Shown here piece after piece: positions 1 through 64,000 of a DNA stretch of 64,000 bases (within the stretch, counting starts at the first letter, position 1; the number at the start of each line of letters is the position of its first letter). The notes under the pieces are model-generated. The model did no database searches, had not been told where the DNA came from, and was given only the letters and a program-made list of their open reading frames with translations. The DNA lies in the NCBI GenBank assembly GCA_015499995.1, contig JADNRV010000133.1, positions 88,978-152,977 of the forward strand, in the 5' to 3' direction. The stretch is from Flammula alnicola. Lineage: Eukaryota; Basidiomycota; Agaricomycetes; Agaricales; Strophariaceae. The translations under genes and the position numbers were made by a program.

Positions 1-168
1 ACGTACCTCCTAATTTGCGTTGCTTTCATTTGGGGTTGCCTTCATCCGGTCATGAAGCTCTCGGCCTTTTTGGTTTTGGCGGCCTTTCATTTAATTTAAC
101 CTAGATCTTCTTGAACTCTTAATCGCCGAACATGAGTTTATTCTTATCTAACCTCAACTCCTTCTCAG

Positions 169-1072
169 TTACTTCTCCTTCTTCACCTACCTCGCGTATA
201 TCGGCGTATGCGCATATTATTTCGCCGCCGGCACTCAAACAATAATGTACGCCATTTTTTGGAGGAAAGCTGGGGCGGGCGTGGGTTACCCCCTTCAGAG
301 ATGGCCGAGGATATTGCAAGCCCTGCATTTGATATTGCAAGCCACGGTAGTTACTTTTCGTGCGTTGTCGTTCTCTTCTCTTCCGCATGTGCCAAGTATG
401 ATGCTAATGAGCCGGCCCTTTTGTCTGATTAGCTATCGTGGTGACGATTGTGTTTTGGGCACTACTCTCTGACTCGTCTACTTTCGAGTCCTCTTTCTCG
501 GGTATGGCTTCGTTTCTCTTTATGTCTTCATGCATCTTGCTGAATGCATATCTCATTAGCATGGTCGAACATCTCCGTACACGCACTGAACACCGTGTTT
601 GCATTATTCGAAATCCTATTCACGAACTCCCCGCCTGCGCCTTGGCTTACACTGCCCATATGCGTCGTGTTCCTCGCAGCTTATCTCGGTGTGGCATATA
701 TCACCCGTGCGACGCAGGGTTTTTACAGTACGTCGTTCTGATCCTCATCTCGCATCTCGCATCGCAGCCTCGGCGGATGTATATCAACATCTACTTAACT
801 GACACTGCCCTTTTTTCTCTCCAGCATACTCTTTCTTGAACCCGCAGAAACAAGGCGCGAAGCTCGCAGCATACATAATTGGCATCGCCGTCGCCGAGAT
901 CATCGTATTTCTTATTGTCCGCGGCATCGTCGTGCTTCGCGAGCGATGGGCAGTGAGACGAGGATGGGTGCTCCAGGATCAGGGAAGCGGCGAGATCGAG
1001 GATGGGTGGGAGGAGGTGGATAGTCCATCGAGTGCGAAAGTGGTTGAGAATGTGGACGTCTCTGCGGCGTAG
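169..1072 (+). CDS. FAR-17a/AIG1-like integral membrane protein, 5' partial
   Basis: Spliced exons 169-359, 433-501, 560-727 and 825-1072 keep one open frame through three GT-AG introns and end in TAG. The product is hydrophobic, with about five membrane segments. Motifs seen include YPLQRWPRILQALHLILQ, HALNTVFALFEILF and ATQGFYTYSFLNP, which I recognise from the fungal FAR-17a/AIG1-like family. Members of that family include lipid (FAHFA) hydrolases with a catalytic Thr and His, but no biochemical role can be read here. The usual N-terminal segments are missing: exon 169 begins after a good acceptor (CTTCTCAG), so the first exons lie left of the window or in a micro-exon near 115-150. The tail is acidic and cytosolic-looking. 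I am confident of the family and less so of the 5' limit. Confidence 0.75.
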
Positions 1073-1533
1073 ATGATGGAAACTCTGCTTTTCCTGTCAG
1101 TGCTCTAAATGGAACGTGTTTCCCTTTGAACCGTCTACGTAGAGCCTTTTGTTGGTTTTCATTCGGTTTCGATGAGCTGGTTTTTATGATCCATGCCGCG
1201 GTGTCTTTACCTTGTGGCAGATCTTGCACGGACGTGGAATTCGTTCCTTGAACATTAATTCACGACAAAGATTGTATACATGTATATCACCTCCATAATT
1301 GGTTGTTCTCATCTCTCAATTTGCTTGCTGTCCAGGATCACATTGGTCACAATATTGATAGATAAAATGCCGTACGGGGGCGAAAACATGATAATATGCT
1401 GCGATCGATATACTGTCCCTAATCGTGATACACAAAATGGTGCATCGTAGGTCCGCGTGGCATTCCCGGTCCATTGTGATACTTCGCAGTGACCTCCGTC
1501 CTATCTCCGGCAACCGTCGTGCTACGACTCGCG

Positions 1534-2161
1534 CTACACGAAATTTTTATTTAGTGTAATCCTCACAACACTGCGACAACTTTGATCAGCATACCTGACA
1601 TCCACGTGTTTATATTGTTGCAACTGTGGAGTATCTTTCCAGTCTTGCTTGGCCTTCTTCTCCGCGATTTTGTAGTGTTCCGCATGACCAGGACCGTGAT
1701 AATGCACCTCCACTTTGTGGTCGGGCCCATTCTCAATCTTGGCCACCTTTGCCGTGTGCTTCGCCATCGTCTTTCTGAGGTCGATCTCTGCCTTGCGGAT
1801 TTTGGCGCGTTTCTGGTCCTCGGTCAGGGGCCTCTTCGTGGGCAATATCCTGAGAGTAGATGAGCTTCAGTTCCGACAGTAATATGTATAAGAGAAGGAA
1901 GCTCGTACTTGTCAAGAAGACCACGGACAAGGAGTTCATCGGGTGATTCAAAGCGAACGGCGAGGTCGTTATCTGCAGGAGAAATCTGGCGCGCCTTGGG
2001 GAAAATGGGAACGAGTAAGTGAGAATGAGGTATCGGAATATGAGGAGCACGCTTACCGTCAATTCGCGGGATTGATAGCCATTGACAGGATATGCCAAGA
2101 TGCTCGGTGCAATGTGTAACACCATGACAGGGATGAAGGATATGCCAAAGAGGAACTTCAT
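1534..2161 (-). CDS. Small secreted protein of unknown function
   Basis: Three exons on the minus strand (2161-2057, 1994-1909, 1849-1534) join in phase to about 168 residues. The start MKFLFGISFIPVMVLHIAPS is a convincing signal peptide, probably cleaved near AYP. The mature protein is charged: ARQISPADNDLAVRFESP in the middle, then a Lys/Glu-rich helix (TKRPLTEDQKRAKIRKAEID) and a His-rich stretch (VEVHYHGPGHAEHYKIAEKK). There are almost no cysteines, so it is not a typical disulfide-rich effector. Both introns have consensus GTAAGC/GTACGA donors. I do not recognise a family. An optional last intron near 1590 would change only the final residues. Confidence 0.6.
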
Positions 2162-2769
2162 ATCGAGAGAAAGGATGGTAGCGTGTCGACAGGCAATACA
2201 GGTTGGATATTCTCCTAGATCTAAACAGTTGTCCAAGTGTGGATCGAGTGTCAATGTACCGTGTGTGAACGAGCTTGAGGTCAACTCAAACTTGTAAGAT
2301 GTTAGGAGGCCAGCTCTTGGGGGAAGGAAATCTTTCTAGCGCGCCCACCCTTTATACAAAATCCAGGAGGCACAACGGCGGGCCATGTCGGGAAGGGACC
2401 AAGGCCCTGATCGAGCCACGGTTCCAATCGCTCTTTACGCCGCGCCGACTGACATCTCGCCGGATTTGAGTCAGATAATCGGTCCACACGCAAAGGTTGA
2501 ACGAGCTGGAAGTATTATGTTGTTAATCAACATCTGCAGGTCTTGAGACTTGCGATATGCAAGACTGTCTGCAGAACGGCAAGTTCGGCCAAGGAGTGTT
2601 CATCATCGGCTCGAACGCAGTGCCGAGTTCCGCACGCTACATAAGCAGTACATAAGCAGCAACTTGCTATTGCCAACAACGGAACAACCTCCATAAGTCT
2701 TGAGAGCATCAGATTAGATCTTCGCCGCGTCAATGTTCAAATTAAAATGCCAGGCACGTTTGACACGCG
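2162..2769. other. Intergenic, no gene recognised
   Basis: The short open frames here have no domain signal or coding texture. The stretch probably holds the divergent 5' regions of the secreted-protein gene and the first NACHT gene. Confidence 0.5.
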
Positions 2770-5719
2770 TTGTTGGCATTCTCACGGAGCCTTGATGTTC
2801 CCCACTCCCGACTGGGTCGAAGTTCGAACGGCATGGCTTTTTTCGCGAATGCGCATGGATCCGCTATCGAAGGTGGTGTTTTTGCGAATGTGATGCATGG
2901 TGATGCACATTTCCATTCACATTTTGGAAGCGCTAAATCTGGCCAGAGAGGTAAGTGGCAGTTTTCACCCGCAAGCAATGCTAAAGTCGTGCAATGCACT
3001 CTAGGCTTGGAGATACTTTACCAGAATGTGGCATCGGGCGCCTTCCACGACGCGGCCGAACGAGTAGATCCCCCAAAATGCCACCCCCAGACGCGCATGG
3101 CCATCCTCGCCGAAATCATGGAATGGGTCAAGGATCCTGAACTCCGTCGAAAGTTCATCATGTGGCTCTACGGTCCAGCTGGTTCCGGCAAGTCAGCTAT
3201 CGCGCAAACAATCGCCGAGATGTGTGCAAAGGAGGGGCTTTTAGCAGCGTCCTTCTTCTTCTCCCGTACCGCGGCTGGGCGCAGCGACTCGACTCGGTTC
3301 ATGGCCTCCATCGCGTATCAACTTTCGCTATCGATTCCGCAGATACGGGACCCCATCTCTGCCGCAGTCGAACAAGACCCCTTAATTTTCTCCCGGGCTC
3401 TCGCCAGCCAAATGCAAACGTTGATCGTCAAACCCCTCAACGAGGCAGTTGTCGACTCGATGGATCACACACTCATCCAAGCACGACCCAAGTTCATCAT
3501 CGTGGATGGTCTCGACGAATGCGGCGAGGCAATAAACCAGAAGGAGCTCCTTGATGCTCTCGCGGAATCCGTCAGTCGACTACGCCTTCCCCTCATTTTC
3601 CTCATCGCAAGCAGACCCGAATATGCGATTCGGCAGGCTTTCAACAAAGATCCACTTCGATCGCTCATGCAGGGTCTGGCATTGGATGAGAACTATCAGC
3701 CAGATGAAGATATTCGAACCTACCTTCGCTCCAAATTCGACGACATTAAAGAATTTCATCCATCTGGTCGCGGTCTCCCCCTGGAATGGCCAACCGTGGA
3801 AGATATGAAGTATCTCATCGAGAAGTCGTCCGGTCAGTTTATTTACGCCTCTACCGTCATAAAGTATATCGACTCTCCGCGACACAACCCTGCGAAACGA
3901 TTGAAAATCATACTCGGCTTATCCAGTCCGGGAAAGGATACCCCATTCGCTCAACTGGACGCTTTATACCGCCTTATCCTGTCATCTGTCGAAGATGTCC
4001 ACGAGGTGTTAGAAATCCTAACCTTGCTCGTACTTCAACAGGACTATAGCAATGTTCTAACTGTTCAATTGGTGGAGGCCCTTCTTTCCTATGATGACGG
4101 TGATGTGGTGACGGCGTTGACAGACATGTATGCTCTTGTACATGTCCCATTACCCGGGGACCACGACCGTGATGGACGACTTCGAATCTACCATGCGTCC
4201 TTGCATGATTTTCTCATGGATAAGTCGCGATCGGAGGATTTCTTTGTGGATGCGAAAATGGGGCACGCAAACCTTGCACGCCACTTTCTCAGATACTTTG
4301 CTGAAACAACAAAGTCGAAGTTCGATGACTTTATTTTGTCCTACTTGCTGAACGGCTTTATTAAGCACTGTACAGAGTCGAATTTGACCGAGGATCTCGA
4401 AAACGACTTGGCGACCTTCGATCTCTCAAGGTTTCTTCCAAGATTAACGCTTAAAACATTTTATTCGACGGCTTGGGGAGAATGGTTTGACGGCTTGGCC
4501 AAACAGGTCTGTGCGCATTCTTCTGTGAACTCCAAAAGTACTGAATGCTATTAATATAGCGGTCTTCTCGCTCCCTATACTCTCGTTTATTGACCCAGTT
4601 TGATGACTGGATCTGTGATCAATTTGAGCGATATCCGGCAATAATTAAAACGTGCATTCCAGCCGCTTGCACGATTCCTGGGTCATATGCTGTAGTCTAT
4701 GTCCCCGACATATTCGACATATTGACACATACGCTTCCGCCTAGCGAGGCCAGTCGCGTCAGACGGCTCGACCAGGACTTATTCATGTTTCAAGAGATGT
4801 CATCCATGGACTTCCGTGATGATGTGAATGGTAAACCCGTTCTCCATCGATTTTTCCAGGATCGATCTCGAGCGGGTGTCCATTTCGCGGATGGAGCCAA
4901 GTTCGCCAAACTGGCTGAGCAAATCGTACAGTGCCTTTGTCCACGGTGAGTTTGTTCATAGACGCTTATTATTTTTGGCGCTCGTATCTTCTGCAAATGA
5001 AAATAATATCGAACTAATATTTTTCTCGCGCTAGACATAGTGAGGATAGACCGCTCTTGGAAGAAGTATCTCGTCCATATACCCCTGAAAGTTCTGATTC
5101 TGCTTGGTATTCAGCCCTCAAACTCAGCTACGCAAACATGGAATACTTCGAAAGAATTCTCCCAGAAGCTTCAAAGGAGCCCGAGCTGGCGATGCTTCTA
5201 CGAGATCGGACCCTCCAGTACAACGGAGATGATGCTATTGTGCGAGGCAGAGAAAGAATGGCTATCGCTAGCCTGGAATATATCAAGGTATTTCGCCTCT
5301 TAGCCATACTGCGTCTCGTTAACTCTTTCCTTCCCTCGTAGCGGTGTAACATACCATACCTGAAACATACGCACTACCTGGACCGTGATCGATGCATCAT
5401 ATGCGAATCCCTCCCCGAATCTGAGCGTCCTGCGGTAGCAGAGCCTGAAATGGCCACAGAAAATCCTAGAGCCATCCCTGTCCGGGAAGATCGAGCACCT
5501 TCTGCAGACATCTCATCGACGCCATATCTATCTCAGGACGGGCCGCTACAGAACGAATTGACATCTCCTACCAATTTTCCACCTCAGGAAACTCATACGC
5601 CGGTTTTTGCAAGGATCGACGCGACAGCGAGTGCAGAACTGACGCCTGTAAGCGTTCCTACCCAAGTCCGGACCAAGAAGAAAACGTTTTGGAAGCGATT
5701 ATGGCGGCATCGTAAATAG
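2770..5719 (+). CDS. NACHT-domain STAND protein, copy 1 of a tandem pair
   Basis: Five exons (2770-2950, 3005-4506, 4560-4945, 5035-5287, 5342-5719) give 899 residues. The N-terminus has a glycine-rich segment (GGVFANVMHGDAHFHSHFG) of the kind that precedes NACHT domains in agaric STAND proteins. Next come the Walker A motif GPAGSGKSAIAQ near residue 118, FFFSRTA, and a Walker B-like FIIVDGLDEC near residue 225, then a helical region. The last exon carries CNIP...DRDRCIICES, a Cys cluster, and a basic end (KKKTFWKRLWRHRK). STAND NTPases of this type act in fungal self/non-self recognition and programmed cell death; the ligand here is unknown. Intron 1 is 54 nt, in frame and stop-free, so an unspliced reading also stays open. 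The exon layout matches the paralogue at 7279. Confidence 0.88.
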
Positions 5720-7278
5720 CAGTATGGTAATTTAAATAGCATTAATCGACTTCATTGACCTCAATTCAACGTTATGTAGCATTGATACCGCGTTACCGAC
5801 TATTCTCTCATCGCCCTGTACACATGCTTTTAAATTCGTGCTCGGGATTGAGACCAATGTCCTTCCCTTTCCGCAGTCATGATCAGTGCCCACTCCATGC
5901 TACACTTTCATGAAATCGATCGAGCTGGCGGAGGTAAAAGTGCATATAAGTATTCTATGGTCGACTTGAAGTAATATTACTAAATCCAGGCCAGTCTCGT
6001 TGTATGTATTCGATTTCAAATTTACTCAAAGTTTTCCTAGATCTATAGAAGGCCATCCATCCACCGGACCTCGTCATAGCCTAACAAGGTCTGATTTCGC
6101 GCGCCTTCCTCCCCTCGGGCGCCTGAAAAACATTCTTTCGTCTACGACGTATTCCGCGTTCAAATTCAATTTCACTGATCTGAACTTCGAAGATGCCTCT
6201 ACTCGCGGAGGTCGATGGATGAGTACGAGACCTTTGAGGAGGAGTGCTAGTGTCAAGTACGAGAGAAACTGAGCTCTAGCATGGGATTAAGGTCTTCCTG
6301 GGTGCGAGTTCTTGCGTGATGGCTCCTTTCGCGATACACGGAAGCCCTATGAATTCGTTGTGGCCAAATCGGTTGTCTAGCATGCAGGCTGATGCAGGTG
6401 CGGAGTCCCACGACGCCGGAGTTCAGAGTAACGGAGACAATGGAGCCAAGGCCTTTGAAGGGGAGCATTGGAGAGCATGCAACGACATATTTACACACAG
6501 AAATTGCGCACAAGTATCCTCGATCGTATACCCTCCCTGCAAGTAGACCACCAGCAATGACCAGGAACGCGTCGATACTACCTATCCAACTTGAAAACCT
6601 GTGAAAACCATCGGATACTAGGTGCGCTCCATTTTGAAAAGAGGAAGACATCGAACCTAGTGAATGGGAAGAAGAGGACCAAAAGGGGTGATTTGAAATT
6701 GCGCTTGTACGGATAAATTGAGATTCGCTGCATGAGAGATGGATGTAATTATGCTCGCCCCTGCGCTCTTCTTCGTTGGATGAGAGGAACCTAATGGACT
6801 ACGTCGATGTTGTTAAGGGATTGAGCGGGGTACAGTATTATATTCTAGTGAAGAACGTGATGTCGACATTGTTCATCATCGTCCACGACAAGCTGGCCGT
6901 CACCTTATCGCGTGGTTAGAAGTTCTTAGAACATCCACGTGCCGTTCACAGGATCTTGTAAGGGAAATAGACGATCAGGACAATCACACAGAGAGGGTGG
7001 TGTCAGACAAGAATGGCGAAGCTGATGGTTCCGATACAGCCAGTGTGATAGAGCAAGCCAGTGTGATAAGTAGAGCATGTCAATGTGACAATGTCATTAG
7101 GCGAGGAGCGGGGATATACGAATCACACGATGAACGTGGGTGTCAGTTGGCCATTGTTTATTCCAGAGGCTGCCGGTAAGATTTGCTCAATAACGTTCAC
7201 TGTTACGCAACGCTACCCGGCGCCGTTCGCCTCTCACCTATAAGCTTACTTTCTCTGTCTCGAAATTGGCGTTCCTAG
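5720..7278. other. Spacer between the two NACHT genes
   Basis: No intact gene is visible. The 3' UTR of copy 1 and promoter of copy 2 must lie here. The only recognisable content is a transporter-like relic on the minus strand around 6253-6651, listed separately. Confidence 0.5.
6253..6651 (-). pseudogene. Relic of an MFS (monocarboxylate-transporter-like) gene
   Basis: The 132-codon frame contains SSWIGSIDAFLVIAGGLLAG followed by RVYDRGY. This is very close to the segment around the first cytoplasmic loop of fungal MCT-type MFS transporters (SWIGS...G...GxxxDxGY). No other transporter helices are found on either side, and the following residues lose the pattern quickly. I read it as a short surviving piece of a dead gene. 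An isolated exon of a badly degraded transporter is equally possible; function is excluded by length. Confidence 0.4.
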
Positions 7279-10079
7279 ATGGAAGGTCTACGTAGCTCGT
7301 ATTTAACCCAAGAAGGACACTCCAGCTTCTTTGCCCATGCCTTGAACCCCACCATCGGAACGGGAATGTTCACAGCGGCGCAAGGTGACGTTCATATCCA
7401 CACTCAGAAGTCAGGGCACAGCGGTACGTGAGGCTTGAGGCCTTGAGGCCTGAGGTTCTGAGCTCCGGGAGATGCTGAACTCATGAATGTTTAGCTGGCT
7501 TCGAAGAGCTCTACAAGAACGTTGCTCCAGGTGCTTTTTACGACGCTGCTGAGAGAGTCGATCCCCCGAAATGCCATCCACATACACGGCGTGCAGTCCT
7601 GGCAGAGATCATTGAATGGGTGAAGCAGCCTGATAACCGACGTCAGTTCATTATGTGGCTCTACGGACCAGCAGGAGCGGGGAAATCTGCTATCGCACAG
7701 ACCATCGCCGAGATGTGCGCGAAGGAGGGCTTTCTAGCTGCGTGTTTTTTCTTCTCCCGGACGGCAGCTAGGCGTAACGACACCAGTTGTTTCATGGCAT
7801 CCATAGCCTATCAACTCTCACTGTCCATTCCGGAAATACACGACCGCATTACGACGGCGGTGGAAAAGGACCCCCTAGTTTTCTCGCGCACCCTCTCTGC
7901 TCAGATGGAGATTTTGATAGTCAGACCCATCAACGCATTGGTGGATGTGGATCCGAAAAGATTTAAATCTTACCCTAGGTTCATTATCGTGGACGGTCTG
8001 GATGAGTGTGGAGACGGAAGATCCCAGAAAGATATTCTTGACGTACTCGCAGCGTCAGTCAGTCAACTCCACATTCCCCTCATATTCCTGGTCGCAAGCC
8101 GTCCAGAATACGCGATTCGTCAGGCTTTCAATATGGAACCATTGCGAATGATGATGCATGGATTGGCATTAGATGAAAACTATCACCCGGATGCGGATAT
8201 CCATATTTTTCTACAATCTAAATTCGACGAAATCAAGAGGAATCATCCGTCGGGTTCCGAACTTGCGCAAGTATGGCCAACTGAAACAGAGATGAAGTAT
8301 CTCGTTGAAAAGTCATCTGGGCAGTTTATTTACGCTTCTACGGTGATAAAGTATATCGATTCTCCCAGACACATCCCGTCAAAAAGGTTGAAAATCATCC
8401 TCGGATTATCTAGTCCAGGCAAGGAGACCCCATTCGCCCAGCTTGACGCTCTGTATCACCTCATCCTCGCGTCGGTTGATAACGTCCCACGGGTCCTAGA
8501 GCTTCTCTCCTTGCTGATCCTCCAACTGGGATACAGCAACACTCTTACGGTGGACCTTACTGAGGACTTGCTCGCCTACGATAGAGGGGAGGTCCACGCC
8601 GCCTTGACAGACATGCATGCCCTTATTCGTGTTCCGGAAACTGGACCACTCCGGATCCACCATGCTTCGTTACAAGATTTCCTTATGGATCGATCGCGCT
8701 CTGGGGAGCTATTCATCGATGCACAGATAGGCCACGCCAATATCGCACGGCATTGGCTCAGGTACTCACTAGAAATATCGCGATCCACGAGTTCTATCGA
8801 AGGTTTATTCAACAGGATGAAGGGCTTTATGGACCATTATTTAAAGTCGTGTCTTAGTGAGGAGCTCGCGAATGATTTGGCCAATCTTAATCTCGAGCCA
8901 CTCTTGTCGAGGATTAGCATAGAGCAATTTTATTACGCGCCTTGGGGCAATTTTTCAATTGCTTGCGTACAGAGGTATGCATGTTCGTCCAACTTCCAGC
9001 AATACAGTCATTTACTCATTGGTATTTCAACTCGTACAGCGGTCTGGTGACCCTCAGATAGACCAAGTTGACGTTTCACGTCTATTAGATCAGCTCGACA
9101 CCTGGATTCGTGACCGACTTGCACAATACCCGGATAGCGTCCAATCCTGCATCCCAGCCGTCTTTTCCATTTCTCAGAGTCCTGAATTCCTCGTTCCGGA
9201 TATATTTACTATCTTAATTCATGACATGGCGCCCTCCGAGATCCAGAGACTTAGGAAACTGGACGAGGGGTTGTTCGACTTCGACGGGTTGCACTATCGT
9301 GTCAATCTATTCCACGGCAAAAATATTCTTGGGCAGTTTTTTACGGACGCCTCTAGAGCGGGGCGCTATTTTGCGAACGGGTCAAAATGCGCCAACCTGG
9401 CATGGGAAATTAGCGAACGTTTCTTTGAAGGGTAAGTCGTGTCGCCATATTTGCTGTCCTTGCGTCCAATATTTGTAAATACCATAGTGTCGGAAGGCTA
9501 ATCCATTTCTTCCGTCTAGATATCGCGAAGAGAGAGCGCCTTTGCCTCGAGAAGAAGCAATGGATCCAAATGGACAGCCCGTCCAACTTCCCGAAGAGCG
9601 CTCGTGAGTGGATATTTACTTTCATATGAACAAATTCCATGCGTCCATTTTACCAGACATTGACGCATTTTCTTTATCTAGGTATCGTCTCTCTAGTCTG
9701 ATCACCACTCGCAGACGAATCGATGACTCCGACAGAATCCCATATCTCGAACTTGAATTCCCGAAATTGAAGTATTTTTACCTACTTCTCGGGAATGCGT
9801 TAAAGGATCCTGAGCTAGCAATTCATCTACGAGAGCGAGCTCTTCAATTCAGCAGCCGCAATGTCCTCTGTGAGGGTCGACGAAATATGGCTTTGGCTAG
9901 TCTGAGATACATCAATGTAAGCGCGTATCCGTTTTTCTAGATACATGCCAGACATGTGAGCGTGTTTAGCTGACCCTCCGATGTAATCTTCTAAACAGGA
10001 GTGCCATGTACCTTATTTGCAGCATGCGCACCGACCAAACTGCGATGTATGCATTATATGCGAGTCCCTTCAGCTGTAG
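7279..10079 (+). CDS. NACHT-domain STAND protein, copy 2 of a tandem pair
   Basis: Six exons (7279-7423, 7495-8966, 9040-9431, 9520-9603, 9682-9916, 9999-10079) give 802 residues, clearly homologous to copy 1. It has GDVHIHTQKSGHSG at the N-terminus, GFEELYKNVAPGAFYDAAER, Walker A GPAGAGKSAIAQ, FFFSRTAARRND, and FIIVDGLDECGD. The last exon ends in CDVCIICESLQL, so copy 2 lacks the 110-residue tail that copy 1 carries after the same Cys cluster. The donor of intron 2 (TGC|GTACAG at 8967) was chosen because it alone restores phase 0 with the acceptor conserved in copy 1; the stronger-looking GTATGC 10 nt downstream breaks the frame. An extra intron at 9604-9681 splits the exon corresponding to copy 1's fourth. 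Confidence 0.87.
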
Positions 10080-11645
10080 GACTTGCAACATTGGACCGTC
10101 GACCAGAATCAATGGCGAGACGAGGGCGACAAAGTGGGGCTAATGAAGGAGCTTACCGATCGCCAGGATGTGGGGAGGATTAGGTGGTCGCCGCCATTTT
10201 CCGGTTTGACTTCAGGGTCCCGACTGGGTCCTAACGTGTCCTATAATCCGATTCTTCCAGCATTGAAACGCTGACGGTTATGTCAAGCTTGACGATGAGC
10301 ATCCTCCCAAACTCAGGTATTATAGCATTCCTATATAGCTTCGTGAATTCATGAGGAAGATTGTCGATGCTGGTTGGAAGTTGCGGAGAATTCCACAATA
10401 TACGAAGAGAGCATGGGGCGAAGTCAATTCGAAACACGAGATTCGAGGTGACATAACTGGAGATGAATGTAACACTCTTCATCGATGCATCAGTGACGTG
10501 GAGACCTTTACGCAAGCGCATCTAGTGCAGGCACACAGCCAAATCTAGTCAAATGGCTCGGGTGGAGAGCGCTCGTCGTCTACGGTCCATTGTATTGTAC
10601 GATGACTAGCACTTTCATTGTTCAGTGCAGCGAATTTTCTCTGACGGCCACATACTCTCTCGCAGGAGATTCATCTGCCCTCTCGGAAGTCTCCGACTGT
10701 CTCCGAGCGGCGAGAGGTTTTCATCAGTCAAATTCAAACATTATTAATCAAATTACAATGGACCCTATTCGACGTTCATTGACAAGACCTGACCCTGGAC
10801 GCATTTTTTACGAGACTTCGTCGCGACTAAATCTTTAACCAAAATATGGTAAATTCGATTGTTTCTGGGTTGAGGTGTCTGTTGTTCACTGGGCTTATTC
10901 GTGCTCTGCATTTTTCATGAGAAGAGGACTAACACGAAGACTGCAAAGACTGCACAGCTCTCGGGTCCACTGGTCAAGGTTGTAAGTAATAACCCACGTT
11001 ATAGCGCTCATCCTGACGGCTTCCTACCGAGATCGTGCAGGGTCCCCAGTCTCGACTGATCGCCGTGTTTGACCCTAAGGGGAAATATTACGCCCAAAGA
11101 GAAGTGGCAGAAATCTTCGTCCGCCGTAATTACACCTCGCTGACAATCCCTTCGCACAATATGGGAAGCTATCAATTTTTTTTCCTTTCACCAAAGCTCG
11201 TGCAGAGCGCCCAAGAAAAGGCTGAGCAACGTTTGCAATTACCGAATTTACACTGGACACACACAAGCGCCTATAACTCCCATCACGGTAAATTGCGAGA
11301 CCGCCACGACGGCGAAGCCTGTTCGGCTCCCACTCCCATTCATGTTACGGCCGTGCATTGGCCGTGCATCGATCTTCAGTGCTTCTAGCGTCTTTTTTCT
11401 GTGTGTCAGACAAATAGAACCGCACGCAGCGAAGCTCCTCGAGCCTGGAAGCAGTGAAAAATAAATTATGTTTTTCCTCAGGCTCAACTCAGACGACACG
11501 AAAATGCTATAAAGGCATGGGGTGTACCCTCCCAAATCCTCAGTCGAATACCCACTTCGTCTTTTCTTCATCTCAACGCACTCGAGTCCTCTCAGAGCAC
11601 TTAAAAGCTTCCCCAGTCACCCACTCTCACTACACTCATTTCACC
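10080..11645. other. Intergenic, no gene recognised; hydrophobin promoter at the right end
   Basis: No supported coding region. Open frames at 10351-10548 and 11035-11388 have no signal peptide, domain or splice pattern. The right end carries the TATA-containing promoter of the hydrophobin gene. Confidence 0.5.
11508..11515 (+). promoter_or_regulatory. TATA box of the hydrophobin gene
   Basis: TATAAAGG lies 138 nt upstream of the hydrophobin ATG, followed by a pyrimidine-rich leader. This arrangement is common in highly expressed agaric genes with a short 5' UTR. It is inferred from position and sequence only. Confidence 0.6.
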
Positions 11646-12151
11646 ATGTTCTCCAAGATCGCTTTGTTCACCGTCGCCTCCATGGCCGTCTTCGTCGCCG
11701 CCGCTCCGGCTCCTGATGTCCAGAACTCTTGCAACACTGGCCCCGTCCAATGCTGTATGCCTCATATGTTCTTGTTTACAACATTCAGTTATTGATTTTA
11801 TCGTAGGCAACCAGGTTATGGATTCCAAGTCACAGCAAGCTACGCTCTTGGCCTCTCTCCTCGGCCTCGACCTTGGCTCCATCACCGGCCAGGTTGGTGC
11901 TAACTGCAGCCCCATCAGCGCCATTGGTGTCGGTTCGGGAGCGTCTTGGTAGATTTTCCTCTCTTTCTCGGTTCGCGTCTTGGTCTAACGTACTTTCTTT
12001 TCTTAGCTCTTCTCAGCCTGTGTGTTGCAGCAACAACTCTTACAGTATGTATTCTATCGATTGTCAGGTAATTTATTTCGTTCAACGCTAACGGTATTTT
12101 GTAGACGGACTCATCGTTGTTGGTTGCACTCCCATCAACATCAGCCTCTAA
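11646..12151 (+). CDS. Class I hydrophobin
   Basis: Four exons (11646-11754, 11807-11948, 12007-12044, 12105-12151) give 111 residues. The signal peptide is [20 protein letters not shown]. All eight hydrophobin cysteines are present in the order C, CC, C, C, CC, C: NSC, QCC at the first splice junction, ANC, ASC at the second junction, VCC and VGC. Spacing between Cys3 and Cys4 is long, as in class I. Two of the cysteine codons are rebuilt exactly by splicing, which fixes the intron ends. Hydrophobins are secreted and self-assemble into amphipathic rodlet layers on hyphae and fruiting bodies. The gene has a clear TATA box and short leader, suggesting strong expression. Confidence 0.95.
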
Positions 12152-12877
12152 GCTGATAACTTGGTGCTGTCGCTCTTTGAGTACTGGAGTTTGGGGGAAT
12201 GTCGTTTGAGTAGCTGTCATTTGGGTCTCTAGCAATGTCGTCATTCGTTTGAATCTCGCTATATAATCTCATTAATTTTCCATCGTGTTTGATCTCTGCT
12301 GTGTTTGAGTTAAGTGAAAGATACATTTCTTCGTCTTACCTTCACTTACGTCTCAGTGGGGTATATAATATTGCTTCGAGATGATCGGTGAGTTTAGGCA
12401 ATGATACGACCGTGGACGATTCGCCATATGCTTTGTTTGCCATGCATGACCGGCTCTAGCGTACGGCTTTGGACGTGTTGATGTTCTGTACATTTAGCTG
12501 TTGTCTTTGCTCTCGTTGTTTCTTCTGTGAAAAAGCGAGCGAGGCACCGTCTGTAGAGTATTTCCTCTCACAACCCAGACTGATGTAACCGTCATCTGTG
12601 AGGCCCTGTCAATGTAGCTCAAAAACTCGGAACGTTGCTAAAGGACAACCCAGCCTCAGGACATCTGGAACGATTATGCTCTCAGGTATATGACAACCCA
12701 TACGAGTCGTACCACAACGCCTGCAGCAGACAACGGGACCAACATTATAAAACCAAAATACTCCAGAAGTTATAGATTCCCACTGAACGAGTTCTCCTTG
12801 TGTTTTCGCCCAGCCGAAGTGATGCGCCCTGATAGATACAATCCAAAATCTCCTTAAATTCCAATCCCTCGTCCCAA
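12152..12877. other. Intergenic between hydrophobin and TYR1 3' ends
   Basis: The two flanking genes converge here, so both 3' UTRs and terminators are expected. I see no coding signal or repeat. Confidence 0.5.
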
Positions 12878-14941
12878 CTACTCCTCTTTCCCCCCAACCC
12901 CCAAATTCTCCTCCTCCCTCTTTACCTCACTCTCCATAACCGCCTTGATCATCTCCGCCCCAAGCTTCCCTACCTCCTCAAACCGTCCCTCAAAGAACTT
13001 CCGCGTCTCCTCAAACCGCTTCCTATACACCTCAAAGATCCCAAAGCTCACGCACTGACTCCACCCCCGCGCGGCGCACACGAACTCGAGGTCGTCCGCC
13101 CTGTGCCATGCGTCGAAGAGCGCGGAGTGGATGGAGGCAGAGAGGAGGGCGGGCGAGAGGAAGAGATGCTCAGCCACGCCGAGGAAGAGGCGGAAGATCG
13201 GCGTCGCGGCAAGCGTGAGGTGCGTGTAAGGGTTGATGGAGAGGTGCGCCCAGCAGTCCACCATGGCGAGCAGGGAGAGGTGCGAGTTGGGCGGTATTTG
13301 AGCGGCGCGGCGTGGTGTTGCTCTTCCGTTGCGCCCTCTTCAGCGATCGGCGGACGGCACCCGGACGAAGGCGTGCACGTGCACGTCTCGCTCTGCGGTA
13401 AACCTTTCGCTGGCGTCGTAGGCGTCTTGGCCAGACTAAACCTATCCAAAACATCCTCGCCGAGCAATATCGGCCTCCTCTTCAGCCCCTCCGCCTCATC
13501 CCCAAACACCACCCTTCTCCCCACTCGACGCGCTCGCGGAACTTGCGCTTCTCCGCGTCGCCGCCCGATCCGCCCTCGAGCATGAGCTTGAACAGCTCCG
13601 TCGCGCTCGCCGCGTAGCGGTCGATCTGGATCTTCGCGGCGGGGTTGAGGATCGCGAGCCCAGCGTAGACGTGCCATGCGTTGGAGTATATACGCAGTGT
13701 TAGGTTGACTTTGGCGGTTTCGATGCCGCCGACGTACAGGCCTTGTTCCCACGGGTAGGATTTGGCGGAGGACCAGGCTGTTCCCATGCTATTTCGCGAT
13801 GCGTAAATTAGTGACTAAAATTGGATGAATACATGCGAAGGGTCGCACCTCAGGAAAGCAGCGTGCGTTACTGCTTGTGTGTTGGCAGTTACACGGTCAT
13901 GGTCTTCGTAGGAGAGGTAAACGTGACGCGAGCCCAGAGGACGTAGGATATTCTCGACCAGCGTAAGCGCGTCTTGTGAGCCTCTATGCCGGATCAACAC
14001 CTACACAGAAAGTATTTTTAGTGTGAAGAACTCGAGAACAGCGAAAAAATAGAACGGGAGTCACACGCGTATAATGGCGAATGGTCATCAATGCCAGCAC
14101 GCGCTGCTTTCCCTCAGAAATGGCTTGGGTACGCAGAGAAATAGATCCACCGATGTTCAATGAAAGGGTACTCACGAGTGGCTGGCCTACGGGGTTTACG
14201 GTCGGTCCGTGCAGAGAATGGCACGAGATGATGTGGACGTCCTCTGGGAGATACTTTTCAAACGCGGCTCTTTCGGGTGCTTTTACCGACGTTTGGCCTG
14301 CCACGATGGCGTACATTTTGGTTGCTGGCGGTAAGAAAGGAACGAAGGGATGAGTCAATAACCGGTAGTGCGAGCGCCAAGGCAAGGCGACGTGGAAGAG
14401 GGCTCACATGGACCAAACTGCGCTACAACCCTCTCGATGAACTCTGCCTCGACGGAATAGACGATAAAGTCAGACGAGCGCGCTACGCCATGTCCGTCCC
14501 GCATTACGCGAATTGTAGGTTTATCTGCGAATCCAAGTGGGAAATAGCCGTCAAGAAGCTGCTCAGGATGCATGATGCATACATGCTCACGTACCTGCGT
14601 ATTCTCTCTGCAGCTGCTCGTACTTCTCTGGAAGGTCGCAGACGTGTATCCTGCGCGACAAGGCCCAAGCCTCAGTAGTAAACTTCCCAGGCAGGCTCAG
14701 AAACACACTTTTTCCACCCGGCCAAGCATAGGGCCCGTGCATACATGTGGCCCATGGCTCCCATCCCTATCAAACCAATCGTTGGTTGGTCTTCTATAGG
14801 TGTTGAGGGCGAAACGTTTGGAGAGACGTTGATGGGAATTGTGTTGTAGAACTTGCAGGGGTCGTCCTTTTGGGCTCTGAGAACAGAGTTCGAGTCCATG
14901 CCATTTGTGTGAGGCGCTATGTTCGCTGTTGTCAGGGCCAT
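12878..14941 (-). CDS. TYR1: Prephenate dehydrogenase (TYR1), reading frame interrupted near the 3' end
   Basis: Exons on the minus strand are 14941-14709, 14650-14595, 14524-14408, 14324-14176, 14000-13849 and 13788 onward. The enzyme oxidatively decarboxylates prephenate to 4-hydroxyphenylpyruvate with NADP in tyrosine synthesis. Seen: the Rossmann motif GLIGMGAMGHMYARAL, VMRDGHGVARSSDFIVYSVE, IVAGQTSVKAPERAAFEK, DVHIISCHSLHGPTVNPVGQ, YLSYEDHDRVTANTQAVTHA and LTLRIYSNAWHVYAGLAILN. The frame steps by -1 near 13515 (from FRERVEWG to VVFGDEAEGLKRRPILL). It steps again before PPNSHLSLLAMVDCW near 13300, where an intron is possible but no good site is visible. The C-terminus ends at 12878. Either this is a consensus error in GC-rich DNA or the gene is recently damaged. 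Confidence 0.88.
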
Positions 14942-15662
14942 TATATACGAGGAGGTGGCAGGAGAAAGAGAGGGCTGACTATCAGGCGGATCTTGGAGAG
15001 AGGACGTGACTCAATTCTGGGATCTAATCTAATCTAAAAATATTTGTCATATCGCTTGCCCAAGGCGTGGATACGGGACTTAAACCACGCCTACCTAGGC
15101 CTGAACTAGGAATCTTCCCTATTTCATCATCTTCCTAGGATCCTGGATAATATGAATGCCACATCTGACTGCCGCACAGAATGTGTCGAACTATTGGACT
15201 GGGCCTCAGGTCATTGTCGGGCAGGAAAAAGATATGAGCGCGATATATGGCGCAGAGCCGCATCTATTGTGAATGCTTGGTGATTTTTCGAGAGTCGTGC
15301 AGATAAATTTCCTCCTCACGTCCACCCCTTTGCAGTGAGTTTGCCTGAGATGATTGCGGAAACGTCGACTTGGAATCTTCCGCACTCATATTACGTGACT
15401 ATGCCTGTTTGACTACGTACCGTGGGAAAAATGAAGTTACGTAAGACACAATTGGCGTTTATATATTTTCGTTGCCCAATCGCTACCCACATCTTCGACA
15501 TCAATGCGTCTAGTGAATCCGTTTCAAGTTCTGAACCTCACAAAACCCCTAGCTGCCGCTCGTTAGCTGTCTCGTCACTATTTATCACCCTGTTCGTCGC
15601 GTACATATCCCAAGTTCCACGAAGCCGCTTTCCCCTTGTCCGCTCGGCTCTCAGCTACTCCA
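14942..15662. other. Intergenic, TYR1 5' side
   Basis: No coding signal. It contains the TYR1 promoter region, but I could not pick out a specific element. Confidence 0.5.
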
Positions 15663-16001
15663 ATGATAGATAAAGCCGCTGGTTACAAGACGACCTACGA
15701 AAAGGCTTGCGCGTTGATGAACGAGACAGGGCGATCAATCGACATGAACGATTGAAACTTCATGTGGACGTTCAGGGAGATGCTCAAAGACGATCACATC
15801 CTCGAACACTTCAGAGACGTTTACTCCACCGACCATCCAGTTATGCAACCAATCATTCTTCTGACTCGGGTTCACAAATGGGACCCGAAATCGTCTCGGT
15901 CATATTATTATCGTGTGCGGGAGAAACCGGAGGACGAGGCAGTGAAGAAAGCGCTCATTGATCAGTATGGATTGCAGGACGAAGATTTCACCTCTGGGTG
16001 A
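15663..16001 (+). pseudogene. Hypothetical small protein with an in-frame stop
   Basis: An ATG at 15663 opens a frame (MIDKAAGYKTTYEKACALMN) that meets TGA at 15753 and then continues in the same frame as FMWTFREMLKDDHILEHFRD and on to a stop at 15999-16001. Coding texture is good on both sides of the TGA: charged, amphipathic, ending QYGLQDEDFTSG. No intron can remove the stop. The downstream part alone (15762-16001) could be a 79-residue protein. I do not recognise a family. Confidence 0.35.
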
Positions 16002-17566
16002 CGGTTCCAGACCCGTTTTTCGATTCCTTGATTAATCACCTACATGTCTAATTCTGCAGTGGCCCGAGGCCCCGTCCGAGAATATTAACTCTTGCCCTCC
16101 TCCCTTATTCTTCCTCTTGTGCCAATGCTTTGATACAGTTCCCTCGACCTGCGTCACACGGTTCAAGGTCAATTTGTCACGTTTTGCACCTGTTTTATGA
16201 TCTGGATAGAATGTCCGGTTTCGTGAAGTATCAGTGCTTTCTGGATGCGACTGGGCCACCCGCTGCTGGTACTGCCTCTGGTACGAGGAGAGGCATAATG
16301 TCGAGACTGGATTAGAGTCAGCTAGGCCAATGTCGACAATGGCTCGACCGAGGGATGAGATCTGAGAAGTGCTGCTGGGATGTGCCAGGTCTGCGGATGT
16401 CCGCGTCAGCGTCCTGACTGGGAAGTACTCCCGTGCATCATATCGATGGAAACCAACATCACCTCTCCATAGCGCTTGCGACAGGAAGGCGAAGCAAGCA
16501 GTAAAACTCTCTGAATCCAAACGACATCCGAACTTGGTGTTCTTGGTGTCGACGCCATGGCTTGATCAACATGAGGAGTTGGATCGAAGGAGGAGTGTAG
16601 AACTTTTAAGAGCAGGTACGTGTTTTCAAGTTTCATACTTTTATTTCGGTTTCCCCCTTCCGAGACGTGTGTTTAGGCGATTCTTCCTTTGTTATCCTTC
16701 TGTTCTCTTGTCTCGTTTTGCCGTTGTATCCAGATACTTACCCCTGCTTACCCCTGCTTTATTCACAGCGGTGACCTATATAGTTCTCGAAGCGTCCCTT
16801 TTGGCGTTCAGCATCACCAACCCGAGTGCCATGCAAAAGCATGTGTTCATTACGTCTGAGTCTTTGACAAGTCGGAGATGAACAAGGGTTAGGAATAGAG
16901 GAAGCTATTCGGAGTGACAGGAAGGCCGTCGAAGGGGGTCAATGAGAGCGAATGGCATGTTTTTCCTCACTTTGTGTTTCTGTTCTTCTGGGTCGTGCTT
17001 TGAATTCATCATCGTCCCATTCTATGTGTCTGGCTTTTTCAGCTCCTTCACCGAACTCGCCTGTTTAGAAGTCTTACTCGAATCCCATCTCCATCTTTCA
17101 GGCGCGCTATTGTGGGTCTTTACGGAATTGCATTCGAGGACGGGTTTGTTCAGTTACTATCATGGGTCATCGATCATCCCTCGATGCAGATTGCCTTGGT
17201 CCTGGTCCAAATTTGAAATGGTGATCTTTCTTTCCTTCTCCTCTGTTTGTTCCTTTATTATTTTTCCCCCTCAAGATTGATGGGTCCCTTTTGATTTCTC
17301 GCTTGCGCCCATCAGGTCCCTTGAGATCAATTCGCTTCGGTCTCTCGCATTTCCATCCCACATCTCGCGTCCATACGTCTCTTCTTCTCTCGTTTTATCT
17401 TACGAATTAGATCGTCCTGAAATCTCACTGAATAATTCACTATCCTAGTGTTCCTTGACGAAATCTTGCTAAAAGAGGAAAACTTTATCCATCGCGATGA
17501 ACATCTTCCAAACTTTGTAAGTACCGGAGCTGAGGCTTCGGTGTTCTTTACTAACGCGAGCCGTCC
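16002..17566. other. No gene recognised
   Basis: Open frames at 16369-16881 and 16942-17280 (+) and 16032-16520 (-) are hydrophobic or low-complexity and show no splice-supported continuity or family motif. I leave them unannotated. Confidence 0.45.
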
Positions 17567-17959
17567 TCAAATACATCTAACTTGGAATCCGAACGACTCG
17601 GTGCCTGGAGCCTTGATGCACGAGTTTCCTCCTGGGCAACCGACTGGCACGGTCCATTCATTATGGTTGCATTGACCATGCGCCTAAAATGTACCGTTGA
17701 GTAAATGCTAAATTGTGTTGTATATGAGAATGGGCTCTTCACTCACCCATGTGTGGATCATGGCATCATTCAAACTAGTGATTCGGATACTGTTCACGCC
17801 GCTTTGGGTGATACAGCCGTTGGTCGCGAATGAACCGCTGTCGACGGCCAGCAGGTCGTTGCAATTGGAGTCCGAGTATAGCTCGATACTGTAGGAGCTT
17901 GCGTTAACGCTGAGCACGGCGAGAAGCACAGAGAGCGAGAGAAAGATGTAGTTCTGCAT
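17567..17959 (-). CDS. Small cysteine-rich secreted protein
   Basis: Two exons on the minus strand (17959-17747 and 17683-17567) give 109 residues. The N-terminus MQNYIFLSLSVLLAVLSVNA is a strong signal peptide. The mature part has six cysteines (SNCND, NGCIT, GQCNH, VGCPG, NSCIK, VRCI), enough for three disulfides. Three of the six lie in the second exon, so the spliced form is needed for a paired set. The intron has GTGAGT/TAG ends. The family is not recognised. Length, secretion signal and Cys content fit the small secreted proteins that mushrooms produce in large numbers, some of which act on hosts or competitors; that role is only inferred. Confidence 0.78.
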
Positions 17960-18599
17960 CGGATAACTAGGATGCAAGTGGGCAATGCTGCTATGCGGTT
18001 TCAGCTCTGAACACTGCTCTTTTATACCAGACGCTCTCTGAATTCCAATTTCTAATGATACACATCCCGAAGGAAGGGGTTCTAAATCACTCGTTTTGAT
18101 ATTTCCTGCAGCTTACCTCATGCATTACATAGCTGCTTCCCGTATTTTACACATGTGCACCTATTAAATCGGAGAACGTGAGCGTTTCCCGGTGGTCTAT
18201 TTCGGGTCCGATTTCCGCGCAGGTCGGTTGTAACAGAATGAGTGTACTTGTACACCTTCACCTGCAATCCGTGTTCGTATTTAATCCAAGCTATCTTACT
18301 AAAGTGGTCTGTCCATTGCACTCATGCAGTAGTAGAATAGGATGGATGCTAGTCTCGAAACCCGGGTCGGATCAGGCGCCAAAGAATTGGATACAAATGT
18401 TGCGTAGATGCTCCACTCCATCACAGTGCGATCAGATAGTAGATTAGGTGACGGTCTCGGGTACGGCAATGAGAGAGAAATTTATATACGTCAGTATACG
18501 TCTTACAGTCATACTCCCGGTGGTTGTTCACAGGTTTCTAGCCTTAAGCATTGTTCTTGGTTTCTGGCTTTATCCTAGGGAGCTTGATGAAGCAGAGCT
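17960..18599. other. Intergenic, no gene recognised
   Basis: Nothing supported is seen here beyond the expected promoter region of the secreted-protein gene. Confidence 0.45.
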
Positions 18600-19015
18600 T
18601 GGAGAACATCCCAAGCTACTGTCCGAGATGTTCGCGAGGCGTACCGGACCATTCCTCTGCACCATTCCCAATAGAATTCCGGAGTCGTGCAAGTCGGACA
18701 TGATGCCTTCTGTGTTGACACCTGCTGCGCTTCTGGTGTCTGTCCCTCTGGTGGCGCCTATGGTTGTGTCGGCGACAGTGGCGCTGATTTATTCCGTGCG
18801 CAAGGCATTGGTCCATTGTATAAGTGGGTGGACGATAACATCTTTTTCCGCATTCAAATACGTTACCTCACCGACGAGAGAACTATGAGCATCTGGTTCA
18901 ACACCAAGGTTGCCATCAGTCAGGTGGCCGTCTTTGGTTTGGCGATGGTTATGCTCAGGCTTCGAAGCTATCGAAAATTTCACTTTTCCCATTCGTGACC
19001 TCTCCAATGACTATG
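18600..19015 (+). pseudogene. Reverse-transcriptase relic of a retroelement
   Basis: In one frame the DNA reads DVREAYRTIPLHHSQ, then an in-frame TAG, then IGPLYKWVDDNIFFRI. This matches the palm region of a reverse transcriptase: DvxxAYRtIPlh is the first catalytic-Asp motif, and WVDD is the YxDD-type catalytic box. The sequence then continues in other frames (HQSGGRLWFGD, ENFTFPIRDLSND), showing at least two frameshifts. WVDD-type pols of this kind are common in basidiomycete retroelements. No LTRs, integrase or RNase H could be traced, so the element is a short dead fragment. Confidence 0.7.
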
Positions 19016-19464
19016 TCAGTTGCCGACAAGCACGCGGTCTAACCTCGACAGCGAACCATCAACTTCCTGTTGGTTGGGGTCCTGTTACATCCTGGCTTCC
19101 TGTAAACTGTGAGGTCCCTTCCCTACTTTTACTTTTTCTAGTCGTGCGTCTTGTCCTTGGCTTCGCTTTATCACGATTTCTTTTCGCTGCATGTTCGCAT
19201 TGTTACGCCCCCTGTTAGCTTAAAGTAAATGATACACCGGAAGATAACAAGATCATTCGCAGGCTGGGAACGAACATATTGGAAGAGCTCGATAGCGCTT
19301 ACCATTCTGATAACTTGACGCCTTCCAAACGCGCGTCCATATTATCTTTAGCCTCGCGGCGAGCGGAACCAATGTGAAGATGGAACTCGACGTCTTGCGC
19401 AATTGTTTGAAGAATTTTCGGTGCAAGGAGTGGTGACAAGGAAAGCGGCTTTATGCAATGCCCC
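19016..19464. other. Intergenic, no gene recognised
   Basis: A coding-like plus-strand stretch around 19222-19375 (VNDTPEDNKIIRRLGTNILE) may be more of the neighbouring retroelement or an isolated exon. It has no recognisable family. Confidence 0.35.
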
Positions 19465-20181
19465 TCATATTCTTTCTGGTAAATCATATGCGGAGGGTAA
19501 GCGAACGAAAAAAAAATACAGCAGGTTAAGCAGACGAGATATACGGGAGCATCTCTTTAGCTTTGACAAGCCTGCTCTCTTTATTCCCCGGACGGGTAGA
19601 AATCCAAGCCAAACAGTATCCCAATCATCAGGCTCTCCATAATGTTTCCAGATGAGCTCTGGATCAAACCCGACATCTCCTTCTTTACCTAATAGGACGC
19701 GAAGGATACCGAAGTAATTTTGGATGAAGTTCAGCTCGTATGGCTCCCATACTTGAGTCGTTGAAGCAAAGGCGATTAGGACGGCATGGTCGAGCTTTGT
19801 TATTGGATTGGTGTAGAGGAGTATTTGGCCGGCATGCCAGTCGCGTTGGCTGACGTCGGCGACATCGAGAACGCGGGCTGCGTGATGACAACTTTGGGTC
19901 TAAAAGAGATTTGGCTCGGTTAGTGGCTTCTCAGTGATAGTTGATGACTATACTATGTCGATTCGCCTATCAGGGCTCAATGTCCACGCGAAATCGGGGT
20001 CGAGGTCACATCCTTCGACGTACTCCATCAAAAGACCGTAGAGCACCGGGAAGTGTAAACTATCGAAGCCAGTCAGCAGAATACCTTTCAGCGTGACAAA
20101 AACGTTGTCTCTGACCTGGTGTGTACGAGCATATTCGATTTGGGAAGAGACTTTTCCCTTGGAATCGAATAAATTGTTAGG
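19465..20181 (-). CDS. Protein-kinase-like protein, C-terminal part
   Basis: Two exons in phase 0 (20181-19954 and 19899-19465) code for about 220 residues. Seen are LHFPVLYGLLMEYVEGCDL (hinge region of a kinase fold), then VADVSQRDWHAGQILL, a divergent catalytic loop with RDW in place of HRD, and AVLIAFASTTQVWEP in the DFG position. FDPELIWKHYGEPDDWD follows in the C-lobe. This pattern belongs to a family of degenerate kinase-like proteins common in Agaricomycetes, so catalytic activity is doubtful. The exon at 20181 follows an acceptor (TAATAG), so the N-lobe lies further right; I could not find it convincingly. Confidence 0.55.
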
Positions 20182-21183
20182 CTATTAGAGCATGGTGTTA
20201 GATATTCGGAATGCAAAGAACGGCAAAGTCTCTCTGGAGCAGTTAGATGTTGAAATCAAATCTACAAATGCGCGATCATCTCAAGATCGGACTGAGGAAA
20301 GCATAGAAAGATTGAATTCCGGTTGGCCTCTGTGAGCGTAGGAGGGCAAACGGATGGGGACTAAAATACACAACAACGGCTTATGTAGTCTAGGAATGAA
20401 AATCACGGGGTTGAATCCCGACGCACGTTGACTGGTGCATCGCGCACGCTCGCACAGCCTCCCAATATTCCAACATTAGACTCTGGATTTTGAAGTCTTC
20501 AGCTGTGAATGTCTCACCATAGATGGCTACCGAATGTAGGTTCTGGAGACAAAAAAAAGGCGTGAGGGTGGGCTCACATTCACCGAAAGCGACGCGTATG
20601 CATTCCATAGGCATCTTCAGCACGCCTGGAGAGTGTAACTGGTTGAAAATGTGCGCTATAGGCCGTAGTAGCGTCGTCAAGTATTCGCTTGGTGAGAGAC
20701 TACCGAAACAACGAATAATGCATTTTTATAAACAAAGTAATAGTTGGAGGATATACGGACTTGGAGGAAATAGATTCTTCGGCCGGCCAAGCTACCTTTC
20801 GTTTGTGAACAGAACGAAGAGTTCGCTGGAGGTTGAAAACCACTCTGGTGAGTGTCTTGTCGTCATCCTTAGACTCCTTCCATTGTAGCGAGGATGAAGC
20901 AGTCCAAGTTTGACTTGATGACGGCGGAGTGGGTTTTGCCCAAGGTGGTGGATAGGGAGCAACTTTGGAAAATATTCGGTCAGGGTGTCTCAGAGACGTC
21001 GAGCACAATCGATATTGGATGGGTGAAAGCGTTTTGAGAACTAAGCATGGCGCGCACAACCAGAGGAGCTTTTTGAAGTTTCAGCTGCCGAAACTACCAG
21101 GGTATAGAGATCACGTGCCGCATAACGCGAGCCGTCAGGTTCATTTTTTCGAACGCCACCCAGTTGAACCACAACCAGCTTTT
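20182..21183. other. Unresolved minus-strand coding-like DNA
   Basis: Minus-strand frames at 20390-20680 (VLKMPMECIRVAFGECEP) and 20700-21059 (SPIQYRLCSTSLRHPDRIFS) look partly coding. They may be a separate hypothetical gene, perhaps of F-box/LRR type, or the lost N-lobe of the kinase-like gene. No frame connects them cleanly, and no motif settles the matter. Confidence 0.25.
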
Positions 21184-23482
21184 ATGACTTCCCTGCTATC
21201 GCAGTGCCTTCAGACGGGGCTGCACCACCAATCTGCTCAAACATGCTGCAGGACTGCCTTGATTCACAGTAGTGCATCGGTCTCAAAAGGCCAGAAATTA
21301 GGTATGTGGTGTTAGTTCAAATTCGACACATGGACTGATGTTTGGCAGCTACACGGGCTACGATACGTGGGGAAGGTCAACAGCGTAGAAAAGGACGACA
21401 AGCAGCGGATGCTGGCCCTCCTAGACCGGCTTTTACACGGGATGAAGTACCTCACGTGGGAAAAACCCCTGCGCCCGAACGAGGTGCTCGCATTCGCCCT
21501 CAAGAGAGACCACGCTCAGGCCAACAAAGTTATCCTCGCCAGCGTTCGAATAAACCTGACCGTACTCAGGATTCGTCTCATAAACCGCGTCCGCCACTCC
21601 CATATGTGAGCAGAGAGGCCGCAGGCAGAAGTATCATACACGATTTTTCTCGGCGGGTGGAGACAGACACCGTTCCACACGGAGAATCCTGGAGCGACCG
21701 AAAACCCATTCGCTCAGGCGCTTATGACGAGCCTGAAACCCAAGACGAATTCTACCATCCCCACCAGCCCGCCTCCGTCATTAATGCCAAAGGAAAGGGC
21801 AAAGCACTCCCATCAGACGACAGTCTCCCCGCGGCATTCACCTCGCCTCCACTACTCCCCGGTTTCGTTGGCTCTCTCAAGGAGATGCTCGGCCCAGACG
21901 CGCAACCGACGCCCATACAGAACCTCAGCATGAAATGGCTTCTGCAAAACCCAGCGCCGGTTCCCGGTTCGCCTGGGTGGCGACAATTCCTCCTTGCCTC
22001 GGAAACAGGCTCTGGAAAGTCGATTGCCTATCTCCTTCCGCTTCTCCAAAATCTCAAACAGGCCGAGATAGCGGAGAAGGATCACCCACCGACAGCTCCA
22101 TCAAACGCGACGCAGCGGCCGCTTAATCCTCGCGGTATCATCATGGCTCCAACGCACGAGCTTGCACGTCAGCTGTCGGGCTTTGCTAAATCCCTTCTGC
22201 ACGAGGTCAAGTTGCGCGTGCTGTGTGCGAGCCAGGCGAACTCGAAGAACACGTCGAGGCAGAAGGACGCGACGTCGAGCAAGATGGCGTCGAGATTCCA
22301 GGGCGTCGGTGGTGATTCATCGGGGGCGTTTGAGATTAAAAAGTCGGCTCATCCTGTGAGCATCGTGGTTGGGACGCCGATGAAGCTACTGGAGATGGTT
22401 CGTGGGCGGGGGTGGGATCGAAAAGAGGAGACGGAGGAGAAGGACGAGGAAGGAGAGGTTGAGGATGAGGAGAACGCGAAGAAGCCTCGACGAGGACGAG
22501 ATAAGGTTGTCCACTTTGGTAAATGGAGGAGTCAGCCTGAGCTTGGGCTTGCTAATGTGGAGTGGGTCGTTGTGGACGAGGCTGATGTTCTCTTCGGTAT
22601 GTCCTGCCCCTCTATTAATCTTTGCTATTCTCATTGCATTCTCTCGCAGACCCCGATTTCCAGGAAACGACTCGAACTCTGCTAGCAGACATCAGTGCCG
22701 CTCGTGGACATGTTCTTCCTCCCTCTGCATCGACGCTCGTTCCAACTCCTGCCCTTAATCCACCCACCGCACCCACAACCCCAGAACCCATCGACTACCC
22801 ATTCAACCTGGTCCTCACCAGCGCAACCATCCCCAAATCGCTCAACACCTACCTCGAGAAACACCATCCGTCTCTCGTGCGCCTCGCCTCGCCTCGCCTG
22901 CACCGCCTGCCCAAGACGCTGCAGACCGAGTACGTCAACTGGACGGGCGGGAACAAGTTCGCCGACGTCATGCGGCGCGTCAGGAAGATCTGGGCGGAAG
23001 ACGCCGCCTCTGCGGGGAAGGGTTTGTCGAAAGTGTTGATCTTCTGCAACAGGAGCGCGAAGGTCGTCGAGTTCAGCGCGTACCTCGCCGAGAACGGGAT
23101 CAAGAGCGTGGCGATGACGAGCCAGAGCGAGCATCGCGGGCGGGGGTCGAATAAGCACCTGGAGGGATTCCTGCGCAAGCGCGCTGCGGATGATGAAGGG
23201 GAGCAGGTGGCTCCGCCGGCAGCGAGCGTGGATGTGAAAGAGCACCCGTATGTCATGGTGACGACGTCGTTGCTGTCCCGTGGGTTGGATTTCTCGCCGG
23301 AGATCAAGCATGTGTTCATCGTGGATGAGCCGCGGAACACGATTGATTTCTTGCATCGGGCAGGAAGAACGGGGCGGGCAGGCGAGCGGGGCAAAGTTGT
23401 TATCTTTGGCAAGCTGAAAGGCCGGGGCAGTCAGAGGACGAAGGATGTGAAGAAGAGGATTGGGGTGCTAGCGGCGGCGTAA
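21184..23482 (+). CDS. MRH4: Mitochondrial DEAD-box RNA helicase MRH4
   Basis: Three exons (21184-21301, 21349-22596, 22650-23482) give 732 residues. The N-terminus (MTSLLSQCLQTGLHHQSAQT) is basic and serine-rich, as expected for a mitochondrial presequence. Helicase motifs in order are: motif I ASETGSGKS, Ia PTHELARQ, motif II VDEAD, motif III TSAT, motif V-like TTSLLSRGLDF, and motif VI HRAGRTGRAG. There is an acidic insert (EETEEKDEEGEVEDEE) between Ia and II. Mrh4 acts in late assembly of the large mitochondrial ribosomal subunit. Both splice junctions restore phase; the second rebuilds VVVDEADVLFDPDFQ. The Met was chosen as the first start in the open frame with a targeting-like sequence. 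Confidence 0.9.
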
Positions 23483-23739
23483 GGCTGGGTTCATTCACCC
23501 CACTCATTCTGCTTATGATAAGTATATTTAATCTTAATGTGCTGGACCCTAACCATATTCACCATTTACAATTCGTTAACCCCACTCTTTCCATCGGTTG
23601 CATCTGAAATTCTGCCATCTTCAATTCGCATCGAATCAATGCTTTCTTTCGAAAGCTCCGGCTGACTCGGGCCGGCTTCATGCATTACTTTTTCGTCGTC
23701 GATATCCTCCTCTGATCAACTTGAATCACTGACAACCAA

Positions 23740-25400
23740 TGGCTGAAGCTCGTGGCATTCTCTTGAAAATGGATTCGGAAAATTTTCATGTCTATCAAGA
23801 GTGGTCTTCTCCTAATGCCCATAACGATTCCCCCAGGTCCAAAGCAGATTCGGAACGGCAGGGATTTAAGTTTAAATCCAGTGCTTGACCGTCAGACCGG
23901 GTTCGCAGACCCTTAGGGCTTTGCTTCTCGATGAAGCGAAGGCAGAAGAATTCTTAGCCCAAGGAGACGATGACAAGCCACCGCGAACGATTCGCGCCAA
24001 TCTTTACGGCCAAAATGCACTCAAGCTACTCCGTGCAAAGTCGTTCAAAGAAGAAAGGATCTGTCTATCCTGGCCGCGTCAACTTTGGTTCGAAATCCGC
24101 TTCCCGTGCCAGAGGTTCGCCCCTGGATGTATGCAGTTCTAGATATTTTGGCAGTTCAATCTCCTCCAAATAGACAGATGGGAATCTCTGCCTCCATCGA
24201 AGGATCTACCTCCACGACGAATATCGAGCGATACCTCACTTTCAAATTATACCTCTGCGTTCACGACCACAAAGCATATCATTTCACTGGTTCTCCAACT
24301 ATCCATTTCTTCGACCTAGTAAATCTTCGATGGTCATCCATTATTACGTCTTTTCAATCGGACGAGGTCGTGAAAGGATCCTGGCCTTACCTTGACTATA
24401 GAGTTACGAAATGCGCGATGAGCTGTGTCGAGGGGCGTATTTACGTCTTTCGTGGGTTTCAGCCCTCTGCTCCCCTCGGGTGCCACCTGTTGTTGGAATT
24501 AGACATCGCAGAAAAGCAGTGGCGAGGGCTGAGTGGTACACCGTGGGACTTCAATAACTTCGCTCCCGGAATGTGCACTCAGTCGCGACAGAAAGATCAT
24601 TTTCATCACGTATGGCAACGTAACGCCAGACCGCCTTTCAGCTGGAATTCATCAACATTATTATGCTTATGACGACCTATGGAGCTGGGATACCGCGGAG
24701 GAGACATGGATACGAGAGGAAATCATTGTGAAGCCCGAACAGAAGGATTCAGCCACACCGCTCCCAGTTTCGTTGAGGAGAGACGCTTGAGAGGCGCCAG
24801 ATTCCATTTTCATACTTCGCAGACACATTCATTTGTGACACCAATTCTCCGCGCCTGACGTCCACACTACATTGACAGGCGACAGAAATCCCAGTGATTA
24901 CCACCTGAATTGGAAACAAGTTCTAACCCGCGGATTCTCTACTTATCGTGCAGCGGCGCACCTCGTCGTTGATCCCGCCTCGCATAAAACATACCTCTTC
25001 TCTGGTTTCTTAAATCTTTGAGAGAGAGTTTCTTCCGAGCGGGATCAAGAATTCTGTTCGCAGTTTTGCTGATATCTGGGGGCTGCGGCTTCATCTTCCT
25101 GTAGGTAACTTTGAGGGTGTCAATAGATGATTCAGAGAACGGGGAACGTGGGTCCTTGGCAGTGATGCGGTTCGGTAGGCTCATGGAGGAACTGTGATGG
25201 TAAGTGTTAAAGTACTTGTCAGGGCCTTTCTCCTTCTCTTTAGAAAAAGGACGCTGATCTTGAGACAACTAGGTGCATGCGGTGGACGGGGTTTCTTCTG
25301 CGATCTTGAATGCCTTGAAGGGTGGATGGAAAGAGCACAAATCAATCCACGGGTGTCGCAAGTCTTCGTAGATGGGAGGGCCCTCTCTTCATCGCGTTGA
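23740..25400 (+). pseudogene. Kelch-repeat/MYND-finger protein gene, broken
   Basis: Recognisable pieces lie in order on the plus strand but in changing frames. They are a start at 23740 (MAEARGILLKMDSENFHVYQ) and kelch-like blades at 24240-24560 (YHFTGSPTIHFFDLVNLRW, CVEGRIYVFRGF). A frame jump near 24560 leads into RKIIFITYGNV and YAYDDLWSWDTAEETW. Then come HLVVDPASHKTYLFSGF and, after another jump, RSFADIWGLRLHLP, with stops between. The end (CGGRGFFCDLECLEGWMER) is a MYND-like zinc finger. Agaricomycetes have many intact kelch proteins ending in such a finger. At least three frame changes and internal stops indicate a decayed copy. Confidence 0.7.
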
Positions 25401-26108
25401 GTGGCTTTATCCGAGTCGGCGCCCATATCATAGTATCATAAGTCGGAGTATGTACAGCACGTATAATTTTAACCTTGTCGTATATTAATAATTGACTGCG
25501 TGTGGGTTTCCAAGCATATGACCCAACTAAAGGGGTCAAGTGGTCAACCGGAATAGGAACTTCTTCCTCCGAATGTCGAAGACATACTCTCACGTTCCAC
25601 TGCGCTTGAGAATTGCGCGTTCTGTTCAGAAGCACTGCTCGACAAAAGATAAGTATACTGGTATACCCAAACAATACGCCGTCTCAACGCTAGACCCCTA
25701 CGATCCGGAGGTATCAGACATTTTCTGTAACGTCGGACCGCCGAAGTCGATGAAATACATGGCAAATTTTGCTCTTCAAGTTAGCGCCCAGAGGTTCTAA
25801 TTTTCTGACCATCTTGAAGGCGGGACCCAGTTCAGATACGCGGATCCGTTGACGTCGGCTTTGGCATATTTGACAGGATGAAACTAGTATCCACCCGCGC
25901 AGACGGCGGCTGAGGCCGCTATGTATGTGGGCTGTGTATGGAGACGTCGTCACGCCCTTCTCAGGGACCAGCATGTGGGAAGAGATAGGGCTGGTTTATT
26001 TTGAGGCGCCGCACCCTGCCTTGGTCTAAGCACCAAGCTCAAGGAGCAGCTTGGCCGTCCCTCAAATTTCGCAATTCCCTCCCAAGTCCCCTTTTATTCT
26101 TTCATACC
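25401..26108. other. Intergenic, no gene recognised
   Basis: Short frames only. The right part should carry the promoter of the downstream kinase gene. Confidence 0.45.
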
Positions 26109-27618
26109 ATGGACTCCAACCTTTATCTTCGGGATGAAGCTGAAGAGGATGGAAATGAGGGATACCTCCTCCCTCTCCTCCCGTTCCATCAAATATTACG
26201 CCGGTCAAGGACGATAATGGATTTGCGAGAACCTAACGATACAGTGGATGGGATAGTAAGCCCCTATTACTCAGGCGTTTTCCACTCGCAGGTAGCGCCC
26301 AGGCGCTCTGCTCCCCAAATGCGGCTCCAGGTATCGATTCCAGCTTCAGCTACGGCTAATACTGAAGAAGAGATCACACCCCAATCCGACTCCCCTGAAA
26401 CACCGGCGTCGGTCACCTCTCCCATTGCTGGAGTTGTAGACCTGACCAGAAGTGTGACCACAACATCTCGTTATGCCGTAGCGCAAGGTGGATTATCGGA
26501 TATCTATATGGGAGAGTGGCATCGCGCAGTCGATGATGCCGGAGCAGTGGAGAAGATCACAGTAAGTGAACCACCTTACCGTACATTCGTTAACTCATCC
26601 GTTATATTCGTGTTCAATCTAAAGGTGGCTATCAAGCTACTTCGTGTCTTAGCGTCGAAAGACCAGGACGGGGTTCGTGCACGACAAGTAAATTTCATTT
26701 TATTTATTTAATGAACGTCGAATGCCTTTTACTGACCTCTACGATAGAAATTAAATCGCGAGGTATACGTATGGCATCGCCTCGAGCACCCGAACGTGGT
26801 CAAACTCTTTGGTACTTCCTACCACATGGCAGGCAGACCAGCGATGGTGATGCAATGGTACCATAATGGAAGTGCAGCGGAATATCTAGCGCACAAGAAC
26901 CAAAATGCCGACAGACTTCAGCTGGTAAGGCAGTTAATGTTATCGTCGAGTATTTATCTGACTTGAATATTCTTCAGATTCTTGACATTGCTCTTGGGCT
27001 GGAGTATTTACATACGCATAAGCCCCCCATCGTTCACGCCGATCTGAAAGGGGTACGAATAAATTCTCTCTATTGATTCATGGTCACGGCTAAACTCAAA
27101 GCAGAATAACGTGCTCATCACCGATGATGGTCGGGCTGCCCTTTGCGATTTTGGGCTTTCTCAGGTTGTGGAAGATCTGGGACGGCCAGCGGGATTAACC
27201 CTCTCTGATCCAAATGTGGGTCCATTGAGATGGCAAGCGCCCGAGCTCTCGAACGATGATGAACCCGCCACGCTCAGCTCTGATGTGTGGTCCTTCGGCT
27301 GTACCGCATTTGAGGTGAGTTCTTTCAAAGTGCAACCCACGCGAATATCCCCATACTTATCTCCGTTATTTATGGAAGCTTCTCACGAGCCGTATCCCAT
27401 ATCCACATCTTACTCGGGACGCCCAGGTCTTGAAGGATATGCATAACGGCAAACAACCATCAGGTACTGCAGATGTGGCTTTGCTCATGTTCGATTCCAG
27501 AGCTCGGGCTCTCCTGAACTCCTGCTGGCACTTTACTCCTGCCAAGCGCCCACATATGACACAAGTACGGACCCAGCTAGAGGCGATTTGCGTCTCAAGA
27601 GCAAATCAACCGCAATGA
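26109..27618 (+). CDS. Serine/threonine (TKL-type) protein kinase
   Basis: Six exons, all in phase 0 (26109-26561, 26625-26687, 26748-26924, 26978-27052, 27105-27314, 27379-27618), give 405 residues. An N-terminal 130-residue low-complexity region precedes the kinase domain. Seen are a glycine-loop variant GGLSDIYMGEW, VAIKLL with the catalytic Lys at the second exon start, EHPNVVKLFG, VHADLKGNNVLI (HRD written as HAD), CDFGLS, the APE motif in RWQAPELS, and SSDVWSFGCTAFE. HAD for HRD occurs in many active tyrosine-kinase-like fungal kinases. The domain looks complete and catalytic. Its substrate is unknown. Confidence 0.88.
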
Positions 27619-27935
27619 TTGGATATTTCGCCTTCCTTTACGACCCGTTATGACTATATGATACAACACGGACTACTCCCAGCGGCTTGACTCGACGGCA
27701 TAAGTCTATAATTTAACGGTATTTCAGACATTTTAATCCTCCGTAATCCTTGACGGAACTTTTGGCTTCGAGAGGGCCTTTTCAGATGGCCATTTATTCC
27801 TTCGTTTTTTTTGTAACACGCCGCCTAGCTTTCGATTGCAACGCCTAACACACCATATCGCACATAACGTCGTAGTTGTTAAGCACAGTACAGTAGATGA
27901 ATGAAAGAAAATATTTGAATGTATCACGAAGTCGA
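27619..27935. other. Intergenic between convergent 3' ends
   Basis: Holds the 3' ends of the kinase and monooxygenase genes. No coding signal. Confidence 0.5.
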
Positions 27936-30398
27936 TTACCAGTAGTCATTGTAGACAAGATCTTGTACCCAGGGTTCGGATCCATCTATGGTCAAATTCT
28001 GTGCAATGTGTCCCAGGACTTGGTTTTCGATGCCAAGGGTAGAGAGGGACTTGCTGTCGACAGAGTTAACGAAGAAGGAGGCAGTGCCGAAACGGGCCTG
28101 GGCCCACAAGGCGCTGATCTGCGCTTGACTGATCCAAGTGTTAGCAACGCCTCAGCGAGACAGATATCATAGGATTTAAGCTTACTCTTTCGAGAGGCCA
28201 TCAATCTAATGGAGGAAGAAGAGGTTCAGAAAGGAAGGCATAAATCGAAGTTATCCGAATATACCTGTTTGCCTCCATACTTTACTGCCGCATCATTCAA
28301 CCACCCTTGGAAGAATCGAAGATTCTCTACACATACACGTATATATTTAGCGCGATAATTTCTCGGAGTTGAAAACTACTCACCGTGAGTCTTGATGGCG
28401 CCTAGCCATTGGAAATGTCTACCGTACCCCTTGCGTTCTTTGTATAGCTTGTAATAACGGCGCCAGAGCTCCTGGGTGGAAGGGAAATCAGCCGTGCCGG
28501 ACCAGATTTTGGCGATGGCCAACGAAATAAATTCGCTGTAGGTGAACGATTGCATGCCAAAATTAGCTACGGTCGGCCGAAGGTCAGTAAATGGTAAACG
28601 AGACAACCGGAGAGCACGTACCGTTGATGAAGGTCAGAGTGGGATCTGGGATATAGAAGGCATCTAGGTAAAGTGAACGCAGGTGAGTTCCGTCGGTAAC
28701 GATTGGCTGGATGCCGTCTGCAGGTGCTGTGTCGTTGGCTCCCAGCGACGAGTTGTGGTACTGCGGCAAGAATGGGTACGTATATCTGAATCCTGTAGCA
28801 AAAAGGATGCGATCTATTCCACTTATAATCTATGATGCGAGAAATGTCAATTGGCATGGAGAATGATGGATATTAGGCTCGACGTACAGTACCGTTGACA
28901 AGCTCAACGCGCCCTTGGTTGAACTCTGAGCTGATAGGAAGGAATCGCTTGATTTCGGGGACGACGGTAACATTCTTAGGAATTCGGTTCAAGAAGTCAG
29001 CCTGAGGACGCTGGGGGATAGGAGCTATGAAGCATGTTCAGTTAGTATCCAATGGGGGTAGCGTTGCCGGGCTTACATCTGTCTGGCTAAGGAATTCAAG
29101 CATGCTCAGCCTGGATGCCTTTTGAAGATCTCGCGGAAGTACTCACTCTGATAGATTGATAGACTTTCTTAACGTGCTTGTTAATATCCCGGGATATCTC
29201 ACCCCCACTCGTCTATGACAATCGTTAGGTATATGACTAAAACTCGCGAACTAGGACGCACAGCTGCCCCGATAATCAGTATCGTTTGGTTTGCGAAGAT
29301 TTCTGGGCGACGGTATTGGCGAGAATGAATGATGTGACCCGGGAATCGGTCCGCCCATTCTTTCAACCCATCAATGTTGGGAATGTAAGGAGCATTGTAA
29401 CGGCCAGTCGCGACGATAACAGCATCGAAATCCTTGACGAATAATTATTAAGCAACTGAGCTATCATTGAGCTGAATCGCCGAGTTGAGCGACGTACCTC
29501 TTTCGTCCACGTTGCCCTCAAGGTATTGCGACCAGTGCTGGCCAAGTTTTTCAGAGTGAGAGTCCAACCATTTTCATCGCCATCTTTGTCGAACCGTTTC
29601 TGAGCCAGCTCAACACGTGTGTTGTACGATACGTTGGGGTTGTTGTCGTTACTATTGACGCCATGGTAGGAGGCGAACGCACGTATGTAACCCTGCAACC
29701 TGCGATTGGGAAGTGCTGGCCGGACGTTAAAGGCGGAGGGACAAGGAGCGTGATAGATGCTTACCCCACGGAGTACCTACAGGCCATGGAATCTGCCTAA
29801 TTTGCTGAATAGGCTGTGAGGTGGAGCAGAAATGAGAAAAGTCCAAGAGTTTATGGAATAATTACATTACCTACCGCTGGTGCATTGGAGGTCAAAGAAT
29901 CCCAGATCGGCTTGGGAGCACGATGGGCCCTTTGGCGATAATCAATTTCCGCTGCGCCGTGGTATTCCTCTACGTATGGGAACCTGACGTCTTTAGGAGG
30001 CAGAGAAGGAGTGTAGTCGCCAACTGCAATGTCGGGGCTGGGAATTGATGTATCAACGGGAATTTCGTCAGAGTAGTGCCAATTGCCACCGGGTACATTG
30101 TCGCGCTCGTAAACATGAGCATCGAAGCCTGCTTCAGTCAACTCGCGATAGGCAATTAACCCCCTATATGCAAACCACGGGTCAGCAACCGTAAAGAAGA
30201 ACGCTGTCGGAACTGATGATAATCTACTTACCCAACACCAGCTCCAATGATGGCGACTCTGCGAATCGGCCTTTTGAACTGGTAATAGTCAGGAGATCCC
30301 CCATTGTCCAAGGATTCATACGCAAGGGGTGTCTGGTCTGAAAAGCCGGCGAGAACTGGCGTAATGACGAGGAAAAGGAGGCTGGAAACTTTCATCAT
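27936..30398 (-). CDS. Secreted or luminal FAD-dependent monooxygenase (FMO-like), 13 exons
   Basis: Minus-strand exons are 30398-30232, 30163-29875, 29804-29765, 29715-29498, 29432-29262, 29212-29147, 29086-29077, 29024-28888, 28829-28622, 28566-28384, 28326-28265, 28205-28186 and 28128-27936. They total 587 residues with one frame throughout. The N-terminus MMKVSSLLFLVITPVLAGF is a signal peptide. The FAD Rossmann motif GAGVGG follows RVAIIGA; ERDNVPGGNWHYSD and VIVATGRYNAPYIPNIDG are typical of FMO-like enzymes. The second nucleotide-binding site reads LIIGAATSGGEISRD, lacking one usual glycine. FATGFRYTYPFLP is the conserved late motif. FMOs use NADPH and O2 to oxygenate N, S or carbonyl groups. 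Two exons are only 10 and 20 nt long. Confidence 0.9.
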
Positions 30399-31175
30399 CG
30401 AAGGTCAACGCAACAAGGTGGGGTGGATGGACGATGCTCAGACGGTTGAAATAAGATACGAGTCCTCAGAAGCTTTATAACAAAGCTTATCGGAAGACTA
30501 CCCAGATACGATGCGATGTTGCGCACTTTGCGAGGAATATGGCGCAAGACATTGACGCCTCAGCATCGTCGACAAATATAGTTCGACGGTTGTGGCTTGA
30601 GTTCGTTTTCAATGTTTTGATCAAAAATCCCACGACTGCCAACTTCATAGCAGCTATGGCCCCAGAAAGTACTTCGCGGCATTCGAAATGTGCTCACCCC
30701 ATCAATTATGGCACAATCCTGGATAGCTTTCCGGATTTCGACTGCAGCAAGAAAGTCTTGATATGACACAATAACAGACAATGCGCTAGACGACATGACC
30801 GAGCGAATGTACCAATGCCATCGGCAGAACAGTCGGCATCGGGCGTGAAAAGACAAGAGATTGATAGACAAGTCTATGGAAATATGTACAAGTCGCGTTG
30901 AAGGAATCCATACATGTACCGGGTTTGAAACCATAAAAAGTACAGAGATCAAGGGATACGGATGAAAATGCGCACAACCAAGGTGAAAAGTAGTCAGTGT
31001 GACTGTACACTTTACAAAGGAACGAGTCAGGAAAGAAGAGGCGATAGCGCCAATATGTATATCAGATGGGAAGGCACAGTACACAGGAGGCGTTCGCCGA
31101 CTTCGACCCCCCCCCCCCCCCCCCCCGCGACGTCCAAAGAGGGACAGACATATTCACAATCGATCAGCAACTACG
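30399..31175. other. Intergenic, with a poly-C tract
   Basis: Lies between the monooxygenase start and the ATG4 stop. A run of 20 C occurs at 31107-31126; no gene is recognised. Confidence 0.5.
31107..31126. repeat. Homopolymer tract of 20 C
   Basis: Twenty consecutive C on the plus strand, about 50 nt beyond the ATG4 stop codon. On the ATG4 transcript it would read as a G20 run in the 3' UTR. Its length may vary between assemblies. Confidence 0.9.
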
Positions 31176-34100
31176 TCAATCATCAGTCAGAATGCCTTTC
31201 ACACCACCGCTCTGGGTCCTCCCTCCATCTCTTGCACGAGCAGTGTGCATGCGCTTCCCACCCGGTCCTTTAGTCGAAGAATTTCGCGTCCGTTCAGGGG
31301 GGGATGACGATGGGTCATCAGCAGGAGTAACTGGGAAAGGATAGTGCTCTTGCTGTTGGGGCTGAGCAGGAAGCCTGACGGAAGGAACCGGAACCGGGAT
31401 CTGCTTCTTGCTCTTCTTCGACTTCCCAGTGCCGTTACCAGCGTGTTTTGATGAAGATGACGACGATTTACTCTTGGCCAAAGGCGGCACGTTGGAAGAG
31501 GAAGGAGGTGACGGCGAGGAATCCTTCGCTGGAACATGTAGGGGTTGTTGGAATTGAGGAGGTCCGGTGGGTGTAGGCACAGAAGGGTCGACCCAGTCGT
31601 CCTCGATATCATCGTCACCGAATCCCTCGCTATCCTCTGGATTGAAATCGAGCTCTTTGTCTTCATCGTCGTCGCTGCCGCCTTTGGCACGCAAGGGCTC
31701 CACGATATCGAATCTTGAGTTCGGCCCAGGTGTTACGGGATCAACAGAATCCTCCTCAGTATCGATCTCCTCGCTCTTGCTTCGGTCGTGCCTCTGGCGG
31801 TTGCTAGTAGCACTAGCACTCGAAGGCGACGCAGAGCGAGACCTTGTGTCGAAGAACTGGTCTCCATCACCGTCTCCTTCGACTTCTACGCCCTCTTCGT
31901 CCAAGTCCATATCATCCGGCTCTGAAATTGACTCGAGGCCCATATTGTCGTCCGAGTCGGAAGGCCACGTCGGCTGTTCCTCTTGAATAGAAAATATCGT
32001 CTTAGGAAGCTGTAACACAACACTTAGCTTAGATGAATAAAAATTTCGGAAATCTGAATTGCTTACGTCGCTGACCCTCTTCCTAAAGTCCCACCAGTCC
32101 GCCTCATCCCGACACAAGAATCCAATGAGCATACTGGGGTCCAAGCCGCTCATGGGCATCTTGCGCACCCGCTCGCAGTGGAAAGTCTTGAGGTCCGCCG
32201 CACTATACGCTGTACAATAGTGCTGCTGCACCGGATCAAGTCCTCCGTTATTGCTGCCGCCGATATTGTCGCTACCTGCTCCAAACGTCATCAGCTCGCG
32301 ATGGTCCATCTCAGACGAAGACAGGCCAGGAGATCCAGGCTGGCTGCCAGAAGCAGAACGCCACCGACCATGATGCTGTCTGTGCTGTCCATGCTGCTGA
32401 TAGGAAGGTGGCGGTGATCGTGAATCCGTGTAATTGGAGGATGAATCCGCTGAAGAGTTCGAGAACTGGTGTTGGAGCGGAGATGGAGATATAGGGGCAT
32501 GGTAGGAGAAGTTGGAGGATCCTGTCTTGATAGATGAAGGCGATGTCGGCGCGCGATTGTTGAGGTTGTGTTGGGTATTAGGAGTTGAGGCTCTAGGTGG
32601 CTGTTGTCTGGATCGATGCACATCCCGATCCGATTCAGGAGTAGGCTCGCGGTCGCGGTTATCGGAATCTTCGGATCCAGGAGGAGGATGGAGAGGAATC
32701 GCTGGTCGTGGATTGTGAGGGTCAAGATAGAAGAGATTGTCGGCTTGTGAACCGAGGAAATAATATGATGAACTAGGACGGCCGCCTGCAATGCCAACGG
32801 ACTGAGGGAATGTATACAGAAGCTGAAAATTTCGTGTGACGTAAGCAACGAGGATTACGTCGTCCGGGTGTATACCACTTCACCTTGATGGTATCATAAT
32901 AAATAGGATTGACTCCTTCGATTCCTAACCGAATTCCTAACAGGAGAAGGACGGGTCGATCACCCCATGTCGTTGTATGTCGACGACGAGGGGAACGACT
33001 TCCATCTCCATGCGAAGCTGCATAAACCTGAGTCTGATATAAGGTGCTGTCTGTCGCAACAGATACAGCAAGACCACAATCAGGAAACGAATGGACAAGT
33101 GTTCTGATATGGCGAGAAATTTTAGATGAATGAGAGTAGCAATACAATAATACGGATAGAACGTACTTGATCGCGCCGGCAGCCACGCTAGGTCCAAACC
33201 ACTGTCCCACGTCGGTTCCTAATTCCTTCCCAGCCAAAGCCATGCGATGAACGCTAAACGGTGCCTCTGGAGCAGGCGTATCGAGGAACCATGTGAGTAT
33301 CTGCACGTATGTGGCATAATCTGCAGTTTGAACTGGATAAGGAGGTCGTCGCCAATCTAATAATAAAGAAAGCAAAATGGCGTCAGGTCACAAGAAAAAA
33401 ACTAGTAGTAGAAAGGGGCGTTAGCTACCTCGGCCAAGGTGCATCGTAATAAGGGCATTGGCAAGCAAGCTCTGCCCGGTTCGCAGCATGCAGCCCCATC
33501 CAGAATCACTCGACCACGTCTTCTCGCCACCCCAGTTCCATGGACGCGGTCGGACAGTGGTCGGACTGTTTGCAACCATGACGTCCAAGTTTTCTCCACA
33601 GAGATCAGCCAATCGCCCGTCTCGGATGGGCGTAGGGAAATGTGATCGATAAGTGAGCCAGATGCGCGATGTGAAGTCGATATAAAAAACTGGAGGCCAG
33701 TTGGCCGCAGGGTGTGGGTGTTTTGAGCTTGACTGTGATTGTGAAAGGGAGGCTTCGCTGTTGAAGGCCACGGAGGACGTGGAGGAGCGAAGTGAGGGCG
33801 GCGAGACAGAACCGTGGCGACCTCCTGTGGCGCTGGGAACAACGTCAGGAAGCGACGGAAGTGGAGGCTCATAGCCTGGATGCTGTACTCCTAAGAGCCA
33901 AATGGGATCTGTACACTTGTCAGGCGTCGCGTCGCTATCAAGTAGATATCGCATCGCTTTGCCGAGGTGGTCCTTCCCATGCTTGGCGACATTCAGAAGG
34001 GCAGAAGGGCCTTTGCCCTTAGGAGAAGATTGTTGCGCCAGTATGCTGGGTAACGAGAGGTCGGTCGAGGAGGTGCTAAATGTGTGCGAAAACCAACCGG

Positions 34101-34611
34101 AAAGTCGGGTGGGAAGATCGCCAATGCGTGACGTAGACGAGGCAGACGAGTAGAGCGTAGGAATGTGGTGAGATTCTGGGGCAGAACTGGCCGGTCGTTC
34201 GGAGCGGGTACGGGGTCTGGGTATAGTGACTGGCTCCACGATTACAGGGGGTTCATCCATCTCCATAGATGAGTTTCCATTGGTCAGAGAGGCAGCGTTA
34301 TCGGGTAGTGGCGGGGTACTGGTGGACTTTCTGGCCTTTTCGTCCTTGTTTATTGAGAGAAATTTGCTTGTTTTCCTTGGTTTGGCGATTGTTACGGTCT
34401 GAGGATAGGATTCAGGAGAAGCGGAGGCAGAACTGCTGCTTGCGATGCTACTGGTGCTTGGACTACCGCCAGGACCAGGGTCGGTTACTGACTTTGATCT
34501 GTCGCGATTGCCTTGCTTCTGGAGAAATCTAGGCAGCTTCGATGGCGCATGACTCAGTGGTGGAGTAGACGGAGACGGAGACGGGGTGTGTCGTGAGTTC
34601 TTGTTGGACAT
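31176..34611 (-). CDS. ATG4: Autophagy cysteine protease ATG4
   Basis: Five exons (34611-33429, 33356-33167, 33103-32884, 32822-32067, 32009-31176) give 1,060 residues. Atg4 cleaves the C-terminus of Atg8 and later releases it from phosphatidylethanolamine. The catalytic Cys is in [34 protein letters not shown] follows, and the Asp-His pair is in [11 protein letters not shown]. The start at [18 protein letters not shown] was chosen because the upstream in-frame Met lies within what looks like a 5' UTR intron. The protein is over twice the length of yeast Atg4. The excess is a Ser/Pro-rich N-terminus, an insert after DPH, and an acidic then basic C-terminal tail. Long ATG4 proteins are usual in Agaricomycetes. 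Confidence 0.93.
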
Positions 34612-37600
34612 GAAGAAGATGGCTAGAACCGGTAAGATCAGTTGGCATCTTTGTTCCAAGCTGAATGAAATACGCACTCGTAAACGTAAAGTAGGTGAAT
34701 TCGAGGCAACGGTGATCCAAGGAACTTGCGATCAAACTCTAGTGCAATCGAATTACACAGAGAAAAATGGAAATACGCCTCAAGGAGAGAGCACTAGACA
34801 GACATAGCGATTAATAGCGTGAACATCATTCACGGGAAATTTCAAATCAAAATCGACAAGTAGCAAAAGGTGCTGCCCCAGAGGGGTAACGACGACAACA
34901 TCAACTGTCCCTGCGGCCTTTGGCACGTTTCCGATCAACCTTCATCGCACCTGGGCCATGATGGCACAGAAGACTCAAGAAGAGCGCCCAGCGCACGCTA
35001 GGAGCCACAAACGCCATCGAAACCTGGCAAGAAAAGAGAAGAATGCGCCGTACTTACCTGTGGAGTTCGCGATACCTGCACCCTTGTTGCAGCCGATAAC
35101 CCCAGGGTTGTCCAAACTCCAGCTTACGGCCAAACGAGTTTCTATGTGCGACTCGAACTACCATGGAAGACAACCGCAGTCAGTAAGATCCTTGGTTCGA
35201 CTTGTGGAATGTTTCTCACCGTTCAACGACAAGGACCACCCAAACCGTCACTTTTTCGAGCCGAGCACACCCTAAATGGACCTCCAGGCTCTTCCGCCAC
35301 GAAAAGGAGTACAGAAGAAGTACAAGAAAGAGAATAAAGATATGGATGCACCGGAGATGGTTGTGAGACAGAGGCAAGAGATGCTTGGACGATGTCGGTG
35401 GCAGTCTCCACGCGATAGCCTTGTTTGGATGTTTGTCATCGTCAGGGTCCTTTTCTTCAACAAACCTCCTTTCTCACAATCCACATCGCTTTTTGCCAAC
35501 TAATTCCTGTTACAACATCTCAGAGCATGGCGCGGACCGATACCAGAATTACTGGGTCAAATTTACTGCCTGAAATCTTGCCAACAACTTGTCGCAAAAA
35601 TTTTGTATTCCTGTCGTCGCGCCAAAAACGCAATTTTGGAGGACTCGCCGGGGGCACAGTCGATACAGGTAAAGCAAAATCAAACGCAGTAACCCTTATT
35701 CTGCGTAGATTACTCATTTAACTTATTGTTTTCAGTACACGCTACTTTGTGGCACCAGTGCTACAGCGACGCGTCATTCTGAAACGTTTTCTCTGCGAGA
35801 TCACTGGCCTGTTGAGGGTTTTTTTCATGCCTCTGAGCTGTTTTCTAAAACCTCTGCATTGCCAAACCTATGTTTTTTTCTAATCACGAAACCGCGGAAT
35901 AACGGTGTCCGAACATTACGCAAGGCGCGACGTGAAGTCTATTCGTCTCGTCATTTATTGCGTGTCTCTAGGTATGTTAATGCACTCATACCTGAGACCT
36001 CTCTCACCCTGGTGCTTGTCGACAATATTTAAGTCCGCAAATTCGGAGACCACAGCGAAGCCCTTGATTTGACAATATCACCGCAAAAGCGCGAAAAGAA
36101 GCGACAAGCCTTCACCTGTTAACCTACGCACAGACCCCTCTCGCAAAGTCCCAGCGTTAGATCTCGATCCAGCGTAGCCGTGTAAGCATCCTACCTCGAG
36201 CGTGGCGCAGAGTAACCAGCTGACCACCCAGAACTGTCTTATTTAGAGCGTACATAAACACAGGCCACGCACCTGGACTTAATACGCTGCCAAGGAAACC
36301 GCTTCCGACGTTGGGGCATGAGCCAGCTTCACCCACGTGAGCGAGAAGAAGATCGCTTGAAAGATGCCTGAAGCAAGCCCAGAAAGAGAAAGAGAAAAAT
36401 CGGCCACTGACGCATTGCCGCCGGGAAAGTGTCGCGGATGAGTCACCTCGAGCACATACCGTCATTCCTAGGTGCCAAAATCCAAGAAGCAGAGGTGGCC
36501 TTGATGTCATTATTATCTTCGGCGTCTTGCTTACTCTCGTAATGCCCCTTCAGATGGAAGGCCTGGGGAGGTGGTTTCTTTTTTTTTGTTAAGTGTATCC
36601 GTTTCCCTGTATCAATTTGAAGAAGATGCTTATAGGCGTGGATTTCTGAATACATATGAAGTTCGTCCTCTCCAGTATTCAGAATTATAAGAATGAGCTT
36701 ACGGGTAGCTGCGAAGTTCAAGACCATCAATCGCGACTGGCGCATCGGCAGTAGGTAGCTCCGTCGCATTTCATATTCGGTGATAAGGCTTATCACTATC
36801 TCTTAGGTGCCGTTTTGATAGCAGATCGATGATTTAGTCTTTCAGCTAGCCATCGCTGTGAACGAGGGAATCTCGTGGCTCACAATACCGCCATGAACGC
36901 GAGAAGATGCAAATACTTCTCTGTGCAGTGACGGACTTCTTCGACCACGTCCCTAATCTGCTTGGCATTGCATCTCAACAACGCGATTATTGATATCTCT
37001 CTAAGTATAGTGCTGTTCTAGGTAAACAATCAGCTACGTCCTTGACCAATTCCTTAACGGCAGGAGAGGTAAAGCTAACGCAAACAATTGACTGCAGGGC
37101 ATCAAGTCCGCGATCATTGGTCTTCCTCAAACCGGACTCGTCCGACATTAACAAACTCTTAACGTTCGTGTTTTTCCATCCACCTCGTGAACACCCCCGT
37201 CAATTTGGCTGAACGCAATCCCAAGCAGAACCTTTATCTCTATATCTATTTGTATCCCCTTACTAACCTATATTTGTCTGCGCCGCGGCGTCTAAGCTCA
37301 TCCCAAGATCCATTGTACTCATCAGTGCCGTCACCCACGGCACTTCAATCGAACCTGATCAACAGCACGAAGTCTAGACTAGCCCTAACGCCGCGTCAGG
37401 AACTACGTGGCATCGACAAACGTTTTCCATTAAGCCTCCTCCACGCAGCCATCGGAGTCTTGCGCATTCCAGGACACCGATGTTAGGTAAGTCAATTACG
37501 CTTCACCTTCAAAGGAAAGGTTTGGTCGCTCGGACTTGGACTAGTGCACAGCGGGTACCTATCGGCGCTCCAGATTCCACCTTGTTCAATTCACTGACTC

Positions 37601-40112
37601 GGATTTGACACCTAGATCAGGTCCCGTGTAACGCCAACTTTAGGGTCCGCTTTCTTTATCTCGCCACGTCCTCGTATAATTACCTCGCTGAAGTGCGCGG
37701 ACCTGAAGACCTGATGGAGAACAGCGGCAATTGACGGGCACAGATACCGCCAGCAGCGTCCATGGCGAGGAGGAAAACATCTATTCATCCCAGGTCACGT
37801 TGTCGCGCTTGTACGTTTGCTTGTCCCGGTCCGTGTCATTCGTCAGCCTGTTTCATTGATCCTTACCCCCATGCTCTAATCCACAGCCTACAGGTGCCAC
37901 TGTCAATCAGTCACTTGGTTCGAACCCTCTGATGTGCTAAATTCCGCCTAAATTACCCACCTAAGGCACGGACCATTAAGTTCGGAATATCCGATTCATC
38001 ATGGATGGGAACATGTGAGCTGGACATGATGTCTATAAAAAGGCTATTTCGCGCCTGGCCTGAGCGTTACGCTCGCACCTGAGGTCGCGCTCAGGCTCAA
38101 CTCGGAATTCAGCGGACTCCGAGAGCTGGGGAAATGTATAGCCCTTGACGTTTCCTGAATAAAAGGGTCAGGTACTGCACGTCTTTGAATGCAGTCAGAA
38201 ATTTTACCTCATTATCGAAAATCTAGAATGACCTTCGGCCGAACACTGTTACACGAGTTTATGTATAAACCGCGCATTTCGTCCTTGTATTGACGATCAG
38301 TGTGAGTAAATACCCTCGTACAACACAGCTAGCCTAATTATAACTTGATCAATTTTATAACATATCGCAGGAATCATGTCGAGAGCAAATAAGGAAACCA
38401 GTCTTCGTATTATGCCCGGTTTTCCACAACGTCCATAATCAATGCCTTCATGGCTTCTCCCTTGCATCCTCTGTAATCAGAAACAGATTTTTATCACGAC
38501 CAACGCAAACAGGCCCGAAAAAGTATGTCTCCGCTTTACCAACGCCCCGCAGATCGCTTTGATTCATTCTCTACGTTCCTCTCAGTCCCTCTCGTCGCGT
38601 AAAACAATCAAGTCGCGTATGTATGACATTCAGCTATTGAGCGGATTTAGTTCTTACGCGTGATGCCCTTAGCCGACGCAAATATTTAGGCAAATGCGCT
38701 CGGTCTCTTATCTGTCTACTTAACGATCTCATCTGGCGCAAAGCTGCGGGAAAATTCGAGGTGAGTACTATCATTGTCAAGTCGCGACAACGTGGATTTC
38801 AATCCAGCCTGTGAAATTCTCGCAAAAAATAGAAAGTCATGGATGTCAATACCTCTGCTCGAAGGAATGACATGTACATACAAATCAGTTGATGGAAGCA
38901 GACGTATCCCTCACTATACATTCGTTCGACCTGCAGAGAACAATGTCCGGGAAATGAATGAATGAATCACGATGGACCTGTTTAAATTTATTGGAGTACT
39001 TAATGAATGGTCAGATAAATGTTCCGTATCCGTAAAATATCTCCATAACACACATTCTCCTTGTCATCTGGACCAATCCTCCCGGCCGAAGATTTAGTAA
39101 CTGAGAGGAGCGGGAGCGGGAGCACAACGGGAGGACCGGAGGCCCTGGCACCGTGGGAACATGTCAGCCAAGGCATGACAGTGTGACCCTCGTCCTCATG
39201 TGGCGGTTTCTTTGAGACTCTCAGGTGCTGGAAAAACATCTACCCTTTCCTTGCATCTTTTTGTACTCGCATCTGTCCATAATGACAACAAAACCTCGCC
39301 GGACCGTACCTGGCTCATCAATATACACAACGACATCCAATGTTGCATGGATGCCGGAGGCTGACGAAGAGTCGAAGACCTGTAGGCGTTCTGGGAGACT
39401 TTTCACAGGTGGCACGATCAAAGGCGTTCTGATAATGTTTGTACTTTATTTCTGCTCATGTCCATGTCAATCATAGGGTTCTCAATGCAGACACTTCCGA
39501 GTAAAGGATCATTTCACGGAGATTGATAGTCAAGATCCCCAGTTTCTCTCTGCATCGCTTGTCCATCCAATACTATGCAACTCTGTTACACACGCGTGCG
39601 AGCCACAGAAGCACGCCCTTATCTGACCTGTTGCAAAATACGTGACGGATTATCCGCTAGGTCTGGACGCGTGGATGTTCAGGGAATCTCTTGCCGCTCT
39701 TCAAGCGCCCAGTTCGTTGTTCCGACATCCTAGGGTCAACCATCGCGTACATGTGTCGTAATTCACGCATTGCCGCTCTTTCAAGCCGGCACAAATTGCG
39801 ACAATGCAGGTATGATCCCTTCCTTCCCTGTGAAAAGGTTATTATCATCAAGGAACCAGGTGCTCACCTACTGAATCAAGTTCCTTCTATGCCCGATCAC
39901 ATTTCTGCGTACCTGCCTGCCATTTTCAAACCTCACGGAAGCATGGAACGGACGGCAGTGAGATGACCTTGTCAATCCCAGGATCTGTATCGCACACAAC
40001 CGGATGGGCGGCTCTGGACAATATATAAACACCATTGCTAGCCGACCGAGGAAGAGCAGGACAAAGTTCTCTTCCTGTGAACTTCGTTTACTCCCCCCTG
40101 CCTCTCCTCAAG
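34612..40112. other. 5.5 kb with no recognised gene
   Basis: After the ATG4 promoter, no frame in this stretch shows a family motif, signal peptide with splice support, or coding texture. Small imperfect inverted repeats occur, for example CCTGAGCG at 38059 with its complement at 38088. The region may be decayed transposon sequence. Confidence 0.45.
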
Positions 40113-41841
40113 ATGTTAGTATTACCCTTTCCTCAACTTCTGACCACCATCTCCCTTGCCATTGCGGTTTCCGGTACGTCGTTCTCCCTGTCGTGTTCAA
40201 AAATTCTGCAGTATATATTTAACCTAATCCTTTACTCACAGCTGCCGTTACCACGGTTGTGCCACCTGCATCCAAGGGTATTTGGGACGATCCTTCCAAC
40301 TCCCTGGATTTGAACGGCACTGGTACCGACACCTCCTCCATCGTGGCCACGGCTCAAATTGTCGACCAAAAGTCTGGAGCTGCTGGTGACGTAGATCCTA
40401 ACCCACCTGTCCCTCCGACGACTATTACTGCTGTCGACGGGCAGCTGACCGACGCGGGTACCGGCGACGCGAATACGACCACCACGTCGCGTCGTTCTAT
40501 CCCTGCTCGCCGCTCTTTGAGCCGTCGCTCCCCATCTGACTATGAGCTTGTGTTCTCCGGTTCAGGCACGGGCCCAACGGACCGTGACGCGTCTATTGAG
40601 GGCACTGCTTACTTGACCTTCACTCTCGTCGACAACTCGACTTACAATGTTAATGCGTGTCTCGATTTCTGCTCCAGCGTTGAGACCTGTGGTATGTGTC
40701 GTTCGAGTCATGCTAAATCGCAGCACATCTCACCTCTGATTTTTAGTTTTCGCCAACCTGTTCTACGAGCACAACAACCCCGGCCTTGATGTACTTTTCT
40801 CGAACTTGAAGTGCGCGGTGTACGCTGATACCCACAGCGCTGCCGAAAAGCTTAACTTTGGAGGACAACAACTCGCACCACCTCCGGCTGGCTTGACCTT
40901 CATCCAAGACAGCAGTGGATACTCTGCTAAGACCCTCGTTGACCCGGCTGATCCTGAGGGTTACGAACTCGTTTTCGGACCAACTAACGGTGCTAATAAT
41001 GCTCCCGGAGTAAGTGTTCTGATTGCGTCCATGCGTAATCGCAGAACTGAACCCAAAATAAACAGTACATGGGATTCGCCTTCCTCGACAGGTACGACGT
41101 TGATGCTTGCGCCCAGCAGTGTAACACGCGCGGTGCGGACAGCCAGGGTGGTGCTTGCCAATTCTTCAACATCTGGCGTGCTGTTGTCAACGGAAACCCC
41201 ACTACCTACACCTGCAGCATGGTAAGTGGCCATCAACATTGTCTGAATAACCCAGTATTGAGCATTCAATGCAGTACTTCATCGTCGCTGATGCTTCCAC
41301 GGCCGTCAACACTGGCCAGGGAGATCTGCAAGTTACATTCTCTCGCGGCTACAAGCGCAAGAACTTCGTCATCGACGGAGGCTTTGAAGGTTTCAATGAA
41401 TGCGACGACTTCTGTTTCGATACCTCTTACGTCAACTGGATCGGCACGAGCCCGGCAGGCGGCACACTCGATGCCACCATCTTCTTCTTCCAGCCATATG
41501 CACACTCCGGCAACGCGGTATCTCTCCTCGGATCGGCCACCGGCGAGGACTCCCTCTCCGGCACGCTCACTCCCGCTCAACCCCTCGCGACTGTAGCTGG
41601 CAAGACGTACTCCATCAACTTCTTCCACGCTAGTGCGTTCAGCGGCCCGTCGCTCGAAGCTAATGCGTTCGTTGATATTCAGTGGAACGGCAACACTATC
41701 ACCACGATCCGCCCCGGCTTCAGCAACTACCAGTTCTTCCAGTTCACGGTCACAGGAGCAGGCAACGATGTGCTCTCCTTCCACGGTGGTGCCGCCCCAG
41801 CATGGTCCTTCATTGATGACGTTGCCGTGTTTGAACAGTGA
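40113..41841 (+). CDS. Secreted multidomain protein of unknown function
   Basis: Five exons (40113-40173, 40242-40691, 40747-41009, 41066-41221, 41275-41841) give 498 residues. The signal peptide is MLVLPFPQLLTTISLAIAVS. A Ser/Thr/Asp-rich linker with two clusters of dibasic sites (SRRSIPARRSLSRRS) follows. There are then two Cys-containing modules: YNVNACLDFCSSVETC...FANLFYE and YDVDACAQQCNTRGADSQGG...CQFFNIW. They resemble the PAN/apple-like modules of fungal secreted proteins. The C-terminal 190 residues (NFVIDGGFEGFNECDDFCFD, YSINFFHASAFSG, SFIDDVAVFEQ) look like a beta-sandwich carbohydrate-binding-type domain. Role at the cell wall or fruiting-body surface is inferred only. Codon use is C-ending and strongly biased, suggesting high expression. 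Confidence 0.85.
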
Positions 41842-43265
41842 TCTTCCTAATCCGCGTACGTACTTCTTCCGCCCTTCACTCTATCTACGGGACCACCCTG
41901 TGGTGGCGCATGATATGGACATCTTTGGGTACTTGTTCTCGTCTTTATTCAATTAATACACGTCTTGTTCCGTGCTTTTGTACTTGTTACGTCGTGCTAG
42001 CATGTAGGCTGCTGAGGGGGAAATAATTCCCAACGGGAGTTCTCCTAAACTGGACCGCAGGATGACCACTGTTGCAGTGCTAAAAGCAAGTGGAAAGATT
42101 GGAATTCCTTACTGGTACTGGACGTACCTCAAAACGGGCAAACATCTAGAAGGACTCAAGGTTATTCCCCCCCCCTGGGCCCTGTGACAAACTTAATTTT
42201 TGAGTGATTGGCTGCGAACACATCACCTCAAGTCGAGAATGCGGAACTTAGATCCGCGCGTAAACACCGCGACACATGTGCAGGACCAGAGAGAACATTC
42301 CGGATACCCAAAATTATTTCTCGTCGCTGCAGCTCCGCATCCCTGCTCCCTGTATATTTGATGAGGTCTGACTTAAGGCGCACCCGACATCACTGGCGCG
42401 CGGACGATGTCATCTCAACCTTCGGAATCAGGTTTATGTCGACATGGTCGTAGCTCCCCCAGGTCATAATGACATCCATGGACCGTGCGTAGCGATACAT
42501 ACTACTGGATTTGATTGAGGTGAAAGCGGCAAATAACAATATGACATATCGATGATATCCAACGCATCCGCTATCATGAAGTACTTGGCCTGAAACCCTC
42601 GGAATCCGGATGATCTACAGATCCTGCTTGCTAAATTCTAATGAAGTCTCCGCCAAGACCTCACTATTTGGAAATATGCGAAGTATATGAATTAAGAACA
42701 AGCATGTGTATAATAACGCTTTCGTCTAGGTCCTTCGGGCGAAAATTAAATATCCCAATGGCGGCCAGCGCCAAAGGCTGAGTTGAATTCGAACGCGACA
42801 TCAATACATGACGACTGTGCATCACATGACTCCCGCTATTTTCCGAATCTGAATTATTACAGGTTGCACAAATTTACCCCCGCCTGTGATTTCTTTGTGA
42901 TTTCTCTAGTGAAAGGAGCAAGAAAGGAGGCTTCAAAATTCCTTGGGAAAGTGATATACTCGAATTATAGTACTTATCCTTATCGAAAAGGTAACATCGT
43001 ACACAAACTTTCTCCTACTATTAGTGTACATTACATATATATTACTATCGTATAAGGCTCATGCAAAACCGCTAAGGATTTGGTGGGCCTGTTCATGAGA
43101 TACGCCGACAGTCGTCAGACCCGCCTTTGATGGCGGACTTACCAAATCGGGAAGTGCCGCAACAGTGTCACCCTATAAGATACTATACTTATGCACTATT
43201 TCTCTGCTACAGGGATGCTTCTAGGATATGTAAAGTAACCTGAGATAGTACATGGTGTTGTTCGG
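41842..43265. other. Intergenic, no gene recognised
   Basis: AT-rich patches and short frames only. It leads into the minisatellite block. Confidence 0.45.
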
Positions 43266-43269
43266 TTGT

Positions 43270-44230
43270 TTATACCCCACGGCACCCAACGCGAGTCACC
43301 GCGTATCCAACGCGAGTCACCGCGACTCAACGTGACCCAACCTGATATGATCTGACACATTATCAACTGTCATTCTGACCTAGAAAAGTGATATGTCAAG
43401 TCAGTGCACCATAGGTGAGATGACGTGACCCAACGCGAAACAACGCGCGCATATGACGCGAGTCACCGCGTGCATATGACGCGAGTCACCGCGTGCATAT
43501 CACGCGAGTCACCGCGTGCATATCACGCGAGTCACCGCGCGCATATGACGCGAGTCACCGCGTGCATATCACGCGAGTCACCGCGCGCATATCACGCGAG
43601 TCACCGCGTGCATATGACGCGAGTCACCGCGTGCATATCACGCGAGTCACCGCGCGCATATCACGCGAGTCACCGCGTGCATATCACGCGAGTCACCGCG
43701 CGCATATCACGCGAGTCACCGCGTGCATATCACGCGAGTCACCGCGTACATGTCACGCGAGTCACCGCGCGCATATCACGCGAGTCACCGCGCGCATATC
43801 ACGCGAGTCACCGCGCGCATATCACGCGAGTCACCGCGTGCATATCACGCGAGTCACCGCGTACATGTCACGCGAGTCACCGCGCGCATATGACGCGAGT
43901 CACCGCGTGCATATCACGCGAGTCACCGCGTGCATATCACGCGAGTCACCGCGTGCATATCACGCGAGTCAACGTGTACATATCACGCGAGTCAACGTGT
44001 ACATGTCACGCGAGTCACCGCGTGCATATCACGCGAGTCAACGCGGTACAACGCGCACCCTACGCGACCCTACGCGACCCAACCTGATACAACATAAACT
44101 GTTGTAAGGCATATTTCTACCTAGAAAGTAGTATGGGAAGTCGGAGCGCACCAGGCATACCCCACGACTCAACGCGTACACCCCACGCGACTCAACGCGA
44201 CTCAACGCGACTCAACGTGACCCAACCTGC
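43270..44230. repeat. 23-bp minisatellite array with duplicated flanks
   Basis: About 26 tandem copies of a 23-bp unit (consensus core GCGAGTCACCGCG followed by TGCATATCAC) fill 43440-44045. Variants swap GTG for GCG and ATC for ATG. The period is not a multiple of three but lacks stops, so two plus-strand frames stay open for over 200 codons. These are artefacts of the repeat, not genes. Shorter units (ACTCAACGCG, GACCCAACCTG) occur on both sides. A segment ending TAGAAA..AGT..AAGTC.G occurs before (about 43331-43412) and after (about 44076-44150) the array. Confidence 0.92.
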
Positions 44231-44304
44231 ACCGCGTGGTGCCATGCACACACCACGATGCATATGAGACACACGTGTCTCGTATTCTCTCTCTCTAAAC
44301 CACC

Positions 44305-45830
44305 ATGTCCAGCCATGCTAAACGGCCCCCAATCTCGGTATGCCAACCAAATACATATTACTTCTAACCTAATCTCTATCTAGCCCAAAGCTTCCCCACC
44401 CAAAGCGAGCAAGCGGTCCAAGCGAAACCCGGAATTCACCATTCCGACTCCTGCGCCAGATGCTGCTCCACGGAGCATTAGGCGAACGAACAGATCACGT
44501 GCAGAGGAAAAGATTATTGAAAAAGAAGAACAACTACTGTACAAACTCGCGCAGAAATACAAAGAGCAAGCCCAAGTCATCCGCGCCCCTTTCACCCGTC
44601 GTTCCCTCCAAAAAAACGCAGATGTCGCCCATCTCCAAGAAATCTGCAACAAAGAACTTGGTCCCGACAGAGCAGCGCAACATCTTTCCGCTCAGGTTAT
44701 CGACAGAAAAGGAGAGCCGATACTCTTCTATTTCGGTTATCGCATCACACCCGAAGACGGGAAAGCACCGGTATGCTTAATTTCAATTCATATCCGCTCA
44801 TATCCTGCTGATGTTATTAGCCCGAAATAAAACTCAAGGACCAGTATCTCAATCGTACGAAAGCGTATTTCGATTCGGTCGAGGAGACGAAGAACGCTAA
44901 AAAGGTCTTCGACGGTATTCACGTACGCTTCGATTTCTCGTTGAAATCTTGGAGTCTGACTTTTCACAGCACAAAAAGATGGAATCCTACCATGTACAAG
45001 TTCAGGATCTCGTATCTGCTGTTCCACTACACTCTCGTAAAGACCCCACGCGACACGAAGACATGAACTCTATAGAATATACCGTCGAGGGTGAAGATGC
45101 GCCAAAGACCGAAGACGCGGGCGTCGTCCACGGGGTCCAAGGGTGGATCCAACAGGGTCAAAAGAAAAAGGTGAGTGAATCAACGTTTCTATTCATGCAA
45201 ATCAATCTGATCTATTTATTAGGGCCTCTATCTCTCCGGCGACATTAGCTATTCAAGCTCGAGCGTGACAAATTTCATACATTACTTCCTTGCGACACGA
45301 TCTGTTGCCAGAGCCCTGGCTATTATGTTCGAGACAGTTTTTCCTGACATCTACGCACAATATCAAGAAGCCTTTGAGGCCGGCGTCTGGTTGACTCAGG
45401 ACCCAGGACCCTTTCTCGGACGCGCCATTATTTACAAATTGCAAGGAAAACTGCACAAAGACCGCAACGACGTTGGCCCATCGGCGAGCTTCCCCGCCGG
45501 CTATTTCACAGGCGGTGAGATGCTTTTCCCCCAGCTAGGTGCCAAATTTACGTGAGTATCTTGATCATTCAAAGTCCAGAAGACTCAGACTGAAAGTAAC
45601 CGCTAAGCTATGGGCCTGGATGCGTTTGTATTTTCTACTCCAGCGAGCTTTACCACAAAGTCAGTCGCTTTGAACCCACGCCCCAGACGAAGGAACAACA
45701 AGAAAAGAACATCACTCCGGGCAGAATTGGTACGGTTATGTTTTTTCCTGAGGCAAGTTTCGACTTGTTGAAAGGAAAGCCAAAACACTGGGCCCTGGAG
45801 ACGAAGTATGGGCAAAAGGCGAATACTTAA
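44305..45830 (+). CDS. 2OG-Fe(II) dioxygenase of TET/JBP type (candidate)
   Basis: Six exons (44305-44337, 44384-44770, 44821-44922, 44970-45170, 45223-45551, 45608-45830) give 424 residues in one frame. The first 90 residues are basic and Ser/Pro-rich, suggesting nuclear location. The catalytic core follows GLYLSGDISYSSSSVTNFIH. Seen are LHKDRND near residue 317 (HxD iron ligands), FTGGEMLFPQLGAKFTYGPG, FYSSELYHKV (second His) and GRIGTVMFFPE (2OG-binding Arg). This is the arrangement of the TET/JBP-like dioxygenases that are expanded in basidiomycetes and oxidise 5-methylcytosine in studied members. The acceptor at 45607 is required: the later CAG would delete the FYSS strand. It converges on a BAH-PHD gene 73 nt away. 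Substrate is inferred. Confidence 0.72.
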
Positions 45831-45903
45831 TTAAAACATGTATTTCCAATCCCATAGAAAATTTCTTTTGCATTGTATGATGGGAAAAAAAATACGACAT
45901 GTG

Positions 45904-47041
45904 TTAGATGATGCGGGCCTTGCACTTAGGGCATTTGAAGCGCCGCCAAGTCTCTTGGGACCTAGCAAATTCTACCAACTCCTTACCTAGGGTAGCTTCC
46001 CAATCCTCAGGGAGCTCCGAGTCCATCTCCTCCAGCCAAATATAAGCCTGCCGGACTGCGTATCCTGATCCAGTGAGGCTCCACTCGTCCATGCCCTCAT
46101 ATGATCCTCGCAATATAGGCATCTGAGCGACCCGTTGAACGTCGCTGATATCAGACGAGATGGAATCGGTCGAGGGAATTCCGAGACAACCCTCATCAAA
46201 CCAAACCTTACACTTCTGGCAGAAACGCTGACAATCCCTGTCGGGTTCGTAGGGGTTATTGCACACACAATGGACATTCATGCCCTAGCGACATCAATAA
46301 AATAATCAGGTAACGAGTAATAATGCGACAAGTAGTGGAAACATATACCGTAATCGAATATTTCTTAGACTGGATGCGCAGGGCTGTCCGAACGACCCAC
46401 CAGGTCTTGTGAATTGGCTGGTGAAAACCATCTCTATCGTCATATTGGTGGATGAAGCACTCCGCTGCAAAACACGTGTCAGATAAAGCTTAGGACAAAC
46501 CTTGGGGGAACGCACATTCTAAGCAGCTCAAGTCCACCACATCTTCGTGGGTAGACAACGCTAGTTCATTCCTTCCAAACGCTCTCAACGATGACTTCGA
46601 ACTAGTGGCAAATCATCAGTCGAAATCATAATCGTCAGAGATGTGAGTGATGTCATACCTGTCTGTAATTTTCACTTTGTTCATGTCCTCCACGGAATAA
46701 TACCACCTTACGATAAGGTAGCAGGGTTCGGGGTCATCTTCTTCATCACTGTCGTCGGAGTCATCTTTTTCCGGAGCCTTCATGTGCACAGAAACTATCT
46801 TGCCTTTCCAGTAGAGGTCGCCGTCGACAGGTCTGTCGCTGAGGTCCATGCCCTCGTGTGCAAGAAAAACACTGATGGAGCGATATATAGATCAACGTTC
46901 GAATCGATCGCTTGAGGAATCAGTGAGATGGACGTACTTGTCTCCTCCTCTGAAGGTGGTAAGCTCTCCTTCATCCCCCTCCACTTGGCACAAGTCTAAC
47001 TCAGGTATTAACCGAACTTGGCTTACAGAAGGAACAGACAT
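45904..47041 (-). CDS. BAH-PHD domain chromatin reader
   Basis: Five exons (47041-46938, 46871-46659, 46601-46516, 46464-46349, 46284-45904) give 299 residues. The BAH domain spans about residues 50-150: DLYWKGKIVSVHMKAPE, an acidic loop DDSDDSDEEDDPEP, then CYLIVRWYYSVEDM and NELALSTHEDVVDL. The PHD finger starts at HCVCNNPYEPDRDCQRFCQK, with CKVWFDEGCLG, and ends FKCPKCKARI. The usual fifth zinc ligand, His in WFHxxC, is Asp here (WFDEGC). BAH-PHD proteins read histone tails or nucleosomes. All four splice junctions restore phase, including one that rebuilds GGDNVFLAHEGMD. Neighbouring a TET/JBP-like gene, it may belong to one chromatin-modifying unit; this is inference. Confidence 0.82.
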
Positions 47042-47176
47042 CGAAAAATGAGATGGATGTCGAGGACGAAAGACGAGATGATCAGATAAGGAGTGATATA
47101 TGAACTATTCTATTAATAGGTATTACTAGTAAAATTAATTAATTCAAGGTAGAAGCGCAAAAGACAAAACCTCAGG

Positions 47177-48880
47177 CTAATCCGAGCTCAAAGCAGCCCA
47201 TTCCCAACAACGGGCGACAAAAAAGAGCCCACGCAACCTGATCTTAGGGGCGTCACTCGCCCATAATTGATCCCTAAGCAATGTTTCCTTAGATAACTTC
47301 CTGATGGCGATCGCCACGGACTTGACTTTGGATTGCCTCTAGAGGTAAGGATGATGTCAAAATGTACCAAATAAACGAAAGGTTTGGACGTACGCTCGCG
47401 GTAAGCTCATAAAAAGCGTCCTTGGAAGGGATTCCAATCATGGCATAGGAACGGAAAAATGTATCAACACATTTCCAGACGAGGTCCATTCCATTGTTTG
47501 AAAGCTCAGTTCCCTCTTTGGATTGCCTGTCCGCGTCTTTGAACTGCCTGTTAAGTAGCGTAAACTCTTTGAAGAAATTCGAAATCGCCACGCATTCTCC
47601 CGCATTGAGTTGAAGGTAACTAACGGCGTCCATACGGCCCACTAAATCTTCTGGCGTCTTGCAAGAAGTTTCCAGAGAGGTATCTCCAGTGGTGACAGAC
47701 ACGGATGCGTCTCGGGCTTTACGGCTACCCTTCCGGTTGGCAGGCTTTGCAACAACAGTTTGAGATGAACTGGACGCGGCCGAAGAGCCTCGTACGCCTT
47801 GTGGTTGCCGTCGCCTTAGGATAAAGACTTTCTTGGCGGCCGAGTAACCAGAATCAGGTTTTGGCGGGGAAGAACTCAAGCGAGACTGGGAGAAGAGGTC
47901 TTCCTCGTTGTCAGAGATGGGCGGCGTAACCCCAGTCGAAGATGAAGGAGGGGGTTCGAAGGGGTCTTCCTCGTTGTCAGAGGCGGGCGGAGTAACCCCA
48001 GTCGAAGATGAAGGAGGGGGTTCGAAGGGGTCTTCCTCGTTGTCAGAGACGGGTGGTGTAATTGCAGTCGAAGGATGGGGTTCGAAGGGGTCTTCCTCCT
48101 CTTCAGAGATGGGCGGAGGAGCAGACCCACCCAAGTCCATTTCGACATCACTTGAAACAGAATCCGTAGGGCCTGCAGATTTCGGAAACGCCGTTTCGAT
48201 ATCATCCGTATTAGACCGCGGAGGTGCCGGGGACCTGGGATCCATATTCTCGTCTTGGGCGGGCGTAGGTGTAGGAAGAGTTTCTAAGATTAAAGTCGTT
48301 AACGCTGGCAAGTGAATCAAAATAAAATTTAGAAGCTTACGCATGCCATTTGCCATACCATTTCCCAAGTCGTTGAAAGCTAGAAGAGAGTACAAAAATC
48401 CAATATATAATATGACAACAAATTGTTGTTAAATATCTCACCTCCTACATCTACAGGAAGTGGAACAAAAGGTATGTGAGCGTTATACCAAGTCCCTTTT
48501 ACAAAACATTGAGTCGAAGAGTACAACAACAACAAAAAATCAGTCCAAGAATCAAGAAGTACCCTTTCGTCGACCGCTTTCATCCCGATCACCAGCGGTA
48601 TAGTGTCTAGTCCAAACTAAGCGGAATGGAAAGGGTTAATCAAATGCGTAATGAAAAGAAAAAGAACTTACATGCCGGGGCAAGGTGCATATCCGACAGG
48701 CCGTGTTCTAAGCCCCTGCCAGGCCAGTTTACGGGCATGTCGTCCAACCCCGGCAACAGGTCTTCCCAGTCCCTAGAGGCTAAGAAAGTGAAAGATCAGT
48801 AGCGCACCAGAGGCATAGATAAATGATAACTAACCAAGCTCCCGTAAACGTTGGTAATCCTATCTATAGTGTTCCTACAT
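47177..48880 (-). CDS. Hypothetical protein with acidic Pro-rich tandem repeats, 5' end unresolved
   Basis: Exons read on the minus strand include 48341-48379, about 48296 to 47394, and 47338-47177, with further exons up to about 48880 (DYQRLRELASRDWEDLLPGL; PLVIGMKAVDERVLLDSWTD). The last exon was preferred over the read-through because it extends the frame by 54 codons (RKLSKETLLRDQLWASD to a TAG). The middle carries three to four copies of a 22-residue repeat (SDNEEDPFEPPPSSSTGVTP). After a basic linker comes a helical region (LQLNAGECVAISNFFKEF). No family recognised. No start Met is visible in the most upstream open exon, so the 5' end may be truncated next to the satellite. Confidence 0.5.
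47895..48115 (-). repeat. 66-bp coding tandem repeat
   Basis: Three full and one partial copy of a 66-bp unit inside the hypothetical gene. The copies encode the acidic/proline repeat EEDPFEPPPSSSTGVTPP and are nearly identical at the DNA level, which indicates recent slippage or unequal exchange. Confidence 0.85.
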
Positions 48881-49204
48881 TCCTCGCTCGGATGTGACCC
48901 GAATTCAGCCGGGGACCCTGAAAATTTTTTTGGGGGGTCCTTGACCAAATACAAGGTCCCAAAAAAATTCTTGGAGTGAAACACCTCCTCGGTCCCTCGG
49001 GGCGGCCTGCGCCGACGTCCCGACGCCGCACCACCCGACGCGAGGTCTGTCGACCTCAAAATGGATCGCTGTCTATCTGGAGGGCTGGGTTAGGGCTGTC
49101 TGACCATGAAACAAAAAACTTTGACCCTGATCGGTTAGGGTTCAAGTGCTCTGGGGCCCGATCGGCGCCTTTCGTATGACGTTCGGAGGGTAATAGGCTC
49201 ACTG

Positions 49205-51070
49205 TGCATGATCAAAGAGGTGTTTCTCTCCAAAACCATGACAGATAGGTTGCCACAGTTCATAAAGATTAGAATCCCACACCACTAAGAGAAACACCTC
49301 TTGGGGGCGGAGCACTGGCCTGAACGGTGGTGGCGTTTCAGCGCAGAATGACCGTCACATCAATAGCGGCGGCATTTTGAACTGTTAAAGCCCTTCTTGT
49401 ATCTCATAATTTATTATATATTTCAAACTATTTTTGTGCCAAGCCACTAAGCTTAACAGTTCTTGGTTGGTTCTCTGCGCCCAGATGGTGTTTTGGCCCT
49501 TGGATCGACTAAATATTCATAGAGGATGATCAAAGAGGTGTTTCTCTTCAAAAACATGACTGATAGGTAGCTACAGGTCATAAACATTAGCGTTCCACAC
49601 CGCTAAGAGAAACACCTCTTGGGGACTAAGCACTGAGCCGTATGGTGGTGGCGTTGGAGCGTAAAAGGACCGTCACGTCAATAGAGACGGCGTCTTGAAC
49701 TGTTCCAGCCCGTCTTCTATCTGATGATTTATTATATATTTTAATCTATTTTTGTGCCAAGCCGCTAAGCTTAACAGTTCTTGGTCAGTTCTCTGCGCCC
49801 AGATGGTGTTTTGGCCCTGTGATCGACTAAATATTCATAGCGCATGATCAAAGAGGTGTTTCTCTTCAAAACCATGACAGATAGGTTGCTACAGGTCATA
49901 AAGATCAGAATCCCACACCGCTTAGAGAAACACCTCTTGGGGGCGGAGCACTGGCCTGAACGGTGGTGGCGTTTCAGCGCAGAACGACCGTCACGTCAAT
50001 AGCGGGGGCGTCTTGAACTGTTACAGCCCGTCTTTTATCTGATGATTTATTATATATTTCAAACTATTTTTGTGCCAAGCCGCTAAGCTTAACAGTTCTT
50101 GGTCAGTTCTCTGCGCCCAGATGGTGTTTTGGCCCTGTGATCGACTAAATATTCATAGCGCATGATCAAAGAGGTGTTTCTCTTCAAAACCATGACAGAT
50201 AGGTTGCTACAGGTCATAAAGATCAGAATCCCACACCGCTTAGAGAAACACCTCTTGGGGGCGGAGCACTGGCCTGAACGGTGGTGGCGTTTCAGCGCAG
50301 AACGACCGTCACGTCAATAGCGGGGGCGTCTTGAACTGTTACAGCCCGTCTTTTATCTGATGATTTATTATATATTTCAAATTATTTTTGTGCCAAGCCG
50401 CTAAGCTTAACAGTTCTTGGTCGGTTCTCTGCGCCCAGATGGTGTTTTGGCCCTGTGATCGACTAAATATTCATAGCGCATGATCAAAGAGGTGTTTCTC
50501 TTCAAAACCATGACAGATAGGTTGCTACAGGTCATAAAGATCAGAATCCCACACCGCTAAGAGAAACACCTCTTGGGGGCGGAGCACTGGCCTGAACGGT
50601 GGTGGCGTTTCAGCGCAGAACGACCGTCACGTCAATAGCGGGGGCATCTTGAACTGTTACAGTCCGTCTTCTATCTGATGATTTATTATATATTTTAATC
50701 TATTTTTGTGCCAAGCTGCTAAGCTGCACAGTTCTTGGTCGGTTCTCTGCGGCTGAATGGCGTTTTGGCCCTTGGATCGACTAAATATTCATAGAGCATG
50801 ATCAAAGAGGTGTTTCTCTCCAAAAATATGACTGATAGGTAGCTACAGGTCATAAACATTAGAATCCCACACCGCTAAGAGACACACCTCTTGGGGGCAG
50901 AGCACTGAGCCAAATGGTGGTGACGTTTCAGCGCAGAAGGACGGTCACGCCAATAGAGACGCCAGTTTCACCCGTGCCTGGCTGCATTGTGTGCTGCAAT
51001 TATTATTTGTATGTATCAATCCCTGTTCCAGACAGCTAAGCTGCACCATACATGGTTGGTCGTCAGTCTC
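49205..51070. repeat. Satellite array, 318-bp period, about six copies
   Basis: The marker ATGATCAAAGAGG recurs at 49208, 49526, 49844, 50162, 50480 and 50798, exactly 318 bp apart each time. Copies 3 and 4 are nearly identical; copies 1, 2 and 6 differ more, and the last decays after about 50960. Each unit contains the arms AAGAGGTGTTTCTC and GAGAAACACCTCTT, complementary and about 60 nt apart. No open frame is conserved. Confidence 0.95.
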
Positions 51071-51084
51071 CTAAAGGTACTCAA

Positions 51085-51385
51085 GGTAGACATAGATCAT
51101 ATCGACGTAGACGTCGATACTTCAGCGTAAAGGTAGATTATATCGACATAGACGTAGATTGTATCGACGTAGACATGGATTGTATCGACATAGACGTAGA
51201 TTGTATTGACGTAAACGTAGATTGTATTGATGTAAACGTAGATTGTATCGACGTAAACATAGATTGTATCGACGTAGATAGACGTAGAGTATTTCAGAGT
51301 AGACATAGAATCCTTCAATACAGACGTAGATCATATCAGCATAGACGTAGACCACGTCAACATCGACGTAGATCATATAGGCATC
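51085..51385. repeat. GACGTAGA-type array, left copy
   Basis: Degenerate 21-bp units (core GTAGATTGTATCGAC) in tandem. The open frame across it (repeated DCIDVNV) reflects the period, not a gene. A related array lies right of the helicase gene. Confidence 0.9.
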
Positions 51386-51398
51386 TAGCCAAACCAAA

Positions 51399-51420
51399 GA
51401 TCAGTCAGATGCCAAAGTAT
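51399..51420. repeat. 22-bp direct repeat, left copy
   Basis: Begins GATCAGTCAGATGCC and is identical to 58042-58063. The two copies enclose the helicase gene, directly inside the GACGTAGA arrays. Confidence 0.85.
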
Positions 51421-52343
51421 AGCAGATAGCGCTGCATTCGTCATGGTGCTATGCCGCAAATACAAAAAATTAGACGGCACAGACATCCCTATGGTGGCTG
51501 TGTCACATGTCCGGCGGTCATTGTCGGTTAGGAAGGGATGTACAACATCCCTTGAAAAAAGGACAGCGAGTCCGCATGTGAGCTTGGAGCCCGGGGGGAA
51601 CTCTGCGTTAGGATCGGTGGCACAACTGAGATGTCTTCCAGGATGCACAGCTTGGTCTTGAAAGCAAGTAAAATAGAGACGCCGGAGGTGAGTCGCAACT
51701 GAGCTTGGAAAGCCGGTGGTCATACAGAAAAGGAGAAGACGGTCGGCGTCTGTTTAGAACTACACAAAAAAACAGGGCACGCACCCAACTCACTTGAACC
51801 GCAGTGCGTACTGGAAAGACGGTGAGTTGACGGGAGGAGCGACATTCGCCGCAGGCGTTTGGAGCGACGACCCACGCAGTGAGTTAGGGTTCATACTTCT
51901 GCGGTGCGGTTAGGGTTGTCTATCTCCCTATTAGAAAAATAACCCCCCTCCTTGCACAGGTTAGGGTTCTGCTCTATCCCCCAGAGTTAGGGCTCTCTTA
52001 TACTACTTGAAATTAAAAAAATCCCTCCTGTCTCAAAGGTATGGGTGCCTGCCCTAAACTGCCAAATCAGTAACTGCCTGATTGGGAAATCTGGTTCATC
52101 TCTTATCAACCACCACCATCTATCTGCAACAACATGAGGTATGACTGTCTTTCCTTGCTCTTTCACATCTGTTGACCTTGCCTGAGCATAGCCATACCTG
52201 TAAACCCTGTAACCAGCCCTTTCCTAATGGCCAAAAGGGTGCAAATTCCCTTGTAATGCACAACAAACGTTTGCACAGTCAGTCTGTGACTGTCTCTCAG
52301 ACCTGTGAGTTTTTTCTCTTGAAATCTCCTTAAGCTAAGTCTG
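51421..52343. other. Leader region of the helicase gene with scattered TTAGGG motifs
   Basis: Several isolated TTAGGG or TTAGGGTT motifs occur between about 51880 and 51995, which is typical of subtelomeric DNA. No coding region is supported. Confidence 0.6.
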
Positions 52344-55300
52344 ATGTCATCTACACTAGCCGACAAGACGCTGCTGGGCAGCTGCATCCGATCTGGATAT
52401 TCCGACGTCATCGTCTGCTACGTCGAAGACTGCGGCTTCGAAGACGACAACTGGGCCAAGCTAGAGGCCCACATCAAGAGGGTTCATACCAACGGGGCCG
52501 CCATCTCCTGCAAGTTTTCCATGTTTCCAGCGCTCGTCAGCCACAACTCGCTTGACGTAAACCGGTTTGCCGCCCTTCCCGTCGAGGACGCAGACGAGGA
52601 CGGGTCGGAATCCACCTCTGCATCTGGCGATTCTGGTCCACTTGAACCTGCCACTACCCGAGCGTCTCGCCCCATCACCTCACCTCTCAGCATTCCCAGG
52701 CCGACACGTAGCAGGAGTCGTCCATACAGACGCACATCGCCTGCGTCGACACGCAGCTCCTCTCCTGTGCTTGGGCAATCTCTGGGAGTGCTTCTGGCGT
52801 CGACACCAGTTCTGCCGTCTCCGCTTGGCCAGGAGCCCTACTCCCGTCCGCAGACGCCATCAGAGGAATCGTCGGAGGCCGACAAGGACGTCTCGATGAA
52901 TGACATTGCAGATGACGTCTTCTCGATGGACATCGATCTTCCTGCTGCACCTGCAAACTGGACTGGCGATCTGGATGACGGGGAGTCTCTGCTCCCCAAG
53001 GCTGGCTTGTTGCTCCTGCGTTTAAGTACACTTGGTGAATTCCCTGTCCCTCTTCTCCTCGTGTGCATAGAGTGTCAGTGTGGTGTGCCTCCCAAGAGTG
53101 CTAAAAGCCACGTCGCCTCTCATGACATCCATCTGACCAAGAAAGAGAAGAAGATCTTGTCTGGATGGTTGGCGGAGACGAAGCTTGCCCAGGAATCGAA
53201 GGACGTCTCGACTCCCAGGCCACGTCAGGCGCCGCTGCAGGGTCTCCAGGTGCAGCCTGGCTTCTCCTGCAAACTCTGCCCATTCTGCGCCCCAGTGAAA
53301 CGCACGGTCGAGAACCACGTCTATGAAGAACACCCTGAGCGCCGGGGCTCCTCTGCTTCAAAGTTCATAACAGCCGCCGCCCTTCAGGCGTACTTTCGCA
53401 AACATCCCAACTACTTCTCCGTCACTGAATCTCTCGCCGGTCTCGACGTTGATGACCCCTTCGCTTTGTACATGGAGCAAATCGTTCCTGAGATCGACGC
53501 ATCTACGCTGGTGAATGCGGCCACGTCCGTCAATGAGATCCCTCCTCTCTTGAAGATGACACAGTGGCATGAGCACCTGGCACCCTTTCTGACCGACAAA
53601 ACCACCATCCATGACCTCTGCTCACTGATGGATCTCCCGACGTCGAAGCGCGGTGACGCATGGCTGGGCACGCCCCTCGGCAACGTCATTCTTGACTACA
53701 TGAAGGACATTCGGAGCAAGGCGAACAAGGCGTCTCTTGGTATCAAATGCCTGCTGATGGAATGCCCAAGGTAAGGTGCAGTTTCTCACTCCAACACCAC
53801 AGCTAATCGACTTGTTCTGCGTCACGCAGACCGACGCAACATGGTGAATGGTGGCAGACGCTCTCCGACAATGTCTCGCTTGCAAAGTATGCAAAGCTTC
53901 TGCACCGCTGGACCCACGCCGTCATCGTTTCCATGAACAGCCATCCATCGGGCTATCAGTTCCCTCTGACGGACGAGATCCGCGAACACGCCAAGACATT
54001 GACGGACATTCTGAAGTCGACATCCAGGAGGGAGGCGTCGATGCCTTCCACGATTTCATCAAGCTCATCTTGTATCCCATGGACCGCTCAGAGGACGACG
54101 ATGACGAGTACAGCAAGTGGGATGAGCCCATTGAGTGCCTCCTTGCAATCGACGCCCTCCGTGAAGATGGGAACTTCAAAGCCGCCCATGAGATTACCGG
54201 TATATTTGCCAAGTTCTTCTACCACCTCCGTGGCGCAGTTTTATACCAAGGCCTACGCAACAAGTTCAACTTTGGCAACAATGCATACAAGTACGTCTAT
54301 CCTCACTATTGTTCACGTCAGCCAGAGGCTGATAAGATTATGTGCAAGATCTGTCGAAATGAGGCTATGCAAAACCTGCAGCCAGGTGTCCTCTCGCCCT
54401 ACAATAGCTGTGTCGACTATCAACGATATGCCACCGCACTTGCTCTCAACACCAACACGCCCCCGACGACTCGCGTCACTGCAGACGGTATGTTCGTCAC
54501 GTTCAAGAGCACACGCTCGACATCGCCAAGTGGCGACATGGACTTCATCGTCTTGCAGCAGAGATCAAGTCCGACCTCGCCGAGCTTTGCATGGGACAGG
54601 AAAGGCACCTGCAAATCCCTGATATCGTCCCGACGACTGGACCAACGAGGTCCGTGGTTATGGCTGGACGAAGAATGCACGCTTCTTGGGTGAAAAGCGT
54701 CAGTTACTAAAGGCCTTGCTTGCTGATCCCGCCGTCAACCTCGCCAGGATCGAAGACGGCAAGTTTACGTTCAACGCCACCCGCTGCTGGGACTTTAGCA
54801 ATAGATGTGACGCAGTCCTCGAGAAGATCCTCCTCTTCGCCTTTCTGACTCCTGGACAAACACCGCGCATCACCGAGTTCATGGATCACAAGTTCGCCAA
54901 CTCGACTCGCCCACGCTCGATCTTTAGAGATCAAGACGGACTCTGGCTCGTCACCCGCAGAGTCAAGACAGAGACGCAGACACGCAAGGAGACCTTCCTT
55001 CCCATCAAGTGCCACCCGATGCTCACGCAGTTCTTGGAGACGTACCTCCTTCTTGTCCGACCGGCGCTAGCTGAGTTGGTCCATCACCTCAAGGGCGAAG
55101 AGGCGTACCACGTCTACTCAGAGTACATGTGGACCAAGCAAGGTAGGCGCATGACGGAGGACGACACTTACAAGATCCTCAAGACGTTCATGAATACGCA
55201 CTGCGACATCGACGTTGGCAGCCACGACTACCGTCAGATCTGCGTGGAGGTGGGCAGAGTCTTTCTTGGCTCTGGCTTCGAGGTCGATCAGGAGGAGCTC

Positions 55301-57956
55301 GACGTTCTTGCCTCTCAGGCTGGCCACACTGCGTCGATGGCTCAACTCAAGTACGCCGCCGAAGCAGGCCGTCTCCCGTCCATGTCCAGCGATCTTCTTC
55401 TTCGCTATGGCAGGATCTCTGAATCGTGGTGGGCCGTGACGGGTTTCAAGCCAAACACCCCTCCCATGCTTCCTCTGCGTTGGAGAGCGCAGAACAGGCT
55501 CTCGACAGTAGGTCTGACTGCCAGCAGCTCTGACGACGGAGCCCAGACTTCATCCGTCACTCCTGCATTTGACGCGTCCCAGTTCCTCGAAGTGCTTACC
55601 GCTACGCTGACCAACGAAATCCAACAAGTCAAGGTCGGTCTGAGAGACGAAGTGCGCAACGCTGTCGCCGAAGCACTCGCAACCTTCCAGCAAGCCGTCC
55701 CGCCAACCAGGGCACCTCAGGCAGTTCCAGCCGCTGTCTCCGTCGCTGCGCCGCCTCCTAGTGTTTCCGCTACAGTCCCTGCAGACGTCGACGATGACGA
55801 CATGTATATGCCTGATCACACAGAAGTGCTCCCTTTACCTGCACCGTCTGCGCCGTCTACTTCCTCTGTCCCGTCCACCCTTCTACTGCCTTATGTTCCT
55901 GCAGAGAATACACGTGCGTATCTGGAGGGACTCCTCGCTAAGCATTTTGCAGATATCGACCATCCCAAGTTCAAGTCGGAGATGCAGATGCAGGTGGTCG
56001 AGATGGCATTGGCGAGGCAGGAGAACTTTGTCGCCGTCATGCCGACTGGATCTGGGAAGAGTCTTCTCTTCACGCTGCCTCCTTTCAACGAACCTGGCTA
56101 TCAGACATACGCCGTCATTCCAATCGGGCACTGCTTCTTGATCAGGACAGAAAGGCGCAGAACGTCGGGCTTTCAACGCAGACGTGGAGGGTGGACCACC
56201 AACAAGTGCGGTCAGCGACGCAGCTTGTGTTTGTGGCGATTGAGAGCGCCACTCATGTCAAGTTCAATGCGTGAGTCTCACGTCTTCTCTGAATCCTTCT
56301 GAGACTAATGTTACGTCAAAAAAACCACTCAGGTTCTGGCTTCGACAGGAGAACAAGGCCATTCGTATCGTCGTCGATGAAGCGCACCAACTGCTCACGT
56401 CGCGCGAGTTTCGTTCCCACTTCAAAGACTTGCAACGTCTTGCACAGCTCAAGGTGCAGAAGATCATGGTGACGGCGACGTTGGCCATTCGTCTTGAACA
56501 CGCCTTCCTCCAGGAAGCTGGGCTTCCCCTCTCTACTCGCATTATCCGCGCTCCTTGTGATCAGCCGCATATTAGCTTCAACCGCGTCACCTACTCGACC
56601 ATGAATACCAAGGTGGTCCGCCTCGCCATCGACGTGGCGAAACTGCTGAGACGTCTTTCATGGCTCCTGATCAGTGCGGCATCATCTTCGTCAAGGACCA
56701 CAAAACCGCAGACGCACTCCACGCCAACTTCACCCAATGCTCCACTCATTCTGTGCGCCAAGCAACCGACAGACTGCATGACGAGAACGCTTGGAGGGAG
56801 GGCCACAAGAAGTGGATCGCCGCGACTACGACACTCATTCAGGGGATCGACCAGCCGAACGTCGGCGCCGTCATATTCCTTGAGGTGCCCTATGGACTTA
56901 TCAATTTCTACCAAGGTTCAGGGCGGACAGGTCGGGACGGACGCAAGTCGTGGTCTGTTCTTCTCGATCCCAAGAATATGCACCTTGCGCTCCACCCATC
57001 AGACGCCGACTACCAGTGTGAGAGGGAAGGCCAGGAGTGGACCATGGCACAAGAATGTCGACGTCTTGCCTTTACACGTTGCCTCGATGGAGCCGACGTC
57101 GCCTGCGCCGACTTGCCTGGCTGTCATTTGTGCGACTTCTGTGATCCAGCATCTGTGCTTATGGCCGCAATCACACCTCTCATTCCTGATCCCCTCGTCC
57201 CTCATCCTTCTGTTGTCGATCACGTCATGGCTGGCCGTCCGCTGCTGACGATCAGTATGATCGATTCAATCTGAGTCAGTGGAATGACTTGGACATGTCT
57301 CTCGTCCCCGATCCCGTCTGGCACGCAGCACCCAGCCCTATGTCGGTTCAGGTCCCCGCCCATCTTGCACCCCCCACGACAAGTCGGCTTCAATGGCGAT
57401 CCTACGTGATGCTTCCTTCTATCACCAGCAACTCAAAACGAAGGTCCAGAAAGGCAAGGTCCTCAACTCCTTCGTCTCGATGCTGTATGGCAAATGCGTC
57501 ATGTGCTACGCCTTTACCAACAATATCGTCAACAAGCATACTGGTGGGCTCTTTATTCAATGCAAGCCACGTGGGACTGGTTACGTCGACTATCTCATGG
57601 GTTGGCAAGTCTTCAAACGCAAGATTCAATTCAGCGAGGCGTTCAAGTACTGCTTCAAGTGCGGTTTACCTCAGGACAAGCAGTTCATGCCGTCATGTCA
57701 CCCGTCTCTGGAAACTGGCAACAAGGGGAATAACAAGTGCCCTCTAGAGGACTTCGTCATTCTCCTGGTCTGGTGGATCCGTCACGAGGAGCGTTGGTGG
57801 TTACGTGCATGTGACGCATTCACCGCACTGCAAAGGAACTGGGGAGAGGATGAATTTGCAGCATGGCTCCGGAGGACGGAGAGTGTCGACTCGTTTTACA
57901 ATGGTATTGAGCTGATACTTTGGTTCTATCTAGAAAGACAGCATGATGTACAGTAG
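52344..57956 (+). CDS. Telomere-linked RecQ helicase with an internal tyrosine-recombinase-like domain, frame-disrupted
   Basis: Exon 1 is 52344-53772, then 53830 onward with a second intron at 56271-56332. The intended product is about 1,800 residues. N-terminal fingers include CYVEDCGFEDDNWAKLEAHI with the H-x4-H pair and CKLCPFCAPVKRTVENH (C2H2, DUF3505-like). The middle has TPRITEFMDHKF (54866), HDYRQ (55223-55237) and GHTASMAQLKYA (55322-55357), the R...HxxR...GH...Y set of tyrosine recombinases. A Pro/Ala linker follows, then RecQ motifs: MPTGSGKS, VVDEAHQLL, QGSGRTGRDG. The end is Cys-rich. RecQ helicases at chromosome ends (TLH) are known in many fungi. The frame shifts by -1 near 54020, 54507, 54632, 56122, 56655, 57247 and 57373. 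No stop lies in the intended frame. Confidence 0.85.
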
Positions 57957-58041
57957 AGTAGCGTCTCTGTACTTAGCTTTATATGTTTCTGTCAACGTCT
58001 GAGATGCCTATGAAATTTTATGTGTGCATAGCCAAGACGAT

Positions 58042-58063
58042 GATCAGTCAGATGCCAAAGTAT
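58042..58063. repeat. 22-bp direct repeat, right copy
   Basis: Identical to 51399-51420; lies about 85 bp beyond the helicase stop codon. Confidence 0.85.
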
Positions 58064-58099
58064 CATTGAGCGCAGGAGCTCCGTCACATTCTTTTCTCT

Positions 58100-59085
58100 A
58101 ATATAGACGTAGAGTATTATTTGAGCATTGACGCAGAATATTTCAACGTAGACGCAGATTATTTCAACGTAGACGTAGAGTGTTATTTCGACGGAGACGC
58201 AGAATATTTCAACGTAGACGCAGACGACTTCAACTTGGTTGTAGAATGTTATTTTGACGTAGACGCAGAATATGTTGACGTAGACGCAGACGACTTCAAC
58301 TTGGTTGTAAAGTGTTATTTCGATGTAGACGCAGAATATGTTGACGTAGACGCAGATGACTTCAACTTGGTTGTAGAGTGTTATTTTGACGTAGACACAG
58401 ATTATTTCGACGTAGACGTAGATTATTATTTCGACGTAGACATAGATGACTTCAACTTGGTTGTAGAGTATTAGTTCAACCGAGACGTAGATGACTTCAA
58501 CTTGGTTGTAGATTTTTATTTTCGCGTAGAGAAATAATCCACCTCTATGTCCACATTGACATTATCTACATGGAAGTGATCTGCGTCTACGTTGAAGTGT
58601 TTTACGTCTACATTGAAATAATCTACGTAGAAACAATCTACGTCTGTTTATGTTGAAATAGTCTATGTCTATATTGAAATGAGCTACGTCTACATTGAAA
58701 TAATAATCCACGTCTACGTCTACATTGAAATAGTCTACCTGGATGTTGAAGTGATCTACGTCTACAATGAAATAGTCTACGTCTATACTGAAATAATCTA
58801 TATATGTTCAAGTAATCTACATCTATGCTAAAAGAATAATCTACGTTTATGTTGAAGTAATCTACATCTATGTTGATATACTCTACGTCTAAGCTAAAAA
58901 GTTGTCGTCTATCTATGTTGATACAATCTACGTCTATACTGAAATATTGCTATGACTATCTAAGTTGATATAATGCACGTCTATATTGAAACAATCTATG
59001 ATGGTCTACGTCAAACTAATGTATGTCTGTCTATGTTGAAATAATCTACGTCTAGCTATATCGAAACAATCTATTATAACCCAAG
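58100..59085. repeat. GACGTAGA-type array, right copy, switching strand at about 58540
   Basis: From 58100 to about 58530 the units read GACGTAGACGCAGA on the plus strand, partly in a 66-bp higher-order unit with TTCAACTTGGTTGTAGA. From about 58540 to 59070 the same motif reads as its complement (TCTACGTCTAC, ATTGAAATAATC). The long open frame at 58121-58474 is a repeat artefact. Confidence 0.9.
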
Positions 59086-59770
59086 TCAGTGATATGATTT
59101 CAACAGAGATTAGTGATTACACAGTATTGCCAATGCAAGTTAGTCAGATGACCGAGTAGTAATACAGTGCAGTATAAACACAAGTCAATGAAATGATATT
59201 GACAGAAATGCAGCTAGTATAAACACAGTATTAGCGACAGACATGAGTGAGATAATGTTAAGACAAACAGCATAAAGATACAAGTGAACAAGATAATATG
59301 GATAGAAACCGGTAGTTGTAGCGCAATATAGCAGTACAAGCTTGTAATAGAAACAAGTGAGATAATATTAGTGTAGATAGAGAAAGGTAACAGAATAAGT
59401 TTACGCAAAGTTGTAGTATAATATTGTACAAGTAAGTGATATGATAGTAATAGAAAGTGACAAGTATAAATACAAGTCAGAGACGCAATTGCAATGCAAG
59501 TAAGTCAGTTAGATAGTGATACAAGTTGACAGTAACAATACAAGTGAGTAACAAGATATCAATTGCAAGTAGTAGTAGCCAGATAATACAAGTCAGAGAC
59601 ATGATAGTAATCAAGATACAAGTCAGCAATAGCATATAAGTAAGTAATAGTAGCATTGAGTGGAAGTTGGAGTAGAAAGAGTGTTTAATGGTTGAACCCA
59701 GTCCCATGGAGCATGGATAGAACCCCAACCCGAGTGTTTGAAAGAGTTGAATGTCAAGTTAGGGCCGAGT
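59086..59770. repeat. AT-rich degenerate repeat (ATACAAGTNAG-like)
   Basis: Irregular recurrence of ATACAAGT, AAGTGAG and AAGTCAG words, with no fixed period that I could establish. No coding region. Confidence 0.6.
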
Positions 59771-59789
59771 GCCACGTACAAGGATAATG

Positions 59790-59807
59790 TTAGGGTTAGG
59801 GTTAGGG
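59790..59807 (+). repeat. Interstitial telomeric repeat, three TTAGGG units
   Basis: Three perfect TTAGGG units in the same orientation as the terminal telomere. This fits an older chromosome end onto which more distal sequence was added. Confidence 0.92.
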
Positions 59808-61302
59808 TAGTGGAGATCCTCACCACCGCCGGAGCAGTGGCAAGGGCGTACCGTTGTGTTGGGGTTCAAGCGGGATGCAAAAGGGCTCAAGTCGTCTTGA
59901 CTTGAAAGCAACTTTTCGGTTGAACCTCTTCAGTGCATCCTGGCTCGTATTTATACTGCCTGAGCATAGGCAGTGTACCAACGTGCGGGTATTATTGCGC
60001 GAGATGGCGCAATAATGGTGCGATAAGGTGTGTTAGGCCTTGCCGTCCAAGCCGACCCACGGTTCTTAGCTTCCGCTTGGACAGGTGACCACGAATGGAC
60101 CCATCGAAGCATGGCATGAAACACGCGGCCGATTACCCGGAACCCATGCATGTACTTTTCATACATGACTCACGTTCCAGCAGCATGTGGTGGGGCCTAA
60201 CCGGCTGACCACCGCTGTACTGGAAACAAAAATAGCGTGTGCGTGCGCCACAATTCTAATAATAATAATGCTTCTAAAGAAGCCGGAACCGGCAGCGGTA
60301 CAGTTTTCCCACTGGCGACCCCAGGTCTCTAAATATAGCAACACGTGCGTAACCAACGTGTGACAGGCAAGGGGTATCCGGCTTTCCATGCCGAGCCCGC
60401 ACTAGACCGGTTACTACCCGGCCCCGAGCATGTACTCCCGCGCTTAACATTCGGAACCTAGCGCCTAAATGCAATTAGAGCGCGCGTTAACGCACGGGTA
60501 TATCTCAACCACAATACGTCCGCAACGATAATAGCACAAGTCGGACCGAGATGCCCGAGAAACCCGAAGTTCCCCGAACACCAGCCAGAATAGCAGTGTA
60601 CGTCCTTGCCGTCACCCCTGGACTACTCCAACTGTTCCCGATCTCAAAGCCGAAGCCTTGCTAAGGTTGGTATATTCTCCGCTCCCACCCCGACGAACTT
60701 CCCGCCGGGTCGCGGTCCCTTAACCACACCACTGCGCTGCACCGCGACTAAGCCGTATCGAACGTTCTGTTCCCCGCACAGCCGCCGTTAAGCTACCGTT
60801 TGGGCGTACTAGTAAGAGACTCGAATAAGTACTTGGGCCGAAGCTTTCACGAATAAGAGTAGCCGTCACTTGGCGTATCCTCGCGTTTTGACACACTTGA
60901 GTACATAGCTCGTTTTTAAGACCCGAAGGCCCCCTTACTAACCGAAGCTTTTAGGGTACTTGCGTCACTTATAGGCGTAAACTCTGGGACTCCTGTCGGT
61001 GATATTTCAACCTAAGGGCGCCTACAGTCCACTCAGCTGGTCCGATCCCTGAAGCGATCATCTGCAGGTTGGGGGATCAAATCCCAATGACAACTTGCAC
61101 TGTCTTATTTTAGAACGAACGACTACGCTCGATACTAACGAATTACCTAGTGCCTGATATCGATTAAGACGAACCAGGGCCTATTACGGTTTCCATACCT
61201 TCCATACTACCTTCGGCTAGGTTTCTGGGTTAACGGTTAGGGTTCGGGTTCGGGTTTGAACCGAGCCTAAAAGGCAAATAGTAAATATCTTCGTTTGGAT
61301 AT
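59808..61302. other. Non-coding DNA 3' of the Penelope-like element
   Basis: GC-rich, with no convincing gene. It contains a perfect 10-bp hairpin at 59991-60016 and degenerate telomeric repeats (GGTTAGGGTTCGGGTTCGGG) near 61237-61256. It may be the 3' UTR of the element. Confidence 0.5.
59991..60016. other. Perfect inverted repeat (hairpin)
   Basis: ATTATTGCGC, a six-base loop GAGATG, then GCGCAATAAT. Stem of 10 bp with no mismatch. Confidence 0.9.
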
Positions 61303-63929
61303 TTAACCCAACGAGGGCTCTTCTCCGAAAAATGTATCGTCGAAGAGTACCAGATCGTCCGCAATAATGGGACTATCTTCTTCAGAATTTTGTAGAGGTA
61401 GAGCATGTGTTACCGAGCTCAATACCTCACGTCTCACCTTACCCACAACATCGCCCAGGTTAGGCAAACGTTTGCGGGAGACAAGCCATCGTGCAGTCGT
61501 TAGACCAACTTTACGAACGTCGATCACGTCCCTGACCTCCATACTGTTACTGGTAAACCCCATGGGGCGCAGATACGTAAGGGAGATATCATCCCAACCG
61601 AAGTCAGGATTGTTCAGGGTATCAACCGCTTCCAAATCTATAGGCAACTTAACAGCCGGAACTGACTGGTCACCGTTCGACTCGTCCACTGACATCGACA
61701 CTTCCTCCTGGGCTGGATCCGGAGACCCACTCACGTCAACATCCATCGGTTCGGCCGGAGCCAACCCGCGACGAACATCGAACCCAAGTCCTTCCGCGTA
61801 CTTTGCGATGGTAGTATAATCAATACTAGATATATCGGCTCCGTAACGGGACTTAGCGAATTCGTAAAGTCGGGATAACCTGTTCGAGCGAACCTCGGAC
61901 AGACTGGTTATCCAGCGTTTAACGACAACATTCTGAAGTTCTCGTAGGTCGAACGCTTCCCAGATCGGGTTGAACTCTGATTTCAGGACCAAGAGATCGA
62001 TTATGGCTCCTCCGGTATCCGGTCTTTTGGACCGGTCTCCATTTGCGCTCTCCTCAAAGCGCGCATGCCATCTCTTGTTGGTGTTGTCCTTTAACCATTT
62101 GTTTAACAACTTCAGCGGGTAGCCTCTACTGAGGTAGATACTTCGAAGATCTTGGAGAGCCTCGAAGTAATTAGCAGGATTACTACTAAGTACGGCTAGC
62201 CGTGACATCTCTCCCAAGAAGGTGCCCTTTCGGACATCGAGGGGGTGGTGAGATGCGAACGGGATGCGTTCCAGGTGGTTACGTGCTTTGCGGTAAGGTT
62301 GCCATTCAAGCCGGTTGCTAGCCGGGTTGATGTACAACATCATGTCCAGGAATGCGAGATGAAACTCGCTCACGTCCCACGTAAGTTCGTGCTCGTCAAA
62401 CTTTATGAATGACTGACAATACTCAAGCGCTTCTTCGCGAGAGTTGGCATACACTAAAGCAAGACCGTCGTCGATAAACCGAGCGTAGAACGCCAGTTTA
62501 CCTTTATTTAGCTCGACGGGAGCCCATTTTTCCTCAAAGACAGCGCCCCACAGGTTAGCAACATCCGGGCTACAAGCTACGCCCATTGCTAAACCGCGCT
62601 TCTGCAGGTAAAATGTTTGCTCGAACTTAAAGATAAGATCCATGCACGCAAGCCGCATCGCTCTGTCAGTGAACTTGAAGAGTTGTGTAGATGGGCGTGG
62701 ATTAGATTTCCTCAACCATAGCGATAAAACCGCTTTGATCGCTTCTAAGGTTGGTATCGTTGGATAAAACGCTACGATGTCGAATCCAACGAGGAAAAGT
62801 TTGCGTGTAGGATCAAACGTTGTTTTGGATAACCGAATCGCTAGGTCCTTAGTCCCGCGAAGGACGTAAGGACGCTGTGCTAGGAACGGTTTCAACGTTT
62901 TTGATACAAACTTGGCAGCCGGGTTTACAAGCGCGCTGTGACAAGGCACGATAGGTCTCATCTTTACAGGTTCCTTGTGAATCTTGGGTATACCATAGAA
63001 CACAGGCACGATGAACTTATCGAGCGCTAACTCGTCCGGGACAAATTGCCGCAAAAAATCTGCCAATTGGTCATTACTAAAGATAGCACGAGCGTCCGCC
63101 GACAACTCAATGACCGAATTACATGTTTGTATTAACATGACTTCTGCGTTCTCCCGACTAAATATGGTGTAATTAGTCGCGTCTGAGAGGAGCGCACGTG
63201 TGTTGTCTAAGAACCAGTCCCGAGTTACTATGGATGCACCTAGATTCTTATCCGTTGGCAAAACGATGTAGTTATTGCTTCGGAGGAAGTCCTGGACACT
63301 CTGGTAGTCTACCAGCTCGGGGCGTGGTTCGACTTTGAGTAGCTGAGGTACGACGTTGGCACAGAACGAATCTATGTACGACCTTCCGGCAGCAAGTCCA
63401 TCTTCAATGTAAGGGTGCAATTCGACCGCCTCTGACCGGGGGCGGCGAATATCATAGTCTGGGTCATAGACTTTTTTCTCGGTTTCTCCTTTGCTTTCGC
63501 GTTCTAGCCAGTATAGGCGCCACCTTAGACGATCACACATATCATCGAACGCACGGTAAAGCAAATTTTTATTAAGGTTTTTACCGCTGGAGCTTCCAGC
63601 GCGAGGGAGATACCTTAAACCCGCGGACACTTGTACAGATATATAATTGGGGGCCGAAACCCCCGGACCGAGATGTACGCTGCTACGGAATCTAGCCGCC
63701 TCCACAACCACAGGAGGCGTAGCAGCGATTATATACTGTATGGCGAGGGGGAAAGGGATCAGTAAGATTTCGTCTGGATAGGTGTCAGCTCTATCGTACC
63801 GAAGGGCGGGCACCGCCCGCGTTCCTCCAGCGACGGCAGAGGCAACTACTGCCTCTGCTTCCCTTTGCCTTTGCGTGAGGCCGAACTCGAGGCTTTCGCC
63901 TGCGGTTTCGGCGAATTGTTCGAAGAAGG
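61303..63929 (-). mobile_element. Penelope-like (Coprina-type) reverse transcriptase, 5'-truncated by the telomere
   Basis: The frame is open from the telomere junction at 63929 down to a stop at 61303, at least 875 residues with no ATG near its visible start. RT motifs seen are LPTDKNLGASIVTRDWF, VPVFYGIPKIHK, RPIVPCHSALVNPAAKFV, GFDIVAFYPTIP (first catalytic Asp), KRGLAMGVACSPDVANL and FYARFIDDGLAL (catalytic Asp pair at 62467-62478). These mark the Penelope-like RT clade. No GIY-YIG endonuclease follows; the C-terminus is acidic (EPMDVDVSGSPDPAQEE) and then basic. Endonuclease-lacking PLEs called Coprina are known at basidiomycete telomeres. The sense strand runs inward with its 5' end at the telomere, as expected if the G-strand 3' end primed reverse transcription. 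Confidence 0.9.
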
Positions 63930-64000
63930 TTAGGGTTAGGGTTAGGGTTAGGGTTAGGGTTAGGGTTAGGGTTAGGGTTAGGGTTAGGGTTAGGGTTAGG
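63930..64000 (+). repeat. Terminal telomere, (TTAGGG)n
   Basis: Almost twelve perfect TTAGGG units run to the last base of the window. The G-rich strand points right, so this is a right-hand chromosome end. Confidence 0.98.

Follow-up and report, generated by a model that had tools for sequence, protein, structure and literature searches.

Why do RecQ-like helicase genes lie at the ends of fungal chromosomes? We know of no accepted reason for this location. A conserved recombinase active site in these telomere-linked helicases (TLHs) would supply a direct, testable one, and a gene near a chromosome end of Flammula alnicola raises the question of whether such a site exists. The window analysed here is a stretch of 64,000 nucleotides from contig C39. 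Reports of RecQ-like genes at the chromosome ends of both basidiomycetes and ascomycetes go back to 1998; fungal examples include UTASa and UTASb of U. maydis, the subtelomeric helicase elements of Colletotrichum, and the subtelomeric RecQ of Agaricus bisporus. The gene described here resembles these in being subtelomeric and multicopy, and in possessing a RecQ core. On the evidence of its sequence, we think that the TLHs of this fungus also contain a highly diverged, probably catalytic tyrosine recombinase (YR) domain.

Layout of the gene and its probable catalytic residues

The features of the window are as follows.

52341-57956, + strand: subtelomeric helicase gene, the window copy on contig C39
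52341..53770, + strand: exon 1, C2H2-like finger and OrsD domain (Pfam, and direct reading of the finger; start codon inferred)
about 52416-52487, + strand: N-terminal C2H2-like finger, C-x4-C ... H-x4-H (read directly off the sequence)
about 53055-53333, + strand: OrsD domain, PF12013 (Pfam, E 7.8e-14)
53771..53829, + strand: inferred GT...AG intron (sequence; a GT-AG intron at the matching protein position in copy C150)
53830..54622, + strand: region from OrsD to the catalytic domain (tblastn to C150 mid/YR pieces)
54779..55402, + strand: YR-like catalytic domain (R 54866, E 54875, K 54965, HDYR 55223-55234, H 55325, Y 55352)
55403..55930, + strand: linker joining the YR-like and helicase domains (translation)
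55931..57073, + strand: RecQ-type helicase core (GSGKS, DEAH, QGSGRTGR), in several frames in this copy (Pfam DEAD/Helicase_C, NCBIfam recQ, tblastn)
57074..57956, + strand: C-terminal Cys-rich region, common to C150 (tblastn, E 3e-33)
51086..51378, unstranded: 21-bp minisatellite on the centromeric side of the gene (TRF)
58109..59078, unstranded: related 21/45/66-bp minisatellites on the telomeric side (TRF, blastn)
59789..59806, + strand: interstitial (TTAGGG)3
63928..64000, + strand: terminal telomere repeats (TRF)

A preliminary description of this DNA had placed the defining residues of tyrosine recombinases between zinc fingers and RecQ motor, and this is where the pattern lies: after the zinc-finger/OrsD (PF12013) portion and ahead of DEAD and Helicase_C motifs of RecQ type. 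All of the motifs then quoted (GQTPRITEF, LPIKCHPML, QGRRMTEDDTYKILKTF, HDYR and GHTASMAQLKYA) occur in the translation of 54623-56302. In this frame, the residues are Arg 82, Glu 85, the Lys of RRVKTE (115), HDYR (201-204), His 235 and Tyr 244, and a scripted count returns the claimed spacings of 119 residues from Arg to HDYR and 9 from His to Tyr. Region 53830..54622 occupies multiple frames in this copy, is open in C150 (tblastn), and by its position would be the place of the YR core-binding domain. The C39 reading frame is broken: comparison with copy C28 reveals eight single-base length differences. The genome has copies in which the YR region is free of stops.

Conservation among copies and fusion to the helicase

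In a single sequence the pattern is modestly unlikely: a loose form was matched by 23 of 2000 shuffled versions (1.2%). One explanation that this frequency favours is that the domain is not a recombinase at all, but some other conserved domain whose R, K, R, H and Y fall at YR-like spacings by chance. The weight of the pattern comes instead from conservation among copies. We found 20 places with a YR region and aligned 12, all of them stop-free and all from the same genome. The other places are the C30 end copy (identical to C28 over 1200 bp of the YR region), four rows of the broken C151, the partial pieces C590 and C109 (3-4 stops), and C201 (42 residues); further places, such as C412, C856 and C56, lie outside the sampled copies. 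The most distant lineages are only 16-21% identical, and just 13 alignment columns are invariant, R, E, K, R, H and Y among them. When 13 residues were placed randomly in 2,000,000 trials, R-K-R-H-9-Y arose 47 times and, with the acidic residue added, not once (0/2,000,000). In the numbering of alignment A2, Arg I and the acidic residue at R+3 (R209/E212), the Lys that follows Arg I and precedes box II (K243), and the His/Trp III position with the Tyr 9 residues later (H362, Y371) are present in 12 of 12 copies; the H and Y pair persists even in the two degraded pieces, C590 and C109. The placement test, the acidic R+3, the H[ST]-x7-Y arrangement, and an R82-Y244 span consistent with a catalytic domain of roughly 180 residues, the size given in PMC8371274, all weigh against coincidence, and we judge coincidence distinctly improbable.

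The HxxR box is less uniform. Its Arg is found in 12/12 copies and its His in three (C39, C28 and C678); the others have K, Q, N or R. Published YR subfamilies vary here too (SSV1-type, KxxR; pNOB8-type, YxxR; PMC8371274), and these examples show that this His may vary in YRs. It can also be taken, however, as a sign that the domain derives from a YR and no longer cuts DNA, its role in the helicase being to bind DNA or to dimerise, in the manner of domesticated Crypton genes. Loss of the His in 9/12 copies, drift of the sequence past profile detection, and the broken state of the C39 copy all accord with this; PMC3212892 describes the DUF3504 domain of those genes as YR-derived with most of the catalytic tetrad gone. 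In the 12 TLH copies, the R, K, R, H and Y are fixed and almost all other positions have changed, the opposite of what is reported for DUF3504, and we consider loss of cutting unlikely. Of nine pairwise dN/dS comparisons of the YR part, four could be judged, and all four fall below 1 (C376/C30, 0.16; C117/C9, 0.06; C39/C28, 0.24; C28/C678, 0.15); another four are saturated, and in C127/C228 the changes number 0 synonymous and 4 nonsynonymous.

The domain is physically joined to the helicase, as had been proposed. In three lineages a single open frame spans both: YR and both RecQ lobes within 1099/1122 aa in C127/C228, YR and Walker A within 754 aa in C28/C30, and YR and Walker A within 690 aa in C150. 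The C150 copy is open for 1944 aa over four exons joined at GT-AG (a length without an assigned start codon). Walker A occurs in each of the four lineages; tblastn found no helicase in the DNA retrieved around the C851 and C734 copies. The core is of RecQ type: the C127 copy matches RecQ entries of the PDB (lowest E 2.6e-14), Pfam recognises DEAD/Helicase_C, and there are matches to NCBIfam recQ models that score below the whole-protein cut-offs of those models. The two domains diverge together: C28 and C150 are 49% identical in the YR part and 48% in the helicase, and the other five lineage pairs 21-28% and 26-30%, respectively.

Profile searches and comparison with known recombinases

Searches with profiles and folds returned no significant matches, which favours the view that the domain is something other than a recombinase. 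Pfam was run on 9 of the 12 copies and matched none of them to a YR family, even with E values up to 10 allowed, and a PDB sequence search with a profile of the 12 copies found no YR match. For hhalign, 9 of the 12 copies were used (one per near-identical pair) against YR profiles that included a prokaryotic set of 24 YRs, 15 of the 80 XerD loci among them. Probabilities were 0.05-0.35%, with controls up to 0.48%; DIRS-like YRs of the same genome, the positive control, scored 93%. AlphaFold2, run on a single sequence without an alignment, gave pLDDT values of 34.5 and 37.8 for two models, and fold searches with the second, low-pLDDT model returned noise. Against this, when alignments were cut to the catalytic part and compared with lambda, Xer and Cre profiles, the best path paired R, R, H and Y in register unprompted; this 4/4 pairing was reached by 2 of 300 column shuffles, and the trimmed score by 12 of 300. 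The catalytic residues were not paired in untrimmed alignments, in global mode, or against the DIRS-like set, and the Lys was never in register with lambda K235.

The earlier identification of a tyrosine recombinase thus holds in part. The invariant R/K/R/H/Y set in 12 diverged copies, fused to RecQ, upholds it; the HxxR His (3/12) and the lack of a significant profile or structural match qualify it. Like lambda Int, XerC/D, Cre and the archaeal SSV1 and pNOB8 types, the domain has an Arg with an acidic residue at R+3, a Lys, an Arg, a His and a Tyr 9 residues later, in a catalytic stretch of about 160-180 residues. It differs in the variable HxxR His, in lacking significant profile similarity, in its fusion to OrsD and RecQ, and in the distance from the box-II Arg to His/Trp, which is 31 residues here, while lambda Int has 22 and Cre 23. 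Cryptons, YR DNA transposons compared here by published description only, encode eukaryotic YRs for which PMC3212892 gives the R-H-R-Y tetrad as the hallmark; TLHs differ in being large helicase proteins, known here from genes without certain element ends. Starship captains (DUF3435, PF11917) are likewise fungal YRs, theirs from giant mobile elements; the TLH proteins scanned with Pfam have no DUF3435 match. The genome contains three weak PF11917 matches, all elsewhere than in TLH genes.

Among published TLHs, OrsD/DUF3505 accompanies RecQ in Colletotrichum (PMC5576322), U. maydis UTASb (PMC10532341) and A. fumigatus (PMC3853031). Among the papers listed from the open-licence PMC literature, preprints excluded, and to the extent that their text was available, we found no mention of a YR in a TLH; the YR-like domain is what sets the present gene apart from the TLHs described there.

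We therefore favour, at a probability of roughly 60%, a TLH that is one large protein comprising C2H2/OrsD fingers, a diverged YR with intact R-K-R-H-Y, RecQ and a Cys-rich tail, and that would act as follows. The zinc fingers would select a site, and the Tyr of the domain would attack the DNA, yielding a 3'-phosphotyrosine link. The helicase would open or remodel the DNA, allowing TLH units of the subtelomere, or the ends that bear them, to be recombined or copied. The order of domains, their single-frame fusion in three lineages, and the invariance of the catalytic set are observed; the YR fold we infer. The active-site residues are preserved in widely divergent copies, so there may be a DNA-rearranging enzyme within a known gene family, and if so, two enzyme classes, YR and RecQ, are joined in one eukaryotic protein.

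Position at chromosome ends and mobility

The gene is repeated at chromosome ends, as first suggested: C39, C28, C30 and C151 each carry a copy near terminal TTAGGG repeats. That TLHs are mobile elements in their own right, also suggested, we could not substantiate, as certain element ends were not found and no empty site was seen at C117 or C127, the two sites tested. C117/C9 was considered as a bounded 8.5-kb unit with sharp edges, and rejected. No TIR or TSD was found at its edges; its left flank is multicopy, matching four places, and its right edge is the border of another insertion. A copy of the C117 right flank with 100% identity lies some 4.6 kb farther along, at C9:176649-176951, and C9 thus carries extra DNA inserted at this edge. 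C127/C228, in which both edges differ, was set aside likewise, since the C127 right flank begins a stretch also present in C534 (92%). With these findings at the edges of both pairs, the evidence for transposition was withdrawn. A telomere-like sequence at the C228 right edge was discounted, being short and beside other repeats.

The gene could also be a subtelomeric repeat of the ordinary kind, comparable to the Y' elements of yeast, which recombination and break-induced copying carry from one chromosome end to another, with the YR irrelevant to its spread. The C28 and C30 ends are 99.9% identical across 10 kb, with helicase genes cut off by telomere repeats, and the C39 and C151 subtelomeres have at least 9.3 kb in common at 95.8%; these observations and the want of certain ends or empty sites agree with such spread, and we give it nearly even odds. 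It is compatible with the preferred reading of a catalytic YR within TLHs, and the odds of the two are not meant to sum to one. It leaves the conserved recombinase active site unexplained, however, and the copies in C150, C851, C117 and C734 lie well inside their contigs, tens of kilobases from the ends.

A bolder form of the preferred reading, which we hold to be unlikely, is that TLHs are recombinase-helicases, in which a YR aimed by OrsD and assisted by RecQ would cut and rejoin DNA at chromosome ends or close to them; TLH units could thereby pass from one end to another, or rebuild or cap the ends. Such enzymes would parallel in spirit, among eukaryotes, the telomere resolvases of YR type, and would account for the presence of TLH genes at telomeres across fungi. 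In the window itself, the interstitial (TTAGGG)3 beyond the telomeric-side minisatellites is possibly the mark of a former chromosome end.

Domain organization of the TLH gene

The source assembly comprises 74.4 Mb in 861 contigs; the window (C39:88978-152977) terminates in (GGTTAG)12. Its introns, a telomerase domain and further genes show the genome to be eukaryotic, and a telomere-linked helicase is in keeping with a fungus.

Features of the window
52341-57956 (approximate), plus strand: telomere-linked helicase (TLH) gene
49206-50956: 318-bp tandem repeat, 5.5 copies, centromeric side of the TLH gene
43433-44045: 23-bp tandem repeat, 26.7 copies, centromeric side of the TLH gene
2764-4551 and 7479-9047: two NACHT/NPHP3_N ATPase frames
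21339-23479: second gene with DEAD and Helicase_C domains, weakly similar to the helicase on contig C127
31179-34731, minus strand: two frames with Peptidase_C54 (ATG4-type) matches
59789: interstitial (TTAGGG)3, which may mark a former chromosome end
61306-63927, minus strand: 874-aa frame (2.7 kb), beyond (TTAGGG)3 and directly against the present telomere

Exon 1 of the TLH gene encodes a C2H2-like finger and an OrsD zinc-finger domain (Pfam, E 7.8e-14). The helicase is of the RecQ type, and is followed by a Cys-rich tail common to the copy on C150, another contig of this genome. Between OrsD and helicase, the frame 54623-56302 contains residues resembling those of tyrosine recombinases (YRs). 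The preliminary description had listed these residues and their spacings, and translation and a script bore both out. OrsD also lies 5' of the YR-like region in C678, C150 and C851, as it does in C39. In C117, C127 and C734 it has the same place but scores below the cut-off, and the scanned frame of C376 gave no OrsD match.

The further claim, that this pattern is fused to a RecQ helicase, holds in single reading frames. C28 and C30 each have a 754-aa frame that extends from the YR region into the helicase. A frame of 690 aa in C150, with the YR region and Walker A, lies inside an open protein of 1944 aa, counted without a fixed start, from four GT-AG-joined exons. In C127/C228, a single frame (1099/1122 aa) covers the YR region together with the two lobes of the helicase; in C117/C9, the two parts occupy successive frames. 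All four lineages have Walker A. The fusion is genuine and ancient. Identities of the YR and helicase parts rise and fall together (49.4 and 48.1%, respectively, for C28 versus C150; 20.7-28.2% and 25.9-30.3% across the five remaining lineage pairs), which points to a single ancestral fusion. Two contigs, C851 (fetched piece L031) and C734 (L034), carry OrsD plus YR-like genes with no helicase detected in the DNA fetched, and OrsD-YR may for this reason be the older form of the family.

OrsD (DUF3505) with RecQ at chromosome ends has been published for Colletotrichum (PMC5576322) and U. maydis (PMC10532341) and appears, by annotation, in A. fumigatus (PMC3853031). In Fusarium, TLHs are reported to adjoin telomeric retrotransposons, and a paper on Agaricus bisporus states that its search revealed nothing beyond the helicase core. 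Among the matches listed from open-licence literature, exclusive of preprints and subscription papers, none placed a YR in a TLH. If the fold is confirmed, YR-bearing TLHs would be a new form of a known helicase family.

Conservation of the putative active site

A loose R/K/HxxR/[HW]-x8-Y pattern was matched by 23 of 2000 shuffles of the 304-residue stretch, so that in a single sequence it would be not much above chance; conservation among relatives is the useful test. Relatives occur at 20 places in this genome by one search and 31 by another. We aligned 12 stop-free copies, the most distant 16-21% identical to C127. Invariance is limited to 13 columns (G, G, R, E, N, R, K, L, R, P, R, H and Y). 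These include, in order, Arg I with Glu at +3, Lys (34 alignment positions after Arg I, against 33 for the window copy), the Arg of box II, His, and Tyr exactly nine residues after His. Domain order and conservation of this putative active site are established. When 13 residues were placed randomly over 400 positions, R-K-R-H-9-Y arose in 47 of 2,000,000 trials, and in none of 2,000,000 when an acidic residue was also required; the test presupposes the alignment, and aligners tend to stack equal residues, so these figures are a guide rather than strict probabilities. Stop-containing pieces on C590 and C109 likewise retain R, H and Y.

The putative HxxR box departs from the classic tetrad: its His occurs only in C39, C28 and C678, and is K, Q, N or R in the other nine copies. 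Recombinases of the SSV1 and pNOB8 types have K or Y at this position (PMC8371274), and the variation is therefore compatible with catalysis. Among nine dN/dS comparisons of the YR part, four fell below 1 (0.06-0.24; C28/C678 has a dS of 2.4, near saturation) and four were saturated; C127/C228, with no synonymous and four nonsynonymous changes, offers too few for judgment.

Comparison with known recombinases

Comparison with integrase profiles and folds, suggested in the preliminary description, gave no significant match. Nine of the 12 copies were scanned with Pfam, and no YR family matched any of them up to an E-value of 10; a PDB search with a profile of all 12 returned no YR. By hhalign, nine copies scored a probability of 0.11% against 24 prokaryotic YRs, which did not exceed that of reversed or shuffled controls; the positive control, five frames of DIRS-like YRs from this genome, scored 93% against the same set. 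With both sides trimmed to the catalytic part, the probability was still at most 0.35%. The best trimmed path, unguided, paired R, R, H and Y with R212, R311, H333 and Y342 of lambda Int, with Lys out of register; among 300 column shuffles, 12 reached its score and two brought the four residues into register together. In untrimmed and global runs, and against the DIRS-like set, the catalytic residues were unpaired. AlphaFold2, given only the single protein sequence of the window copy, returned models of no use (pLDDT 34.5 and 37.8), and fold searches yielded nothing usable. In YRs, a helix with Arg I precedes strands, with Lys at the middle one; both low-confidence models have strands after the Arg-I helix, the middle of which ends at or beside Lys, but we give this no weight.

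We put the probability that the domain is YR-derived at roughly 0.8, and consider it somewhat probable that it is catalytic. In the most likely mechanism, the zinc fingers would bind subtelomeric DNA, the YR Tyr would cut and rejoin the bound DNA, and RecQ would open or remodel it; here the fold, the cleavage and its target site are what we infer.

Chromosome ends and mobility

In C28 and C30, the telomere starts within the helicase gene, directly after the QGSGRTGRDG motif (fetched pieces L026/L027, 9949-10000). Six TTAGGG units occupy the same gene position in C151 (L030, 6482-6517), where the remainder of the gene follows beyond the tract after a short loss. The position is either a shared site of breakage and healing, or a former end that became fused. 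C39 and C151 have at least 9.3 kb of subtelomere in common (95.8% identity). Such structures are expected if chromosome ends repeatedly break, heal and are copied, for which a recombinase is unneeded.

That TLH genes are mobile in their own right, as had been proposed, was not borne out: no bounded element emerged, and searches for empty sites of C117 and C127 found none. One candidate, an 8.5-kb element in C117/C9, was rejected by flank searches: the right edge proved to be an insertion in C9, and the left flank is multicopy. A direct role for the domain in TLH spread or chromosome-end maintenance is unlikely.

Extended into the telomere repeats, the 874-aa frame measures 898 aa. It contains, by eye, the reverse-transcriptase-like motifs MGVACSP and FIDDG, with no Pfam match at E 0.01 and no PDB match at 0.001; we take it to resemble the telomere-attached Penelope-like elements of the Coprina type. 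Matches to the telomerase RNA-binding domain (C845:26249, C269:1264 and C231:43609, of which two resemble each other and one contains a stop) suggest that telomerase is present in this genome. Since two of these loci are similar, they suggest also that two haplotypes were assembled, and some TLH pairs may be allelic.
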